Of a DNA stretch of 64,000 nt, positions 1 to 64,000 are shown piece by piece (the stretch's first letter is position 1; each line of letters opens with the position of its first letter). The position numbers and the translations under genes were made by a program. Below the pieces are notes generated by a model. It was not told where the DNA came from. It searched no databases and was given only the letters and a program-made list of their open reading frames with translations. The DNA is from an uncultured Bacteroidales bacterium (GTDB lineage: Bacteria > Bacteroidota > Bacteroidia > Bacteroidales > Paludibacteraceae): positions 62,001 through 126,000 of the forward strand of contig CASDOZ010000001.1 in the NCBI GenBank assembly GCA_949282265.1. Reading direction: 5' to 3'.

Positions 1-2159
1 TCCTGGTTGTACCAGAGCGGGAAAGTATCGTTGTCCCCGTTGCAGAAAATAATGGCGTTCGGGCCGCACGAAGCCAGGTAGTTGCCGCCGAAGTCGCGGG
101 CTACATAGCGGTTGCTGCGGTCATGGTCGTCCCAGTTTTCCGCAGCCATCAATACGGGAACTCCCAAGCACAAAACAGTGAGTATGGCTGCTGCCAATGG
201 TTTTGGAATGTATTTCTCCGCTATTTTGAGCAATCCCAGCACACCCAGGCCAATCCAGATGCAGTAGGCATAGAAGGAGCCGGCATAGGCGTAATCACGT
301 TCGCGCGGCTGGTAGGGCGTCTGGTTCAGGTAAATGACAATGGCCAAGCCGGTCAGGAAAAACAACAGGAATGTGATGACGAAGTTCTGTTTGCCTTTTT
401 CGCCTTTGGTCAATTGGAAAATGATGCCGATGATACCCAACAACAGCGGCAACATGTAGTATTTGTTGTGGCCTTTGTTGTTTTTCAGCTCATCCGGCAT
501 GGTGCTTTGGTCGCCCAAACGGGCGTTGTCGATGAACGGAATGCCGGTAATCCAGTTCCCGTGGTCGATTTCGCCGTGGCTTTGTATGTCATTTTGGCGT
601 CCACTGAAATTCCACATAAAGTAACGCCAATACATGAAATTGCATTGGTAGCGGACAAAGAACCGCAGGTTTTCCAGGAACGTCGGTTTCATTTCGCTTT
701 TCATTTGACCACAATAGTCGTAAGTCACTTTTTTACCTTTTATGTCCGCCCAGCTTTTATAGGCATCAATATGGCTGGGCTGTGTGCTGTACAGACGCGG
801 GAAAAGCATGTTGAACCTGTCGTCCATTTTGTAGGTTGTCTTGTGCCCTGTTATGATATATTCGTCTTTTTCATCCAGTGATGATTTAGGTTTAGGTGCA
901 TACTGTGCCGCACCAACTTTTTCCACAGGAATGCACATATTACCTTCTACGCGCAGTTTGACCGGCGCGTTGTAGGTCGGGCCGAAAAACAGCGGGCGGT
1001 CGCCATACTGTTCGCGATTCAAGTAATATTTCAACGCAAACACATTGTCCGGCGAGTTCTGGTCCATGGGCGGCTGTGCAGCCGAACGTACCACAATCAG
1101 CGTGTAGGAGGAATATCCTATCAGCATGACAGCAATCATGAGTATAGCCGTGTTCAGCCAGCGTGAACTGATGATGTCCTTTTTCCAATAGAAGAATCCC
1201 GCCAAGGCGGCGATAACGAGTAATCCGATAATGACGCTTTCGCCGAAGAACGGAATTCCGACGGCTGTAACAGCCAGAATAAACGAAATGGCCATGCGCC
1301 AATAGTTACGTCCCGTGTGGGTTTCCCAAATTGCCCAAACCAACGAAGCTATGACAATTATGATATAGACGAATACGCCGGTGTTATATGAACATCCGAG
1401 CGTATTGACAAAGAACAGTTCGAACCAGCAGGCGACTTCCACAAATCCCGGAATCAGACCGTAAAGGACAACGCCCAGAATGGCGGCGGAAGTAACCATG
1501 GCTATGCAAAAGCCCAGAAGCGTCGGTTTGAACTTGTTGAAATAATATACCAGCACAATGGCAGGAATGGCCAGCAAGTTCAGCAGGTGCACGCCGATGG
1601 ACAAGCCCATCAAGTAGGCAATCAGGATTAACCAGCGGTCGGAGCCAGCCTTGTCGGAAGCGGCATCCCATTTCAGAATCAGCCAGAAAACGACTGCTGT
1701 AAACAATGACGAATAAGCATAAACTTCACCTTCCACGGCGGAGAACCAGAAAGTATCGGAGAAAGTGTAAGCCAGCGAACCAACTAATCCGGCGCCCAGA
1801 ATGCCGATGCCTGTGCCCAAACTGATTTCCTTGCCTTCCGTAACGAACATTTTGCGCGCCAACAGCGTGATTGTCCAGAACAGGAACAAAATGGTAAAGG
1901 CACTGCACAGCGCAGACATGGAGTTAATCATGGCAGCTACCTTGGTCGGGTCGGATGCGAAGAGCGAGAAGAAACGCCCAGTCAGCATGAAGAACGGCGC
2001 TCCGGGCGGATGGCCTACATCCAGTTTGTAAGCTGTACTGATAAATTCGCCACAGTCCCAGAAACTTGCAGTCGGTTCTATGGTAAGCAGATACGTAACC
2101 GCAGCTACGATAAATGTGAGCCACCCGATCAGGTTGTCCCAAAGTTTAAAGTTCTTCAT
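1..2159 (-). CDS. GT117-family / DUF2723 membrane protein (C-terminus off the left edge)
   Basis: The reading frame starts at ATG 2159 and stays open to the left edge, giving about 719 residues with no stop, so the gene is partial. The N-terminus (MKNFKLWDNLIGWLTF) leads into a first membrane segment, then FWDCGEFI and GHPPGAPFFM, and later AYTFSDTFWFSAVEGEVYA. The last visible stretch contains NGDNDTFPLWYNQ. These blocks are hallmarks of DUF2723 (glycosyltransferase family 117), polytopic inner-membrane proteins of Bacteroidota usually around 1000-1100 residues and resembling protein O-mannosyltransferases. Acceptor and donor are not established here. A -7 element TATCTTTG lies at 2231-2238 on the minus strand, implying a leader of about 65 nt. 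Short frames on both strands inside this span are shadows. Confidence 0.93.
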   Translation of the reverse strand, partial: MKNFKLWDNLIGWLTFIVAAVTYLLTIEPTASFWDCGEFISTAYKLDVGHPPGAPFFMLTGRFFSLFASDPTKVAAMINSMSALCSAFTILFLFWTITLLARKMFVTEGKEISLGTGIGILGAGLVGSLAYTFSDTFWFSAVEGEVYAYSSLFTAVVFWLILKWDAASDKAGSDRWLILIAYLMGLSIGVHLLNLLAIPAIVLVYYFNKFKPTLLGFCIAMVTSAAILGVVLYGLIPGFVEVACWFELFFVNTLGCSYNTGVFVYIIIVIASLVWAIWETHTGRNYWRMAISFILAVTAVGIPFFGESVIIGLLVIAALAGFFYWKKDIISSRWLNTAILMIAVMLIGYSSYTLIVVRSAAQPPMDQNSPDNVFALKYYLNREQYGDRPLFFGPTYNAPVKLRVEGNMCIPVEKVGAAQYAPKPKSSLDEKDEYIITGHKTTYKMDDRFNMLFPRLYSTQPSHIDAYKSWADIKGKKVTYDYCGQMKSEMKPTFLENLRFFVRYQCNFMYWRYFMWNFSGRQNDIQSHGEIDHGNWITGIPFIDNARLGDQSTMPDELKNNKGHNKYYMLPLLLGIIGIIFQLTKGEKGKQNFVITFLLFFLTGLAIVIYLNQTPYQPRERDYAYAGSFYAYCIWIGLGVLGLLKIAEKYIPKPLAAAILTVLCLGVPVLMAAENWDDHDRSNRYVARDFGGNYLASCGPNAIIFCNGDNDTFPLWYNQ

Positions 2160-2230
2160 ATTTTGAATAGATTGCCAATTGTTTTTCCGTTGGAATATAT
2201 GCGGAACGCGCATTCTGTTAAAAAACGCGC

Positions 2231-2238
2231 CAAAGATA
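2231..2238 (-). promoter_or_regulatory. Promoter -7 element of the GT117 gene
   Basis: Minus-strand TATCTTTG fits the Bacteroidota -7 consensus TAnnTTTG and is preceded by TTTTTCG, the same extension seen at the purA, fur and porin promoters. No TTTG lies at the ideal distance; a TTTC is 18 nt upstream. Confidence 0.6.
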
Positions 2239-2289
2239 CGAAAAATGACAGGGATTGAAAAAATGCTTAACAATTAACTGCTAAACAGC

Positions 2290-2739
2290 TTACTTTCTTC
2301 TGCATTTTTTACATCGCCCATACACATATAACGAATATTGTGCAGCCTGGAAATTCGGGAATTTTTTTGCAAGGATGGCTTCCTTGATGCGTTTGTCCGT
2401 AAATTCGGATATTTTCCCGCAGTTGGTGCAAATCAAGTGTTGGTGGACGTTGTTGTTGCAGGCCTTTTCGTATTGCGCGGGTTGGGTTCCGAATTGGTGT
2501 TTGACAACCAGTTTGCATTTCAGCAGCAACTCCAATGTGTTGTAAACCGTGGCTAAGCTGACGCGGAAGTTGTCCTTCATGTCGTTGAACAAGGTTTCCG
2601 CATCGAAATGCGTGCGATAGGCATAAACCCGCTCCAGAATGGCATAGCGTTCCACGGTTTTGCGGCAACGGTTCGCTTCCAGATATTCGGTAAAAATCTG
2701 CTTGGCAAGGCTGTATGTGTTTTCTTCCTTCACTTGCAC
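2290..2739 (-). CDS. Fur-family transcriptional repressor
   Basis: A metal-dependent repressor of the Fur/PerR/Zur superfamily. The winged-helix part contains RKTVERYAILERVY and RVSLATVYNTLELL, the DNA-recognition region. The C-terminal dimerisation part contains HQHLICTNCGK and ends GRCKKCRRK, giving two CxxC pairs for the structural zinc site. Which metal or signal it senses (iron, peroxide or zinc) cannot be decided by eye. The frame is open upstream to a TTG at 2754, but that TTG lies inside the -7 element TACATTTG (2752-2759), so translation probably begins at GTG 2739 or GTG 2733; I use the first. The next ATG is far inside the domain. It reads away from the AT-rich islet that separates it from purA. 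Confidence 0.9.
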   Translation of the reverse strand: MQVKEENTYSLAKQIFTEYLEANRCRKTVERYAILERVYAYRTHFDAETLFNDMKDNFRVSLATVYNTLELLLKCKLVVKHQFGTQPAQYEKACNNNVHQHLICTNCGKISEFTDKRIKEAILAKKFPNFQAAQYSLYVYGRCKKCRRK

Positions 2740-2751
2740 CTGTTTTGACGG

Positions 2752-2759
2752 CAAATGTA
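2752..2759 (-). promoter_or_regulatory. Promoter -7 element of the Fur-family gene
   Basis: Minus-strand TACATTTG preceded by TTTTTCG. The expected start of transcription, about 7 nt downstream, leaves only a few nucleotides of leader before GTG 2739, so the mRNA would be nearly leaderless. This site decides the start codon of the repressor. Confidence 0.55.
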
Positions 2760-3242
2760 CGAAAAACTCCGGAATATAAGACGGAATGGCCGATGATAAG
2801 TTGTTAGGTAATGACAGTCCTGAATTTTTAGGGCTATTTTTTGAGATGGAGGATTTAATATGCGAGGAATGTTATGATGGTTTTTAGTAGGAAAAACAGA
2901 GTTTCCCTCAAAAAAGAAAATGAAATGTCAAAGAGGGATTGTAATAGTATTCACATATTGAGTGTATTATCACAGATTTTTTGTAATTTTGCAGCGGATT
3001 GAGGAAACTCTTTCCAAGACATACGAAAAAAAGAAGAAGCGGTATGCTTATCTTGTAGAACGGAAACCTGAGAAATTTCTGAATTGTGTACAAGGGTAGC
3101 ATAGTGGTTCTCACGCTTAGCGTGGGCTGCTATTACTACATCTGTACACAGGGTTTTCTCTGGACCTCCGAGCTAAGACGTAGCATTGCAGTGCCACGCT
3201 TCGTGGTTTTGGATAGTACTAATTATTAATTATAGTAAATTT
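2760..3242. other. Gene-free gap with paired hairpins, left edge of the AT-rich islet
   Basis: No convincing gene lies in these 483 bases. A plus-strand -7-like TAATTTTG sits at 2984-2991. Two short perfect inverted repeats bracket about 70 bases: CACGCTTAGCGTG at 3112-3124 and CCACGCTTCGTGG at 3194-3206. The block looks like a small mobile-element or REP-type remnant, but I see no open reading frame or target duplication. The only frame there is a 36-codon one starting at a TTG, which I do not call. Confidence 0.5.
3112..3206. repeat. Pair of short inverted repeats (REP/MITE-like block)
   Basis: The first hairpin is CACGCT-T-AGCGTG and the second CCACG-CTT-CGTGG, with about 70 nt between them. 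They share the CACGCT core. The block lies just upstream of a lipoprotein gene. Whether it recurs elsewhere in the genome cannot be seen from one window. Confidence 0.4.
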
Positions 3243-3917
3243 ATGAAGAAAGCTATTGTAACCTTATCACTCTGTGCAGTTGCATTAATTATGGCTTCTT
3301 GCACACTCTCCAATGAGGGAAAAGCAGAGAAATTGGTTAAAGAGACGCTTAAAGATTATCTCTATCACCCAGATTCTTATGAGCCAATATCAACAAGAGT
3401 TGATAGTATGTTCATTGATGTAACTACTATCGAGCCAATTATGAAAATTAGCGGTGAAATCAACGATTTAATATCCAAAATAGACAAATGTGAAATGGAT
3501 ATTGAATCTGCTGAAACCTCTATGAATATTTATGCTCCTGATGGCTATTCTTCTCGATTCACCCGTGGAGAGTATGCACGGGCAAAAAAAGAAAAAGAGG
3601 ATGCTCAATCAGATTTGGAAAAATATACGAAAAAACTTTCAGGAGAAATTGATTCCTTAAAAGAACATGTTGCAAAATATCACAAAGGAGAATTTACAGG
3701 TTGGGCAGTAAGTCATAGATTTAGAAGTCTTAATGGTGCAGGTTCTATGACCGTTCCGGGAGAAATGATTTTCTTTTGCGATAAAGAGTTTACAAATTGT
3801 GTCGGTTATGAAGTTGGTAAATTCGATGAGTTTGCAAAAATCTTGAAAACTGTAGATGAAGCGACTTCTAATGAAGATATAATGGACTATTTTAAGGACA
3901 ATAGCTTTTTGCTCTGA
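3243..3917 (+). CDS. Predicted coiled-coil lipoprotein of unknown function
   Basis: 224 residues. The start is ATG 3243, because the peptide from there is a clean lipoprotein signal with lipobox MASC and the acylated Cys at residue 20; an earlier in-frame ATG would bury it. Residues of about 60-140 are charged and heptad-like (EINDLISKIDKCEMDI, KKEKEDAQSDLEKYTKKL), suggesting a coiled coil. The C-terminal 80 residues look like a small beta-rich domain. I do not recognise a family. It is AT-rich like the helicase gene that follows 88 bases downstream in the same direction, and both differ from the GC-richer neighbours, which suggests shared acquisition. Confidence 0.8.
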   Translation: MKKAIVTLSLCAVALIMASCTLSNEGKAEKLVKETLKDYLYHPDSYEPISTRVDSMFIDVTTIEPIMKISGEINDLISKIDKCEMDIESAETSMNIYAPDGYSSRFTRGEYARAKKEKEDAQSDLEKYTKKLSGEIDSLKEHVAKYHKGEFTGWAVSHRFRSLNGAGSMTVPGEMIFFCDKEFTNCVGYEVGKFDEFAKILKTVDEATSNEDIMDYFKDNSFLL

Positions 3918-4005
3918 TTTCTCATTTTTATAGAAAGTTAGAGTATTTCACGGCACGCTGATTTTATGCAGTGTAAGTATTGTCAACAGCAAATCTTTTC
4001 CAGAT

Positions 4006-6624
4006 ATGCAGTCATTGTTTATTTTGGCTATTTGTATTATTGCTATTTCACTTGTTGTAATAGTTACAGTACGAGTACGCCTAAAAAACAAGTCCAAAGA
4101 ATTATCGAAACGAATTGCAACCATTACTTCTTATAAGGATATACAAGAAAGCAGAGAAAAAGAATTAAAGCAAAGCAATAAAAGTTTCTTCATTGATATT
4201 GAAACTGATTTAAAGAACAGTTTTAATGGGCATATAATATCTTCTTCGGAAGAAGAACAATTTACGAAATATTATGCAAAGTTCTTCCATGAAGTCATTT
4301 CCTTACAGAAAAGTCTTGAAGCATTCCATATAGAACCGTCCGAGACAATCTCAAAATTTACACAAGATTTCGGAAACATCCAATCAATTGTCAAAAGACA
4401 TAATGAGCAGGTTATCCAAAATACCCTTGATACCAACAAAGACTTTTTCGACCATTGCCTTAAATACCCATTAGACACACAGCAAAGGCGTTCAATCGTG
4501 TCCGAGGAAGATAATTGTTTGGTGGTTAGTAGTGCAGGAAGTGGGAAAACGTCGTCCATCGTAGGCAAGGTAAGGTATCTGATTGACATCAAACACATCA
4601 ATCCTCAAAACATTCTTCTTATCAGCTATACAAACAAGGCTGCTGCCGAACTGACGGAAAGAATGAATATTGCGGGGTTAAGAGGATACACCTTTCATAA
4701 ACTTGCCATTGACATCATTGGAAAAGCGACAGGACAAAAGCCCTCTATCTATGATAACACAGACGCACTGTTTGTGAAAATCTATCATAAGTTATTGGAA
4801 GATGAGGATTTCAAAAAGAGTATCGTAGAATACTTTGTTGACTATCAGGCGCAAGAAGCGGATTGGGAACATCGTAAGAATGAACGCAGGCAACAACTCT
4901 CAGAATTGAAAGAAGTACGCTTGAAAGCCCAATTCCCAGACATGGACGGGAAAGCTATTTATGTTCGGAGTGAGCAGGAACAGAAAATCTGTTTTGCGTT
5001 GTCTTCTTTGGGTGTGAAATTCAGATATGAAGAGCCTTATGAATATCCGTTGGCAGATGAAATGCACTCACAATACAAGCCCGATTTTTCTATTTATTTT
5101 GAGCAGGACGGCAAGACAAAACGTATTTATTTAGAGCATTTTGGTGTGGACGAGCATGGGCTTGTTCCCACATGGTTTGCAAAAGACAAGGGTATTACCT
5201 ATGAAGAAGCAAACCAGAAATACAACGATGGGATAACATGGAAGAAAGCTGCCCATGAAAAGTTTGGAACAGAATTATTGATAACGTCAAGTGCTGATTT
5301 CCATTATTCAGATATTCGGCATACATTAAAAGCTTCGTTGGAAAAGGTTGGTGTTCCTGTTCAAGAAAAAACAGATGCCGAATTATACGATATGGTTCTT
5401 CCTCCGAATAGTAAACAGGAAAAGGCTTTCATTCGTCTTATTGTAACTTTTGTGACATTGATTAAATCAAGCAGCAAATCTATACAAGAAGTTTTGAGAC
5501 AAACTAAAAGTAAAAGAGATGAGCGCAGCACATTTATTATCAAGAATATTTTTCTGCCTATTTATGAACGGTATATTGAAGAATTGAAAAGCAGTGGTCA
5601 AATAGATTTTACTGATGCTATTTTGCAAGCTACAGAAATATGTCGTTCTTCTCATCCGGTCAAGTATGATTATATAATCGTTGATGAATTCCAAGATATA
5701 TCAATTGACCGCTATAATTTTCTAAAAGTACTCCGAGAGGGTAATCCTCCGGCAAAATTGTATTGTGTGGGCGATGATTGGCAATCCATATATCGCTTTT
5801 CAGGAAGCGACATGGCTCTTTTCAATCAATTTTCAGAATATTTTGGTTCAACAGAAATCAATAAAATAGAGACAACATACCGTTTTGGAGAACCTTTAAT
5901 AAGCTTGTCTTCAAAATTTATCCAACGAAATAAAGCACAGATAGAAAAAGATATACATCCATCTAATTTGCAAGCCCAAACTGATTTGCAATTCTACGCC
6001 TATGAACGGGGTGACTATTGTAATGCTATTGGACAATTGATAGCGTCTATTCCAGCGGATAAATCCATTTTCCTGTTAGGACGATATTCTTTCGATGATT
6101 ATTATTTGTCGTTCCTATACAAATCCGTAAAAGAAGGCAATCACTTTTATTATTTTATTAGAGATAGAAAAATTGAATTCTTGACTGTCCATAAATCCAA
6201 AGGGTTGGAAGCGGATTATGTGATAATACTTCAATGTAATAAAGATATTTACGGATTCCCATCGATGGTAAATGATGACCCCGTACTTAATTATGTTTTG
6301 ACTAAAAGTGACCAATATCCCTATGCAGAAGAACGCAGATTGTTTTATGTAGCTATTACCAGGGCAAAAATAAAAACGTTTGTATTTTATGACAGACGAT
6401 TTCCATCTGTTTTTGTTGATGAGTTTTTACACCCCGAAAAGGTAACAGAAGAAAGTTTTGTTATACATCCAAATGCCAATAAAAGATGGACACACAATGC
6501 CGACAAGTTCTTATTGACCCTTTACCGTGAAGGAAAAAGCATAAAATACATTGCAGAAAAAATGGGAAGAAGCCAAACCTCTATTGTAATGCGATTAGGA
6601 AGATTGGAAAGCAAACAAAAATAA
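4006..6624 (+). CDS. Membrane-anchored HelD-like superfamily 1 helicase with inserted PD-(D/E)XK-like domain
   Basis: 872 residues. Residues 4-22 form a membrane segment, followed by a charged linker. Helicase motifs in order: Walker A SSAGSGKTSS (about 176-185), Walker B YIIVDEFQD (about 555-563), GDDWQSIYRFSG (about 588-599), LTVHKSKGLEADY (about 726-738) and EERRLFYVAITRAK (about 774-787). The wording of these motifs is closest to E. coli helicase IV (HelD), not to PcrA/UvrD. Between motifs Ia and II lies an extra block with YKPDFSIYF and IYLEHFGV (about 355-382), which fits a PD-(D/E)XK nuclease core. The last 45 residues (IKYIAEKMGRSQTSIVMRL) look like a helix-turn-helix. Base composition is AT-richer than the neighbours, a sign of transfer. 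A defence or DNA-repair role is inference. Confidence 0.85.
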   Translation: MQSLFILAICIIAISLVVIVTVRVRLKNKSKELSKRIATITSYKDIQESREKELKQSNKSFFIDIETDLKNSFNGHIISSSEEEQFTKYYAKFFHEVISLQKSLEAFHIEPSETISKFTQDFGNIQSIVKRHNEQVIQNTLDTNKDFFDHCLKYPLDTQQRRSIVSEEDNCLVVSSAGSGKTSSIVGKVRYLIDIKHINPQNILLISYTNKAAAELTERMNIAGLRGYTFHKLAIDIIGKATGQKPSIYDNTDALFVKIYHKLLEDEDFKKSIVEYFVDYQAQEADWEHRKNERRQQLSELKEVRLKAQFPDMDGKAIYVRSEQEQKICFALSSLGVKFRYEEPYEYPLADEMHSQYKPDFSIYFEQDGKTKRIYLEHFGVDEHGLVPTWFAKDKGITYEEANQKYNDGITWKKAAHEKFGTELLITSSADFHYSDIRHTLKASLEKVGVPVQEKTDAELYDMVLPPNSKQEKAFIRLIVTFVTLIKSSSKSIQEVLRQTKSKRDERSTFIIKNIFLPIYERYIEELKSSGQIDFTDAILQATEICRSSHPVKYDYIIVDEFQDISIDRYNFLKVLREGNPPAKLYCVGDDWQSIYRFSGSDMALFNQFSEYFGSTEINKIETTYRFGEPLISLSSKFIQRNKAQIEKDIHPSNLQAQTDLQFYAYERGDYCNAIGQLIASIPADKSIFLLGRYSFDDYYLSFLYKSVKEGNHFYYFIRDRKIEFLTVHKSKGLEADYVIILQCNKDIYGFPSMVNDDPVLNYVLTKSDQYPYAEERRLFYVAITRAKIKTFVFYDRRFPSVFVDEFLHPEKVTEESFVIHPNANKRWTHNADKFLLTLYREGKSIKYIAEKMGRSQTSIVMRLGRLESKQK

Positions 6625-7035
6625 AAACATATGGTGCTTTTTATTCGATAAATTGTATTACCTGTTATAGAACAAAAGTTGTTTTGATAGAATAACTGTT
6701 ATTTACGGATTTTGTGGTTGTTGCTAAGTTATTACTTTTTTGGAGCAATAAATACTTGATTTGATATATTCTTTTTATTATTGGATAAAAACTTACATAA
6801 CGCCTTTTTTACCCCCTTTCCAACCTATCCCTGTGCATAAAAAACAGCCTGCCAATTCAGTAGTATAGGACTAAATAAAATTTGTAAGTTTTTTTTCGCA
6901 AATCGAATCACACATTTTTCGTATCTTTGGCCGCGTATGTTTGCGTGGCAGGTTTGTCTGTAAAAGACAGGTTACTGTAGCATAATATGTTTGTAATCAG
7001 TTTGTTTTAAGGAATCTTATTTAGCAAAAAATAGA
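6625..7035. other. Gene-free leader region upstream of purA
   Basis: 411 AT-rich bases with no credible frame. The first two thirds look like the right flank of the transferred islet and hold no repeat matching its left flank. The purA promoter lies in the last 120 bases, and the remaining roughly 100 nt would be a 5' leader, in which I see no convincing riboswitch fold or terminator. Confidence 0.5.
6922..6929 (+). promoter_or_regulatory. Promoter -7 element of purA
   Basis: TATCTTTG preceded by TTTTTCG, identical to the GT117 promoter core. No good -33 TTTG at 19-21 nt. It implies a leader of about 100 nt before ATG 7036. Confidence 0.65.
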
Positions 7036-8313
7036 ATGGAAAAGGTAGATGTATTGCTTGGGCTCCAGTGGGGAGATGAAGGCAAAGGCAAGGTTGTCGA
7101 TGTTTTGACACCGAAATATGAATTGGTTTGCCGTTTTCAGGGCGGCCCGAATGCAGGACATACGTTGGAGTTTGAAAACCACAAGTTTGTGTTGCGTTCC
7201 ATTCCGTCCGGAATTTTCCAGGGCGACAAGATAAATATCATCGGCAACGGCGTGGTGCTTGACCCTGCCTTGTTCAAGGCCGAGGCGGAAGCGCTCGAAG
7301 CCGCAGGGCATAAGCTGACTGACCGGCTCTATATTTCCAAAAAGGCGCATTTGATTTTGCCGACACACCGTTTTTTGGATGCGGCTTACGAATCGGCCAA
7401 GGGAAGCGGCAAAATCGGCACGACCGGCAAGGGCATTGGCCCGACCTATACGGATAAGGTCAGCCGGAACGGATTGCGCGTCGGCGATATCCTGCATAAT
7501 TTCGAGGAAAAATACCAGAACGCCATCGACCGGCACAAACGGATTCTAGCATCTTACCAGTTTGAATATGACCTGCCCGCCATTGAAAAAGAATGGCTCG
7601 AAGGAATCGAATACTTGAAAAAGTTCCATATCGTGGACAGCGAACACGTGATAAACAAAAGTTTGCGGGCCGGTAAAAAAATTCTGGCCGAAGGCGCTCA
7701 AGGCACGATGCTTGATGTAGATTTCGGTTCCTATCCGTTCGTGACTTCGTCCAATACGATTTGCGCGGGTGCGTGCACAGGTTTGGGCGTGGCTCCGCGT
7801 AACATCGGCAATGTGTTCGGCATTTTCAAAGCGTATTGCACCCGTGTGGGCGCCGGGCCTTTCCCGACGGAGCTGTTTGATGAAACGGGCGATAAAATGT
7901 GCGAGATAGGGCACGAGTTCGGTTCGGTTACAGGCCGTCGCCGCCGTTGCGGTTGGATTGATTTGGTTGCACTGAAATATGCGGTCATGATTAACGGCGT
8001 GAACAAACTGATTATGATGAAAAGCGATGTGCTGGATACGTTCGATACAATCAAGGCATGTGTCGCTTATCGGATTGATGGCGAAACGGTTACGGATTTC
8101 CCGTTCGATTTGACAGATGGTGCGGAACCGGTTTACAAAGAGCTTCCCGGCTGGAAAACCGACATGACTGGAATGTCTTCTGAAGCGGAATTTCCGAAGG
8201 CATTTACGGATTACGTGAAATTCCTGGAAGATTATCTGGAAACGCCGGTAGCCATTGTTTCCGTCGGGCCAGACCGCGAACAGACAATCGTAAGAAATAG
8301 CTTTGGAGCGTAA
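7036..8313 (+). CDS. purA: Adenylosuccinate synthase
   Basis: Joins IMP and aspartate using GTP to make adenylosuccinate, the first committed step from IMP to AMP, in the cytoplasm. 425 residues, the usual bacterial length. The GTP-binding glycine loop GDEGKGKVVD is near residues 12-21, followed by GGPNAGHT and later GTTGKGIGPTYTDK, VTGRRRRCGW and the conserved C-terminal PVAIVSVGPDREQTI. It starts at ATG 7036 with no Shine-Dalgarno, as usual in the phylum. The zinc peptidase gene follows 30 bases downstream and the two share a terminator, so they are likely cotranscribed. Confidence 0.97.
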   Translation: MEKVDVLLGLQWGDEGKGKVVDVLTPKYELVCRFQGGPNAGHTLEFENHKFVLRSIPSGIFQGDKINIIGNGVVLDPALFKAEAEALEAAGHKLTDRLYISKKAHLILPTHRFLDAAYESAKGSGKIGTTGKGIGPTYTDKVSRNGLRVGDILHNFEEKYQNAIDRHKRILASYQFEYDLPAIEKEWLEGIEYLKKFHIVDSEHVINKSLRAGKKILAEGAQGTMLDVDFGSYPFVTSSNTICAGACTGLGVAPRNIGNVFGIFKAYCTRVGAGPFPTELFDETGDKMCEIGHEFGSVTGRRRRCGWIDLVALKYAVMINGVNKLIMMKSDVLDTFDTIKACVAYRIDGETVTDFPFDLTDGAEPVYKELPGWKTDMTGMSSEAEFPKAFTDYVKFLEDYLETPVAIVSVGPDREQTIVRNSFGA

Positions 8314-8343
8314 AATATTGTTTAATTTAAAAATCAAATTGTT

Positions 8344-9030
8344 ATGAATCATATGTATATGATATACGTCATTTTCGGGGTTTTTGCCCTGTTGAGTTGG
8401 ATTATTTCTGCTCGCTTGAATCATAAGTTCAAGAAATATTCTCAAATTCCCGTTGGCTATACGGGCAAGCAAATTGCCGAAAAAATGTTGCGTGACAGTG
8501 GCATAACCGATGTGCTGGTTACCTGCACGCCGGGGCATCTGACCGACCATTATAATCCGGCAACCAAAACTGTCAATTTGAGCGAGAGCGTGTACGGTTC
8601 AAACAGCGTGGCTGCAGCCGCCGTGGCTGCGCATGAATGCGGCCATGCCGTGCAACATGCTTATGCCTATAAACCATTGGCCATGCGTTCAGCATTGGTT
8701 CCCGTAGTCAGCTTTGCTTCACAATGGGTTCAGTGGATTTTGCTGGCGGGCATTATCCTAGTAAATTCGTTTCCGGGTCTTTTGCTGGCGGGCATTGTTT
8801 TGTTTGCCACTACTACTTTGTTCAGTTTTATCACCTTGCCGGTGGAAATCAATGCCAGCAAACGCGCGCTTATATGGCTTGAAAGTGCGGGCATAACCGA
8901 TTACAGCAGCCATGAGCAAGCCAAAGACGCCTTGAAATCGGCAGCTTATACTTATGTAGTTGCTGCACTTGGTTCATTAGCTACGCTAATTTATTATATC
9001 CTGATTTTTTTAGGAGGGCGCAGAGATTAA
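8344..9030 (+). CDS. Membrane zinc metallopeptidase (YugP / Zn_peptidase_2 family)
   Basis: 228 residues. The N-terminal membrane helix (residues 4-22) is followed by a soluble domain with the zinc-binding motif HECGH at 97-101, two hydrophobic segments (about 115-165), then LPVEINASKRAL, which supplies the conserved glutamate, and a final C-terminal membrane helix. This matches the neutral zinc metallopeptidase family typified by Bacillus YugP; physiological substrates are unknown. It lies 30 bases behind purA. ATG 8344 and a second Met at codon 4 are both possible starts. Confidence 0.92.
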   Translation: MNHMYMIYVIFGVFALLSWIISARLNHKFKKYSQIPVGYTGKQIAEKMLRDSGITDVLVTCTPGHLTDHYNPATKTVNLSESVYGSNSVAAAAVAAHECGHAVQHAYAYKPLAMRSALVPVVSFASQWVQWILLAGIILVNSFPGLLLAGIVLFATTTLFSFITLPVEINASKRALIWLESAGITDYSSHEQAKDALKSAAYTYVVAALGSLATLIYYILIFLGGRRD

Positions 9031-9068
9031 AAAACCAATAAACCTGATTTTATAATTTCTACAATTTT

Positions 9069-9098
9069 ATCCCTCGGAGTTTTTCCGAGGGATTTTTT
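9069..9098. terminator. Rho-independent terminator of purA and the zinc peptidase gene
   Basis: Perfect stem ATCCCTCGG / CCGAGGGAT with a short T-rich loop followed by TTTTT. The T-run runs into the stop codon of the convergent gene. Confidence 0.9.
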
Positions 9099-10332
9099 AT
9101 TGCTTACTATTGTGTTTGATCAAAATAGTCGGATTTATGCGCAAATAAACGCCAGCCGAGAAGCTGATGCCGTTATTGATACTTTGCCGTATGCCGGAAG
9201 CATCGATCATGTCGGAAGCCAGTGGCTGGAAAATATCCACATCGACGCCTAATGCGAATCCTTTGCCCAATGAACGGGAATACTCTACGCCGTAATAAAG
9301 CAAATCCGGCTGCTCGAAAACTGTTCCTTCATATCTTGTGGATACGGAACCATAAAAAGGATTTCCAAACATGGATATGAAACGGTTGCAATGGTAATAT
9401 CCGGCTTTCAGCCTGAATTGGCGAATATCAGCGGCTACGCGCGCATACAAGGCATAGCCGCTATCGAATGGCCATATATGTCCGACCTGTTGGTAATAGA
9501 CAGCGTAGTCTGCTTCTACTTCTATCCGTTTCAGCCAGTTTCTGTTGATATTCCAAACGCCTGCAATTCCTGCCGCTCCGTTCATGAGGGTTTGTACGGA
9601 GTTGGTGTAAATCGTATCAATTTCGCCGCCTCTATGTTGCACCAATGCCTGAATTGGAAAATACAAGTGGAAACGTGAATTCGGCGGATTTACCTTAAAA
9701 CGTGATGATAATCCAACAGTAAATGCTTCTTGGTGCGTATCATCCTTAAAAATAAAACTTTGCCAATTAGCCCACAGATCCATATCAAACATGTTCCAAT
9801 CGAAAAGCAACTGCAGTCCGGTTTCAGGATCGCAAGTCAAGTTCAGTTCCGGATTGTACAAAGGTTCTATCAAACGATGGTTCGCTCCACCGTACAAATT
9901 ACCAAACACAATGGTAAAATGTTCCGAGAAATCAGCTTGAGCCCTGAAAAACGGTAGAATATGACTACCTCTCTGGTATTGATTGCCTTTCCATGTGGCA
10001 ATGTCCAGATAAGCCATGGAAGGATATTTGTTGGCACCATGGTAAAACAAAAAATGTCCACCAAGTTCCAATTTTATATTTTTCAGCGGATAATAAACCA
10101 GTTTAGGCTGCAGCCATAACCCGGGTAAAGAATAACCTTTCTGGTAAGCACCTTGATATTCGTTGTTTTTGGCAAAATTGAGGTTGTCTAATTCAAACAA
10201 TAATTGGCGTACACGTGTCGTGTCAATGCGGTATTCCGATTGATAAACCAAATCGGTAATCTGCCCGTTGGTGCGGTAGTGAAATCCTAGACAGAGAATA
10301 ATGCAAATTATATATGGCAGGTTTTTATTCAT
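9097..10332 (-). CDS. Predicted outer-membrane beta-barrel protein
   Basis: 411 residues from ATG 10332, chosen because the peptide from there begins MNKNLPYIICIILCLGF, a signal peptide, whereas the longer frame adds ten polar residues in front. The rest is rich in alternating aromatic/polar strands (IKLELGGHFLFYH, FTIVFGNLYGG, LLYYGVEYSRSLGKGFALGVDVD), as in an outer-membrane barrel. I do not recognise a named family. It stands alone, convergent with the zinc peptidase gene, and its stop overlaps that gene's terminator. Transported or bound ligands are unknown. Confidence 0.8.
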   Translation of the reverse strand: MNKNLPYIICIILCLGFHYRTNGQITDLVYQSEYRIDTTRVRQLLFELDNLNFAKNNEYQGAYQKGYSLPGLWLQPKLVYYPLKNIKLELGGHFLFYHGANKYPSMAYLDIATWKGNQYQRGSHILPFFRAQADFSEHFTIVFGNLYGGANHRLIEPLYNPELNLTCDPETGLQLLFDWNMFDMDLWANWQSFIFKDDTHQEAFTVGLSSRFKVNPPNSRFHLYFPIQALVQHRGGEIDTIYTNSVQTLMNGAAGIAGVWNINRNWLKRIEVEADYAVYYQQVGHIWPFDSGYALYARVAADIRQFRLKAGYYHCNRFISMFGNPFYGSVSTRYEGTVFEQPDLLYYGVEYSRSLGKGFALGVDVDIFQPLASDMIDASGIRQSINNGISFSAGVYLRINPTILIKHNSKQ

Positions 10333-10448
10333 GTGTTTTATTGTTTCCAGTTTCGGCTCCAACAGATGTACGATATGATTTTTTCGGAATAAATCCAGTT
10401 TGTATTATTTCATTGATTGTTATAATCTGCCTGTGTCTGGCAGATTCT

Positions 10449-11516
10449 TTATTCTTCCGGACTTTCTTGTTGTTGCCTGAATATTTCCTTTTGTTGTTCT
10501 ATTTCCTCCCGTAGCTGTTCGACAGTGGGCAGGTAGGTCAAGTATTTAGCCTGGAATAAACGCTCATTATCATGTAAGACAGAATAGCGGGCCATATCTT
10601 CGCTGGTTTCCGAACATAGTATAAGCCCGATTGTCGGATTATCGCCTTCAGTACGTTTCAAGTCATCGTACATTCTTACATACATGTCCATTTGCCCGAC
10701 ATCTTGGTGGGATATCCTTGAGGTCTTGAGGTCGATCAGCAAAAAACATTTGAGAATGTAATTGTAGAACACCAAATCGATGAAATAATCACCCATGTCT
10801 GTCTTTATATGTTGTTGACGTGCTACAAATGCGTATCCTTTTCCTAATTCCAATACGAATTTTTGCAGATGGGTGATAATTGCAGATTCAAGTTTGGTTT
10901 CAGAGAAATCCGGATTGGAAGAAAGTCCCAAAAATTCTGCTACAATTGGATTTTTGATAAACTCCAGTTTGTCCTGCTGGAATGTTGCGGTTAATTGTTG
11001 CATTTCATTTTCTACCGCTTGTTTGTTTTGTGATTGCAACAATCGATAATAGTATTGGGAAGCAATATTCCTGTCAAGCGTCCGGACGCTCCAGCATTCG
11101 TTCATAGCTTCTTGCAAATACCAGTCGCGTGCGGTCTTGTCGGTTACCCGCAGCAATGAACGATAGTGTGTCCAAGAAAGCAAATGAAATTTTGTACTCA
11201 CTGAGTCCAAAATGTCTGGGAATGCTTTATAAAAACGGACGAACTTATATAAAGAGCTGAAATCGAATCCTTTTCCATATTTCAGGGTTAAGAATTCCGC
11301 CAGCCGTTTGACAATCTCTTTTCCATATTCAGCCCGGTTCTCACCTTGCAATTCCTCTTCGGCAATACGTTTTCCCAACAACCAGTTGCGTTGGATCATT
11401 GCCACGTTGACAGCCTGATACGCATAATTACGTGTCTGTTCAATGATGTTTTGTACATCTTTGAATATATCGTCGCTGTTGTTTATGGAGGATAATATTT
11501 CAATATCTTTTTTCAT
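10449..11516 (-). CDS. DUF1016 / YhcG-type PD-(D/E)XK nuclease family protein
   Basis: 355 residues. The N-terminal half (ARDWYLQEA, WSVRTLDRNI) matches the DUF1016 N-terminal region. The C-terminal half contains GDYFIDLVFYN and CFLLIDLKT, the Asp and D-x-K pattern of a PD-(D/E)XK nuclease, with Asp in place of the more common Glu before L-K. Such proteins occur alone or beside type I restriction systems; no restriction genes are seen here. The reported open frame begins at a TTG, but ATG 11516 is the sensible start. A -7 element TATATTTG at 11523-11530 ends only 6 nt before this ATG, so the transcript may be leaderless. Confidence 0.88.
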   Translation of the reverse strand: MKKDIEILSSINNSDDIFKDVQNIIEQTRNYAYQAVNVAMIQRNWLLGKRIAEEELQGENRAEYGKEIVKRLAEFLTLKYGKGFDFSSLYKFVRFYKAFPDILDSVSTKFHLLSWTHYRSLLRVTDKTARDWYLQEAMNECWSVRTLDRNIASQYYYRLLQSQNKQAVENEMQQLTATFQQDKLEFIKNPIVAEFLGLSSNPDFSETKLESAIITHLQKFVLELGKGYAFVARQQHIKTDMGDYFIDLVFYNYILKCFLLIDLKTSRISHQDVGQMDMYVRMYDDLKRTEGDNPTIGLILCSETSEDMARYSVLHDNERLFQAKYLTYLPTVEQLREEIEQQKEIFRQQQESPEE

Positions 11517-11522
11517 GTCCGA

Positions 11523-11530
11523 CAAATATA
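11523..11530 (-). promoter_or_regulatory. Promoter -7 element of the DUF1016 gene
   Basis: Minus-strand TATATTTG fits TAnnTTTG. With 6 nt between it and ATG 11516, initiation at the normal distance would give a leaderless mRNA. Confidence 0.5.
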
Positions 11531-11618
11531 CTGTTTTTATCCGGAATAGAAATCAATAAAGGCATTTTTACAGATGTCATAACAGTACAAAAGTTGGAAA
11601 GTTCGGGTAGTGAACAAT

Positions 11619-11654
11619 AAAAGCCGATACAGAACAGTTTCCATATCGGCTTTT
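11619..11654. terminator. Terminator of the Rnf operon (bidirectional form)
   Basis: AAAAGCCGATA pairs perfectly with TATCGGCTTTT across a 14-nt loop. A-run and T-run on both sides make it usable in either direction. It closes the rnfA end of the operon. Confidence 0.9.
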
Positions 11655-11680
11655 AAGCATTATTTAACCGTCATGTTTTC

Positions 11681-12277
11681 TTACACAACGCCGGAGAAGC
11701 CCATGAACGCCATGGCCAGCAAGCCGGCTACAATCAGGGCAATCGGAGTTCCTTCCAGGCCTTTCGGGATATTGGAGAAACGCAATTGTTCACGGATGCC
11801 GGCAAACAGTACCAACGCGAGCCCGAAACCGATAGCTGTCGCAATGGCGAATACGACGCCAGCCAACAGGTTCGGTTCCATGCCTTCCGGCAATTTATAC
11901 GTGCCGTCTGCTACCAGAATGGCAACACCGAGGATACAGCAGTTGGTTGTAATCAGCGGCAGGAACACACCCAAGGCTTGATAAAGCGACGGTGAAACCT
12001 TTTTCAGAATGATTTCCACCAATTGCACCAAAGCGGCTATAACCAGAATGAATACCAGAGTTTGCAAATATTGTATGCCGAAGGCTTCAAGCACGTGTTT
12101 TTGTAGCAGGTAAGTAATTATGGTAGCCAACGTAAGTACGAACGTTACGGCTGCGCTCATTCCTAATGCCGTATCTATTTTTTTGGAAACACCCAAGAAA
12201 GGACAGATTCCCAAAAATTGCGATAACACGATATTGTTTACCAATACGGCGCTTACAATAATCAATAAATAAACCAT
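11681..12277 (-). CDS. rnfA: Rnf electron transport complex subunit A
   Basis: 198 residues of almost entirely hydrophobic sequence, about six membrane helices. [18 protein letters not shown] near the N-terminus is the conserved RnfA/NqrE motif in which Cys contributes to the intramembrane iron site shared with RnfE. It is the last gene of RseC-RnfBCDGEA and sits just before the terminator. The complex couples electron flow between reduced ferredoxin and NAD+ to Na+ or H+ movement across the inner membrane. The gap to rnfE is 37 bases. Confidence 0.96.
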
Positions 12278-12314
12278 ATCAAAATGTTTTTAGTAGATAC
12301 TTAATTTGAGATAT

Positions 12315-12899
12315 TTATGCCTTGCGTATTTTGTTTACAATGGCAATCAGATAGCCCAGAGCGATAAATGCGCCGGGAGCCAATACGAAAACAAGCGCAC
12401 CGTAGTTTTCCGAGAACACGGTCATCGAGAACACTTTTCCTGTGCCCAACAATTCGCGGATAGCGCCCAACAGTGTCAACGCAAAGGTGAATCCGAGTCC
12501 GATTCCCACGCCGTCGAGGGCGGAATACCAGGCATTGTTCTTGGCGGCAAATGCTTCCGCACGTCCCAGAACGATACAGTTCACTACGATCAGCGGGATA
12601 AACAATCCCAACGTTTCATAAATGGCCGGAACGTAGGCTTCCATGCACATTTGCAAAACCGATACAAATGCGGCTATGACTACCACATAGGCAGGGATAC
12701 GCACTTTGTCGGGAACCAGATTTTTGATTAACGAAATCACCACGTTGGAGCAAATCAGCACGAAAGTCGTGGCAAGACCCATGCTCATGCCGTTAATGGC
12801 AGACGAAGTTGTTCCCAACGTAGGACACATGCCTAACAGCAAAACGAATGTCGGGTTTTCTGTGACCAGTCCGTTCAATATGACTTTTAAACTTTTCAT
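12315..12899 (-). CDS. rnfE: Rnf electron transport complex subunit E
   Basis: 194 residues, about six membrane helices. It carries NPTFVLLLGMCPTLGTTSSA, the paralogue of the RnfA motif with its conserved Cys, and IPLIVVNCIVLGRAEAFA in the middle, typical of RnfE/NqrD. RnfA and RnfE pair in the membrane with inverted topology. The stop of rnfG is 3 bases upstream, so translation is likely coupled. Confidence 0.96.
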   Translation of the reverse strand: MKSLKVILNGLVTENPTFVLLLGMCPTLGTTSSAINGMSMGLATTFVLICSNVVISLIKNLVPDKVRIPAYVVVIAAFVSVLQMCMEAYVPAIYETLGLFIPLIVVNCIVLGRAEAFAAKNNAWYSALDGVGIGLGFTFALTLLGAIRELLGTGKVFSMTVFSENYGALVFVLAPGAFIALGYLIAIVNKIRKA

Positions 12900-12902
12900 A
12901 TC

Positions 12903-13574
12903 TTATTCATTTAATGCGTTAATACTATCAGTTGGAACTTGTACGGTGTCTGCAACAGCCGATGCTACGCTATCGGTTGCAATATGCTGTGTTGCACCGC
13001 TTACGACATTGACTGCCGGTGCGCCGCTGTTAGCGGCATAGGCATTATAGGCCAGATTCACAGCAGCCAAAAATGCGCGTGAACTGATGGTTGCGGCCGT
13101 GATGGCATCCACTTCGCCGCCGTCTTTGGTTACGGTCAGCTTGTTCTTTTCCGGATTTTTACCTTTGATGTTCTGGTTGTTCTTGTCTGTTTTGAACCAG
13201 TCCACCATTTTTGTGCCGAGCCCCGGGGTTTCTGCTTGTTGCAGGATAGCGTAGTCGATGATGTTGCCTTCCTTGTCGAAACCGACCATGATTTTGATTT
13301 TGCCTCCGAAACCGTTTGTTTCCGACTCGACGGCTGCACCTACAAATGCATCGCCTTGGTAGGCCTTGTGCACTAGAAGGCCGTTCACTGTTTCATCTTC
13401 CAGGCGGTCAAAACCATTCAATACCTGCTGGATGGCAGCTTGTTGTTTTTCGGCTTTGGCTATCGCAATGGGTTCTTCGGTTACCGTATATACGGCTCCC
13501 AATACGCCGGCGGCAATCAACGAAATGATTGTGAGCACCAGCACCATATTTTTAAAATTCGATTCCAGTTTCAT
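12903..13574 (-). CDS. rnfG: Rnf electron transport complex subunit G (FMN-binding)
   Basis: 223 residues. One N-terminal membrane helix (residues about 10-30), then a periplasmic FMN-binding domain with VDAITAATISSRAF, the motif whose Thr holds FMN covalently in RnfG/NqrC. The last 40 residues are an Ala/Val/Ser-rich tail beyond the domain. I chose ATG 13574: an upstream in-frame ATG overlaps the rnfD stop, but the bases between encode AAGGAGA ideally placed for 13574. This is one of few clear Shine-Dalgarno sequences in the window. Confidence 0.95.
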   Translation of the reverse strand: MKLESNFKNMVLVLTIISLIAAGVLGAVYTVTEEPIAIAKAEKQQAAIQQVLNGFDRLEDETVNGLLVHKAYQGDAFVGAAVESETNGFGGKIKIMVGFDKEGNIIDYAILQQAETPGLGTKMVDWFKTDKNNQNIKGKNPEKNKLTVTKDGGEVDAITAATISSRAFLAAVNLAYNAYAANSGAPAVNVVSGATQHIATDSVASAVADTVQVPTDSINALNE

Positions 13575-13588
13575 ATTTTTGTCTCCTT

Positions 13589-14557
13589 TCATTTCGTTTT
13601 ATTTTCGCCGAAACGTTTCGGGCGGATATAAGTGTTCAACAACGGTGTAACCGCATTCATAATCAGAATGGCGAATGACATGCCTTCCGGATAGGAACCC
13701 CATACGCGGATTACAACGGTTATGATACCGATTCCGATACCGTAAATGATTTGTCCTAACGGAGTCATGGGCGAGGTCACGTAATCCGTTGCCATGAAAA
13801 TGGAACCTAACATCAGACCGCCGGTCAATAAGTGCATCAGCGGGTTCATGGACATTGCCGGATCTACCAGCCAGATAATGCCCGTAAATACAAACACGGT
13901 GGCCAGAATGCTGACAGGAATGTGCCAGGTAATGGTTCGTGTATAAATCAGGTAAATACCGCCCAACAGCAATGCAATGGCGGAGACTTCACCCAATGAA
14001 CCGCCCATGTTGCCGATGAACATGTCCAGCAGTTGCGGCATGGCTTCCGCGCCTTTTTCCTTGATCAGTGAAAGCGGCGTTGCGGCAGTCTCTGCATCCA
14101 GATATTGCATGTTCCATGTAATCGGACGCGGCCAGGTTGTCATGGCTGCTGGGAATGAGATAAGTAAGAACACGCGGCCAACCAAAGCCGGGTTGAACGG
14201 GTTTTGTCCCAAGCCGCCGAACGACATTTTGCCTATACCGATGGCAACCAATGCACCGATGACAACCATCCATACAGGCAGGTTGGATGGCAGGTTGAAG
14301 CCTAACAGCAAACCGGTCAGGATGGCGGAGCAGTCGCCTATGGTCGGTTTTTGTTTGAGTAAGAACCGTTGAATCAAATATTCGAACAGCACACAAGCTA
14401 CAATAGCTGTCAGGCTGACAATGAACGCGCCCAAACCGAAATAGAACAATGACACCAGATAGGCCGGAATGAGGGCGTATATGACGTTCAGCATGTTTTT
14501 CTTGACCGAATCGCCGCTATGTACGTGCGGAGATGGCGAAACAATTAATTTATTCAT
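13589..14557 (-). CDS. rnfD: Rnf electron transport complex subunit D
   Basis: 322 residues, the usual size, polytopic. SPSPHVHSGDSVKKNM at the N-terminus and FGGLGQNPFNPALVGRVFL in the middle are characteristic of RnfD/NqrB. The FMN-carrying Thr lies in the region FMATDYVTSPMTPLG, which also holds the conserved ion-pathway helices. Between rnfC (20 bases upstream) and rnfG (overlapping leader) in the operon. Confidence 0.96.
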   Translation of the reverse strand: MNKLIVSPSPHVHSGDSVKKNMLNVIYALIPAYLVSLFYFGLGAFIVSLTAIVACVLFEYLIQRFLLKQKPTIGDCSAILTGLLLGFNLPSNLPVWMVVIGALVAIGIGKMSFGGLGQNPFNPALVGRVFLLISFPAAMTTWPRPITWNMQYLDAETAATPLSLIKEKGAEAMPQLLDMFIGNMGGSLGEVSAIALLLGGIYLIYTRTITWHIPVSILATVFVFTGIIWLVDPAMSMNPLMHLLTGGLMLGSIFMATDYVTSPMTPLGQIIYGIGIGIITVVIRVWGSYPEGMSFAILIMNAVTPLLNTYIRPKRFGENKTK

Positions 14558-14577
14558 ATATTTCCTTGATTTTCAAA

Positions 14578-15912
14578 TTATTTTTTCATGTTCCGTGCAC
14601 GGATTATGCCGCCCACTTTATTTTTCCCCATACGGATGTAATCGAGCAATGGCCGATTGCTTGGACAAGTGAACAGGCAGCAACCACATTCGATACAGTC
14701 CATAACGTTGTGCTTTTCCATTTCGTCCCACATGTTCTTGCCGGCCAATCTTGCCAGCAGGTAGGGTTCAAGTCCCATGGGGCAGACGGAAACGCATTTG
14801 GCGCAACGTATGCAGTTTTGGGGTTCCGGGCGCGTTGATTCGGATTCCTGCATGATCAACACACCTGATATGCGCTTGTTGGCAGGCATGTCGGTGCTGC
14901 TCATGGCGCGTCCCATCATCGGGCCTCCGGCAATGATTTTACCGGTATTTTCAGGAATACCTCCGGCCATGGCGATTACATCGTTCAGCGGCGTGCCGAA
15001 ACGGACTTGGAAGTTGCCGGGCTTGTTCACGCTTTTTCCCGTAACGGTAATGACGCGGTCAATCAACGGCCTGTTTTTCTGCACGGCCTGGTAAACGGCA
15101 TATACGGTGGCCACGTTTTGCACGACGGCACCGACCTCAATAGGCAGTGCACCGCTCGGAACTTGACGGCCGATACATGCGTCAATCAATTGTTTTTCAC
15201 CTCCTTGCGGATATTTCAGTTTAAGCGGCTGAACCTCGATGCCCATTTGGCGCGAAACAGTTTTCTGCATCAATTCAATGGCATCGGGTTTGTTGTTTTC
15301 TATGCCGATAATGGCACGTTGTATTTTCAGTGCCTTCATCAGGATGGTGACGCCGATAACAATTTCTTCCGCGTGTTCCATCATTAACTGGTGGTCGCAG
15401 GTCAGGTAAGGCTCGCACTCTACGGCATTCACAATCAACACCTCGGCAACCTTGCCCGGGGGCGGTGTCAGTTTTACCTGCGTCGGGAAGCAGGCGCCTC
15501 CCAAACCGACAATACCAGCATCGGCAATCTTTTTTACGATTTCTTCCGGGGTGTATGTGCAACTCGTCAAAAGTTTCTCGCTACGGTCTATTTCCGGCAG
15601 CCATTCATCGCCTTCCACGTCAATGAAGATAGCGGGCATTTTCATTCCCCAGGCATCGATGGCCGTATCGATTTTGGCTACTTTGCCGGAAACCGGCGAG
15701 TGCACGTTTGCCGATACAAATCCGCCTGCTTGGGCGATTAGTTGTCCGACTTTCACTTCCGCGCCTTTTTCCACAACAGGGACAGCAGGCGCACCCAAGT
15801 GTTGCGAAAGCGGGATTATAGCCTGCTTGGGCAGCGGGACTACTTGGATTTTTTGTCCGGCCGAGAGTTTGTTTTCTTTCGGATGGACACCACCTATTCT
15901 AAATGTTTTCAT
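14578..15912 (-). CDS. rnfC: Rnf electron transport complex subunit C (NADH-binding, two [4Fe-4S])
   Basis: 444 residues. The N-terminal barrel-sandwich part contains PLSQHLGAPAVPVV; the Rossmann-like flavin/NADH region contains GIVGLGGACFPTQVK and VNAVECEPYL. The C-terminal ferredoxin part has CIRCAKCVSVCP and CIECGCCLFTCP, two four-cysteine [4Fe-4S] sites. It ends soon after these motifs, so it lacks the long Ala/Lys-rich tail of the E. coli protein. It passes electrons between NAD(H) and the flavin subunits at the inner face of the membrane. Confidence 0.97.
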   Translation of the reverse strand: MKTFRIGGVHPKENKLSAGQKIQVVPLPKQAIIPLSQHLGAPAVPVVEKGAEVKVGQLIAQAGGFVSANVHSPVSGKVAKIDTAIDAWGMKMPAIFIDVEGDEWLPEIDRSEKLLTSCTYTPEEIVKKIADAGIVGLGGACFPTQVKLTPPPGKVAEVLIVNAVECEPYLTCDHQLMMEHAEEIVIGVTILMKALKIQRAIIGIENNKPDAIELMQKTVSRQMGIEVQPLKLKYPQGGEKQLIDACIGRQVPSGALPIEVGAVVQNVATVYAVYQAVQKNRPLIDRVITVTGKSVNKPGNFQVRFGTPLNDVIAMAGGIPENTGKIIAGGPMMGRAMSSTDMPANKRISGVLIMQESESTRPEPQNCIRCAKCVSVCPMGLEPYLLARLAGKNMWDEMEKHNVMDCIECGCCLFTCPSNRPLLDYIRMGKNKVGGIIRARNMKK

Positions 15913-15946
15913 CTTAGTTATAGAAGTTTGATTTTGTCAGTTTGGA

Positions 15947-16954
15947 TTATGCTTGTTGATTGTCTGTTTTTTCCGGAGCAGTATTCGCAATTACTTCTGT
16001 TTTTACCGGTTCAGTTTTCACTTCTGCCTTTGCTACTTCTGGCTTCGGTGCTTCCGTTTTTACCGGCTCTGCCTTTACGGTTTCCTGTTTGGGAATTTCC
16101 GTTTTTGGGGCTTCGGGTTTCGGGGCTTGTGGTGCACGTGGCGGGAAATTCAGCTCGTGGATGGCGCCTGTCGGGCAAACGGCTACGCACTTGCGGCACA
16201 AGCGGCATTTGGTAAAGTCGATGTAGGCCAGGTTGTTTTCCACGGTGATGGCGCCGAACGGGCATTCCTTGGCACATTTGCCGCAACCGATACAAGCAGC
16301 CGTACAGGCTTTACGTGCCATGGCTCCTTTGTCCTTGTTTACGCAGCTGACGAATATGCGGCGCGATTTCGGCCCTTTTTTGCGCAGTTCGATGACGTTT
16401 TTCGGGCAAGCCTTGACACAAGCACCGCACGCCGTACATTTTTCATCGTCCACTTCGGGCAGCAGGGTGTCCGGATTGATTTTGATAGCGCCGAACTGAC
16501 ATGCGGCAACGCAGTCGCCATAACCAAGGCAACCGAACGAGCAACCGGTTTCGCCGCCGTAGAGGTTAGCAACAATTTGGCAGGAAGAAGCACCATCGTA
16601 GCGGTTGTTGCGCGGACGGTTGGCACATGTGCCGTTGCAACGTACGACAGCTACCATCGGGTCGGCAGCTGCAACGGTACGGCCGAGAATATCAGCCACT
16701 TTTGCCATAGTAGGAGCACCGCCGACCGGACAAAGCAGGCCATCCATAGTTTCCGCTTTCACACAGCCTTCGGCAAATCCTCTGCAACCAGGGAATCCGC
16801 AACCACCGCAGTTGGCACCCGGAAGCACGGCTTCCACTTCATCGATACGCGGATCTTCATACACTTTGAATTTTTGGGCAACAAAAAACAGAATGACGGC
16901 AGCCAGGCAGCCGATCACGCCCAAAGTAATTAATGATACAACTATTAAATTCAT
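15947..16954 (-). CDS. rnfB: Rnf electron transport complex subunit B (ferredoxin-type) with long P/K/E tail
   Basis: 335 residues from ATG 16954; the longer open frame adds 22 residues ahead of the membrane anchor and is unlikely. Residues 3-25 are a membrane helix. C49, C52 and C57 in CGGCGFPGC begin the N-terminal [4Fe-4S] domain. Several further cluster motifs follow: CTACGACVKACP, CIGCGKCAKECP and CRLCRKCVAVCP. The last 65 residues are a repetitive Pro/Lys/Glu tail (PKPEAPKTEIPKQE), unusually long for RnfB and likely disordered. It is the entry subunit for electrons from reduced ferredoxin. Confidence 0.96.
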   Translation of the reverse strand: MNLIVVSLITLGVIGCLAAVILFFVAQKFKVYEDPRIDEVEAVLPGANCGGCGFPGCRGFAEGCVKAETMDGLLCPVGGAPTMAKVADILGRTVAAADPMVAVVRCNGTCANRPRNNRYDGASSCQIVANLYGGETGCSFGCLGYGDCVAACQFGAIKINPDTLLPEVDDEKCTACGACVKACPKNVIELRKKGPKSRRIFVSCVNKDKGAMARKACTAACIGCGKCAKECPFGAITVENNLAYIDFTKCRLCRKCVAVCPTGAIHELNFPPRAPQAPKPEAPKTEIPKQETVKAEPVKTEAPKPEVAKAEVKTEPVKTEVIANTAPEKTDNQQA

Positions 16955-17043
16955 TTTTTTATGTATAGAATTGATAGAAATTAGTTTGTCATTTTCAACA
17001 GTTTTGCAACTTTCCTTCAAACTTCACACATCGTGAGTTCCTG

Positions 17044-17466
17044 TCATGTTTCTTTCACGGCATAAAAGACAAATTCTTTTTGCAGCTTGCCTTTGAAAAA
17101 TGATAGGATTATGTAGTACGGAATCAATACCGCCAACGCGATTGTTCCCGTAACCGCTTCTTTGTCAATAAATACTCCTGCGACCGCCAATGTTATGAGA
17201 ATTAGCAGAAAGGGAATGACAAAAGCGAGCAATACGGCTTTCAGCCCCAATCGCTGCTGTGCATATACTTTCACCTTGTCGCCGGCTTGGAGTGTTTCCA
17301 TGGCTTGTGCGTTGATGATTTTTTCCGTTTTGTCCGCGGCTGTGCATACACCTTGTGCGTGGCAGCCTGCACATGCAGAGTTCTGGACAATCAATACTTG
17401 AACTGAATTTCCGGAAATACTTTGTATAATTCCCTCATGTTCAATAAGTTTCTCTCGTTTTGCCAT
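17044..17466 (-). CDS. rseC: SoxR-reducing system protein RseC family
   Basis: 140 residues, first gene of the Rnf operon as is typical in Bacteroidota. The N-terminal part has SACAGCHAQGVC, cysteines fitting an Fe-S or redox site, then two membrane helices (about 75-120). The family is linked to Rnf/Rsx complexes and to reduction of SoxR in E. coli, where RseC is one component; no soxR is seen here. Start: an in-frame ATG at 17490 overlaps the promoter -7 element, so ATG 17466 is used, giving a leader of about 15 nt. Confidence 0.92.
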   Translation of the reverse strand: MAKREKLIEHEGIIQSISGNSVQVLIVQNSACAGCHAQGVCTAADKTEKIINAQAMETLQAGDKVKVYAQQRLGLKAVLLAFVIPFLLILITLAVAGVFIDKEAVTGTIALAVLIPYYIILSFFKGKLQKEFVFYAVKET

Positions 17467-17487
17467 CTCCACTTTGCAATTTGACTG

Positions 17488-17519
17488 CAAAAGTACATAA
17501 ATAATTTAATTTGTCCAAA
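17488..17519 (-). promoter_or_regulatory. Promoter of the RseC-Rnf operon
   Basis: On the minus strand TTTG (17519-17516), a spacer of exactly 20 nt, then TACTTTTG (17495-17488). This is a full match to the Bacteroidota housekeeping promoter TTTG-N19/21-TAnnTTTG and fixes the start of rseC. Confidence 0.85.
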
Positions 17520-17589
17520 AAATGGGGGCTTTCATGTCTTGAAATAGTCTGTTGCCTTGCGCCATTGATATTTCTTTGCAAAAAATCGC

Positions 17590-17597
17590 TACCTTTG
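17590..17597 (+). promoter_or_regulatory. Promoter -7 element of the hemerythrin-LuxR operon
   Basis: TACCTTTG, 23 nt before ATG 17621, with a partial -33 ATTG at 17564-17567 and a 22-nt spacer. It diverges from the Rnf promoter about 70 bases away, so the two operons could share regulation. Confidence 0.55.
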
Positions 17598-17620
17598 CGG
17601 CGAACCCTTAATAGAAAACT

Positions 17621-18304
17621 ATGTATCAAATAGGACAATATGGCCCGAATGACGACATGAGCACGTTGATATGCGAAAATTATCAGATGCTCCTGGTTGT
17701 CCACCGGTTCGGCATTCCGCTTGGCTTTGGCGACAAGTCCATAGACGAAGTCTGCCGGGAAAACCATGTCGATACACATACCTTTCTGAATGTCGTTAAT
17801 CTGTTGATTGGCAATAGCATAGAATTGGGGCATGTCAATACGGACATTGCGCTTCCTGCAATCATCAAATACCTGCGCAATTCGCACAGTTATTTCCTGG
17901 ATTTCCGTTTGCCCCAGATTCGCCAGAAGTTGTTGGAAGCCTTCGGTGGAGACAATGGCCTGACGGTAGCCATTATCAAATACTATGACGAGTATTCCGC
18001 CGAGGTGCACAAGCACATGATGCACGAGGAACAGGTAGTTTTCCCGTATGTGGAGAAACTATTGCGCGGGGAGCGTCCGGCCGATTATGACATCGATACG
18101 TTCAGCCGCCACCACGACAATGTGGAAAGCAAATTGCGCGAGTTGAAAAATATTATCATAAAATATTGCCCGACGCAAAGCAGCAATGAATTGAACAACA
18201 TGCTTTTCGACCTTTTTTCCTGTTCGGAAGATTTGGCATCGCATAACGAAATAGAAGACAAGCTGCTGATTCCGATAGTGCGTAAACTGGAAACCCAAAA
18301 CTGA
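17621..18304 (+). CDS. Hemerythrin-domain protein, Fe-S repair (RIC) or redox-sensing type
   Basis: 227 residues. The N-terminal 85 residues are helical (MLLVVHRFGIPLGFGDKSIDEVC) and resemble the small domain that precedes hemerythrin in ScdA/RIC-like proteins, though without its Cys pair. The rest is a four-helix hemerythrin-like bundle with likely di-iron ligands in RNSHSYF, EVHKHMMHEEQVVFP, SRHHDNVE and ASHNEIEDKLLIP. Such proteins bind oxygen or nitric oxide, or repair di-iron and Fe-S centres. It is 5 bases upstream of the LuxR-type gene, so the two form an operon, divergent from Rnf. The signal sensed is inference. Confidence 0.85.
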   Translation: MYQIGQYGPNDDMSTLICENYQMLLVVHRFGIPLGFGDKSIDEVCRENHVDTHTFLNVVNLLIGNSIELGHVNTDIALPAIIKYLRNSHSYFLDFRLPQIRQKLLEAFGGDNGLTVAIIKYYDEYSAEVHKHMMHEEQVVFPYVEKLLRGERPADYDIDTFSRHHDNVESKLRELKNIIIKYCPTQSSNELNNMLFDLFSCSEDLASHNEIEDKLLIPIVRKLETQN

Positions 18305-18309
18305 AAGCC

Positions 18310-18921
18310 ATGAGCAACCGGATACACATAGTTATTGCAGAGCCTTCGGACATCATCAGGAACGGTTTGGTGCATATCTTGAAGCAAATGGCTGATTTGC
18401 CGGTCGATATAGGCGAAATAACCGATATTCCGGCCTTGGCCAGCCAATTGGAAAAATTCCAGCCAGATATATTGGTTGTTAATCCGATGCATTTGGGAGT
18501 TTTCAGCATTGTAGATTTGAAGGGTAAATTGGAAGGCTGTGTTTTCAAGTCGGTTGCTTTGCAGAATACGCTGACCAGCGATGCCGTTCTGAAAAACTAC
18601 GATGCTGTCATCTCCATTTATGATACGGCCGGGACAATAAAGACAAAATTAGTTGAGTTGTTAAGCATAGGCAAGCAGGATGAAGACAAAAAAGAACTCA
18701 GCGACCGCGAAAAAGAGGTCATTGTCTGCATCGTGAAAGGCATGTCGAACAAGCAGATTGCCGACACCCTGTGCCTGTCCACTTACACGGTCATGACGCA
18801 CCGCCGGAATATAGTGAACAAACTGCAAATCCACAGTTCATCCGGCCTGACCATTTATGCGATTGTGAACAAACTGGTAACCATCGACGAGATAAAGGAC
18901 ACCATCTATTCCGAAGAATAA
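18310..18921 (+). CDS. LuxR-type regulator with a degenerate receiver domain
   Basis: 203 residues. The C-terminal helix-turn-helix is clear: ELSDREKEVIVCIVKGMSNK, LCLSTYTVMTHRRNIVNKL. The N-terminal 120 residues have a receiver-like pattern (IHIVIAEPSDIIRNGL at the start), but the phospho-acceptor position is Asn58 in DILVVNPMHLG where Asp is normal, the acidic pair is reduced to Glu11, and no conserved Lys is evident. So it is probably not a phosphorylated response regulator but one controlled by binding or by its hemerythrin partner gene 5 bases upstream. No histidine kinase is adjacent. Confidence 0.9.
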   Translation: MSNRIHIVIAEPSDIIRNGLVHILKQMADLPVDIGEITDIPALASQLEKFQPDILVVNPMHLGVFSIVDLKGKLEGCVFKSVALQNTLTSDAVLKNYDAVISIYDTAGTIKTKLVELLSIGKQDEDKKELSDREKEVIVCIVKGMSNKQIADTLCLSTYTVMTHRRNIVNKLQIHSSSGLTIYAIVNKLVTIDEIKDTIYSEE

Positions 18922-18968
18922 TACTTATTTGTAAGTAGTGCGGCTTGCAATATTCACCGTTTTTAGGG

Positions 18969-19000
18969 ATTGCAGCGTCTTACTGGTTGCTTTATCTTTG
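18969..19000 (+). promoter_or_regulatory. Orphan promoter with no gene behind it
   Basis: ATTG (18969-18972), a 20-nt spacer, then TATCTTTG (18993-19000). Geometry is ideal. The only thing downstream on this strand is a terminator; the next gene is on the opposite strand. Confidence 0.65.
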
Positions 19001-19006
19001 CAACCG

Positions 19007-19105
19007 TAATACTTAAAACTTTTAATCAAGACTTAACGGCAACGTTAAAAATTTTTTTGTGAGCCACAAAAACCTTCGAAGTGATTTCGGAGGTTTTTGT
19101 TTTTC
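19007..19105 (+). ncRNA. Candidate small RNA between promoter and terminator
   Basis: From the start predicted by the orphan promoter to the end of the terminator T-run is about 95-100 nt. It contains no ATG and no reading frame of note. AGCCACAAA near 19062 could also pair with TTTGTGGCT near 19110, giving a longer alternative fold. I know no matching family. Expression is inference from promoter and terminator only. Confidence 0.4.
19068..19098 (+). terminator. Rho-independent terminator
   Basis: AAAAACCTTCGAA pairs with TTCGGAGGTTTTT, with one G-T mismatch region, then TGTTTTT. It could end both the LuxR transcript and the candidate small RNA. Confidence 0.8.
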
Positions 19106-19142
19106 AGGTGTTTGTGGCTTTACAAAGCGATATAATACACAA

Positions 19143-19167
19143 TCGGGCGTGTCTTAGACACGCCCGA
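19143..19167. terminator. Perfect hairpin downstream of the pectate lyase gene
   Basis: TCGGGCGTGTC-TTA-GACACGCCCGA, an 11-bp perfect stem with a 3-nt loop, 38 bases past the pectate lyase stop. No strong T-run follows on the minus strand, so it may be a terminator of weak form or an mRNA 3'-end stabiliser. Confidence 0.6.
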
Positions 19168-19205
19168 CTCCAAAACCAATTAAAACACTAACACATGATA
19201 TGAAC

Positions 19206-22200
19206 TTACTTACCAATCTTCAATGAATACTCGCCGCAACGGACAAGGTAAACACCTGCTGGCAGATTATCCACATTTATGCTTTCTCGTCCAGTTTTGA
19301 GCAACATACCTTGAACATTATAGAGATATAACAAACCATCAGACACAACTTCATGCCCATTGAAATGAATTGCATTTTCCACATCAGTAAATGGCTGAAT
19401 AGTGGCCTGTGACAAGGAAAGCGGCTGAACCGTCAGCAATATCCTCAATGCCACCTTATAATCTACCTCAAAAGTGAAACTGCCTGTGATATCCAAATCA
19501 TCGAACTTGGCTTGAGTGAATGGAGTAGTTTTCCGGCTGACAAAGCTATACGAAACCGTTGTTCCGTTGAAGTTCGTCAAATTGCCTTTGGGTTCATTAT
19601 TCTGTGTACAACCTTCAAGAACCACCTGAGTAACCTTGATACCCGCTGGCAATGACACCGTATGCACACCTTCCTCTAACGAAATCAGTTTAGCCGCCTG
19701 TGTATTTTCGTTATAAGTATATAACGAACCACTTGTCATACCATCCAGCGTATAACCACTTGGGAATGTACCGGCCTCTATAACAATGTCGCCGGATACA
19801 GTTTCTGAGAAAGAACCGTTTACTGTCAAATCCTTGGTAAGGACAGTGCTTTCTTCGACATCCCATCCATCAAATACGAAGCCATCCTTAGCCGGATTCG
19901 TCGCAGGATAAACAACCACCGTCTGGTTGTACATTGTTTCATACACAACTCCATCGACCATAAAGGTCACCGTGTATGTTGGAATAGCTTTCCAAACAGC
20001 ATTTACGGTCAAATCAGAAGAAAGTGCCGTTCCTGCAGGAACATCCCAACCCATGAACAAGTAACCATCTTTCTGCGGCTCGTCTGTCGGATAAACTACC
20101 GTATATTGATTTTCCATAACGGCAAAGACTTCTTCACCGTTCATAAATGTTACAGTATAAGACTGAATATCGGAGTTAATAACCGTAAGTAAATAAGAAG
20201 CTGTGGCTGCCGCAAAATTTCCAGTAGCCGCAACAGATGCGGTTATCGTGGTCGTTCCCATTCCTTGCAGAGTAATTGCACCTGCGGCAGAAACAGTTGC
20301 CACCGCACGGTTAGAGCTACGATATGTTACTTCACCATCGGAATTATTCGTCAAAGTAGGCCACACATTGGTTGCACCTGCCGCCATATCGGCCTGATAA
20401 GCCACTGCACTGTATGCAAATTCAGGCTTTTCCAATGCACCTGCTTCTTCCGTAAGGCGAATGGTATAATAGTTCAAACTACCGGAACCTTTCAAAACCA
20501 CGGATGTTACGCCCGCCGGAACCGTATAGTTACCTGTTGTTTTAGTCGTATTTGAAGAAGAAGCGATTACTGCTCCATCAATGGTCAAATCACGACTACC
20601 ATTGCTGCTGCCCGTGTTGGAGAACTGCACTGTTATAGTTTGTCCGGCTGTAACTGGTACTGTTATGGCACATGAGCCTTGGATATATTGCCCCTTGCTG
20701 CTATCGAAGCTAACAAGCACACTGCCTTTAAAGAGCAAATCTTCCGTTTCAGCAAAGCCTAAATCTGTCTCACTGCTGAAACTGCCATTATAACGCTGCG
20801 TACCATCACCTTTTATAGTCCACACGGCTGTGTTGGCTGTTATCGCATTCTGGGATTCCGAGCTCCATGAAGTAAAGTCCCATTTTCTGGCTTCAACCGT
20901 TCCGCCACCGGAAGTGGAACCGCCCGTACTATTCACACCATCTGCGAAAGATGGAAATACAATCATGTCAGATGTAAGCACCGTGCCCTGTATAACCGAC
21001 CATCCAACAAATGTATAACCATCTTTGGTGGGCGTATTCTGCGGATAAACGATTTTGGTTTGTCCTGTCATGGTTTCAAACACAACCGTACCTTCAGTAT
21101 CTGCGTAATATGTAACCGTATAAGTCGCCGGCGCAGAGAATATTTTCGTAAACGCGGCTATTTCAACCAGACTAGTCTCATAATTATTAATGGCCGACTG
21201 CAAAGCCGTATTTACATCATAGTCAGCATCATCGGTCGAATTATCGAAATTTGACCACGAGAAATCACCGCCGAACATACGGCCGGCAGAGCTTTGTACC
21301 TTGGCCGGGACATCAATAGCGGCATCAGGCGTGTAAGTGTACATCAGCGATGCATCCGTATCGAAATTATTGTACGGGGTTCCACCCGAAAGGGTTTCGT
21401 AAGTGTCCGGCACTTTTTCGTCTCGTGTGGTCGCATGGTAAGCATCAAAACTTGTAGCGTTCACTTCCGTTGCACCGGAACCTTCAACGGCATTAGCTGT
21501 AATATAACTGAAATTACTGCCAGTTTCCACAAACAAATTACCGTAAGATTTAATCATACCACCACTCTCACCGCTGAAAGTGCCATCACCTGTGGCATCC
21601 GTGCCTTGCAAAGATGACATCATCGGACGGTTCGTATTACGGAAATAGTTATTCTCAACAAATACGCTTGATCCGGTCGTTACACCGACACCATATTTGG
21701 AAACGCCATCATAATAGTTATTCCAAACATGCACAGTCATGGTACGCACGCGCGGATGGCGCGAATCGGAATGGTCGAACCAATTGTGATGATAGCTGAT
21801 GTAATTCGGCCCGCTTTCCGACTTCATACCGCACAACGACATTTTGCCGGAATCCCAGAAATGCAGATAAGAAAATGTACAGTACTGCGAATCATCTTTC
21901 ACATCCAACGAGCCATCGCCTTTGGCTTGGTCACTCGCGCTACCTTTTTTACCATAGAAAATATCACAATTGTGAACCCAAAGTTTCACAGAACTTTTAA
22001 TGGAAATACCATCATCATTGAAATTCATGACACCGAGATTACGTATTTCCACGCTGTTGGCCTTGTAAAGAATCAAACCGAAATCACTTAACGTAGCATC
22101 CTCACCGACTCCTTCAAATGTAACTTGTTGTGCAATAGTATTATTTTTGCCTTTCAGCTGCATGGCACCGGCATCGCCGTAAAGTTGGCTACTACCCTGT

Positions 22201-22778
22201 ATGTCACCAATAAAACGAACTGCCAACGGACGTGTTTCCTTGCCTTTCTCAAAAGCTTTCAGAATATTTCCCAATCCCGTAAATTCCGTGTCCTCCTTGT
22301 CTTGCATCACCGTCAAAGTGACATTATCAATGTTTTCGTTGGTAATATAAAGAACACGCGCGTTTGCTTTCAATGTGCCATCATTGTTATAAGCACCGAC
22401 CGCATCACCATCTTTGTGAGCAAAACCTGCACGGTCATAAGAAACCACGGTAACCGTTCCGCTTTCTGCTGAACTTCCAGCAATAACGTTGCCGGACTTG
22501 ACCGCTTCCACCTTGAACTGATAATTGCCCGCAGCGAGTCCCAATGCATCAGCACGACCATACCAGCCATAGTTACGAATTAATTCTTCATCAAGTTGGA
22601 TCCAAGAAGCTGCCCCTGATTTTTTCACATACACATTATACATGTCTGCCCCGTTATAAAGATCCCATGTAATGCATGCACTTTCAAACCAACCTTTGGT
22701 TTGCTTGATAGAAACTTGTCCATGCGCAAAAAAACAACATGTCACCAGCACCAATAATAAAACGACTTTGTTTTTCAT
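19206..22778 (-). CDS. Secreted PL1 pectate lyase with InlB-type repeats and T9SS sorting domain
   Basis: 1190 residues. Signal peptide about 1-20 ending AHG. An FN3-like domain follows (about 22-110). The right-handed beta-helix PL1 domain (about 120-430) contains NDDGISIKSSVKLWVHNCD, DGSLDVKDDS, YISYHHNWFDHSDSRHPRVR, with catalytic Arg in HPRVR, and VHVWNNYYDG. Then come three Listeria-Bacteroides (InlB/flg_new) repeats recognisable by KDGY/F-x-F-x-GW, a beta-sandwich stretch and a Big_2-like domain. The last about 60 residues (LYLYNVQGMLLKTG, LPAGVYLVRCGEYSLKIG) form a type A T9SS C-terminal signal. It cleaves polygalacturonate by beta-elimination at or outside the cell surface. No SusC/D pair is adjacent, so it is a stand-alone cargo enzyme. 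Confidence 0.93.
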   Translation of the reverse strand: MKNKVVLLLVLVTCCFFAHGQVSIKQTKGWFESACITWDLYNGADMYNVYVKKSGAASWIQLDEELIRNYGWYGRADALGLAAGNYQFKVEAVKSGNVIAGSSAESGTVTVVSYDRAGFAHKDGDAVGAYNNDGTLKANARVLYITNENIDNVTLTVMQDKEDTEFTGLGNILKAFEKGKETRPLAVRFIGDIQGSSQLYGDAGAMQLKGKNNTIAQQVTFEGVGEDATLSDFGLILYKANSVEIRNLGVMNFNDDGISIKSSVKLWVHNCDIFYGKKGSASDQAKGDGSLDVKDDSQYCTFSYLHFWDSGKMSLCGMKSESGPNYISYHHNWFDHSDSRHPRVRTMTVHVWNNYYDGVSKYGVGVTTGSSVFVENNYFRNTNRPMMSSLQGTDATGDGTFSGESGGMIKSYGNLFVETGSNFSYITANAVEGSGATEVNATSFDAYHATTRDEKVPDTYETLSGGTPYNNFDTDASLMYTYTPDAAIDVPAKVQSSAGRMFGGDFSWSNFDNSTDDADYDVNTALQSAINNYETSLVEIAAFTKIFSAPATYTVTYYADTEGTVVFETMTGQTKIVYPQNTPTKDGYTFVGWSVIQGTVLTSDMIVFPSFADGVNSTGGSTSGGGTVEARKWDFTSWSSESQNAITANTAVWTIKGDGTQRYNGSFSSETDLGFAETEDLLFKGSVLVSFDSSKGQYIQGSCAITVPVTAGQTITVQFSNTGSSNGSRDLTIDGAVIASSSNTTKTTGNYTVPAGVTSVVLKGSGSLNYYTIRLTEEAGALEKPEFAYSAVAYQADMAAGATNVWPTLTNNSDGEVTYRSSNRAVATVSAAGAITLQGMGTTTITASVAATGNFAAATASYLLTVINSDIQSYTVTFMNGEEVFAVMENQYTVVYPTDEPQKDGYLFMGWDVPAGTALSSDLTVNAVWKAIPTYTVTFMVDGVVYETMYNQTVVVYPATNPAKDGFVFDGWDVEESTVLTKDLTVNGSFSETVSGDIVIEAGTFPSGYTLDGMTSGSLYTYNENTQAAKLISLEEGVHTVSLPAGIKVTQVVLEGCTQNNEPKGNLTNFNGTTVSYSFVSRKTTPFTQAKFDDLDITGSFTFEVDYKVALRILLTVQPLSLSQATIQPFTDVENAIHFNGHEVVSDGLLYLYNVQGMLLKTGRESINVDNLPAGVYLVRCGEYSLKIGK

Positions 22779-23146
22779 GTTTTTGGAGTTTAAAATTGAT
22801 TAGAATAATTGTTGATTAAGTATTTTGCTTATGCTTTTATGCTTTGCTTTTCAGGTACTTTTATTCATTTGGGTATGGCAAAAATAAATTCTAATCCAAA
22901 AACAAAAAATAGCTGTTTGATTTTATGGCAAATACTGCACAATTAAAAACAAAAAATACAGATTTTGAACAGCATATCAAAATATCCCGCGTCAATATAA
23001 CGACTGTTTCATGGCAATTTTTCCTTGTGCCTGAATACAACTCTGTAACACAAGAACTTCTTGAAAAAAAGAATATGGCACAAAAAACGGAGAAATCCGC
23101 CTTTTTTAGGGAACCTCTCCGCTCGCTTATTTTGCAATTCAGAAAC
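22779..23146. other. AT-rich gap upstream of the pectate lyase gene
   Basis: About 370 bases. A minus-strand -7-like TATTTTTG lies at 22879-22886 without a good -33, about 100 nt before the lyase start. A plus-strand frame across the right part overlaps the DUF4252 gene and shows no signal or domain, so I do not call it. Confidence 0.45.
23082..23107 (-). terminator. Probable terminator of the DUF4252-ECF operon
   Basis: Short stem CGGA-GAAA-TCCG flanked by A6 and T6 runs that can extend the pairing, 40 bases after the last stop codon of the operon. Confidence 0.55.
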
Positions 23147-23632
23147 TTAATCCGAAGCAGACATAGTTTCTACCGTCTGCATGATTTCTTGCATCGTAAA
23201 GCTGCCAGATAAACAGATAAATGTGAATTCTGCCGGTTCATCCGCCAACATAATCATTTTCTTTATGGAGTCACCATCTTGGGAAATATAAAAAATCACA
23301 TTCGACTCTCCATCCTTGACGCGCATCAATTCCTCAAAAGCCGAAACATCAACCATTTTAGAGATATCCGCCTTCATTTGGTCGCGTATTTCTTTACGTT
23401 CTGTGGAAATAATCTGCAACCCCGTAATCTTACCTTTCAGCTTTCCCAAATCCAGACCCTCAGTTTCCATATCGGGCATCAACTGGAACATTTTCGGAGA
23501 AATGGATACTACCGTTACGCCATTCATCGCCCCATATTTCTCAAGGAATTTATCCTGTGCCGGGCACATTGCCGTTCCAAGCACCAGAAACAGCATTGCA
23601 ACTTGCAATTTCATTTTACTAAAAGTTTTCAT
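23147..23632 (-). CDS. DUF4252 protein, exported (second copy in operon)
   Basis: 161 residues. Signal peptide about 1-25 (LQVAMLFLVLGTAMCPAQ). The mature part contains KFLEKYGAMNGVTVVSISPKM, then LKGKITGLQIISTE, the layout of DUF4252, a small Bacteroidota family of unknown role usually found beside ECF sigma factors. It is last in the operon and overlaps the antisigma-like gene by 4 bases. ATG 23632 or a second Met at codon 7 could be the start. A role in the envelope signal read by the sigma factor is inference. Confidence 0.88.
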   Translation of the reverse strand: MKTFSKMKLQVAMLFLVLGTAMCPAQDKFLEKYGAMNGVTVVSISPKMFQLMPDMETEGLDLGKLKGKITGLQIISTERKEIRDQMKADISKMVDVSAFEELMRVKDGESNVIFYISQDGDSIKKMIMLADEPAEFTFICLSGSFTMQEIMQTVETMSASD

Positions 23633-24033
23633 TTCTTATTGGTTATTTTTTGTTTGTTCAACACTTCGTTTACTTTATTGATATTTTGAGCTACATTATC
23701 CATTTGCGTAACCCCTTTGTTCAGATTTTGGAAAAACATTTGCAACGCATCTTGCGCCGCTACTTGAGCCTCAGCCAATTCACGGGCATTGATTTTCTGC
23801 TCTTCCATATAAGCATTATAACGGAATATCCCGATAGTTAGAAGTGCACTCGCTGCAATCCCGCCAGCCCAATATATCCATTGGCGGCCAGGCAAACGTT
23901 TTGGCCGTTTCTCCGCAGCCTCCCAAGTATCGATTTGCCTTTCCAAACGTTCAGACAAGCCATCCGGCAATTCCTGCTCTGCCGCAAGTGCCTGTTCAAG
24001 CAGTTCATCCAAATTTTTCTTACCTTTTTCCAT
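23629..24033 (-). CDS. Single-pass membrane protein, probable antisigma factor
   Basis: 134 residues. A charged cytoplasmic N-terminus (KKNLDELLEQALAAEQELPDGLSERLERQI) resembles the sigma-binding region of Bacteroidota antisigma-like proteins. A membrane helix lies at about 50-68 (WIYWAGGIAASALLTIGIF), and a helical periplasmic tail follows. It overlaps the ECF sigma gene by 14 bases and the downstream DUF4252 gene by 4, so all are coupled. It has no zinc-binding HxxxCxxC motif. The assignment rests on position, size and topology. Confidence 0.75.
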   Translation of the reverse strand: MEKGKKNLDELLEQALAAEQELPDGLSERLERQIDTWEAAEKRPKRLPGRQWIYWAGGIAASALLTIGIFRYNAYMEEQKINARELAEAQVAAQDALQMFFQNLNKGVTQMDNVAQNINKVNEVLNKQKITNKK

Positions 24034-24529
24034 ACAATATCCTTATTTGTTCCCGCAGTGTTTTTCGTGCCCGCGTGAGCAACACGCGTATATTCACTGC
24101 CGTCAATCCGGTTATCTGTTCTATTTCTTCCATTGTGCAATCATCCATGCTCCGCAACCGCAACACCTGCCTTTGGTTTTCGGGCAAGCGGTTTATCAAT
24201 TTTTGCACCAGCCGGACCTCATCCTGCATCTCGGTTTCCCGTTCCGGCGTCGTGCCGGCAACAAGCACATCAGCTTCGCTGACATCGACCGTATTGCCAG
24301 ACTGACGTGCAGAACGCATGAAATCAAGGCACGCATTTTTCACCAATGTAACACAGAACGCTTCCGGAGTTTTAATGTCTTCCAGCTCCTCCCGTCTTGT
24401 CCATAGCTTGAAATAAACATCTTGTAAAATATCCTCTGCATCTTCCTTGCTCTCCACCAGGATATAAGCTATACGGAATAACTTGGCGTGAAAAGGCAAA
24501 AACTTGCGTTTAAAACATTCCGCATCCAT
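24020..24529 (-). CDS. ECF-family RNA polymerase sigma factor
   Basis: 169 residues. Region 2 is seen in LFRIAYILVESKEDAEDILQ and DVYFKLWTRREEL; region 4 in LPENQRQVLRLRSMDDCTMEE and AVNIRVLLTRARKTLREQI. The linker is short, as in group IV (ECF) factors. The start ATG overlaps the stop of the upstream DUF4252 gene and the end overlaps the membrane protein gene. A promoter of ECF type, GTAAC-N16-CGTCTTAT, sits in front of the operon and suggests autoregulation. Confidence 0.95.
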   Translation of the reverse strand: MDAECFKRKFLPFHAKLFRIAYILVESKEDAEDILQDVYFKLWTRREELEDIKTPEAFCVTLVKNACLDFMRSARQSGNTVDVSEADVLVAGTTPERETEMQDEVRLVQKLINRLPENQRQVLRLRSMDDCTMEEIEQITGLTAVNIRVLLTRARKTLREQIRILYGKR

Positions 24530-24972
24530 TACTGATTTTCTTCTATGATTTTTTCAAGATCTTCTGGTTTTATTTTGCCTTTTATGCGTATCAATGCCTG
24601 GTCTTCATCATCGCTTGTGGCTATCACCAGCTCCCGAATCAAATCCTCATCTATCCGCACAAGGATACGCACCGTTTCATCGTCCTCGTTCACAGTAACC
24701 AAAGGCTCGTATTCAGGATCCTTAATCGTACGCAGACCGTTCCGGAACTTTTCCTTGACCTCTTCACGGCATTCTGACAAATCAAGCACTTCAATGCTGC
24801 TGACACCCATGGTTTCCGTGAACATGCTCGAGAGTTTCATCACCAATGGGCCTATTTTTACCCGTTCCACACCGGCTTTGCTTGAAAAACTGTTCAGAAA
24901 ATGTTCCATATTTTCTGCATAACCGAAACTGCAACAACAAATCAACGCAAATAAAAACACATATTTCCTCAT
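24529..24972 (-). CDS. DUF4252 protein, exported (first gene of the operon)
   Basis: 147 residues. Signal peptide about 1-19 (YVFLFALICCCSFGYA). The mature part contains FLNSFSSKAGVERVKIGPL and GVSSIEVLDLSECREEV, the DUF4252 pattern also seen in the last gene of this operon, but the two copies are strongly diverged. A purine-rich AAGGGGAA lies just upstream of the start. It is the first gene behind the ECF-type promoter at 25051-25079, about 80 nt from it. Confidence 0.88.
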   Translation of the reverse strand: MRKYVFLFALICCCSFGYAENMEHFLNSFSSKAGVERVKIGPLVMKLSSMFTETMGVSSIEVLDLSECREEVKEKFRNGLRTIKDPEYEPLVTVNEDDETVRILVRIDEDLIRELVIATSDDEDQALIRIKGKIKPEDLEKIIEENQ

Positions 24973-25050
24973 TTTATTCCCCTTTCAAATTAAACTGTTT
25001 TCTTATCCTTATTAACTGTCTTGTCGTGCGCGCTACGGAAGACTTCAATT

Positions 25051-25079
25051 ATAAGACGAACTGCCTTCGATTTTGTTAC
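25051..25079 (-). promoter_or_regulatory. ECF-type promoter of the DUF4252-sigma operon
   Basis: Reading the minus strand, GTAAC (25079-25075), a 16-nt spacer, then CGTCTTAT (25058-25051). This is the usual architecture of ECF-recognised promoters (AAC in -35, CGTC in -10) and differs completely from the TAnnTTTG promoters elsewhere in the window. Position implies autoregulation by the sigma factor of the operon. Confidence 0.7.
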
Positions 25080-25189
25080 AAAAAAACATGATTTTTTTGA
25101 GAAAACGATGTAATCACGATTATTGTCATCCTATAAAACGCTTATTTGTTCCATGGCTGGATATGATTTCGGGGCGATGGCAGTCTAAC

Positions 25190-25229
25190 AAAAATGGGCT
25201 GACTTCGCAAATGAAGCCAGCCCATTTTT
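25190..25229. terminator. Strong hairpin with A- and T-runs
   Basis: AAAAATGGGCTG pairs with CAGCCCATTTTT; an inner CTTC/GAAG extends the stem. It lies past the nitroreductase stop and in front of the ECF promoter, so it can end the minus-strand nitroreductase transcript. Confidence 0.85.
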
Positions 25230-25287
25230 ACCTATCGCAAAATTTTATCGGACAGTAATAATTTATAAATATTATCGTTACCCGTTT

Positions 25288-25917
25288 TTAGTCTAAAAAA
25301 CGAACCTTTTCCCTGATTCTCGGTTTTGCAGTCGGCGTTTCATCCGGATAACCGAAACCTATGCAATAAAGCAATTCATAGCCTTCCGAAAAATCCAACT
25401 GTTCAAGGTAAGCAGCTGCTTCCGGTGCTGTTTTCAAAAAGCCTACCGAACCACCCAAACAGCACGAACCGATACCCATGGACCATGCTGCCAAAATCAT
25501 ATTTTCGCCTAACAAGCCACAATCTATCTGGGACATACCATAAGCCTTGTCATTGGCTATGAATACAACTGTCGGCGCATTGCGGAACATATTTTTAAAA
25601 TTAGGATCTTCTGCCACCTTCGGGTTCTTTGCCTTATAGAGTTCCGTCAATCCATTGATATACTCAGGATTGTCCACCACACGGATTTCCCAAGATTGGC
25701 GGTTCATGCCATTTGGGGCGTTGATACCACAGTCCAGAATCACCTCCATCGTATCGCGACCGACAGCCTGCGGCTGATAGCGTCGTACACTCCGGCGGGA
25801 CATGATAGTCTCTATGACCGCATTCTCCTTATTTTCTTCCTGGCAATTCTGTTCAGGCGCACAACTACCCAAAACACAAACACCAGCTACTAACAATATA
25901 ACACGTGAAATTTTCAT
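25288..25917 (-). CDS. Nitroreductase-family lipoprotein
   Basis: 209 residues. The N-terminus is a lipoprotein signal (ILLVAGVCVLGSCAPEQ) with lipobox LGSC, so an FMN-dependent nitroreductase fold is anchored to the envelope. Family motifs: IMSRRSVRRYQPQAV, APNGMNRQSWEIRVV, GLLGENMILAAWSMGIGSCC and the C-terminal CIGFGYPDETP. These enzymes reduce nitro, quinone or flavin substrates with NAD(P)H. Export of a flavin nitroreductase raises the question of how it would get NAD(P)H. It is 89 bases downstream of pckA with a hairpin between. Confidence 0.9.
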   Translation of the reverse strand: MKISRVILLVAGVCVLGSCAPEQNCQEENKENAVIETIMSRRSVRRYQPQAVGRDTMEVILDCGINAPNGMNRQSWEIRVVDNPEYINGLTELYKAKNPKVAEDPNFKNMFRNAPTVVFIANDKAYGMSQIDCGLLGENMILAAWSMGIGSCCLGGSVGFLKTAPEAAAYLEQLDFSEGYELLYCIGFGYPDETPTAKPRIREKVRFLD

Positions 25918-25956
25918 TTGCTCTATAATTTAACAAGTTGCTGTTTCTGGAAATAC

Positions 25957-25984
25957 AAGCGGCTTCCCCGCAAGGAAGCCGCTT
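25957..25984 (-). terminator. Hairpin after pckA
   Basis: AAGCGGCTTCC / GGAAGCCGCTT perfect 11-bp stem, 6-nt loop, 22 bases past the pckA stop. No T-run follows on the minus strand; it may be a weak terminator or an intercistronic stabiliser. Confidence 0.55.
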
Positions 25985-26006
25985 ACACACATAATAGACA
26001 ATTTCA

Positions 26007-27614
26007 TTACAATTTCGGGCCGGCGGCAACCAAAGCCTTACCAGCTTCATTGCCTGTGAACTTCTCGAAGTTCTTGATAAAGCGGCCTGCCAAATCTTTG
26101 GCTTTTTCTTCCCACTGAGCAGCATCGGCGTAAGTATCACGCGGGTCAAGAATTTTCGGATCTACACCTGGCAATTCCGTTGGTACTTCAAAGTCGAAAT
26201 ACGGGATTTTTTTGGTAGGAGCCGAGTTGATGGAACCATCCAGAATAGCATCAATAATGCCGCGCGTATCCTTAATGGAAATACGTTTTCCTGTTCCGTT
26301 CCATCCGGTATTTACCAAATAGGCCTTTGCACCAGCCATTTCCATTTTCTTAACGAGTTCTTCGCCGTATTTGGTCGGATGCAGGCTCAGGAATGCTGCA
26401 CCAAAGCAAGCGGAGAATGTCGGGGTCGGTTCCGTAATACCGCGTTCCGTTCCGGCCAGTTTTGCCGTAAATCCGGACAAGAAATAGTATTTGGTCTGTT
26501 CCGGTGTCAGGATAGATACGGGAGGCAGTACACCGAATGCATCAGCCGACAAGAAAATAACCTGTTTTGCGTGCGGGCCTTTGGAAACCGGCTTAACAAT
26601 GTTCTCAATGTGATAAATAGGATAGGAAACACGGGTGTTTTCGGTTACGCTCTTGTCAGCAAAATCGATTTTGCCGTTTGCATCAACCGTAACATTTTCC
26701 AGCAAGGCATCGCGTTTGATAGCATTGTAAATATCGGGTTCGGATTCCTTGTCCAGGTTGATAACTTTGGCATAGCAACCGCCTTCGTAGTTGAATACGC
26801 CTTCGTCGTCCCAACCGTGTTCATCGTCACCGATCAACAGACGTTTCGGGTCGGTTGACAAAGTGGTTTTTCCGGTTCCGGACAATCCGAAGAAGATAGC
26901 GGTGCTTTTGCCTTCCTTGTCGGTATTGGCGGAGCAGTGCATGGAAGCGATACCGCGCAACGGGTTCAGGTAGTTCATGATTGAGAAGATACCTTTTTTC
27001 ATTTCACCGCCATACCATGTGTTCAGGATAACCTGTTCGTTGGTTTTCAGGTTGAATACGGTAGCCGTTTCCGAGTTCAGGCCGAGTTCCTTGTAGTTGT
27101 CAACTTTGGCCTTGGCTGCATTGAACGATACGAAATCGGGTTCGCCGTAGTTTTCCAGTTCTTCTTCTGTCGGACGGATGAACATGTTCTTTACAAAATG
27201 AGCCTGCCATGCAACTTCCATGATGAAACGTACTTTCAGACGGGTTGCGGGGTTGGCACCGCAGAATGTATCCATTACGAACAGACGCTTGCCGCTCAAC
27301 TGCTTAACGGCTTTAGCCTTCAGGTCGGCCCAAGCTGCTTCAGAACAAGGCTTGTTGTCGTTCTTGTAAGCATCGGAAGTCCACCATACGGAGTTTTCGC
27401 TGGCTTCGTTCTTTACAAAGAATTTATCTTTAGGCGAACGGCCGGTGTAGATACCGGTCATTACGTTTACTGCGTCCAGTTCAGTTACCTGACCTTTTTC
27501 ATAGCCTTCCAAACCGGCTTTGGTTTCTTCTTCGAACAACACTTCATAAGACGGATTGTGGAGAATCTCCTTCACGTCGTGAATACCATACTTGCTTAAA
27601 TCTAATTTTGCCAT
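26007..27614 (-). CDS. pckA: Phosphoenolpyruvate carboxykinase (ATP)
   Basis: 535 residues, normal length. In the phylum it usually runs in the carboxylating direction, turning PEP, CO2 and ADP into oxaloacetate and ATP on the way to succinate. Motifs: TGRSPKDKF near residue 55, [12 protein letters not shown], the kinase P-loop [13 protein letters not shown], metal-binding [13 protein letters not shown], and [13 protein letters not shown]. Starts at ATG 27614. A -7 element TATTTTTG preceded by CG lies about 95 bases upstream on the minus strand. Confidence 0.97.
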
Positions 27615-27854
27615 TTTGTTTAAAAATTTAAGTGGTTTATACTTCCTTTTTTTCTTGCCAATTTTCAGAGGTGAACGTTATTAAATTCACCTTGTTTATC
27701 GGGGGACAAAAATACGACAAAAAACACAAACACGAAAGGAATTAAAGAAATTTTTCTTTAATTAGTTCGTCAGCACCATAATCATACTGGTTTTCAGTGC
27801 TTTAACAGTCCAGACAAAGTAATTTCCCATAGGTTTTTTAGCCGGAATCATTCT
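27615..27854. other. Intergenic region with the pckA promoter
   Basis: 240 bases. A minus-strand TATTTTTG at 27707-27714 is the best -7 match for pckA, without a convincing -33. I see no terminator hairpin for clpC here. Confidence 0.4.
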
Positions 27855-30368
27855 TCAATCCACCAATTTTGGACGTATTTTTGTTACAATACGGTCGTTT
27901 TCCAGGTCAAAAACGACAGTATCGCCGGGTTTCACTTCCTCGGAAAGAATCATATCCGCCATCGGGTCTTCCAGATAACGCTGTATGGCACGCTTCAACG
28001 GACGGGCACCATATTGCACATCATATCCCTTGTCGGCAATGAAATCCTTGGCCGCATCAGTCAGTTCTATCCGGTAGCCCATTTCCAATATGCGTTCAAA
28101 CAAAGTTTTGAGTTCCAAATCAATAATTTGATGAATGGTCTGACGGCTCAACTGGTCAAAGGTTATGATTTCATCCACACGGTTCAGGAACTCCGGCGCA
28201 AATGTCTTGTTCAATGCTTTCTGAATTACGCTGCGCGCATGTTCGGCATCGGCAGCCGTATTGTCAGGCACCGTAAATCCTATGCCGCGGCCAAATTCCT
28301 TCAACTGCCTGGTTCCGACGTTGGATGTCATGATGATAATTGTGTTCTTGAAATCGATACGGCGTCCCAGACTGTCGGTCAGACGGCCTTCATCCATTAC
28401 CTGCAGCAACAGATTGAACACATCGTGATGCGCTTTTTCGATTTCGTCCAGCAGCACGATGGAATAGGGTTTCCGGCGTACCTTTTCCGTCAGCTGTCCG
28501 CCCTCTTCATAACCGACATATCCCGGAGGTGCGCCAATCAGACGCGACACGCTGAATTTTTCCATAAATTCACTCATGTCCACACGGATAATGGCATCCG
28601 TACTGTCGAACATGAATTCGGCCAGGCATTTGGCCAGATGCGTTTTTCCCACACCGGTCGGCCCCAAGAAGATAAAGGTTCCTATCGGTTTATTCGGGTC
28701 TTTCAGGCCGATACGGTTCCGCTGAATGGAGCGTACAACCTTTTCAACTGCGTCATCCTGACCGATTACCTTTCCTTTCAGGGCATCTTTCATGTTGCGC
28801 AGGCGTACGCCTTCCGCTTGTGCTATGCGCTGAACCGGTACGCCGGACATTAGTGCGACAACCTCGGCGACATGTTCCTCAGTTACCGTTTCCGGACATT
28901 TCTGGATTTCCGTTTCCCAGCGCTGCATTTCTTCATCCAGTTTGGCCTGCAAGCCATGTTCACGGTCGCGCAAGGCAACAGCAATTTCATATTTCTGCTC
29001 CGACAAGATACGCATTTTTTCCGCACGTACTGTCTCTATTTCCTTTTCCATCTGCTCTATCATCGGCGGTACGCCCACTGTTTTGACATGTACACGCGAG
29101 CCGGCTTCGTCCAGGGCATCAATAGCCTTGTCCGGGAAGCAGCGGTCACTGATATAGCGTTCAGTCAAACGCACGCAAGCCTGCAAGGCCTCCGGAGTAT
29201 AGCGCACATTGTGATGATATTCGTAACGGTCGCTGATATTCTGCAGAATCTGCAAAGTTTCGGCAGCCGATGTCGGCTCTACCAATACTTTCTGGAAACG
29301 GCGCTCCAATGCACCGTCCTTTTCGATACTGTTGCGGTATTCATCCAGCGTTGTTGCGCCGACACACTGGATTTCGCCACGCGCCAACGCCGGTTTGAGC
29401 ATGTTAGCCGCATCCAACGAACCCGGTGCACCTCCTGCGCCGACAATCGTATGTATCTCATCGATGAATAGAATCACATCCGGATTCTTCTGCAATTCGT
29501 TCAGAATGGCTTTAATACGTTCCTCAAACTGCCCGCGGTATTTGGTTCCGGCCACGATGCTCGCCATATCCAGCGAAATGACGCGTTTGTTATACAGCAC
29601 ACGTGAGACGCGCTTCTGGACAATACGCATAGCCAGCCCCTCCACAATAGCGGACTTTCCGACACCCGGTTCACCTATCAGCACCGGATTGTTCTTTTTA
29701 CGCCTACTCAAAATCTGGACAATGCGTTCAATCTCCTTTTCTCGACCAACAATAGGATCCAAACGGTTTTCTTCGGCCGCCTTTGTTATATCCGTCCCGA
29801 AGTTATCCAGAGCCGGCGTGCCATCTTTGCGCTGCGTGGAAGTCGTCGGACTACCGCCACCCTTTGGCGAACCGTGCATACTCCGCAACTCACCTTCATC
29901 CTCATCCTCATCGTCATCGGTGAAACTTGGACCCATTGTCGGCATATCATTCGGTTTATGCAACAACTGCAACACACGTTCATAAGTAACGTTCATCTGG
30001 TTCAGAGTTTGTGATGCGAGGTTATTGTTTTCTTTCAAAATTCCCAGCAACAAATGTTCCGTATCGCTTGCATCCGCTTTCAGCAAGCGCGTTTCCAATT
30101 CCATAAACTTTTTGACGCGTTCGGCTGTTTGAGAAGTTGGAATAACAAGCCCGGTCGGCTCCATATCTGTCCGGATTTGCCGTTCTATCTTGGTTTTCAG
30201 TTCTCTCAAATCGACATTGGATTTAGCCAGTACTTCCATAGCCCCGCCTTCGCCAAGCCGTAAAATTCCCAACAAGAAATGCTCTGGCTCAACCAAATCA
30301 TTGCCAAGCCGTTCCGCTTCTTGTTTACTATACATAAATACTTTATAGAGATTGTCCGTATAAGTCAT
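27855..30368 (-). CDS. clpC: ATP-dependent Clp protease ATP-binding subunit ClpC
   Basis: 837 residues from ATG 30368; the longer open frame adds nine residues not expected in the family. N-terminal Clp repeats (EPEHFLLGILRLGEGG, TEHLLLGILKENNN), first AAA+ module with GEPGVGKSA and VILFIDEIHTI, a UVR-like middle segment (about 430-470), second AAA+ module with GPTGVGKTHLAKCL and VLLDEIEKAHHDVF, and a C-terminal D2 domain (YGARPLKRAIQRYLEDP). It unfolds proteins for ClpP; clpP is not in this window. It follows metA by 74 bases. Confidence 0.95.
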   Translation of the reverse strand: MTYTDNLYKVFMYSKQEAERLGNDLVEPEHFLLGILRLGEGGAMEVLAKSNVDLRELKTKIERQIRTDMEPTGLVIPTSQTAERVKKFMELETRLLKADASDTEHLLLGILKENNNLASQTLNQMNVTYERVLQLLHKPNDMPTMGPSFTDDDEDEDEGELRSMHGSPKGGGSPTTSTQRKDGTPALDNFGTDITKAAEENRLDPIVGREKEIERIVQILSRRKKNNPVLIGEPGVGKSAIVEGLAMRIVQKRVSRVLYNKRVISLDMASIVAGTKYRGQFEERIKAILNELQKNPDVILFIDEIHTIVGAGGAPGSLDAANMLKPALARGEIQCVGATTLDEYRNSIEKDGALERRFQKVLVEPTSAAETLQILQNISDRYEYHHNVRYTPEALQACVRLTERYISDRCFPDKAIDALDEAGSRVHVKTVGVPPMIEQMEKEIETVRAEKMRILSEQKYEIAVALRDREHGLQAKLDEEMQRWETEIQKCPETVTEEHVAEVVALMSGVPVQRIAQAEGVRLRNMKDALKGKVIGQDDAVEKVVRSIQRNRIGLKDPNKPIGTFIFLGPTGVGKTHLAKCLAEFMFDSTDAIIRVDMSEFMEKFSVSRLIGAPPGYVGYEEGGQLTEKVRRKPYSIVLLDEIEKAHHDVFNLLLQVMDEGRLTDSLGRRIDFKNTIIIMTSNVGTRQLKEFGRGIGFTVPDNTAADAEHARSVIQKALNKTFAPEFLNRVDEIITFDQLSRQTIHQIIDLELKTLFERILEMGYRIELTDAAKDFIADKGYDVQYGARPLKRAIQRYLEDPMADMILSEEVKPGDTVVFDLENDRIVTKIRPKLVD

Positions 30369-30442
30369 AATGTCATAAAATTCAGTAAGACACACATAAT
30401 CAATAATAATACCATTTTTCCCAATCTGTATTCCAATGCATT

Positions 30443-31360
30443 CTAATGTATTGCATTCAAATCGTACGGGGTTTCCTGATAGACAAAATAATTAAGCCAG
30501 TTCGTGAACAACAAATTGGCGTGAGCCCGCCACCTGACCAACGGCTCGTTTGCTGGATCATTGTCCCGATAATAATTCCGTGGCATTTCTATGAGCAAGC
30601 CTTTTTCCAAATCCCGTTTATATTCCGTGTCAAGCGTATAAGGCGAGTACTCGGAATGCCCGGTAACAAAAAACTCACGCCCATTCCGTCCCATGACCAT
30701 ATACACACCGGCATCCGGGGATTCTGACATCAACACCAAATCCTTTACCTTGGCAATATCTTCAGCGCGAACTTCGGTATGCCGACTGTGAGGCACGTAA
30801 AAAATATCATCAAAACCACGGAAAATCGGGTTTTTATCAACCAATTTCCGATGTTCGAAAATACCGAACATTTTTTTATCCAACGGATATTTCGGTATGC
30901 CATAATAATAATACAAACCCGCCTGTGCCGCCCAGCAGATATACATGGTCGAGGTTACGTGCGTCCGTGCCCAATCGAAAATTTGCGTCAGTTCCTGCCA
31001 ATAATTGACTTGCTCAAAATCGAATTGTTCCACCGGCGCACCTGTGATTATCATGCCGTCATAATTCTGCCGCCCGATCACATCAAATGACTTGTAAAAC
31101 ATCTGCATGTGCTCAACCGGCGTATTTTTGGACGTATGCGACTTCAATTTCAAAAAATCAATTTCTATCTGCAACGGCGAGTTGGACAATAAACGGATCA
31201 GATCCGTTTCTGTCGTTATTTTCAACGGCATCAAATTCAGTATCACCAATTTCAGCGGCCTTATTTCCTGCGTCGAAGCACGTTCCGTATCCATCACGAA
31301 AATGTTTTCTTCGCGAAGTTTTTCAACCGCCGGCAATTGTTTAGGTATATTAAGTGGCAT
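30443..31360 (-). CDS. metA: MetA-family homoserine O-acyltransferase, predicted acetyl-CoA type
   Basis: 305 residues, same numbering as the family. Acylates the hydroxyl of homoserine at the start of methionine synthesis. Catalytic Cys142 is in [10 protein letters not shown], and His235 and Glu237 in GHSEYSP. Position 111, in TGAPVEQF, is Glu. In studied MetA proteins Gly111 goes with succinyl-CoA and Glu111 with acetyl-CoA, so this one is predicted to be an O-acetyltransferase although automatic annotation would say succinyltransferase. It is 39 bases behind the solute-binding protein gene and 74 bases ahead of clpC. A minus-strand TAGTTTTG lies upstream within about 40 bases. Confidence 0.95.
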
Positions 31361-31399
31361 ATCCTGTTGCTGTTTAATCCATCAAAAAACAAAACTATA

Positions 31400-32239
31400 T
31401 CAATCGGAGGCACCCGCATGGAAATAGCGTACATATATATCCCTGTATTCAGGTGTTTGCATGAAAGCCTGTAGGAAATCACTCAATGCCGCATACAAAT
31501 CGCGTGCATCGCGGTTCAACACCCATGCATACTGTTGCGTAAATCCCAATGGCAACGAAAAATCCAGCCGTTGGCCGTAGCGTTGCTTCAAAATACGCGC
31601 CTGCATGGCCGAACAAACAGTATATTGACATTCCCCTTCCGCAACAAGACGCACTAAATCCTCAATTGTCGCATCAGGCACTTCCACGTATGCGATATTT
31701 ACCACTACTTCGTCCGACAAATGTTCAACGCGCATCCGCATGGTCTTATTTTGAGGGATTGTCAAAGTCTTACCATCCAATTGCCGCTGCGATATAATCA
31801 GCTCACCCGTATCGCGGCGCTGCACCAACATCAAACGGCTCAATTCGAACGGTTCCATGTAAGCGATATTCCGGCCGTAACATGTAGTTTTGGGAACGAA
31901 CTGGGCAACAAAACTACATTGCCCATCTTGCAATGCTTTGATTTGAGCATCCAAACCGTTAATGACACGAACATCCAACTCTACTCCCAACGAATCGGCA
32001 AACGCCTTGGCCAATTCATAATGAAAACCGGCCGGCACGCTGTCAGTCTCCACCATGCTCCAAGAACATTCATCCATGACTACCGTCACTTTTCCTGCCT
32101 GAAGGATATGCCGCAACTCATTGTTTCTGAGCAAACCCCAATTGATTCCGGCAAAACATAGGAATAACGCCAGAATAGAACCACTGATAATGGTAGCGGT
32201 TTTCTGCCTTTTTGTCATGTTTTTTAGTTGAAACTGCAT
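31400..32239 (-). CDS. Periplasmic solute-binding protein family 3 (MltF-N-like)
   Basis: 279 residues. N-terminal membrane anchor or signal (IISGSILALFLCFAGINWG), then the two-lobed solute-binding fold: GKVTVVMDECSWSMVETD, GFHYELAKAFADSLGVELDV, AYMEPFELSRLMLVQRR, and LPLGFTQQYAWVLNRDARDL near the end. It looks like the N-terminal half of MltF-type proteins, without the lytic transglycosylase domain. No ABC permease or ATPase for amino acids is near. It follows the porin gene by 15 bases and is probably cotranscribed with it. Ligand unknown. Confidence 0.8.
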   Translation of the reverse strand: MQFQLKNMTKRQKTATIISGSILALFLCFAGINWGLLRNNELRHILQAGKVTVVMDECSWSMVETDSVPAGFHYELAKAFADSLGVELDVRVINGLDAQIKALQDGQCSFVAQFVPKTTCYGRNIAYMEPFELSRLMLVQRRDTGELIISQRQLDGKTLTIPQNKTMRMRVEHLSDEVVVNIAYVEVPDATIEDLVRLVAEGECQYTVCSAMQARILKQRYGQRLDFSLPLGFTQQYAWVLNRDARDLYAALSDFLQAFMQTPEYRDIYVRYFHAGASD

Positions 32240-32254
32240 ATTCCCCGTTTTTAA

Positions 32255-34138
32255 TTAGTCATAGAAATTCCATGAAATGCCGAATTTAAGCACCGCCGGA
32301 TTAAGTGGGTAATTCGGCATTGAAAAATAATTCCTGTCCAAAAACAACTCGCCCAAATTAGTGTATTCCACGAAAAAGCGCACGGTTTTCAAGTGGAAAT
32401 TCGCATACACGTTCATGAACGGATAATTGCCAACGCGCGTCGTGTTCTGCACACGGAACTGGCCCGTTGCAGGCACCAGAACAGGTGCATAATATGCAGT
32501 GTGATACCGCATATCCACCCCAAGTTGGACACTCAACACCTTAAACCACAAGTCGTAATAATACAAATTGTGATACAAGGACAATGTAGGCAACGGCAAC
32601 AAGCTACTCGAACTCAACTGGTAAACCGCATGGTTTTCCAACGCAAATTTTCCATACCGCAAATCAAGTTGCAAATCTGCCGCCAGCACCTGGATATTGC
32701 CATCGTGCTGGGTTGGAAGGCCTTCTTCGTTGAAATAAATATACTTCGTCAAATTTTCGACACCCACTTTCAGATTTGTCGAAACGTATTTGGTCGGATA
32801 ATTAATGCTTCCGCCAACATACGTCCGATAAGTCTTTGCAAAATCATTGTCCCACCGGAAATGGTTGGAGACGTAATGCTGCAAATAATAACTCGGTTCC
32901 TCATTGCGGATATAAGCATTGGCATTCAGCGAGAACGTATCCTTGAACAACCGGAAACGCCCTTCCAGTTCGCCGTTCAGGTTAAATTCCCCCAATTTGT
33001 AGCCAATCAAACACACATCTCCCCCAAAACTATAACGGATATATTTGCCGCGCTCTCGCGACAAAATTCCCCCGACGCGCGTATTACTTTTCCATTCCTC
33101 GGCCATAATTGAATCCTGATCCAATTGTTCATTTGTAAAACGCTGCACTTCATTTTCAGCAAACACTGTCAACCCGAAACCAAGCCACTTGTTGAATTCT
33201 TCCTCAAACGTAACTGCCAATACATTTTTTATTGTGAACACGGCCGCCGTATCCGTGTTAGCCGTTACGGAATCCTTGTACGTGTTCGGATAAAACGTAT
33301 TGGCTTCCTGTTCCACATACCGCTTGGCGGCACGGTCTATTTTCAACGTATGCTTGAAAGACGTTACCGGTACAAAAACCTGCGCCACCGAATCTTCCGA
33401 AACTTGGACATCGCGTTCTATGCCAATGCTGTATTGGTGCGCGTAATAACCTGCCAAATAATTGTAAGCCGACATGGCATTCAAATTTACTGGAATGTCG
33501 TAAGTTGCAACCGGTGTATTAATTCCATCTGGATCGGTGATTCCGCCGTTTTCAAAGTTTTTCAACTTGTTGTACACCAACGAGCCGTGCGCTTCGTAAT
33601 GCTTGCCGTTGTACGAGCCGAACAAAGTGCCGGCAAACCTGCTGGCTGATTGGTTGGCATACTCGCCACGCGGATACAAGTAATCCAACGTAACGCCAAA
33701 ATTCGTGCGTTTGTTTGCATTACCCGTAAAAATGAAATTCACATGGTCTTCATCGCGGTATGTACTTCCGCCCGAACGGTATGTTATATTGCTGTACGGC
33801 GTCGTCGTGTTGTAATACGTGACATCGGTCGGCGTAATGATATAGGGGTTGTACGGATTGGCGAACAGGAAATCGGTTTCCGTATAACGGTCGAAAAATA
33901 TCTTCGGCTCAATCGGTGAAACCAAATTGCCATTATAGGCATTCGCCACGGAATAACGGTCAACAAGGTTGTTTTGCGGGTAATTCAGGAACGATGTGTC
34001 CGGCGGAATCGTATCGGCAATGGCCAAACGTTCAGACAGGCGCCATGTTTTCATGCGCTTGACCACCGTCTGCTGCTGTTGCGCACAAACCATTGACACC
34101 ATGCCCAACATTAGACCTATGAATATATTCCGTTTCAC
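32255..34138 (-). CDS. Putative outer-membrane porin
   Basis: 627 residues from GTG 34138, chosen because the peptide then begins (M)KRNIFIGLMLGMVSMVCAQ, a clean signal; the ATG-started longer frame (34198) adds 20 residues that overlap the promoter. The mature protein has FFDRYTETDFLFANPYNPY, IRNEEPSYYLQHYVSNH and a C-terminal strand PLNPAVLKFGISWNFYD ending in aromatic residues, as in outer-membrane barrels. It matches the large family annotated as putative porin in Bacteroidales. The -7 element TATCTTTG at 34159-34166 with TTTC at 20 nt supports the GTG start. Confidence 0.85.
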   Translation of the reverse strand: MKRNIFIGLMLGMVSMVCAQQQQTVVKRMKTWRLSERLAIADTIPPDTSFLNYPQNNLVDRYSVANAYNGNLVSPIEPKIFFDRYTETDFLFANPYNPYIITPTDVTYYNTTTPYSNITYRSGGSTYRDEDHVNFIFTGNANKRTNFGVTLDYLYPRGEYANQSASRFAGTLFGSYNGKHYEAHGSLVYNKLKNFENGGITDPDGINTPVATYDIPVNLNAMSAYNYLAGYYAHQYSIGIERDVQVSEDSVAQVFVPVTSFKHTLKIDRAAKRYVEQEANTFYPNTYKDSVTANTDTAAVFTIKNVLAVTFEEEFNKWLGFGLTVFAENEVQRFTNEQLDQDSIMAEEWKSNTRVGGILSRERGKYIRYSFGGDVCLIGYKLGEFNLNGELEGRFRLFKDTFSLNANAYIRNEEPSYYLQHYVSNHFRWDNDFAKTYRTYVGGSINYPTKYVSTNLKVGVENLTKYIYFNEEGLPTQHDGNIQVLAADLQLDLRYGKFALENHAVYQLSSSSLLPLPTLSLYHNLYYYDLWFKVLSVQLGVDMRYHTAYYAPVLVPATGQFRVQNTTRVGNYPFMNVYANFHLKTVRFFVEYTNLGELFLDRNYFSMPNYPLNPAVLKFGISWNFYD

Positions 34139-34158
34139 GACTTTACAAATATAGCTTG

Positions 34159-34190
34159 CAAAGATACGAAAAAACAATAGGTTAAGGAAA
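34159..34190 (-). promoter_or_regulatory. Promoter of the porin operon
   Basis: Minus-strand TTTC (34190-34187), 20 nt, then TATCTTTG (34166-34159), preceded by TTTTTTCG. About 14 nt of leader before GTG 34138. Confidence 0.65.
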
Positions 34191-34278
34191 TCAGGCAACA
34201 GAATATAAAATGTTTTAGGAAATTCGAGGCTATTTTATTGCACCTTGGGCGTACCACCCGATGCCCTGCCGCGACGGA

Positions 34279-35529
34279 TTACCTGAAAATCAGGGAAAAA
34301 ACCGTTTCGGTCTCTGTACTTTTGGACAAAATCAAGCTGCCGTTGTGCCGCCGCATAATTTGGCGGGAAATGTTCAAACCAATGCCCGAGCCGCTTGATT
34401 TGGTGGTAAAGAAAGGGACGAATATTTCCTCGCAACTTTCTTTGGGAATCGGTTGCCCGTTGTTGGCAATGTCCACAATAACGTTGTCCGAGGCATCCAC
34501 CCGAGCAGAAACCTTTATGTCTGTCGCTTCGGCCTGCACGGCGTTTTTCAGCATGTTGATCAGAATCTGGAAGATCAAATCCTCATCGGCATAAATCATG
34601 ACATCCGCCGGATTTTCTTCATAAGAACAAGAAATGCCGGACATAAACATTTGCTGCCGGCTCAATTTGAACACGCGGGCAACAACATCTTTCAGATACA
34701 GCACTTTTTTCAACGGGGCCGGCAAATGTGTCAAATTGCGGTAGGATTCGACGAATTTAATCAAACCTTTTGATGAAGCCGCAATTGTTTCCAAGCCATC
34801 CTTGAAATCAAGCCCGCCGTTTTGGCCGGAAGAAAGCACTTCCGCCGGAGTATGGCTGGCTGCATAACCGGCCAAGGCGTCGCTCAACGAAGCAATCGGC
34901 GTAACCGTATTCATGATTTCGTGCGTAATGACACGGATCAATTTTGACCAGGAATCGGCTTCCGTTTCTTCCATTTCGCTGCTGATGTCGTTGAACGCGA
35001 TGATTTTCACCTTTTTCCGCCCGATGGATGCCTCCGAAGATGTGAGCGCAATGGCCTTTTGGGATACCTCATTGACAAAATTCGCTTTTTCCTCGTGCCC
35101 TTGCGTGACCCGGAAAAACGCTTCCGTCAGCGAGGGGCTGATGATATTCAGCTGCCTGAGGTTCAGCAAGGAAGAAATCCCCAACAATTCGAGCGCGGCA
35201 ACATTGGAATAAGCCACGTGCCCTTTGTCATCATCAACCACCACAATACCCGTATTGACATTGTCCAGCATGATGCCGTAATAAACCTCACGTTCCCGAA
35301 GTTCAGCCTTTTCCTTGTCGAAAATCCGCTTCATCCGGTTCAAGGTCTTGTTGATACGGCGGTCTATGAAACGGTCTTCCCGAAAGCGGAAATTCGTTTC
35401 ATTATCCTCCAAGGCATCAAGCATGTATGAAACTTTCCGGCGTGTCCTGTGCGAAAAGAACCAGCCGGACAGCAAAGCCACGACAACAAGCAAAGCCAGG
35501 CATACAAGCATTTGAACAATATCATCCAT
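34279..35529 (-). CDS. NtrY-like membrane sensor histidine kinase
   Basis: 416 residues. One N-terminal membrane segment (7-25), then a PAS-like domain (NVNTGIVVVDDDKGHVAYSN, about 90-180). The phospho-acceptor is His203 in VITHEIMNTVTPIASL. The ATPase part has N-box LINMLKNAVQAEA, G1 VDIANNGQPIPKE, F-box FVPFFTTKSSGSGIGL, and a short G2. There is no large periplasmic sensor, so it probably senses inside the cell or membrane. It is 8 bases behind the NtrC-type regulator, its evident partner, and closes the export operon. Confidence 0.93.
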   Translation of the reverse strand: MDDIVQMLVCLALLVVVALLSGWFFSHRTRRKVSYMLDALEDNETNFRFREDRFIDRRINKTLNRMKRIFDKEKAELREREVYYGIMLDNVNTGIVVVDDDKGHVAYSNVAALELLGISSLLNLRQLNIISPSLTEAFFRVTQGHEEKANFVNEVSQKAIALTSSEASIGRKKVKIIAFNDISSEMEETEADSWSKLIRVITHEIMNTVTPIASLSDALAGYAASHTPAEVLSSGQNGGLDFKDGLETIAASSKGLIKFVESYRNLTHLPAPLKKVLYLKDVVARVFKLSRQQMFMSGISCSYEENPADVMIYADEDLIFQILINMLKNAVQAEATDIKVSARVDASDNVIVDIANNGQPIPKESCEEIFVPFFTTKSSGSGIGLNISRQIMRRHNGSLILSKSTETETVFSLIFR

Positions 35530-35537
35530 GGCGGCTA

Positions 35538-36905
35538 TCAGATATTATATTTTCTCAATTTATTGTACAAGGTAGGACGGCTGATATTCAACGATTTGGC
35601 AACTGCCGACAAATTGCCGTCATATTGGCGCATGGCAGCACGGATAGCTTTTTCCTCAACCATGTCCAATGTATCACCAATGACAATTTCAGCATTATCC
35701 GTCTGCGACTGGTACAAACGATTACCGGAAAAAGACAAATCGTTTTCAGTCAAGGTTTCGCCTTCCGAAATTATGACCGCTTTTTCAACCATATTACGCA
35801 ACTCCCGAATGTTGCCATTCCATTTGTTCTGTAACAAGGCTTCCGCAGCTTTCACGCTAAAACATTCGGCTCGCCGATGATAGATACGAGCAAATTCTTT
35901 CAGGAACATTTCCGCCAACGGCAAAATCTCATCCTGCCTTTCGCGCAACGGCGGCAAATGAATCTGCATGGTGTTCACACGATAATACAAGTCCTCGCGG
36001 AAAGTACCTTCGCCGACCATTTTTGCCAAATCCATATTCGTTGCGCAAATCAGCCGTATATCGACAGGCACAAGGCGCGAACCGCCCACAGGCATAACCG
36101 CCCTGTTTTGTAGCACGCGCAGCAATTTGGCCTGCAAATGTAGCGGGATATTCCCGATTTCATCCAAGAAAAGCGTACCACCGTTTGCCTGCTCGAACTT
36201 ACCGGCATGGTCGGACTTTGCATCGGTAAACGCACCCCTGACATGCCCGAACAGCTCGCTCTCGAACAATGTTTCGGTTACAGCACCCAAATCAACGCAT
36301 ACCATAGGAGAAGCCGCCCTGCCCGACATACGGTGTATTTCCGCTGCCAGCAAGTCTTTTCCCGTACCGTTTTCACCGGTTATCAGCACGTTGGCATCCG
36401 TCGGCGCCACTTTTTCCACCATCCGGCGCACGGAACTCATCGCGGCGCCTTCGCCCCAACGCATGAAGTTCTCCCCAAGCTGCTGCCGCGCAACCGCAGG
36501 GGGAGCGACCACGTTTCTGTGCTTCCGACAAGCATCGCCCAATACCTGTAAAAGTTTTTCGTTTTCCCAAGGCTTGACAATGAAATCGAAAGCACCGCGC
36601 TTCATTCCTTCCACAGCCAACGAAACATCTGCATAGGCCGTGAACAAAACTACCGGCGTATCCTTAAAACTCTTTTTCAACTCAGAAAGCCAAAACAACC
36701 CTTCGTTTCCAGTATTGATGTTCCGTTCAAAATTCATATCCAACAAAACCACATCCGGACGAAATGAGGACATTTTTGACATCAGCCCAACAGGCGAAGG
36801 CAATAATTCCACCTCCTCAAAATAGACCGGCAACAATATTTTTAACGCTGAACGGATTCCGACGTTGTCATCCACCACCAGTATTTTCCCTGATTTTTTT
36901 GTCAT
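35538..36905 (-). CDS. NtrC-type sigma-54-dependent response regulator
   Basis: 455 residues from ATG 36905; a six-residue longer form from 36923 is less likely. Receiver with phospho-acceptor Asp56 (DVVLLDMNFE), AAA+ domain with Walker A GENGTGKDLLAAEI, the sigma-54 contact loop spelled GAFTDA rather than GAFTGA, Walker B GGTLFLDEIGN, and VDIRLICATN and LYYRVNTMQIHLPPLRERQDE. The C-terminal Fis-type helix-turn-helix is NLSAVAKSLNISRPTLYNKL. It sits 41 bases behind the last permease gene and before its kinase, so it likely controls its own export operon from the candidate site at 49928-49943. Confidence 0.94.
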   Translation of the reverse strand: MTKKSGKILVVDDNVGIRSALKILLPVYFEEVELLPSPVGLMSKMSSFRPDVVLLDMNFERNINTGNEGLFWLSELKKSFKDTPVVLFTAYADVSLAVEGMKRGAFDFIVKPWENEKLLQVLGDACRKHRNVVAPPAVARQQLGENFMRWGEGAAMSSVRRMVEKVAPTDANVLITGENGTGKDLLAAEIHRMSGRAASPMVCVDLGAVTETLFESELFGHVRGAFTDAKSDHAGKFEQANGGTLFLDEIGNIPLHLQAKLLRVLQNRAVMPVGGSRLVPVDIRLICATNMDLAKMVGEGTFREDLYYRVNTMQIHLPPLRERQDEILPLAEMFLKEFARIYHRRAECFSVKAAEALLQNKWNGNIRELRNMVEKAVIISEGETLTENDLSFSGNRLYQSQTDNAEIVIGDTLDMVEEKAIRAAMRQYDGNLSAVAKSLNISRPTLYNKLRKYNI

Positions 36906-36946
36906 AAGGCTTTCATAATACAAATCAGATGCAAAATTACAGGAAT

Positions 36947-39247
36947 TTATTCACAGCGCAAACCATTTTCGGGCGGCGCAGTTGCCGCCTTGAAAAAACG
37001 CAACGTAACCACCACAACCGTAAGTAGCAAAAGAACCGCATAAACCGACAGGAAAATCCACCAGGCAATGTGGACACGCACCGTAAAAGTTTCGAGCCAG
37101 ATATTTGCCGCCCACCAAGCCAGTGGTACAGACACAAGGAAACTAACAGTCGCCATCAGCGCATAAGCCCTGTTGCCCCGGCCGACAATATCGGCAGCGG
37201 AAGCCCCGAACACTTTCCGCACAGCTATTTCCCTACGCTTGTATTGCGTGTCAAACATGACCATGGCGAAAATGCCGGTCAGCGAAAGCACAACAGCAAG
37301 CAACGAAAACAGAAATATCACATTCCTGAAATCCAGTTCCTTACGATACAAATCATCCAATATACCATCGTAAAAACGTACTTCAAAAGGGAAAGCTGGG
37401 TCAATCCCCGCAATGGTTTCGGAAATATGCGACACCGCCGTCATGGCATCAAAGCCCGCTTTAAGCCTGATGTAAGCCACTGAAAAATAGCCATCTTCTA
37501 TTGGCACAGGTACAAAACATATCGGCACATTGTCTTTCCGCAAAGAAGAAAAACGCACATCTTCCGTGAAACCAATCACATCAACTTGTTTGTCCGGCAG
37601 TTTTCCGGTCTTGATGCCATAATCGCGCCTGGCACTCATGCTCATGATGATGCCCGGATTTTCGCTTTCAGTAAAATTCCGTCCATCAACCACATTAATG
37701 CCCATGACATCCAGGAAATTATTGGAACAGTAAATCCAATAAGTAGATAAAGTATTTCCCTGCCAATCAATACCTTCCGTGCAATACGTATCCTTGCCGC
37801 CGACCATTTCCATGGCATAAGCCACATCTTCGACCTCGCCGAATTTCCGCAATTCCTGCCGAAGCCATTCGCCTTTGGCGGCAATCATGTCCGAGGTCAG
37901 CTCCACGACCGCAACCCTGTCTTTATCAAAACCTGTGTTGTATTTGCTCAAAAGCCTGTTTTGCAGAAAAATAACAGCCACAAACACCAGCAACGCGCCC
38001 GAAACGGCATATTGGACACCCAACAATACGTTTTTGAGCCGCTTGCCTGCCGAGGTCAGCCCATAATTGCCTTTCAGCACCAAAGCCGGCTGGAACGATG
38101 TGGTATAAATTCCGGGATAAACGCCGGCCAGAAGTCCGCTCAGGACAGCCACGGCCAGACAAAACAGCATCAGCCCTGCATCTGCGGCAACGGAAAAGCC
38201 GAGGCACAACACAAGCCATGACAACGCGCACGCGAAAAGGCTCAACAGCACCGTTTCCGCAAGCAGTTCGAGGCGCAAACGCAACACCGAAGCACCGAAC
38301 ACTTTCCGCGTGTTAATGCTCCTGAGCCGCACGGGAACCATGGCCGTATAGAAATTGGTGAAATTGAACGTGCCCGTCAGCAGAATCAGCACCGCAATGG
38401 CAACGAGAATCAACATTTGGGAGCGGCTCCCATTACGGAAGATATTCCCGTCGGAATTTTCCTCCATAAAATACACAACTTCCAGCGGAACAAGTTCTAT
38501 ATCGGACAACCAGGGATGTGCCTCAAAATCGAAAACCGCGTTGAAACCAGCAGCCACGGCGGGCGCATTGGCTTTGTCGTCCAAACGCAAGTAGCACAGG
38601 AAATTGCTGGCCTTGAAATTTTGCAGAAAGAAATCGGGCAGAGGCGCGAACACGTTGTTCCTGATTTGCGAATTTTCCGGCAAATCCTTGTAAACCGCAC
38701 CAACTTTCCAATCCGTCTCGTTCAGGAAACCGGAAGCGGAGGCTATTTCAATGCTTTTTCCGATAGCAGCTTCGTTGCCGAACATTTTCCGCGCCGTGCT
38801 TTCCGGCAAAGCCAGGCAATCGGGCGAGGACAAGGCATCGCGGCTGCCCTCGACCATCTCCATGCCGAACACATCGAAGAAACCTTCGCTGACAAGATTG
38901 ACTTCAAACTTGAAACCGTGTTTCTGCCCCAAACTGTCCTTGACGAGCATGTATTCCTGGCCGACAAAAGGGCAATAAACCGTACCCACCTCAATGTGTG
39001 GCGATGAACGGATAACCGTTTCGGCAAAACCTGGGGGAAATATGGAGCGGAATATGGTCTTGCCAGACTGGTCCACCCGGAAAATATTCTCATGCGCCGG
39101 ATGGAATTTGTCAAAACTGTTTTCGTAACGCACCCGGTCCATTATCAACACAAAAGCACAAAACGCCAACACCAGGCCGGCCATGTTCAGGAACATGGCG
39201 CTTCCGTAACGCCGGAAAAGGACAAAAATATTTCGTAAAGTGTTCAT
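36947..39247 (-). CDS. FtsX/MacB-type ABC permease, duplicated form (fourth)
   Basis: 766 residues from ATG 39247; the open frame begins two codons earlier at a TTG. N-terminal membrane helix (YGSAMFLNMAGLVLAFCAFVLI), periplasmic core, three helices, then a second helix-core-helices unit: so two permease halves in one chain. The cytoplasmic coupling motifs are SINTRKVFGAS and RREIAVRKVFGAS. This is a type VII (MacB/LolC-like) architecture that extrudes or mechanically couples rather than imports. The closest sibling in the operon is the product of 44842-47214 (both have SINTRKVxG); gaps are 44 bases upstream and 41 downstream. Confidence 0.9.
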   Translation of the reverse strand: MNTLRNIFVLFRRYGSAMFLNMAGLVLAFCAFVLIMDRVRYENSFDKFHPAHENIFRVDQSGKTIFRSIFPPGFAETVIRSSPHIEVGTVYCPFVGQEYMLVKDSLGQKHGFKFEVNLVSEGFFDVFGMEMVEGSRDALSSPDCLALPESTARKMFGNEAAIGKSIEIASASGFLNETDWKVGAVYKDLPENSQIRNNVFAPLPDFFLQNFKASNFLCYLRLDDKANAPAVAAGFNAVFDFEAHPWLSDIELVPLEVVYFMEENSDGNIFRNGSRSQMLILVAIAVLILLTGTFNFTNFYTAMVPVRLRSINTRKVFGASVLRLRLELLAETVLLSLFACALSWLVLCLGFSVAADAGLMLFCLAVAVLSGLLAGVYPGIYTTSFQPALVLKGNYGLTSAGKRLKNVLLGVQYAVSGALLVFVAVIFLQNRLLSKYNTGFDKDRVAVVELTSDMIAAKGEWLRQELRKFGEVEDVAYAMEMVGGKDTYCTEGIDWQGNTLSTYWIYCSNNFLDVMGINVVDGRNFTESENPGIIMSMSARRDYGIKTGKLPDKQVDVIGFTEDVRFSSLRKDNVPICFVPVPIEDGYFSVAYIRLKAGFDAMTAVSHISETIAGIDPAFPFEVRFYDGILDDLYRKELDFRNVIFLFSLLAVVLSLTGIFAMVMFDTQYKRREIAVRKVFGASAADIVGRGNRAYALMATVSFLVSVPLAWWAANIWLETFTVRVHIAWWIFLSVYAVLLLLTVVVVTLRFFKAATAPPENGLRCE

Positions 39248-39291
39248 TGTCAAAACGAATTGGATAAATATACATGTTTATTCCGCCATTG

Positions 39292-41604
39292 TCATTCTGT
39301 TCTCAGGTGTTCCACCGGATTCACATTGGCGGCGCGCCAACTCTGGAAGAATACCGCAAGCAATGCAATCAGCAGGCAGAACAATCCCGCTGCAATGAAA
39401 ATCAACGGGCTGAGCGAAATACGGTACGAATAATCCGACAGCCAACCATTCATAAAATACCATATCAGCGGTACGGCTATCACAAATGCAATTCCCACAT
39501 AAGAAAGGAAAGTCCCTACAAGCCGGTTAAGGATGCCAAAATTGTCCGAACCGAAAATTTTGCGCACAGCCATTTCCTGTGCCCGCTGCCGGTTGAAGTA
39601 TGTGGCCATGGCCACCATCCCGAGCAGCGAAATCAAAACCGCGATGGCAGCAAAAATCGACACGATTACCGACATACGGACCTGCGTTTCAAAATGCTTT
39701 TGTATGCCATCGTCGATAAATTGTCCTTCAAACGGCAGGCCGGAAACCTCCTCAAACACTTTGCGCACGGCATCATAAGCCTCTGCCGGGTTGCCTTGAA
39801 CCTCGATAATGTAGTTCCAAGGCCACCATTCGGAATCATTGCGGAAGCGCAACATTAACGGTGAATTGTCACGGGAAATGTCCCACAAACGGAAATCTTT
39901 CAGCACACCCAGAATAGGCAGTGCGGTGTCATACACCTTGAATGTAACAGTATTTTCCGGAAGTTCCATTTGTTTGAACGCCAGTTCGTTCAGATACCAT
40001 CCGCCGGAAGAGGCCGCCACATGGTTATCCTGCTTGATTTGCAGCCCGAAAATCCGGAACGCCGCACTGTCCACCACCATTTGCTGGAAACTGAGGGATT
40101 TGCCCTCGTAAGTGGCGCTAAGGTTATTGGTGCCGCTCGACGGAGTGCCGTTTGTCCGGCCTATTTCCTTGACGCAAGGCAGTTGGCGCAACAAATCTTC
40201 CGCCATCGCCATCTCATTGTGCGAACGGAAAACATTATCCGCCTCAATGATATTGGCCGTGTTGTAACCCAACGGAGCTTTAATCAAATGATTGATTTGC
40301 AAATACATTGTCAGCGAAGCCGCTATCATGACTATGGTTATCACATTCTGGAAAACGATAAACACTTTGCTGAAAACCATTTTTGTCCGGCGGCGGAAAG
40401 TCCCGCGCACCACATCAATGGGCTTGACTGACGAAATCAGCAAGGCGGGCAACAAGCCGGACAAGCCCCCGACAAGCAAAATCAACAGCAGAATGGCAAC
40501 AAACCATGCAGGTGAAACAAGCGTCGCCAAGGTGAAACGAACCTGCAACAAGTTGCAGGCATAAGGCAACGCGAGCTGTGCCAGCAACATCCCTATGACA
40601 AACGAAACCAAAGTCATCAAGGTTGTTTCTGCAATAAGCCGGAAAAGCAATGACTCGCGCGACGAACCGAGCAACCTGCGCATGGCCATTTCCTTGGCAC
40701 GCTGCCCTGCCTGGGCGGAAGTAAGGTTTATGTAATTGATTATGGCAAAAAGCAACACAAGTATGCCGACAGACAGCAATACAAGCACGAAGCGGCGGTC
40801 GCCTCCTTCCATGCCCGTTTTGTACAATTCGCTGAAATAAATCTCGGAAAAAGGCAAAATCCTGACATCATGCAGAAAATCCATTTTATAAACCCAGAAT
40901 CGCTCTTTGAAAAATTCCAGCATTTCACCAGCCCTCACGCTCAAATCCGTCCCCGGTTTCTGAAGTATGAACGCCACGCAAGAACCTGCATTGCCCGCAT
41001 TATCCCTGGAAAGCGAAGGATTGAACTCGGCCACCCTCTCGATGCGTAGCAACACATCGACATAAGGAATTACCGAACGGTCGATATCACGCATGACACC
41101 CGTAATGGTTACACCGGTGGAATCGCTTATATTCAAGGTTCTGCCCATGGGATTCTCATTCCCGAACAACTTATGCGCGAAACTTTCGGAAATAACTGCG
41201 CCATAACTATCCTGCAAAGCCTGCTCCCTGCCGCCATCCAAAAGCTCAAAAGAAAATATCTCAAAAAAAGTGGAATCCACATAAGCTGTTTTCGCAACAT
41301 ATTTCTTGTCATTGAATATAATTTGTTGTTCGTCCCGATCAAAAATGGCAGGACACACTTTTTCTATTTCCGGATAGCGTTCTTCCAACCAATACGCCAC
41401 AGGAACGGCAGTACCCATACTTTCCTCATTAGCCAATACTGCAATCCTGTCTCCATTTGCCTGCCGTTTGTCTATATTCAGTTCCCGCTCCGCATAAACG
41501 GCAATCAGGATAACAAACATAAGCGACACGGAAAATCCGAAAATATTTATCGCCGTATAGAATTTATTCCTTCCCATGAATTTTAGGAAAGACTTGAAGT
41601 CCAT
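39292..41604 (-). CDS. FtsX/MacB-type ABC permease, duplicated form (third)
   Basis: 770 residues from ATG 41604 (MDFKSFLKFMGRNKFYTA), which aligns with the start of the sibling at 42471-44813; the open frame continues 31 codons further without family similarity, and Met codons 4 and 5 residues earlier are alternatives. Eight membrane helices in two units with coupling motifs RAKEMAMRRLLGS and RAQEMAVRKIFGS. C-terminus ANVNPVEHLRTE is the usual ending of these permeases. A long perfect hairpin lies in the 127-base gap that separates it from the ATPase gene. Confidence 0.9.
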   Translation of the reverse strand: MDFKSFLKFMGRNKFYTAINIFGFSVSLMFVILIAVYAERELNIDKRQANGDRIAVLANEESMGTAVPVAYWLEERYPEIEKVCPAIFDRDEQQIIFNDKKYVAKTAYVDSTFFEIFSFELLDGGREQALQDSYGAVISESFAHKLFGNENPMGRTLNISDSTGVTITGVMRDIDRSVIPYVDVLLRIERVAEFNPSLSRDNAGNAGSCVAFILQKPGTDLSVRAGEMLEFFKERFWVYKMDFLHDVRILPFSEIYFSELYKTGMEGGDRRFVLVLLSVGILVLLFAIINYINLTSAQAGQRAKEMAMRRLLGSSRESLLFRLIAETTLMTLVSFVIGMLLAQLALPYACNLLQVRFTLATLVSPAWFVAILLLILLVGGLSGLLPALLISSVKPIDVVRGTFRRRTKMVFSKVFIVFQNVITIVMIAASLTMYLQINHLIKAPLGYNTANIIEADNVFRSHNEMAMAEDLLRQLPCVKEIGRTNGTPSSGTNNLSATYEGKSLSFQQMVVDSAAFRIFGLQIKQDNHVAASSGGWYLNELAFKQMELPENTVTFKVYDTALPILGVLKDFRLWDISRDNSPLMLRFRNDSEWWPWNYIIEVQGNPAEAYDAVRKVFEEVSGLPFEGQFIDDGIQKHFETQVRMSVIVSIFAAIAVLISLLGMVAMATYFNRQRAQEMAVRKIFGSDNFGILNRLVGTFLSYVGIAFVIAVPLIWYFMNGWLSDYSYRISLSPLIFIAAGLFCLLIALLAVFFQSWRAANVNPVEHLRTE

Positions 41605-41667
41605 ATTAGAATTCATCATATAAAATTTTACAAAACCACCCATGTATGTCATTGAAATATTCCGCAA

Positions 41668-41703
41668 GGGAATGTGCCAAAATCCGCGTTCCGGCACATT
41701 CCC
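41668..41703 (-). repeat. Intercistronic hairpin in the export operon
   Basis: GGGAATGTGCC pairs perfectly with GGCACATTCCC over a 14-nt loop. No T-run follows, so it is more likely an mRNA processing or stabilising element, or an attenuator, than a full terminator. It separates the ATPase and first three genes from the later permeases and the regulator. Confidence 0.6.
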
Positions 41704-41731
41704 GCAGCCTAAGCCCGTAGAGGGCAGAGGG

Positions 41732-42412
41732 TTATAGCTCGTTTTTTACGTCGCTGACGATTTTGCCGTCGAACAGGTCTATCGTGCGCTGCGCGACCGA
41801 CGCATCCTTTTGCGAGTGCGTAACCATTACGATGGTCGTGCCTTCCTGGTTGAGTTCCGAAAGCAAATCCATCACTTCCTTGCCGTTTCTGGAATCCAGG
41901 TTACCTGTCGGCTCGTCGGCCAATATCAATTTCGGGTTGGAAACGACGGCACGGGCAATGGCCACACGCTGCTGCTGACCGCCAGACAACTGTTGCGGGA
42001 AGTGCTGCGAGCGGTGGCTGATGTTCATGCGTTTCAAAATTTCAGTCACACGTTTTTTGCGCTCCGACGCGCTGATGTTGAGATAACGCAACGGCAATTC
42101 CACGTTTTCATAAACGTTCAGTTCATCTATCAGGTTGAAGCTCTGGAACACGAAGCCGATATTTCCCTTGCGGAAACGGGTACGCTCGCGCTCCTTGAGC
42201 GTCGCTACTTCGTGACCGAGCAGTTCGTAGCTACCCGAAGTCGGGTTGTCCAGCAGGCCGAGAATGTTCAGCAAAGTGGACTTGCCGCAACCGGACGGCC
42301 CCATAATCGCCACAAATTCGCCATCGTTCACTTCAAAGGACACGCCGTCCAATGCCAAGGTTTCAACTTCTTCCGTACGGAAAATTTTAGTCAAATCTTT
42401 TACAGTAATCAT
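41732..42412 (-). CDS. MacB/LolD-type ABC transporter ATPase
   Basis: 226 residues, a stand-alone nucleotide-binding subunit. Walker A GPSGCGKSTLL, Q-loop FVFQSFNLID, signature LSGGQQQR, Walker B LILADEPTGNLDS, H-loop VTHSQ. The sequence NLDSRNGKEVMDLL is typical of the LolD/MacB branch. It is the only ATPase in an operon with four full-size permeases, so it presumably powers all of them or some of them are regulated alternatives. Confidence 0.95.
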   Translation of the reverse strand: MITVKDLTKIFRTEEVETLALDGVSFEVNDGEFVAIMGPSGCGKSTLLNILGLLDNPTSGSYELLGHEVATLKERERTRFRKGNIGFVFQSFNLIDELNVYENVELPLRYLNISASERKKRVTEILKRMNISHRSQHFPQQLSGGQQQRVAIARAVVSNPKLILADEPTGNLDSRNGKEVMDLLSELNQEGTTIVMVTHSQKDASVAQRTIDLFDGKIVSDVKNEL

Positions 42413-42470
42413 AATTCTAACAATTTAACAGGTTGACAATTATTTGATTTTATTGTTTGCATTTTGTTCT

Positions 42471-44813
42471 TTATTCGGATTTCAGTGCATCCGCCGGATT
42501 TGTGTTCATCAGCCGGATGGTTTGCCAGCTGACGGAAACCACCGCCACGGCCAGCATGACCACAGCCGCCAGCAGATAAACCCACAAACGGTTTTCTATG
42601 CGGTAGTTGTAGCTTTCCAGCCATTTTGCAGCAATCAGCCAGGCCACCGGCAAGGCTATGACCACAGCCACAAGCACCGATTTCATGAATCCGGCCGCCG
42701 TTTCCAGATAAATCCGGCCACGGCTGCAACCCATCACTTTGCGCACGGCCGCTTCCTTGGAATGTTGGCGTGCATAATAGGCACTCATGGCCAGCATGGC
42801 CAAAGACGAAAGCAGCAGGGTCAAAAACGTAAACAAGGTTATCAGTTTCAGGTTCTTGTTTTCGGTATGATACAAATCGTGGTTCAACTGGTTGTAGCTT
42901 TCCACCTGGATTTCATCCTCGGCAAAACCCTTGCTGCGGTAAAATTCCCGGATTTTCACGACGGCCTCGTTTTCATCGCCGGCCACCTTGACGACAAGCT
43001 CGCGCAGCGTCCGGAAATCATTCTCGGACTCCATTTCCATAACCCACAGCACGGAAATAAAGTCCGACCGCGTGCCAGATGTTTCGTTTGCATCCCCACG
43101 GTAAAAATCCCGGATTACCCCGCACACCGGAAAACCGGCGTTGTCAAATTCCAGTTGCGTGCAATCATAACCCACGCCCAAAGCCGTCATGGCCGATTCC
43201 GTAAGCCACATGGACATATTGAGCGACTCCGTATTTTGCCGCAACACCTCAAATCCCAATATGTCGAACGCGGCCTGGTCGCCAAAAAACACGCTCAAAT
43301 GACAGTCCACACCGTTTCTCGGAAGAGTGACCCCGCATGTGGACACGGTGGAAGGCGCAAACTGGAGCCAGCCTACCTTTTCCACACAAGCCAGCGACTT
43401 GAGTTCTTCCAGATAATAGTCGGAAGGTTTGTTCGCTTTGGCAATCATGATTCTGCCGTCGCGTTCGTAGCCCATCGGTTTCGACACCATGTGTCTGACT
43501 TGCAGCAGCATCACGGCCGCAACCGACAACGTGACCAAAGCAATTACGCTCTGGCAGGTAATCAGTATTTTGCTCAAAGTCATTTTGCTTGTCTTGGCAA
43601 AATTGCCCCGAACCACATCAATGGGCTTGAATTTGGAAACGATAAGCGCGGGAACAATGCCCGAACAAACCGAAAGCAGCAACACCACAGCCGCCATGAA
43701 AAGACCTTCCAGCCAACCAAAGTTGCCCAACGGGTCTATTTGCTTGCCGACAAGTTCGCTGAAATAAGGCGCACATGCCCAAGCCAACAGCAGGCCAAAG
43801 CCGAAAGATATGGCAGTCAGGATAAACGATTCCAGGATATATCGGCCCACAATGGCGTTTTTCTGCGCTCCCAGCAGGCGGCGCGAAGCCATTTCACGGG
43901 CGCGGAATCCGGTTTGTGCAACCGTCAAGGAAACGTAGTTGAGTACGGCAAACAGCAGCAAAAGCACGCCTGCCCCCAGAAACAAACGGATAAAATCAGG
44001 GTCGATGATTTCCTCAAACGGACTGGAAACATCGTATGCCACACGGTTGATTTCAGCAAACGGGACCAAATCAAAAGCAACGAGCAGTTTGGTCATATAG
44101 AGAAAATCATTTTCCTGCAACACGGCTTCTATTTTTTCCCCGAGTTGTCCGACGTCCGTACCATCGGCCAGACGGAAAAACAAAGCCGTGCACCCGTTCC
44201 CATTGGACATGAGAAGGTGGTCCTCCAAAATATCTATCCTGTAAATTATGTCAGGCGCATGAAAAGCGGTGTTCGTAAAATCCTTGAACACGCCCGTAAC
44301 ATTCATAATGTGTTCATCCTCGCCAACGGAGATTTTGATCATTTCGCCCAACGGACTTCTGTCCCCAAACAGCCGCGCGGCGCAGCTTTGCGAAAGCAAA
44401 ATGGAGTTTTTCTCCTGCAATGCGGCCTCATGGGTGCCTTCCAGCAACGGAAACGGGAAAAATTCAAAGAAATTTTTGTCCGCCATCAAAGCATGTTGTC
44501 TTTCCGTATGGTCGCCGTAAGCCATGTCGAAAGGTATGCCGCTCAAATAGTGCGTGCCCATAAGCCTGCACATGTCCTGCACTTCCGGGAATTTGCCTTC
44601 CAGCTGCCCCCTGACGGTTCCGCTGCAAATGAACAGCCGCTCAAAATGCCCGACATAGATATTTCCCTGTTTCTTGACCTGCGAGTCGGCGGTAAATTGA
44701 TTGATAAGGAATGTACCGATAAACAGCACGAAAGCTATTGCCACCGCCATGCCGGCCACCTCAATAAATGTGTAGAGCTTGTTCCTGCCTAAAAATCTAA
44801 AAAATGTCTTCAT
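42471..44813 (-). CDS. FtsX/MacB-type ABC permease, duplicated form (second)
   Basis: 780 residues starting MKTFFRFLGRNKLYTFIEV. Two permease units; coupling motifs RAREMASRRLLGA and SKEAAVRKVMGCS. Periplasmic cores lie at about 45-270 and 430-640. It ends TNPADALKSE, the standard C-terminal motif. It lies 28 bases after the first permease and 58 before the ATPase. Confidence 0.92.
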   Translation of the reverse strand: MKTFFRFLGRNKLYTFIEVAGMAVAIAFVLFIGTFLINQFTADSQVKKQGNIYVGHFERLFICSGTVRGQLEGKFPEVQDMCRLMGTHYLSGIPFDMAYGDHTERQHALMADKNFFEFFPFPLLEGTHEAALQEKNSILLSQSCAARLFGDRSPLGEMIKISVGEDEHIMNVTGVFKDFTNTAFHAPDIIYRIDILEDHLLMSNGNGCTALFFRLADGTDVGQLGEKIEAVLQENDFLYMTKLLVAFDLVPFAEINRVAYDVSSPFEEIIDPDFIRLFLGAGVLLLLFAVLNYVSLTVAQTGFRAREMASRRLLGAQKNAIVGRYILESFILTAISFGFGLLLAWACAPYFSELVGKQIDPLGNFGWLEGLFMAAVVLLLSVCSGIVPALIVSKFKPIDVVRGNFAKTSKMTLSKILITCQSVIALVTLSVAAVMLLQVRHMVSKPMGYERDGRIMIAKANKPSDYYLEELKSLACVEKVGWLQFAPSTVSTCGVTLPRNGVDCHLSVFFGDQAAFDILGFEVLRQNTESLNMSMWLTESAMTALGVGYDCTQLEFDNAGFPVCGVIRDFYRGDANETSGTRSDFISVLWVMEMESENDFRTLRELVVKVAGDENEAVVKIREFYRSKGFAEDEIQVESYNQLNHDLYHTENKNLKLITLFTFLTLLLSSLAMLAMSAYYARQHSKEAAVRKVMGCSRGRIYLETAAGFMKSVLVAVVIALPVAWLIAAKWLESYNYRIENRLWVYLLAAVVMLAVAVVSVSWQTIRLMNTNPADALKSE

Positions 44814-44841
44814 TGTGATTGTCCAATTTGTACAGTTTCAA

Positions 44842-47214
44842 TTATTCATCTTTAATGGATTTGACCGGATTGGTCACGGCTGCGCTGTAACTCCTTATGG
44901 TAACGGTGATGACTGTAACCGCCAATGTTGCCGCAAGCGACACAATGAAAATCCAGAGCGGCACAGGCGACTGGTACGGAAAACTTTTCACCCACAGTTT
45001 GATGACGGCAACCGACAACGGCAGCGACACGGCAAAACTGATCAGTGCCATGCAGATATACCGCATGTTTATCATTTCCAGAATGTTTTTCACGGAAGCC
45101 CCGTACACTTTTTTCAGGGCTATTTCCTTGCGGCGGAACTGCGTTTCAAAATAAACCAGCCCGAGAATGCCGACCAACGAAATCAGGAACGAAACCAGAG
45201 CGGCCACAATGATAATCCGGTTGAGTTTTTCCTCCTTCTGGTACAAATTGCCGATGCTCTCGTCGAGGAACCATACGTCCAGATATTCTTCGTCGATGTT
45301 CGGATTGGTTTCCTTCATCGCATCCTTGATGTATTGCATGGTGGCGGAAATATCCTGCGGAGCGGCTTTCACGTAAGCAGTGTAGAGCGGCCACCACGGG
45401 TAGGCACCGAAATTGTAGAGCGCAAACGGTTCTATGCTGTACTGCATGGGCTTGAAGTTGAAATCTTTCACGATTCCGACAATTTCAGCCGGATGCTCAT
45501 CATCCGCATGCCCGGTCATCCGGGAACCGACATGCAGGAACGGAAATTTGGCTACAGCCGTTTCGTTCAGGATAAACGTGCCGTTTGTCTCCTGCTCGTC
45601 CGAAGGCATGAAGTTGCGCCCCTCTTTTATTTCCATGCCGAAAAAGTCCAGGAAATTGCTGGAAACAGGTAGCACATCCAGCTGTACACGGTTGCCGTCA
45701 TAATCGCGGCCCCAGCCCATTTTGCCGCTCGAAACCAGATTGCCGCCGGCATACGTGACATCCAAAATATTCGGATTCTGCATCAGCCGCTGCCTGAAAC
45801 TTTCCGCTTGTGTACCTATTTTATAGCCGACAGGCGCCACAAGCACTTGTTCCGAAGTGAATCCCATGTCGTATTTTTTCATGTAGCGCGTCTGCACGAA
45901 AATGAACAGCGCGAACGCCGACAGCACAAAAGTGACCACATACTGAAAGCCGACCAGCGAATTCCGTAAGATACGCCCTTTGGCCGAAAGCGAAAAAGAA
46001 CCTTTAAGCACCAAAGCCGGCTGGAACGAAGTGCTGTACAAAGCCGGATAAATTCCAGCAACCACCGACATCCCGACGGCTGCAGCCAAGCCTATGAGAA
46101 GAACAACCGCATTGTCGGCCAGACGTAACGAACCGGAAATGTAGGATGCCAGCGATGTACCGGAAATAACATGCAACAACAACAGCGCCAGCAGATAAGC
46201 CAGCAACGTAACAAACAGCGAATCGGCAAGCAAGCCTCCTACCAAGGAAGCCCGCGAGGAGCCCAGCACTTTCCGGGTGTTGATGGATTTTATGTCAAAA
46301 GGCACCGAGGCCATCGAAAAATTGATAAAATTAATAATGGCAATAAACAGAATCAGCAGGCTGACGGCAAAAAGCGTGTTGGTAATGGCAAGATTTCCCT
46401 TTTGCATGAAATCATCGGTATCTTTCTGGAAATAGATGTCGTGGACATTAACCATATTGACACTTTCCTTCAAGGCACTGATTCCCTCTTCCGAAGCAGT
46501 CGAATCGAACCATTTGATAAATTCGACAAATTTGTCAGCCAGGCTGTTCACCACTGACTGTTTGTCGGCCGACCGGGTGATTTTCAAATAGCACATGGTG
46601 GACCATTCGCTCCAATTTTCCAGTAGTTCCTGATCCAACTGCGTGATTACCCCGTTCGGGATGGATGAATTTTCGGGAAAATCCTTGTAAACGGCAACAA
46701 TTTCCAGCCCTCCTCCAAAATCGGAAGTATCGACCAGCTTGCCGACAGCCGACTGCCCGGGGAACATTTTTTCAGCCGCACTCCGGCTGATTATACAGCT
46801 CCCTTCCAAGGCAAAATCAGCCGCATTCCCTTCCACAAACTCAAACGGAAATACTTTCAGAAAATCAGCATCCGCAGAGGCTATTTCAAACCTGTACCTC
46901 ACATCCGGTTTCCCCTGTTCCGAAAAATTAGTCGAGCTGCCGCACCGATAGCTCCCGAGTGCTTCTATTTCCGGAGTCAGTCCCTTGAACGACTCGATGA
47001 TAGGCTGGCTGAACCGGGTAGTGGCATCCGGGTCATAATCCATCGGCCTCAACTCCAGCCGGTAAATCCGTTCCCAATCCGGATAATTCCTGTCATAATT
47101 CCAATCATAAGTTACCTGCTTCATTATTGCCATGAAAGCCGTCATGGCTACCGCCATTCCGAACAAATTCAGAATGGTTGAAAAAATGCGTCTGCGGTTA
47201 AATATACGTTTCAT
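44842..47214 (-). CDS. FtsX/MacB-type ABC permease, duplicated form (first)
   Basis: 790 residues starting MKRIFNRRRIFSTILNLFGM. Two permease units with coupling motifs SINTRKVLGSSRAS and RKEIALKKVYGAS. Ends VTNPVKSIKDE. Its closest sibling in the operon appears to be the fourth permease, whereas the second and third resemble each other, suggesting two pairs rather than four equal copies. Confidence 0.92.
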   Translation of the reverse strand: MKRIFNRRRIFSTILNLFGMAVAMTAFMAIMKQVTYDWNYDRNYPDWERIYRLELRPMDYDPDATTRFSQPIIESFKGLTPEIEALGSYRCGSSTNFSEQGKPDVRYRFEIASADADFLKVFPFEFVEGNAADFALEGSCIISRSAAEKMFPGQSAVGKLVDTSDFGGGLEIVAVYKDFPENSSIPNGVITQLDQELLENWSEWSTMCYLKITRSADKQSVVNSLADKFVEFIKWFDSTASEEGISALKESVNMVNVHDIYFQKDTDDFMQKGNLAITNTLFAVSLLILFIAIINFINFSMASVPFDIKSINTRKVLGSSRASLVGGLLADSLFVTLLAYLLALLLLHVISGTSLASYISGSLRLADNAVVLLIGLAAAVGMSVVAGIYPALYSTSFQPALVLKGSFSLSAKGRILRNSLVGFQYVVTFVLSAFALFIFVQTRYMKKYDMGFTSEQVLVAPVGYKIGTQAESFRQRLMQNPNILDVTYAGGNLVSSGKMGWGRDYDGNRVQLDVLPVSSNFLDFFGMEIKEGRNFMPSDEQETNGTFILNETAVAKFPFLHVGSRMTGHADDEHPAEIVGIVKDFNFKPMQYSIEPFALYNFGAYPWWPLYTAYVKAAPQDISATMQYIKDAMKETNPNIDEEYLDVWFLDESIGNLYQKEEKLNRIIIVAALVSFLISLVGILGLVYFETQFRRKEIALKKVYGASVKNILEMINMRYICMALISFAVSLPLSVAVIKLWVKSFPYQSPVPLWIFIVSLAATLAVTVITVTIRSYSAAVTNPVKSIKDE

Positions 47215-47270
47215 ATAAATTCGTTTTTTGATTTATTCGCTTTCCTGTTTTATTCTTGAAAACCAGTCCT

Positions 47271-48527
47271 TTAAAACACCAACACTTCGTTTTCCCCGAA
47301 ATTGCCATAACCGGAAATAATGACTTTCTCGCCGGGTTCGAGGCCTTCGAGCACTTCGTAATACTGCGGGTTCTGCCGCCCGATGCGTATCTCGCGGCGG
47401 GTCGCGCGCGTACCGTCAGGACTGATGACGTAAATCCATTTGCCGCCCGTGTTCTGGTAGAACGTGCCGCGCGGAATGATAACGGCTTCTTCCGGCTGGC
47501 CGAGTTGCAGATTCATGTAATAGGTCTGTCCGGTGCGGATATTTTCCGGCTGGACGCCGGAAAACTTGAAGTCGGCCTTGAACTTGCCGTTGCGCACTTC
47601 GGGATATACCTTGCGGATGACCGCGCCATAGGATTCGTTTTGCCGTTCAAAAGTGGCATCAAGGCCGGGCAGCACGCGGTCGATGTAATGTTCATCTATC
47701 TGCGCTTCTATCTTGTAGCTGGTCAGGTCGTTGATTTGCCCGATTTTCGCACCCGACTGCACGGACTGTCCCAACACGACATCCAGCAAACCAAGTTCCC
47801 CGTCAATCGGCGCCTTAATGGTCAGGTTTTCCTTGCGTTTGCGTATCATTTGCATGTTCAGCCGCATGTTGCGCAGGCTCTCTTCCATTTGCTCAATCTG
47901 CACGGTGCGGTACAGGCTGTCCTGCACCTCGCGGTTCCTGACAAGCTGCAGTTTGTCCGCGGCAAGCTCGTAATCTTCCTGCGCTTTCAGCCATTCTTCA
48001 CGGGCAATCAGTTTTTCTTCGTAAAGGCTTTTTTGCTGCTCGTAGGCACGACTGGTGCGGCGCACTTCCATTTCCAGCTGCAGCCTGTCCTGCTGCACAC
48101 TGAGTTTTTGCTGTTCCATGGAAATCATCGTGTTGCGCAAAATATTCTCCTTCTCGGCCAGTTCGGCCTCGGAATTCAGTATCTGCAAATCGAGGTTTTC
48201 GTTGCTCAGGCACAAAATGACATCGCCTTTTTTCACCTGGCTGCCTTCTTCAATCCGTATTTCCTGCACGACGCCGCCTTCCAGCGGACTGATTTGAATG
48301 GTCGTCATGGGCTGCACCTGCCCGCTCACGCGGATATAGTCGCTGAACTCGCTTTTCATCACCTCGCCGGTAACAAGCATGTTTCTGTCCACGCGCAGTG
48401 TGGAAACGTTGTCCCTGAAAATCAGCCAGACAATAAAAACCAACAACACGCCGCCGCCCCAATACGGCAATGCCTTTTTCGTGAATGCCCTTGCAATTCC
48501 CTTTTTCTTTTCAATAATCCTATCCAT
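47271..48527 (-). CDS. HlyD/MacA-type periplasmic adaptor
   Basis: 418 residues. A membrane anchor at about 25-42 (YWGGGVLLVFIVWLIF) is followed by a barrel-sandwich/lipoyl half (VSGQVQPMTTIQISPLEGG, GSQVKKGDVILCL), a long coiled coil (about 120-235) for docking to TolC, and the second lipoyl half (TIKAPIDGELGLLDVVLGQ). It links the inner-membrane permease/ATPase to the TolC channel. It is 13 bases behind tolC. Confidence 0.94.
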   Translation of the reverse strand: MDRIIEKKKGIARAFTKKALPYWGGGVLLVFIVWLIFRDNVSTLRVDRNMLVTGEVMKSEFSDYIRVSGQVQPMTTIQISPLEGGVVQEIRIEEGSQVKKGDVILCLSNENLDLQILNSEAELAEKENILRNTMISMEQQKLSVQQDRLQLEMEVRRTSRAYEQQKSLYEEKLIAREEWLKAQEDYELAADKLQLVRNREVQDSLYRTVQIEQMEESLRNMRLNMQMIRKRKENLTIKAPIDGELGLLDVVLGQSVQSGAKIGQINDLTSYKIEAQIDEHYIDRVLPGLDATFERQNESYGAVIRKVYPEVRNGKFKADFKFSGVQPENIRTGQTYYMNLQLGQPEEAVIIPRGTFYQNTGGKWIYVISPDGTRATRREIRIGRQNPQYYEVLEGLEPGEKVIISGYGNFGENEVLVF

Positions 48528-48540
48528 AGTTTTTCTGATT

Positions 48541-49899
48541 TTATTCCTGATTCATATATGGTATTCCGCTGTAATAGGTAACCACCCGTTTTTTCAAATA
48601 ATACTTCAACAGGGCGTTCAGGCGTTCGGCCTTGGCGTTCAGGTAATCGTTCGAAGCGGTTTTGTATTCGATGGATGAAATCAGCCCCTGTTCAAATTTC
48701 TTCGCGTTCAGGCGGAAAGCCTCTTCCTGCACGGCAGCACGCCGTTCGGCCTGCACATAAGCCGCCGATGCCCCGTTGCGGTCCTGCACGGCGCGTTTCA
48801 CCTCGGCTTCCACATTCCGCATGGTGCGGTCATATTCAGCCTCGTAACGTTTCCATTCATTTTTTTTGCGGGCTATCGTGGAATAGCGCGAAAGCCGGTC
48901 GAACACCGGAATACTCAGCGTCAGCTGGACATACTCGCCGCTGTTGCTCGAAATCTGTTTCCAGAAAGGCGTTGTCACATAATCCGGCTGCCCGGGATAG
49001 GTGTAGTAACTTGACGACCATCCGGCATACAGGTGTAACGAAGGCGCAAGCTGCCATTTGGCCGTACGCAGTTCACACAACGCATTGTCCATGTTGCCTT
49101 TGGCAATGAATGCTTCGGGCAGCCATTTCTTGGCTTGCTCCGTAATTTCAGCCGTTGCGTCGCTGTTGTCCGGCAAATCGACTTCAGCCGTATCTTCCGC
49201 AAACGAATCGTCTATAAGCAATTCCTCGTCTATCGGCCAGAACATAATGTCTTTCAAGGTGATATAGGCATCGAGCAGGCTGTTTTCTGCGGTTTGCCGC
49301 TGATATTCCTTGTCCGCCAGGTCAGCTTCCATCTGCACCACATCCGCATAACCTTTCTGCCCAAGTTCCTCCTGCCTTCTGGCCAGATGCAAGGCATCGG
49401 AAGCCGTCTGCACTTGCGATTCCAGTATCTTGGCCAGTTGCGTATAATAGACCACGTTGTAATAGGCCTCCATGGTGGCCAGACAGATTTTATCCTCCGT
49501 CTGCTGCCGTTCGCTGAAACCCATATCGCGTGCCATTTTGGTTATTTTCAGATTGTTCACTGCTGAAAAGCCGTTGAACAAGTCGATTCCGGCTGACACC
49601 GAATAGGCATTGTTGAACGAAGCGATGGAAACGTAGGTGTTTGTTTCCGGGTCAATGGCGCGGCCAAAATTGGAATAGGCGTGCGCCGCCCCGCTGACGG
49701 ACGGTGTGAATGCCGCCAAGATAGCATCACGGCGTGCAATCCGGTCATCATCCATGTTGGCAGCCTGCACTTTCATGTCCATGGAATTGTCCACGGCGTA
49801 ACGCATACAGTCTTTCAACGAATACACACGTTGTTCCGCGTGTACGACCGCACCGACAAACAAAGCTGCAAAAAATCCGATCAATACTGACTTTTTCAT
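48541..49899 (-). CDS. TolC-family outer-membrane efflux protein
   Basis: 452 residues. Signal peptide about 1-21 (SVLIGFFAALFVGAVVHA). Paired outer-membrane efflux repeats with long helical regions (YSLKDCMRYAVDNSMDMKVQ at the start; EEAFRLNAKKFEQGLISSIE in the second repeat). First gene of the export operon. Candidate sigma-54 sequence lies 29-44 bases upstream. Confidence 0.94.
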   Translation of the reverse strand: MKKSVLIGFFAALFVGAVVHAEQRVYSLKDCMRYAVDNSMDMKVQAANMDDDRIARRDAILAAFTPSVSGAAHAYSNFGRAIDPETNTYVSIASFNNAYSVSAGIDLFNGFSAVNNLKITKMARDMGFSERQQTEDKICLATMEAYYNVVYYTQLAKILESQVQTASDALHLARRQEELGQKGYADVVQMEADLADKEYQRQTAENSLLDAYITLKDIMFWPIDEELLIDDSFAEDTAEVDLPDNSDATAEITEQAKKWLPEAFIAKGNMDNALCELRTAKWQLAPSLHLYAGWSSSYYTYPGQPDYVTTPFWKQISSNSGEYVQLTLSIPVFDRLSRYSTIARKKNEWKRYEAEYDRTMRNVEAEVKRAVQDRNGASAAYVQAERRAAVQEEAFRLNAKKFEQGLISSIEYKTASNDYLNAKAERLNALLKYYLKKRVVTYYSGIPYMNQE

Positions 49900-49927
49900 A
49901 TCTTAATAAGCATTTGCTCCGTTTTAC

Positions 49928-49943
49928 CACGAGCCATGCCAAA
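49928..49943 (-). promoter_or_regulatory. Candidate sigma-54 promoter of the export operon
   Basis: Minus-strand TTGGCATGGCTCGTGG: the -24 half TTGGCAT fits well, and the -12 half is GTGG where TTGC is expected, so it is imperfect. The predicted start near 49916 leaves a 17-nt leader before ATG 49899. Support comes mainly from the sigma-54 activator encoded by the same operon. Confidence 0.4.
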
Positions 49944-49977
49944 AACATAAAACACTATGAAACAATAACTTGTAATT

Positions 49978-50604
49978 TTGCAAGGTACACGCACATGTAA
50001 AAAATATTTACACCTCTGTCGGATAAGTTTACAACACGGCAAAACAGCGGCAAGGGCAGCAAGCCATTCACGCAACCTGCTGAAAATTGCGCCACTTATT
50101 GCTTATTTCAGGAATTATGACGATTTTTGCAAAAACCTGTGGAATATACCCAACCTGTTGCTCCAAAAAACACCGGCCGACAAATTCACCGTGACGGCCA
50201 AAGTCAAATTCACGCCCAGCCCCAAATACAGCGGCGAACGTGCCGGCTTGGTTTGCATGGGGCTTGACTATGCCGGCTTGATATTGGAAAACACGGAAAA
50301 CGGACTCACTTTGTCGCAAACCAGTTGCCGCAAGGCCGACAAGGGCAAGCCCGAAACCGTGCACGCCGAAGTGGCAGCCACGGTTTGCGTCGACCTCTAC
50401 CTGCGCATCAGTTTCAACAAAGATGCACGCTGCACGTTCAGTTACAGCAACGACGGCAAAAAGTTCACTGCCATCGGCGAGCCGTTCCAAGCCCGTGAAG
50501 GCAAATGGATAGGCGCCAAAACTGGATTTTTCTGCACACGCCCTGCCATAGAAACGAACGATGGCGGCTGGTTGGACATAGACTGGTTCCACATAACAAA
50601 ATAA
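49978..50604 (+). pseudogene. Remnant of a GH43 glycoside hydrolase (C-terminal beta-sandwich only)
   Basis: From 50113 on, the frame reads KNLWNIPNLLLQKTPADKFT, RAGLVCMGLDYAGLILEN and GEPFQAREGKWIGAKTGFFC, ending GGWLDIDWFHI. This is the beta-xylosidase C-terminal Concanavalin-A-like domain found behind the catalytic propeller in GH43 enzymes. The propeller is absent, the frame has no ATG in a usable place (it begins at a TTG and its only Met is within the domain), and no signal peptide is present. It is therefore a fragment of a lost enzyme rather than a gene. It lies between the export operon and the ribosomal-protein operon. Confidence 0.8.
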
Positions 50605-50607
50605 AAT

Positions 50608-50639
50608 CTTGCACAATCCGAATATTTGCTTTATCTTTG
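50608..50639 (+). promoter_or_regulatory. Promoter of rpsF-rpsR-rplI
   Basis: CTTG (50608-50611), 20-nt spacer, TATCTTTG (50632-50639). Leader of about 45 nt before ATG 50693. The promoter starts right after the stop of the GH43 remnant. Confidence 0.8.
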
Positions 50640-50692
50640 CGCCCGCTAAAAAATCAATTTATTAACAATAACATTTTAAAGCAAAAAACAGT

Positions 50693-51043
50693 ATGTTAAA
50701 CCATTATGAAACTGCTTTCATTTTGACTCCCGTTTTATCTGACGTACAGATGAAGGAAGCAGTAGCAAAATTCAAGACTCTTCTGGTTGATAACGGCGCA
50801 ACCATCCTGAACGAAGAAGAGTGGGGCTTGCGCAAACTGGCCTACCCCATCCAAAAGAAATCGACGGGTTTCTATGCCTTGTTGCAATTTGATGCCGAAC
50901 CCAGCGTTATCGCTACCTTGGAAACGGCCTATCGTCGTGACGAACGTATCTTGCGTTTCCTGACTTTCCGTCTGGACAAATACGCATACGAGTATGCCGA
51001 AAAGAGAAAACATGTCAAATCTGAACAAAAAAAGGAGGATTAA
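50693..51043 (+). CDS. rpsF: 30S ribosomal protein bS6
   Basis: 116 residues. [15 protein letters not shown] at the N-terminus and [20 protein letters not shown] are conserved bS6 features; the tail is Lys/Glu-rich. bS6 binds bS18 on the small subunit. No Shine-Dalgarno precedes it, only an A/T-rich leader. Three bases separate it from rpsR. Confidence 0.98.
51031..51038 (+). promoter_or_regulatory. Strong Shine-Dalgarno of rpsR
   Basis: AAAGGAGG inside the last codons of rpsF, 8 nt before ATG 51047. It is exceptional for this window, where most starts have none. Confidence 0.85.
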
Positions 51044-51046
51044 GCT

Positions 51047-51319
51047 ATGGCAACTGCACAACAACAAGACATTCGTTATCTGACCCCGCAGGCTGTGGAT
51101 ACGAAAAAGAAAAAATACTGCCGTTTCAAAAAAAGCGGAATCAAGTATATTGACTACAAGGATCCTGAATTCCTGAAAAAGTTCCTGAACGAGCAAGGCA
51201 AGATATTGCCACGCCGTCTGACCGGCACTTCGTTGAAATACCAACGCAAAGTTGCCCAAGCAGTTAAAAGAGCACGCCATTTGGCTTTGCTTCCTTATGT
51301 AACCGATTTGATGAAATAA
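51047..51319 (+). CDS. rpsR: 30S ribosomal protein bS18
   Basis: 90 residues. [17 protein letters not shown] and [20 protein letters not shown] are the bS18 signature. It partners bS6 on the platform of the 30S subunit. It is translated from a perfect Shine-Dalgarno that overlaps the end of rpsF. Confidence 0.98.
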
Positions 51320-51320
51320 A

Positions 51321-51327
51321 AAGGAGG
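51321..51327 (+). promoter_or_regulatory. Strong Shine-Dalgarno of rplI
   Basis: AAGGAGG, 8 nt before ATG 51336, directly after the rpsR stop. Confidence 0.85.
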
Positions 51328-51335
51328 AAATTAGT

Positions 51336-51779
51336 ATGGAAGTCATTTTGAAAGAAGATGTAATCAACTTGGGTTACAAGAACGACATCGTGAAAGTACG
51401 CGATGGTTACGGAAGAAACTATCTGATTCCTCAGAAAAAAGCCGTTGTTGCCACCGAATCAGCCCGCAAAATGTTGGCAGAAGACTTGAAACAACGCGCC
51501 CACAAATTGGAAGCCATCAAGAATGCAGCCATCGAATTGGCCGGCAAACTGGAAGGCGTTTCGCTGACCGTAGGAGCCAAAACAAGCTCGACCGGCAAGA
51601 TTTTCGGTGCCGTAGGCCCAATCCAACTGGCCGAAGCGCTTGAAAAAGCCGGATTCCAAATCGACCGCAAGATTATTTCGTTGAAAGAACCGGTAAAAGA
51701 AATCGGCAAATACACCTGCACGTTGAAACTGCACAAAGAAGTTTCCGTTGAGGTTGCTTTTGAAGTAGTAGCCGAATAA
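51336..51779 (+). CDS. rplI: 50S ribosomal protein bL9
   Basis: 147 residues. MEVILKEDVINLGYKND and VRDGYGRNYLIPQKKAV form the bL9 N-terminal domain, followed by the long central helix and the C-terminal domain (SSTGKIFGAVGPIQLAEAL). Last gene of the operon before a terminator. Confidence 0.98.
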   Translation: MEVILKEDVINLGYKNDIVKVRDGYGRNYLIPQKKAVVATESARKMLAEDLKQRAHKLEAIKNAAIELAGKLEGVSLTVGAKTSSTGKIFGAVGPIQLAEALEKAGFQIDRKIISLKEPVKEIGKYTCTLKLHKEVSVEVAFEVVAE

Positions 51780-51802
51780 GGTTCCAATCAACCGCAAATA
51801 AA

Positions 51803-51839
51803 TCAGGAAAGGGCAAATGTCCTTTCCTGATTTTGTTTT
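51803..51839 (+). terminator. Terminator of rpsF-rpsR-rplI
   Basis: TCAGGAAAGG / CCTTTCCTGA perfect 10-bp stem with 8-nt loop, then TTTTGTTTT. Confidence 0.92.
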
Positions 51840-51903
51840 ACGGAATAACATGAAAGTGAAATGATTTTCTGGAAACCGCCAAGCATTTTCCTGCAAAATC
51901 CAT

Positions 51904-51934
51904 TTTGAAGCACTGCCAAAAAATATTACTTTTG
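51904..51934 (+). promoter_or_regulatory. Promoter of the small exported protein gene
   Basis: TTTG (51904-51907), 19-nt spacer, TACTTTTG (51927-51934). Full match to the Bacteroidota housekeeping consensus. Leader of about 45-50 nt. It probably also serves the overlapping helicase gene. Confidence 0.8.
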
Positions 51935-51986
51935 TCCGGAATAAAACCCGGAAAAAAGGACCGGGACAAGTACTTTCACAAGCGAC

Positions 51987-52484
51987 ATGGATATGAAAAA
52001 ACAATTACTCATCATGCTTTTCCTGCTTTGCGGGATGGGAATCGCCTCTGCACAACGCATAGAAATCAACGACAAGGGACTCAAAATAAACTCCGTGCGG
52101 ATAACCGACCGGACTACACCGGCCAAACTGAAAATGATTCTGGGACAGCCGGACAAAATCACGCACAAATACCAGCACGTATGGACTTACAATGAACAGG
52201 GCATCATGGTCTATGTGGACCAGGACAACTCGGACTTTTCCGTCATCCTGTGCTACAAGCCAACGCAATTCGACTATGCCCCCACCTCGTGCTATCCGAA
52301 CATTATCAAGATTTTCGACCACATCATCACACCTAATTCGAGCATAGAAGAACTGAAAGCCATTCCAGAAATCATTTTTGAAAAAACGAAGACGCAAGGC
52401 AACTATGTCGCAACCGTTTCTGGCGTCAAACTAATCATCGAAGCCTATTCCGGCAATTTGGAATCCATTGAATTATCACTTTGA
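51987..52484 (+). CDS. Small exported protein of unknown function
   Basis: 165 residues. Signal peptide about 1-22 (LLIMLFLLCGMGIASAQ). The mature domain begins RIEINDKGLKINSVRIT and includes ILGQPDKITHKYQHVWTYNE and a beta-rich remainder. The LGQPD-x(8-10)-W pattern resembles small periplasmic assembly-factor-like folds such as BamE, but similarity is too weak to assign. ATG 51987 or a second Met two codons later. The helicase gene follows within 5 bases, so they are probably cotranscribed, though a functional link is doubtful. Confidence 0.75.
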   Translation: MDMKKQLLIMLFLLCGMGIASAQRIEINDKGLKINSVRITDRTTPAKLKMILGQPDKITHKYQHVWTYNEQGIMVYVDQDNSDFSVILCYKPTQFDYAPTSCYPNIIKIFDHIITPNSSIEELKAIPEIIFEKTKTQGNYVATVSGVKLIIEAYSGNLESIELSL

Positions 52485-52489
52485 CGCAC

Positions 52490-54796
52490 ATGGCAAACAA
52501 GATTTCATTTCTGGACGACCTAAATCCGAGCCAGCAGGCTGCTGTCGCCTATAACGACGGGCCTTCTTTAGTCATTGCAGGTGCCGGTTCGGGCAAGACG
52601 CGCGTGCTAACCTACAAAATCGCCTACTTGCTGCAAATGGGTCTTCCGGCGCAGACGATTCTGGCTTTGACCTTCACCAACAAGGCGGCGCGCGAAATGA
52701 AAGAGCGAATTGCCTGTCTGGTCGGTTACCAGACGGCGCGTTATTTGTGGATGGGGACGTTCCACTCCATTTTCCGGCATATTTTGCAGGCGGAAGCCGA
52801 TAAGCTCGGCTATACGCACAGTTTTTCCATATATGACACGAACGACAGCAAGAACCTGATCAAAAGCATTATCAAGGAAAGACAGCTGGATACGAAAGTA
52901 TATACCACAGGAGCCGTCCTGGGGCGTATATCGGCTGCCAAAAACAGCTTGATTTCGCCCAAGGCATACAGCCAGAATCCCGATTTGCAAAAATACGACC
53001 GGCAACAACGCACCTACCTTATGGGTGAACTGTATGCCGAATACGCACGCCGGTGCAAGCAGGCCAACGCCATGGACTTCGACGACCTGCTTTACAATAC
53101 GAACCTGCTGTTCCGCGATTACCCAGACACGCTCCGCAAGTACCAGGAAACATTCAACTATATCCTGGTAGATGAATACCAGGACACGAATTTTGCGCAA
53201 TACTTGATTATCAAGAAACTTGCGGAGAAACACCAACACATCTGTGTTGTCGGCGACGACGCACAAAGCATATATTCGTTTCGCGGCGCGAATATCCAGA
53301 ATATCCTGAACTTCCAGGAAACCTATCCCAATTCACGGATATTCAAACTGGAACAGAATTACCGCAGCACACAGAATATTGTGAATGCGGCCAACAGCAT
53401 CATTGCCGCCAACAAGGCGCAAATACCGAAGCACATTTTTTCCGAAAAGGAAAAAGGAGAATTGTTACATCTGTCCAGCTGCTTTACGGATTTGGAAGAA
53501 GCCAGCCTTGTCGGGCAAAACATTGTACAACTGCACCGCCGGAAAGACATCGCCTACAACCAAATGGCCATTCTGTACCGCACCAACTCCCAATCGCGCG
53601 TATTGGAAGACAGTATGCGCAAATACGGCATCCCATACCGCATTTACGGCGGACAGGCATTTTACCAACGCAAGGAAATCAAGGACGCACTTGCCTACCT
53701 GCGGCTGCTTGTCAACACCCAGGACGAGGAAGCACTGAAACGCATTATCAACGTACCGGCCCGCGGCATAGGCGAAACGACCGTCGCCAAGCTGGAAGAA
53801 AGCGCACGGCAACACGAAACCGGATTGTGGGATGTGTTGAGCGACCCATTGAAATACAACGTGCCCATAAATAGCGGTACGGCCAAAAAACTGGATGGGT
53901 TCAGGAAACTCATTTGCGGTTTCCAGGAAATGCACGGCACTTTGGACGCTTACGAGTTGGTAGAAAGCGTCATCAAATTGTCCGGCATGGCCGCCGATAC
54001 CATGAAAGACAAAAGCACGGAAGGTTTGGACCGCTATGAAAACTTGCAGGAATTGCTGAACAGCGTACACGAATTTACCGAACGCCAGTTGCGCGACGGC
54101 ATCGAACAAATCACGTTGGAAGACTTTTTGGGCGAGGTTGCCCTCATAACCGACCAGGATGAAGACAACGGCACGGAAGAAAAGGTAACGCTGATGACCA
54201 TCCATGCCGCCAAAGGTCTGGAATTCAATACGGTGTTTATTGTCGGCATGGAAGAAGGCCTGTTCCCTTCCTCATTTTCCGAGAGCGCATTCGAGATAGA
54301 AGAAGAACGACGGCTGTTTTATGTGGCGGTTACCCGCGCGGAAGAACGTTGCTATATCAGTTTTGCCAAATCGCGTTTCCGCAACGGGAAAACGAACTTT
54401 TCGTCAGCCAGCCGCTTCATAAGCGACATTGACGAGCGTTATTTGGACGACACGCCGCACAAACAACAGAGCCTGTCTGGCAATACATTTTTCAGGGATG
54501 AAGAAGAAGAACGGCAGTGGTGGAACCGTCCTAAATTCGACGAACCTGTCGTACCTGCAACACCGCCCCGAAACGTAACCAAACTTGGGACAAGCTATTT
54601 GAAAACGGACGAAAAACAAACCGTGCCCCACCCGGATTTTCCGGAAGGATGCACGGTCAGACATGGGGTTTTCGGCATCGGGACTGTCATCCAATGTTAC
54701 CGCGAAAACGACAGCGACAAAATCGAAGTGGATTTTGCCGGCAAGGGCAAGAAACACCTATTGCTCAAATTTGCCAAACTGGAACGGGTGGATTGA
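52490..54796 (+). CDS. PcrA/UvrD-type superfamily 1 ATP-dependent DNA helicase
   Basis: 768 residues from ATG 52490; a TTG nine bases earlier overlaps the upstream stop. Motifs: Q-motif LNPSQQAAV, Walker A GAGSGKTRV, Ia LTFTNKAAREM, Walker B ILVDEYQDTN, III VVGDDAQSIYSFRGA, IV EQNYRST, V LMTIHAAKGLEF, VI EEERRLFYVAVTRAEE. The C-terminal 50 residues (HGVFGIGTVIQCY to KFAKLERV) are the PcrA/UvrD tudor-like domain that contacts RNA polymerase. Housekeeping repair and replication-restart helicase, distinct from the HelD-like enzyme at 4006-6624. Confidence 0.95.
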   Translation: MANKISFLDDLNPSQQAAVAYNDGPSLVIAGAGSGKTRVLTYKIAYLLQMGLPAQTILALTFTNKAAREMKERIACLVGYQTARYLWMGTFHSIFRHILQAEADKLGYTHSFSIYDTNDSKNLIKSIIKERQLDTKVYTTGAVLGRISAAKNSLISPKAYSQNPDLQKYDRQQRTYLMGELYAEYARRCKQANAMDFDDLLYNTNLLFRDYPDTLRKYQETFNYILVDEYQDTNFAQYLIIKKLAEKHQHICVVGDDAQSIYSFRGANIQNILNFQETYPNSRIFKLEQNYRSTQNIVNAANSIIAANKAQIPKHIFSEKEKGELLHLSSCFTDLEEASLVGQNIVQLHRRKDIAYNQMAILYRTNSQSRVLEDSMRKYGIPYRIYGGQAFYQRKEIKDALAYLRLLVNTQDEEALKRIINVPARGIGETTVAKLEESARQHETGLWDVLSDPLKYNVPINSGTAKKLDGFRKLICGFQEMHGTLDAYELVESVIKLSGMAADTMKDKSTEGLDRYENLQELLNSVHEFTERQLRDGIEQITLEDFLGEVALITDQDEDNGTEEKVTLMTIHAAKGLEFNTVFIVGMEEGLFPSSFSESAFEIEEERRLFYVAVTRAEERCYISFAKSRFRNGKTNFSSASRFISDIDERYLDDTPHKQQSLSGNTFFRDEEEERQWWNRPKFDEPVVPATPPRNVTKLGTSYLKTDEKQTVPHPDFPEGCTVRHGVFGIGTVIQCYRENDSDKIEVDFAGKGKKHLLLKFAKLERVD

Positions 54797-54810
54797 CCGC
54801 CGCAAAAATC

Positions 54811-55698
54811 TTATTTCTCGATTTTAAACGCGAACTGCCCCACCAAATTCCCATCAATGAAATATTCGGCGGCATAGGTGCCGATTTGCAGGATTTCCTC
54901 CACCGGCCAGTAAAGCGTTTCCGTCAGGGCCTCACCTGCATATTCAAAATTCTTGGACAATGAATAAGGAATCTGCCGGTTTTCGTATGCGAACATATTC
55001 CTGTCCGATTTGACCATGACTTCGCCGTCAGGACGGATAATACGCAAGTACACCGTTTTGTTGCCCGGGTCGGTCGTAATATTTTTCAGGATGGTAAAAT
55101 CAAACTGCATCTTGGCAATCTGGTTGTAACGGGTCGTCTTGCGATCGCGGCTGTTCAGCAGGGTTACGGTGCAATTGGTAACTTCCATCATGGCGGCGCG
55201 CGTAACAACCTGGCTCAACTCCTGTTTTTCCTGTTCCAGCTGTTCAGCCTGCCGGCTGACTTCTTGATAACGTTGTTTCACCTCGCGGTTTTCCGTAACC
55301 AGCACGGCATTGATACGGTTCAACGAGTCGATTTGATGTACATATTGCACCATGACGGCACGTACCGTGGCCAGTTCCTTTTTCAATTCCGCAATACGGC
55401 GCGCATTGGTCGCTTTGGTGGTGCGCAACTCTTCCAGCAATTGGTTTACGCGCTCTTTTTCCTGCGCCAACAGTTGCACCAACGAATCGTTGCCCACATT
55501 CAATTGGTAACCATCGAACTGCACGGCCAACTCCTCGTATTCATCTTCCAGCTGCTCTTTCTCGAAATTCATCATTTCCACCATTTCAGCCATTTCCGTT
55601 TTAGTCTGGGCTGTACGCCGCAAGCTGAATACAAGTGCAACGGCCAATACAGCCAACACGACAATGCCAATGATAATTGCATTTTTCTGATTCTTCAT
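54811..55698 (-). CDS. Membrane-anchored coiled-coil protein of unknown function
   Basis: 295 residues. One N-terminal membrane helix (7-25, IIIGIVVLAVLAVALVF), then a coiled coil over about 35-165 (LEQEKQELSQ, RIAELKKELATVRA), and a C-terminal beta domain of about 120 residues with NKTVYLRIIRPDGEVMVKS and GTYAAEYFIDGNLVGQFAF. This arrangement is common among Bacteroidales hypothetical proteins; no function is known to me. The Ig-like lipoprotein gene lies 28 bases upstream, so they probably share a transcript. Confidence 0.8.
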   Translation of the reverse strand: MKNQKNAIIIGIVVLAVLAVALVFSLRRTAQTKTEMAEMVEMMNFEKEQLEDEYEELAVQFDGYQLNVGNDSLVQLLAQEKERVNQLLEELRTTKATNARRIAELKKELATVRAVMVQYVHQIDSLNRINAVLVTENREVKQRYQEVSRQAEQLEQEKQELSQVVTRAAMMEVTNCTVTLLNSRDRKTTRYNQIAKMQFDFTILKNITTDPGNKTVYLRIIRPDGEVMVKSDRNMFAYENRQIPYSLSKNFEYAGEALTETLYWPVEEILQIGTYAAEYFIDGNLVGQFAFKIEK

Positions 55699-55726
55699 AT
55701 TTTCTGTTTTTTTCTAATTACACATT

Positions 55727-57538
55727 TTATTTCTTTTTGGAAGCATCCTGCCGGATATCCGCCGGCTTCTGTTCGAGTAGCGGCTTGTCCAGGTAATTCC
55801 AGTTCTCTTCAAAATCCCAATTGGCACGGAGTGTCAGCTTGCTTGGATAATAATAAACCTCCTCCGGCTGCAATTTTTTCGAGAAATCGCCGGTTGTCCA
55901 TTTGCCATCGCCATTCTCGTCAATGAACAAGCGCAAATAATAATCGGTAGGCTTCAGATATTCGAACACAGCACCCTCGGGGCTTGCCGGCAGTGTACGC
56001 ACCACGGCATCCTTGGTGTCCAGCATCTGGATGACCGCCTTCGGATTGTAATTTTCAAGTTTCACCACGATTTTGGAATACTCTTCCAGCGAACGGATTT
56101 TGAATTTGCCCGTATAAGTATCGTTATGGTTGCCATAAATATCTACCAACGCCGTAGAATCCACTTGCAACTCATATTGGTGTTCTGGTTCCCATTTATA
56201 TGGAATATGGAAGACCATTCCAATAGAATCAAGGGGTTCAAAATTCAATGTCAAAGGTGTTTGTATTGTATCAACAATTTCCAGCAGCCGGATTTTGGCG
56301 GTATCATAGCTTTGCAACGGCGTACCCATATTCAAAACAATCGGATTATATAACTCAAAAGCACTAGCTATATTTGTCTTGAAATTCATAAAGACAATTG
56401 CCGGCTCTTCTTTTTTGACTTTTGAACCAATACGCGGCTTGCGGTAAATAACCGTAACCGTGTCGGTTTGCGGATGCAATTCATACACCGAATCAGTCTT
56501 CTGGTAAGTCATTTCAAACCGCAACGTGTCCATTTGCGAAACCAACGTATCTGTAATCCAATAAGTCAGCGTGTCCAGAGTTGCATTAGACTGTAACAAA
56601 AGCTGCTTTGTCCAATCGGTCTCGCCCAAAGGCTTTATGACTGGCAAGCTATCAGCCGGCGCACCAAAATACAGGCGGAAACAATATGGTTCCTTACGCT
56701 CATTCTTGACAAAATACTGTCGCACCTTGTTCTCCTTAAAGTAACGCAGCAACACATTGTTCGGATAATATGTCGGACCAATATAGGTATGTATGCTATC
56801 AATAGTTACCGAATCGCGCCAGATTGTATCGCATTGCTCTTCGAGCCGAACAGTCGGGATAAAAATCGAATCCGTCATGGCCAAGCCTTCACCGGGCTGG
56901 AACATGTAGTCACGGCTCGCATCGTTCAGGCCGAAAATACGATATTTTCCCTCCCGGATATTCTTGATTGTAAACCGGCCGTTTTCATCGGTTTTAGCAA
57001 TGCGTAGAAACGGTTTTGTAGTAAACAAGGAATCGTCCAGCTCGGCATGTATGCCGACCAGAATGCCGGAAATAGGGTTCAAATCGGCCGCGTTAATCAT
57101 TGTGCCGGAAATCTCCAGGGTATCAATGCGGTCGCCGGTCGCAAAGGAAAACGTGTAATTTTCCAACGGATTTTTTTCGTTGTTGTCCACAATGGCATTG
57201 CCGAACTGGATGGTATAAGTCGTGCTGTCCTGCAAATCTTCCTGGAACACGACAGACAGTTTCCTGTTATAGGATTTGATGTCCGGCTGTTTCTGCTGCG
57301 GTGGCGAAATAAGCACGTTTTCCTGGATATTTTCCAACTGGATAATCTCATCGAACTCGACGATGATTTCCTTGTTCTTATAATTCAGCGCACCATTCAG
57401 CGGCGTTTCTTTCAGTACGACGGGCGGCGTTTCGTCTTTCGGGCCACCTTGCGGGCCGGATGCCTTGTTGGCGCACGCCACCAACAGCACCGCACCCAAA
57501 ATGGTCAAAAAAAGATTTATTCGTTCTATTCGTTTCAT
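55727..57538 (-). CDS. Ig-like (Big_5/SbsA-type) domain lipoprotein
   Basis: 603 residues. Lipoprotein signal ending LLVACANKASGP, then the GPQGGPKDETPPVV motif that begins a family of Bacteroidota lipoproteins. The first 110 residues form an SbsA-like Ig domain (NKEIIVEFDEIIQLENI, TTYTIQFGNAIVDNNEKN). A carboxypeptidase-regulatory-like beta-sandwich follows (ENGRFTIKNIREGKYRIFGL), and further Ig-like segments and a closing IRLFIDENGDGKWTTGDF-like stretch end the protein. Its start codon overlaps the stop of the DUF2851 gene by 4 bases. Probably outer-membrane associated; role unknown. Confidence 0.85.
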   Translation of the reverse strand: MKRIERINLFLTILGAVLLVACANKASGPQGGPKDETPPVVLKETPLNGALNYKNKEIIVEFDEIIQLENIQENVLISPPQQKQPDIKSYNRKLSVVFQEDLQDSTTYTIQFGNAIVDNNEKNPLENYTFSFATGDRIDTLEISGTMINAADLNPISGILVGIHAELDDSLFTTKPFLRIAKTDENGRFTIKNIREGKYRIFGLNDASRDYMFQPGEGLAMTDSIFIPTVRLEEQCDTIWRDSVTIDSIHTYIGPTYYPNNVLLRYFKENKVRQYFVKNERKEPYCFRLYFGAPADSLPVIKPLGETDWTKQLLLQSNATLDTLTYWITDTLVSQMDTLRFEMTYQKTDSVYELHPQTDTVTVIYRKPRIGSKVKKEEPAIVFMNFKTNIASAFELYNPIVLNMGTPLQSYDTAKIRLLEIVDTIQTPLTLNFEPLDSIGMVFHIPYKWEPEHQYELQVDSTALVDIYGNHNDTYTGKFKIRSLEEYSKIVVKLENYNPKAVIQMLDTKDAVVRTLPASPEGAVFEYLKPTDYYLRLFIDENGDGKWTTGDFSKKLQPEEVYYYPSKLTLRANWDFEENWNYLDKPLLEQKPADIRQDASKKK

Positions 57539-58791
57539 TCGAGTATTTTATGGGCAATCCGGCAATGCAGGCATTTTTTTTCGTTGCAATACTGCTGACG
57601 GAGCTGCAACAAAGCTTGGCTGTCAAACGCATTCTCAACTTTCAGACCCAGCTCCCGCCAGCGGTTTATCTGGCTGTTTTGTTCCGCCGGAATTTGCGAC
57701 AGCAAATCTACTGCTTTTTCTTGGAGTGTGAAATTGTTTTTGCTTTTTCCGTATGCAAAAACAAACGGCACAACCGTATTTATCAACAAAATATTCACCG
57801 CCGAAACACCCAAATGTTTGGGTTGCAAACGGGTGGCTTTACCGAAACGATAGTGCGTGTCCCAATAAGCACCGGCCTGCACATCGAATAGTTTTTGCAA
57901 CGCTGGCACCGTATCCGTTTCCAGAATCCGCGAAAACAACTTGTCTGAACGGTGAACCAGCGCAGCAAACTGCGCTATGCGCACATGCGGGAAATTAACC
58001 GGCCGCAAACGCAACATTTTCCACAACGAGCCGTCCAAAGGCTGCAAACCAAACTTATGCCCCAAAAACGCATATTCTTTCTGCAAACGGCAGGCATACT
58101 CATCCGTTTCGCCGGACAACAGCCCCGACTGGCCAAACAACAAGGCCTCCAACTGGAACAAATCATCCCGGTGCTTGCCCAAACATGACACAGGCAACGA
58201 ACGCGCCAGCAATTCAAAAGCCTGCCCATTGACATGAAAACCGAAATTGCGCGCCAGGCCAACATAAAACGCTTCTTCCCAAAACCCGTTGTTTTGTGCC
58301 AACATGCCGGTTATGAACCCCGTTTTCTGTTCCAACCGTTCTACCAGCAGCGCGTTTTTCCACGACGATATGACAATGTCGGGCACTTTGCCAAGGTCAT
58401 CGGCACATGCTATGCGTTGTGGCTGTTGATGCCACTGCTGGAATTTCTCCGCAATCGGTTCGGGATAGCGCAATTCACATTGCGGAATCGCCTTGCCGTC
58501 CGTGCGGTACACCGCACAATCGGCCTCCTTGACAACATGCAATATCACATTGTCATAAGCCCGGTCCTTGTTGTGCCCGTGCCGGTTCCAGTCCGAGGAG
58601 CGCACATGGATTTCCACATTCCCGGCCCAAAGCGTATCGCCTATCCTGATTTTCGCGTTGAAAAAATCGGGCCCACCGTCCGTGTTGAGGCGACCGGTAT
58701 CGATTACTTCCACCGGCCGACCATCCGTCGTAGATTGCGGGAACGCCAAAAAACGCTTCTGCTGCCAAATATAATGCAAGAGTTGCTCCAT
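57535..58791 (-). CDS. DUF2851 family protein
   Basis: 418 residues from ATG 58791 (MEQLLHYIWQQKRF). The longer frame to 58860 crosses the divergent promoter. Family blocks: GRLNTDGGPDFFNAKIRIG, WAGNVEIHVRSSDWNRHGH, YDNVILHVV, and near the C-terminus the cysteine pair ending CNEKKCLHCRIAH. DUF2851 is widespread and conserved in Bacteroidota; the early part resembles a nuclease-like fold but function is not established. It is the first gene of a three-gene minus-strand unit with the Ig-like lipoprotein and the coiled-coil protein. Confidence 0.92.
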   Translation of the reverse strand: MEQLLHYIWQQKRFLAFPQSTTDGRPVEVIDTGRLNTDGGPDFFNAKIRIGDTLWAGNVEIHVRSSDWNRHGHNKDRAYDNVILHVVKEADCAVYRTDGKAIPQCELRYPEPIAEKFQQWHQQPQRIACADDLGKVPDIVISSWKNALLVERLEQKTGFITGMLAQNNGFWEEAFYVGLARNFGFHVNGQAFELLARSLPVSCLGKHRDDLFQLEALLFGQSGLLSGETDEYACRLQKEYAFLGHKFGLQPLDGSLWKMLRLRPVNFPHVRIAQFAALVHRSDKLFSRILETDTVPALQKLFDVQAGAYWDTHYRFGKATRLQPKHLGVSAVNILLINTVVPFVFAYGKSKNNFTLQEKAVDLLSQIPAEQNSQINRWRELGLKVENAFDSQALLQLRQQYCNEKKCLHCRIAHKILE

Positions 58792-58854
58792 GTGCCTGAA
58801 AAACAGTTTTCCACCACAAAGAAAAACATTAGAATCGAAACTGCAAAAAAAGCA

Positions 58855-58886
58855 TTTCAAAAAATACAGAATTTCCGCTATTTTTG
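58855..58886 (+). promoter_or_regulatory. Promoter of the PP2C-like phosphatase gene
   Basis: TTTC (58855-58858), 20-nt spacer, TATTTTTG (58879-58886). Leader about 20 nt before ATG 58914. Confidence 0.6.
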
Positions 58887-58913
58887 CCTTGGAAACCTCT
58901 GTTAATTCAAATC

Positions 58914-59783
58914 ATGGACAACAGCACGACAACCAGCCGGCAAATGCCGAAAACACGCCCGTTTATGGTCGTGGAATCGTTCCTGAAAGGCAAAAGGGAC
59001 GAAACAACCAACGAAGACGGCTTGTGCCTGACGCCGTGGTTTGCCGCCGTCATCGATGGTGCTACTCCGAAAACCGGTTTCCGTCCGGACGGCAAAACGC
59101 CGGGACGCATTGCCATGGAACTGGTATCAGAAGCCATCCGGTTGCTACCGTACGATGCAGATGCCTACACTGCCATTGATGCCATCACGGCACATATAGC
59201 CTGTTTTTGCGAGCAGCACGGTTGGTGGGAAAACATCCGGCTACATCCCGAACACCGCCTGACCGCATCCGCTGCCATCTTCAGCCGCTTCCGGCAGGAA
59301 ATATGGCTCGTAGGCGACTGCCAATGCCTGATTGACGGCCAGATCCATTGCTGCAAAAAAACAGCCGACCGCATTCTGGCCGACACAAGAGCATTGATAT
59401 TGGAATTGGAACTGCTAGACGGGAAAACCCTGGACGAACTACGGCAACATGACCCGGGCCGCGAATTTATCCTGCCCGCCCTGCGCCGGCAAACCATGCT
59501 CCAGAACCGGCTGGATTCGCCGCAAGCCTATGCCGTGTTCGATGGCACGCCGGTGCTCCGCGACCGCATAGCGATATTGCCGACAGGCATGGCCACGCAT
59601 ATTGTGCTTGCCAGTGACGGATACCCGCAACTGCGGCCAACCTTAGCCGAATCGGAAAATTACCTGCAAAAAATTTTGGAAGAAGACCCGCTCTGTTTCC
59701 GCAAATTCAAAAGCACCAAAGGCATGTTGCCCGGAAACTGTTCGTTCGATGACCGTGCCTACCTAAGCCTCCGCCTCGGCTGA
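58914..59783 (+). CDS. PP2C-like serine/threonine phosphatase family protein
   Basis: 289 residues from ATG 58914; an upstream ATG at 58884 lies inside the promoter. RPFMVVESFLKGKRDETTNE, then WFAAVIDGATPKTG with the Asp-Gly of the PP2C metal site, IFSRFRQEIWLVGDCQCLI, and the C-terminal SFDDRAYLSLRL giving another acidic metal ligand. It fits divergent bacterial PP2C (PPM) proteins, intracellular, substrates unknown. Divergent from DUF2851 and convergent with the deacetylase gene, with only one base between stops. Confidence 0.75.
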   Translation: MDNSTTTSRQMPKTRPFMVVESFLKGKRDETTNEDGLCLTPWFAAVIDGATPKTGFRPDGKTPGRIAMELVSEAIRLLPYDADAYTAIDAITAHIACFCEQHGWWENIRLHPEHRLTASAAIFSRFRQEIWLVGDCQCLIDGQIHCCKKTADRILADTRALILELELLDGKTLDELRQHDPGREFILPALRRQTMLQNRLDSPQAYAVFDGTPVLRDRIAILPTGMATHIVLASDGYPQLRPTLAESENYLQKILEEDPLCFRKFKSTKGMLPGNCSFDDRAYLSLRLG

Positions 59784-59784
59784 A

Positions 59785-60393
59785 TCAAAGCAATTTCAGC
59801 TCGTAGCCCTGCTCCTGCCACCAGGCAATGATTTCGGGCAAGACAGCAAACATGTTGCGCTGCGCTTTGAGCGAGTCGTGGAAAACAACAATGGAGCCGT
59901 TGCGCGTGTGCCGCTTGGTCTGGCGTAAAATTTCATCGGGCTGGAGGCGCGCATCGAAATCGTTGGTCAGCACATCCCACATGATAATCTCGAAATCGCG
60001 CTGCAACTGCCTTTTCTGCGACCATTTCATACGCCCGTGGGGCGGCCTGAACAAGTTGGAACCGATAAGCTCCTGGGCGGCCTGCACATCGGCCAAATAG
60101 GCCACATCTGGCGTGCGGCTGCCGCGCAAATGGTGGAACGTATGGTTGCCGACACGATGCCCGCGCCGTTTGAGTTCTGTGAACAAATCGGGATATTTGC
60201 GCACATTGTCGCCGACACAAAAAAACGTGGCTTTCACCCCGAAACTATCCAGCATATCAAGCACGCGGGGCGTTACTTCCGGAATGCAGCCATCGTCAAA
60301 AGTGAGGTAAACGGCCTTCTCGGCCGGATTACGCCGCCACGTAACACCGCGGTAACATTGCTGCACTATATCAGGAAGCCGATAACGAAGCAT
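59785..60393 (-). CDS. Polysaccharide deacetylase (NodB-homology, CE4) family protein
   Basis: 202 residues, essentially the catalytic domain alone. CE4 motifs: YLTFDDG (catalytic base and metal Asp), GNHTFHH (metal His-x3-His region), RPPHGR, MWDVLTNDFDA and SIVVFHDS. Such enzymes remove N- or O-acetyl groups from peptidoglycan, chitin or exopolysaccharides. No signal peptide or membrane segment is seen, so its cellular location is unclear. Three bases downstream of the GNAT gene, so it is cotranscribed with it. Confidence 0.92.
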   Translation of the reverse strand: MLRYRLPDIVQQCYRGVTWRRNPAEKAVYLTFDDGCIPEVTPRVLDMLDSFGVKATFFCVGDNVRKYPDLFTELKRRGHRVGNHTFHHLRGSRTPDVAYLADVQAAQELIGSNLFRPPHGRMKWSQKRQLQRDFEIIMWDVLTNDFDARLQPDEILRQTKRHTRNGSIVVFHDSLKAQRNMFAVLPEIIAWWQEQGYELKLL

Positions 60394-60396
60394 AGC

Positions 60397-60900
60397 CTAC
60401 AAATCCATGCACATGATGTAATCACTCATAAAATAGCCGTTCCCTATCGGGAAATCACCCTCGGTCAGCTTGTGCATGCCCATGTGTTCGTAGAAACGCA
60501 AAGCCTTTTCATTTTCACGGTTCACGTTCAGGCGCATTTCGCACGAGCCATCGGGATGTTGCTCACGAATGGCTTCCATTGCCCTGACGAACAACAGTTT
60601 GCCCAAACCGCTGCCCTGATAGACCGGCAAGACATAGATTTTCTGCAAGTGATAAACATTTTCCGCCTCCGGCTGAATGGAAACATAACCGGCAGGAACA
60701 CCTTCTTTTTCAGCTATATAATAAACATGACCCTCTTCTGCCATTTGCTTGTGCAGGCTTTCGGGCGAATACATCCAATCCAACATATATTCAAGTTGCC
60801 CAGCGGACAAAATATCGCGGTAAGTGGCCGTAAACGCCACATTGGCCATGGCGTGGATTAACGGAATATCCTGTAAAGTTGCCTGACGTATCTGATACAT
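60397..60900 (-). CDS. GNAT-family N-acetyltransferase
   Basis: 167 residues from ATG 60900 (MYQIRQATLQDIPLI); the longer frame to 60960 adds 20 non-conserved residues. Acetyl-CoA-binding motif A reads LQKIYVLPVYQGSGLGKLLF, and motif B includes LNVNRENEKALRFYEHMGMHK. Acceptor unknown. A -7-like TATCTTCG lies about 30 bases upstream on the minus strand. First gene of a pair with the deacetylase. Confidence 0.92.
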   Translation of the reverse strand: MYQIRQATLQDIPLIHAMANVAFTATYRDILSAGQLEYMLDWMYSPESLHKQMAEEGHVYYIAEKEGVPAGYVSIQPEAENVYHLQKIYVLPVYQGSGLGKLLFVRAMEAIREQHPDGSCEMRLNVNRENEKALRFYEHMGMHKLTEGDFPIGNGYFMSDYIMCMDL

Positions 60901-61022
60901 AATTCCAAAATAATACCTAAAAACCATGCGAAGATACATATTTTTATCCAAAAACGGCACGTATTGCCACCAAAAACAGCATAAGCGTTTACAAAAAGCA
61001 AAGTTATTTCAAAATTATCATG

Positions 61023-61030
61023 TATTTTTG
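61023..61030 (+). promoter_or_regulatory. Promoter -7 element of the cysteine peptidase gene
   Basis: TATTTTTG, about 28 nt before ATG 61059; no -33 at the ideal distance. Confidence 0.45.
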
Positions 61031-61058
61031 CAGGCAGAAATCCCTAATTAACATCATC

Positions 61059-62249
61059 ATGACGAAAAAAATAATGTTGCTCGCCGCTTTTATGCCGTTT
61101 ATGCTGTGGGCAAAGAAGCCTCAGAAAGAGGCTGACAAAACGGACGGATTCCAGTTTACCACCATCGTGGAAAATCCGATAACCAGCATCAAGAACCAGA
61201 ACCGCAGCAGCACCTGCTGGAGCTTTTCCGGCTTGGCGTTGTTCGAGGCGGAATTGCTTCGCACGGGCAAGGGCGAATATGACCTTTCGGAAATGTTCGT
61301 CGTGCACCACACCATGCTCGACCGCGCCGAACGCTATGTGCGGCTGCACGGCGATGCATCGTTTTCGCCCGGCGGCAGTTTCTACGATGTGGCCTATTGC
61401 TGGAAAAACTACGGCATTGTGCCCCAACAAGCCATGCCCGGCATCATGTACGGCGACAGCCTGCACGTGCACAACGAGCTGGATGCCGTAGCAGGAGCCT
61501 ATACGAATGCCATCGCAAAAGGCAACCTGAAAAGCTTGACCCCTGTATGGCAGAAAGGCCTGGGAGCCATCTACGACACGTACCTCGGCGAATGTCCCGA
61601 AACATTCCAGTATGAAGGGCAGAGCTATACGCCGCAGACTTTTGCCGAACATTTGGGACTGGACATGGACGATTACGTGTCCATCACTTCCTATACGCAC
61701 CATCCGTTCTACACCTCGTTTGCACTCGAAATACAGGATAACTGGCGCATGGGCGAATCGTACAACCTGCCACTAGAGGAAATGATGGAAGTTATCCGCA
61801 ATGCGGTTGAAAACGGTTTTACCGTAGCATGGGGCTCTGATGTAAGCGAAACCGGATTTACGCGGCAAGGCATAGCCGTCATGCCCGATGCCGCCCAAGA
61901 ACAGGAACTGAAAGGTTCGGACATGGCACGCTGGCTCGGGCTCAGCAAGGAAGACCGCCAAAAGGAACTGACCTCCAAACCGCGGCCGGAAGTGCAGGTT
62001 ACGCAGGAAATGCGCCAGACCGCATTCGACAACTGGGAAACAACCGACGACCACGGCATGCTTATCTACGGCATAGCACAAGACCAGAACGGCAAGAAAT
62101 ATTTCATGGTCAAGAACTCGTGGGGCACGGACAATACCTACAAAGGGACTTGGTACGCCTCCGAAGCATTCGTGGCTTACAAAACCATGAACATTTTAGT
62201 GCACAAGGATGCCATTCCGGAACATATCGCGCAGAAATTAGTGAAATAA
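61059..62249 (+). CDS. C1-family cysteine peptidase (bleomycin hydrolase / aminopeptidase C-like), exported
   Basis: 396 residues from ATG 61059, where a signal peptide begins (IMLLAAFMPFMLWA); the longer frame crosses the -7 element. Catalytic Cys53 is in NQNRSSTCWSFSG, the His in TTDDHGMLIYG and the Asn in MVKNSWG, the C1B order. Family members trim peptides from the N-terminus. The signal peptide suggests a periplasmic or surface role in peptide use, unlike cytoplasmic PepC. It is followed by a strong terminator, then the 42-bp repeat array. Confidence 0.92.
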   Translation: MTKKIMLLAAFMPFMLWAKKPQKEADKTDGFQFTTIVENPITSIKNQNRSSTCWSFSGLALFEAELLRTGKGEYDLSEMFVVHHTMLDRAERYVRLHGDASFSPGGSFYDVAYCWKNYGIVPQQAMPGIMYGDSLHVHNELDAVAGAYTNAIAKGNLKSLTPVWQKGLGAIYDTYLGECPETFQYEGQSYTPQTFAEHLGLDMDDYVSITSYTHHPFYTSFALEIQDNWRMGESYNLPLEEMMEVIRNAVENGFTVAWGSDVSETGFTRQGIAVMPDAAQEQELKGSDMARWLGLSKEDRQKELTSKPRPEVQVTQEMRQTAFDNWETTDDHGMLIYGIAQDQNGKKYFMVKNSWGTDNTYKGTWYASEAFVAYKTMNILVHKDAIPEHIAQKLVK

Positions 62250-62271
62250 ACCCGGACAAAACTGGTAACAT

Positions 62272-62311
62272 AAAGAGGACTGTTCCGCAACATACGGAAC
62301 GATCCTCTTTT
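62272..62311 (+). terminator. Terminator of the cysteine peptidase gene
   Basis: AAAGAGGA / TCCTCTTTT outer stem and GTTCCG / CGGAAC inner stem with a small internal loop, then TTTTG. Confidence 0.85.
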
Positions 62312-62394
62312 GTTTGACGGCACAACAGCACGACGATGTCGGGAATGATAATGCTGTGGCGTTGGAACACAAACCGCGCATAATGCCACACAGG

Positions 62395-62416
62395 ATTCCG
62401 GCTCGGAGGCCGGAAT
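62395..62416. repeat. REP-like palindrome just before the repeat array
   Basis: ATTCCGGC-TCGGAG-GCCGGAAT, perfect 8-bp stem with 6-nt loop. It resembles the extragenic palindromes with ATTCCGGC arms that are scattered in many genomes. It overlaps the only candidate ATG of the array frame. Confidence 0.65.
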
Positions 62417-63014
62417 GACATGCCAAGAAGCGGTTATCAAAACGCACAACGGTGCTTCAGCACGGACATTTGATGCAAGGCAGGCAAACCCATACACCAG
62501 CAACCAAAATCAGGTAGCGAGGCCATCGTATACATACAACAGCGACCAAAACCACGTAGCGAGGCCGTCGTATCCATACAACGACAGCCAAAATCAGGTA
62601 GCGAAGCCGTCGTATGCATACACCAGCGACCAAAACCGCGTAGCGAGGCCGTCGTATGCATACACCAGCAACCAAAATCAGGTAGCGAGGCCATCGTATA
62701 CATACAACAGCGACCAAAACCACGTAGCGGAGCCGTCGTATGCATACAACAGCAACCAAAACCGCGTAGCGAGGCCGTCGTATACATACAACAGCGACCT
62801 AAATCACGTAGCGAAGCCGTCGTATGCATACAACAGCAACCAAAACCACGTAGCGAGGCCGTCGTATGCATACAACAGCGACCAAAATCAAGTAGCGGAG
62901 CCGTCGTATACATACAACAGCGACCAAAACCACGTAGCGAGGCCGGAATATCCATACGACGCTAACCAAAATCAAGTAGCGAAACAGGCAAATGGCATGG
63001 AAGGGCTGGTGTAA
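62415..63014 (+). CDS. Doubtful open frame encoding 14-residue repeats
   Basis: 199 codons from ATG 62415. After 28 non-repeated residues come 12 copies of a 14-residue unit of the type QN(Q/H/R)VA(R/K/E)PSY(T/A/P)YN, then a short tail ending NGMEGLV. No signal peptide, no promoter and no Shine-Dalgarno; the ATG lies within the REP-like hairpin and a stop codon lies 66 bases upstream. Two minus-strand frames are also open across the array, which is automatic for a stop-free unit of 42 bp. In favour of coding: all unit lengths are exact multiples of three, and most changes alter residues at only four or five positions. I regard coding as unproven. Confidence 0.35.
   Translation: MTCQEAVIKTHNGASARTFDARQANPYTSNQNQVARPSYTYNSDQNHVARPSYPYNDSQNQVAKPSYAYTSDQNRVARPSYAYTSNQNQVARPSYTYNSDQNHVAEPSYAYNSNQNRVARPSYTYNSDLNHVAKPSYAYNSNQNHVARPSYAYNSDQNQVAEPSYTYNSDQNHVARPEYPYDANQNQVAKQANGMEGLV
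62497..62995. repeat. Tandem array of twelve 42-bp units
   Basis: The word GTAGCG occurs at 62514, 62556, 62598, 62640, 62682, 62724, 62766, 62808, 62850, 62892, 62934 and 62976: twelve times, spaced exactly 42 bases with no indel. Units 1 and 5 are identical, so part of the array grew by duplication of a four-unit (168-bp) block. Many copies carry the palindrome GTATGCATAC, changed to GTATACATAC or GTATCCATAC in others. Variation is confined to a few sites. No spacers exist, so this is not CRISPR. Confidence 0.95.
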
Positions 63015-63026
63015 CATAACAAAAAA

Positions 63027-63054
63027 GCGGCCGTCCTTTCGCAAGGACAGCCGC
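63027..63054 (-). terminator. Terminator of the right-edge T9SS cargo gene
   Basis: GCGGC-c-GTCCTT-tcgc-AAGGAC-a-GCCGC, followed on the minus strand by TTTTTT. Confidence 0.88.
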
Positions 63055-63088
63055 CATGAAAAGAAAAACATTATTTACCCTAAAAGTA

Positions 63089-64000
63089 TTACTTCGTAAT
63101 CTTCAAAACAGCATTGGCGGAGCGAACCAGATAAATGCCGTGAGGCATGGCGCTCATGTCAATATCACCAGCAGCAGTCTTCACGCAAACGCCGCTAACC
63201 GTGTAAACGGACAATTCCAGACCGGCAGCATTGCGGATTACCTGGCCATCGAACGAAACACCTTCCAAGGTTGCAGGATGGCAAAGACCAGTACCACTAC
63301 CTTTCGAAGTCGTAACATCAATAATATTCGATGCTTCCGAGTCGGTATAGCTTTCGGCTTTGGCAACTACACTGTAATGGTAAGTAGTTTCAGCTGTCAA
63401 ACCGGTAATAGCCTTGCTGGTTTCGGTAACAGTGAATGGAGAACCGGTGATAGGAGTTTGAACTTGTATTGTACTTGTATTTGTTTGGGTTACCGTTATA
63501 TCGTCCAAATAACCATTTGAATTGTTGTAAACACGAATTTCCAAATTTAATGCCGTAGCTCCAGCAGGAACTGTTGTACTGATAGTAGCTTCCGTCCATG
63601 CTCCTTTTACATTTGAATATTCTTGCACCTGAAGAGATGTGTCATCACTCCCTTCCCAGGTACACCATAAACGAAGACCATTACCTGTCATTGTTGGATC
63701 AAGGTAATACCAATAAGAAACAGTAATAGTTTCTCCGGGAGTTACATTATTAATGGTTTGGCGTAAATCTTTGGTTTTACTAGCACTAAAATACAGCGAT
63801 TGTGTGCCTGTATGTGCATTATCTGTACTCAATGAATAAGCATCCTCCGCAACCCAATTTTCAAGTCCGTTTTCAAAGCTGGAATTGGCAACACCAAATT
63901 CCACTGACTCTTCTGTCCAAACATTTAATTCATAGCTTGTCGCATTATCAACGGCAGCCCAATTGGCAACAAAACTATTCGGAGTGATACTTGTTGCTTC
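63089..64000 (-). CDS. T9SS cargo protein with carbohydrate-binding-like and FN3 domains (N-terminus off the right edge)
   Basis: The frame is open to the right edge, giving 303 residues; a GTG at 63904 is internal, not a start. In reading order: an FN3-like part (TPNSFVANWAAVDNATSYEL), a carbohydrate-binding-like jelly roll (ANSSFENGLENWVAEDAYS, QTINNVTPGETITVSYWYYL), an FN3 repeat (ITGLTAETTYHYSVVAKAES), and a type A T9SS sorting domain with ELSVYTVSGVCVKTA and MPHGIYLVRSANAVLKITK. A catalytic domain may lie outside the window. The sorting domain directs it across the outer membrane and resembles that of the pectate lyase. Confidence 0.88.
   Translation of the reverse strand, partial: EATSITPNSFVANWAAVDNATSYELNVWTEESVEFGVANSSFENGLENWVAEDAYSLSTDNAHTGTQSLYFSASKTKDLRQTINNVTPGETITVSYWYYLDPTMTGNGLRLWCTWEGSDDTSLQVQEYSNVKGAWTEATISTTVPAGATALNLEIRVYNNSNGYLDDITVTQTNTSTIQVQTPITGSPFTVTETSKAITGLTAETTYHYSVVAKAESYTDSEASNIIDVTTSKGSGTGLCHPATLEGVSFDGQVIRNAAGLELSVYTVSGVCVKTAAGDIDMSAMPHGIYLVRSANAVLKITK

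Follow-up and report, generated by a model that had tools for sequence, protein, structure and literature searches.

A 42-bp tandem array in a Bacteroidales genome and its kinship with arrays upstream of DUF6261 genes

What is a tandem array with an exact 42-bp period doing between two convergent genes? The array lies near the end of the window, the whole stretch of 64,000 nucleotides from an uncultured member of the Paludibacteraceae that was analysed, and a preliminary description of it proposed a repeat protein, a minisatellite of variable copy number, or a DNA element for protein binding or chromosome structure. The reading preferred here, to which we give a probability of about 0.5, assigns it, as a remote (satellite) and untranslated member, to the 41–43-bp arrays found upstream of DUF6261 (PF19775) genes, and sees in it probably a binding platform whose sites are spaced by four helical turns.

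Layout and coding potential of the array

The period is 42 without indels, as the preliminary description had it; TRF gives 84% matches and 0% indels (score 660; the remaining two TRF rows in the window score 57 and 58). The 11.7 copies reported by TRF resolve, when units are laid out from GTAGCG to GTAGCG, into eleven full units with a partial one to their left and a degenerate one to their right. The identity of units 1 and 5 is confirmed. The central palindrome ascribed to many copies is exact (GTATGCATAC) in five of the eleven full units (3, 4, 6, 8 and 9), whilst elsewhere the centre is A or C, and in unit 11 an arm is also altered. The intergenic position and the neighbouring REP-like palindrome were both correctly seen (Table 1). 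An inverted repeat of 9 bp flanks the array, a length reached in 2% of 60 flank shuffles.

Table 1. Features in and around the array (positions within the window)
Feature	Position	Strand	Remarks
42-bp tandem array, family A	62491..62982	.	11.7 copies; TRF, unit layout
Eleven full 42-bp units	62514..62975	.	GTAGCG-anchored, no indel
Degenerate last unit	62976..63014	.	merges into right flank common to same-genus genome G001
Left arm of 9-bp inverted repeat around array	62493..62501	.	TACACCAGC
Right arm of 9-bp inverted repeat	63005..63013	.	GCTGGTGTA
~132-bp insertion relative to G001	62321..62452	.	contains REP-like palindrome; by-eye sequence comparison, ends +/- few bases
REP-like inverted repeat, ATTCCGG-8 nt-CCGGAAT	62395..62416	.	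~75 bp before array
199-aa open frame through array	62415..63014	+	judged non-gene
Neighbouring C1-family peptidase gene (Peptidase_C1_2)	61020..62249	+	stops before array
Neighbouring gene, truncated by window end	63089..64000	-	weak sub-cut-off MAM, type IX sorting and fn3 matches

The array is untranslated DNA and not a protein gene. At least three frames had been thought free of stops; over the array only one of the six is, three others having one stop each and the last two 6 and 13. Of 18 variant states in the frame without stops, 3 are synonymous, and this share of 0.17, set against 0.25 expected, gives no indication of the purifying selection on codons that a comparison between units had been proposed to reveal; the variable columns of the window units are also spread fairly evenly over the codon positions. 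Neither frame nor start codon is conserved in relatives. The related array on contig C18 of the window's own genome (G000) has four TAA stops in the corresponding frame, and the ATG of the 199-aa frame lies in the right arm of the REP-like palindrome, within the insertion missing from G001. With the 199-aa frame as query, nothing in Pfam or NCBIfam rose above a curated cut-off (best NF040939, E 0.00074, 19.5 bits vs 90), PHROGs gave no match, and the PDB one match at E 0.033 and none below E 0.03. A plus-strand protein built of 14-residue units could draw on the one array frame that stays open for 220 codons and on the array on C5 of G000, which is open in the corresponding frame. Against it stand the shortage of synonymous changes, the C18 stops, the position of the start codon and the 41-bp period of other arrays of the genus, which would shift the frame; the codon tests, the C18 stops and the start codon lead us to dismiss it as next to impossible.

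Structural features of the units were compared with shuffled sequence. Inverted repeats within units exceed mononucleotide shuffles over the set (Fisher p: leader units, n = 9, 2.5e-5; remote units, n = 11, 4.7e-6), the two sets sharing families A, B and E and five of the remote units coming from the second genus (G002, below). The window unit itself has no significant dyad or palindrome (p = 0.19) and no fold stability (z +0.31), and its predicted bend is borderline, being equalled in 5% of shuffles. No single structure proved common to the arrays: fold z-scores are strong in some units and absent in others, including that of the window; phased bending, predicted from wedge angles, shows no shared excess; and only 6 of 22 arrays, that of the window among them, have flank inverted repeats beyond the 5% level of shuffles, the other 16 having none beyond it.

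Relatives of the unit and other arrays of the same period

In G000 (2.47 Mb, 89% complete), the pattern GTAGCGNNGCCGTYGTANNCATAC has 26 matches with up to three mismatches, all within three arrays: that of the window and those at C5:151.7–152.0 kb and C18:25.4–25.7 kb. The further 42-bp arrays for which a genome search had been suggested thus exist, two with this family A unit and others with different units. The search of G001, of the same genus, found one family A unit only, at the locus orthologous to the window array, where the same flanks enclose a single unit as against ~12 copies in the window; the C18 ortholog is without an array. Since the flanks run on into the one-unit locus, the array grew or shrank in place, and the minisatellite proposal is right in that copy number varies across species. 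Between the same two genomes, the C5 leader of G000 (the region before a DUF6261 gene, see below) carries family A where the orthologous G001 leader carries family F; for family F the expectation was recorded before the search, which found it at two further places in G001 (C17 and C4) and nowhere in G000. Arrays turn over at the level of species. Elsewhere the collections searched gave isolated, chance-like sites at most: among 200 genomes of the family, with up to two mismatches, three were positive, the two besides G000 having one site each. A collection of genome contigs gave one match, in a Ktedonobacterales contig and taken as chance, and neither the viral contigs (unit pattern) nor the plasmids (unit DNA) gave any.

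The period also recurs with other units. A TRF census of the genus covered 454 kb of G000 and 428 kb of G001 plus further loci; it was uneven, with 5 of 20 first stretches reading as N and 8 of 20 second stretches nonexistent, and some stretches were chosen for their hits (C5:10001–30000, C5:140001–160000 and C18 in G000; C9 and three pieces in G001). Besides family A, it yielded families B and C (42 bp), D (42 bp, at orthologous sites in the two species), E (a mix of 41 and 42 bp) and F (41 bp), a 43-bp AT-rich array and arrays of 23 bp. The 380 kb sampled from G002, which represents a second genus, contain non-coding arrays with periods of 21, 41 and 42 bp and two with periods of 25–28 bp. 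G033 (440 kb sampled) had a 14-bp array only, and other genera mostly have different periods, including 22, 23, 32 and 33. On a hand-curated list for the two array-rich genera, 12 of 18 non-coding periods are 41–43 bp, that is, about four helical turns. The periods also cluster helically (R at 10.5 bp, p ~0.0002 in the two array-rich genera and 0.0007 in the others, with 18 arrays each), a test treated as supporting only, owing to the hand curation, one array from a targeted search (L190), and a mean distance of 1.7 bp between the other genera's periods and multiples of 10.5.

Ungapped comparison of the units (153 pairs) gives clear relatedness only within A, within B and within E, a relation of D to family H coming from the separate leader comparison described below; homology of A with B or C, and of E with F, is marginal among so many pairs and is not claimed. 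The 41–43-bp period thus persists while the unit sequence differs, which points to spacing as the property under constraint. A DNA element, the third option of the preliminary description, gains support in a form with fixed spacing from this recurrence with different units and from the link to DUF6261.

Two 42-bp arrays of unlike units, B then C, abut at L066:2243–2803, and in G001 the orthologous gap is occupied instead by REP-like repeats together with a 23-bp array. The 23-bp arrays (GGGTATCTGTTACCCTTGACGAC; L065:6063–6183, L048:1973–2057 and L129:13201–13360) occur in both species and contain a small inverted repeat. A B-like 42-bp unit in 2.2 copies (L122:8–98) is cut by the end of G001 contig C11, its locus unplaced; array-bearing contigs end in or near arrays in two further cases (G001 C13, G000 C11), so assemblies may lose arrays. 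The genome G019 has a 14-bp array of 39 copies (TGATGGTTGATGAT; L178:17040–17591) inside an open frame of 253 codons.

Arrays upstream of DUF6261 genes

The four genomes searched contain 24 DUF6261 matches (five in G000, three in G001, 11 in G002 and five in G034). The five of G000 lie on C5, C6 and C24 and none on C1, so the window array is not upstream of a DUF6261 gene. A common leader layout is found on C5, C6 and C11 of G000 (the last at a contig end) and C4 of G001: promoter-like sequence, a short ORF with poly-C, a conserved stretch around GTTAA-ATAATCA-TTA, a 41/42-bp array, and a start codon, in that order. The arrays in the leaders of G000 C5 and C6, G001 C4 and G000 C11 belong to families A, B, E and E, respectively; G001 C13 has the leader with family F, its contig ending before the gene. 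The genes that follow on C5, C4 and C6 are DUF6261 genes. On C11 the contig stops ~20 nt into a gene whose start resembles that on C4, and which, on the assumption that the two contigs join, is identified with the DUF6261 gene that stands at the beginning of C24. In five leaders (L071:11400–12090 and, in reverse complement, L008, L192, L130 and L191) the short ORF, which begins MKxNN, runs into a C tract of ~10–12 bases, a possible phase-variable slippery site ahead of the array.

The upstream regions of three further DUF6261 genes were then taken to test the link, a step fixed in advance but with no expected result written down. All had an array upstream: 42 bp x 6.1 at C5:225 kb of G000, 42 bp x 6.1 at C8:24 kb of G001 and 43 bp x 5.8 at C8:70 kb of G001. 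Arrays also precede DUF6261 genes in Prevotella nigrescens (NZ_CP082843.1, 41 bp x 3.6) and Parabacteroides distasonis (NZ_OY725748.1, 42 bp x 4.0), and searches with these two leader units found two places each in their own record. At four DUF6261 loci TRF found no 41–43-bp array: the gene at 613.6 kb in G002, that of P. distasonis NZ_OY725757.1 and those on two faecal scaffolds labelled as phage. After these misses a lag scan was adopted. For 15 DUF6261 genes, self-matches at lags of 15 to 80 were scored over 600 bp of upstream sequence, or 512 bp in one case. In all 15 regions the lag with the best self-match was 41, 42 or 43, with scores of 53–243 in 11 and 15–20 at the four loci missed by TRF. 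Amongst control starts of long ORFs (at least 250 aa, antisense frames included, without gene calling), 60 of 1,246 had a best lag of 41–43, and 10 of 1,246 had it at a score of at least 20, one of these being itself DUF6261; 18 of 2,977 random windows reached a score of 20 at lag 41–43, and 78 at any lag. With the 95th percentile of the control scores at 15 and the 99th at 48, the four low DUF6261 signals are weak.

Six of the 15 regions (L071, L008, L191, L192, L190 and L072) had been found via their arrays, so that the fairer test set is the nine found by gene. All nine have such a lag, five strongly (74–165), one at 20 and three at 15–17. The 15 regions are partly non-independent, L196 and L197 looking orthologous and likewise L198 and L072, and one rests on the assumed contig join; the examined set takes in 10 of the 24 matches in the four genomes. 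Within the regions examined, these results suggest that the DUF6261 family is linked to 41–43-bp upstream arrays. A literature search amongst open-licence papers on 42-bp repeats, helical spacing, Prevotella VNTRs, Bacteroidales direct repeats and DUF6261 found no report of this link, and the only paper matching 'DUF6261' concerned, in the part available, daptomycin in Streptococcus oralis. Relatives of DUF6261 were absent from the viral contigs searched; four DUF6261 proteins gave no match in PADLOC, and one of the four had a single weak PHROGs match, to a functionally uncharacterised family. As to the source of the window, DUF6261, the style of the promoters and the weak type IX sorting match next to the array would all suit Bacteroidales.

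The units of the remote arrays compared resemble those of leaders. The window unit matches that of the array before the DUF6261 gene at C5:152.3 kb of G000 at 37 of 42 positions, which makes this leader array the closest relative found. The C18 unit (family A) matches at 35/42, B at 36/42, D to the leader family H at 28/42 and E at 36/42; each of these five values was reached in 0 of 300 shuffles. Family C matches leader B weakly (21/42, 3% of shuffles). The window array thus shares with the proposed DUF6261-linked class its period, the presence of at least two copies and homology to a leader unit, and differs from it in not lying upstream of such a gene.

Three observations concern individual records. 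In P. nigrescens NZ_CP082843.1, the annotated DUF6261 start lies inside the 41-bp array (L199:2812–2950), and a start at 2950 (MANESKV) fits the family better. In G002, a cluster of irregular hairpins with GCGATGG arms lies upstream of a DUF6261 gene (L133:14400–14900), with a weak 41-bp lag. The two PLSDB records labelled as P. distasonis plasmids (L200 and L201; NZ_OY725748.1 and NZ_OY725757.1) carry housekeeping genes, mfd, era and der among them, and so look like pieces of chromosome.

A possible binding platform, its rivals and known repeat systems

The kept period, together with the excess of inverted repeats across the set, as would suit a dimer site, leads us to infer a phased putative binding platform, with a DUF6261 paralogue as possible ligand. 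As 42 is 4 x 10.5 bp, each unit would place a site, in many cases an inverted repeat, on the same side of the helix, and this phasing would let a protein bind cooperatively. The likeliest ligand would be the DUF6261 paralogue itself, which would control itself at its own array, with remote arrays such as that of the window serving as extra or titrating sites. Slippage or unequal exchange would make the arrays longer or shorter, and indels that put the units out of phase would be lost. Several findings sit poorly with this reading. The window's own unit has no significant dyad. The acidic character of seven of the eight DUF6261 proteins examined (pI 4.7–6.1; the eighth, of P. nigrescens, has 8.4 and a start that is probably mis-set) counts against DNA binding, and no DNA-binding family reached its cut-off with the proteins scanned, the one NCBIfam match so named being at E 0.047 and 14.3 bits vs 128. 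The 23-bp arrays of the genus do not fit exact helical phasing, and remote copies can also come from neutral copying. The wider proposal is of a cognate protein–DNA system in Bacteroidales made up of DUF6261 proteins and four-turn-spaced arrays. In it each paralogue would have its own array unit upstream of its gene, this unit would also be seeded at remote intergenic sites, and between species the unit would be exchanged in leader and remote arrays together. The proposal is tentative, and we would bet somewhat against it. If true, such a system could organise or regulate the chromosome, and the spacing, not the sequence, would be the conserved code. For DUF6261, which occurs in multiple copies and is of unknown function, a DNA array that accompanies the genes is a first handle on its role. 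The persistence of the period through replacement of the sequence also makes these arrays a clean test case for selection on helical phase among the intergenic repeats of bacteria.

The main rival is neutral dispersal: minisatellites without function that arise by duplication and reach other intergenic sites through template switching or conversion, their period being inherited or set by a mutational ruler. That whole units are shared between loci in the clearly matching families, that the two species differ freely at orthologous sites (one unit, no array, another array), and that the tested arrays do not all share any one fold, bend or terminal repeat are all as this would have it. It is nevertheless rather unlikely, since units without clear similarity still keep 41–43 bp and since lags of this size accompany a single gene family in Prevotella, in Parabacteroides and in the family to which the window belongs. 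Spread of gene and array, or of the array alone, as a mobile or selfish element in the manner of BrickBuilt and PgRS in Porphyromonas gingivalis is decidedly doubtful. The dispersed copies of one unit, the 9-bp inverted repeat around the window array and the 23- and 41-nt tandem repeats held by P. gingivalis MITEs, as described in the available part of PMC4596501, would suit it; the continuation of the flanks into the one-unit locus of G001 and the 16 of 22 arrays without flank inverted repeats beyond shuffles do not. Nor does the Y1 transposase domain PF01797, with 0 matches in G000 (at its 89% completeness) and G001, a result on which a REP/RAYT system was also rejected. Finally, hairpins of the array might act in transcripts on the stability or translation of a neighbouring gene. 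Five leaders of the genus, with the array after promoter-like sequence (judged by eye) and in a probable 5' UTR with poly-C, favour such an RNA-level role. It is very improbable given that elsewhere promoter-like sequence, again by eye, sits between array and DUF6261 gene, that the window array lies between convergent genes, and that the window unit has no fold signal and Rfam no match at gathering score.

Plasmid iterons and parS-like clusters are repeated sites with helical spacing near the gene for their binding protein, iterons measuring ~17–22 bp and being tied to Rep proteins. They would be a working analogue of the arrays here, with the difference that the DUF6261 proteins scanned match no Rep-type family. 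In P. gingivalis, tandem direct repeats of 41, 23 and 22 nt are described in the part of PMC4596501 available, the 41-nt ones in 464/PgRS and the 23-nt ones in BrickBuilt, both MITE-like. 464/PgRS, at ~10–20 copies per genome, resembles the present arrays in having tandem direct repeats of nearly equal period in a Bacteroidales genome, and differs in its IS5-like terminal inverted repeats and MITE structure, most of our arrays having no flank inverted repeat beyond shuffles; the two are set side by side by description, and that part of the paper does not mention DUF6261. The window array likewise consists of intergenic tandem direct repeats, but 12-bp IS5-type terminal inverted repeats are absent around it (the longest exact one is the 9-bp TACACCAGC, unlike those of the PgRS paper), no leader or tail of the MITE kind was seen, and G001 has no empty site but keeps one unit in place. 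BrickBuilt is similar in being intergenic, with imperfect repeats in variable copy number (same part of PMC4596501), and is defined by a leader, a tail and terminal repeats, none of which was seen here; its period is 23 rather than 42. The 23-bp arrays of the window's genus have the period of BrickBuilt, a likeness by period alone. Heptamer repeats are the subject of the available part of PMC4679880. REPs, in the excerpt of PMC3733652 available, are small (20–40 bp) palindromic repeats, whereas the present arrays are tandem with a fixed period; a REP-like palindrome nevertheless lies near the window array, and REP-like repeats were noticed by eye at L008 and L129 as well.
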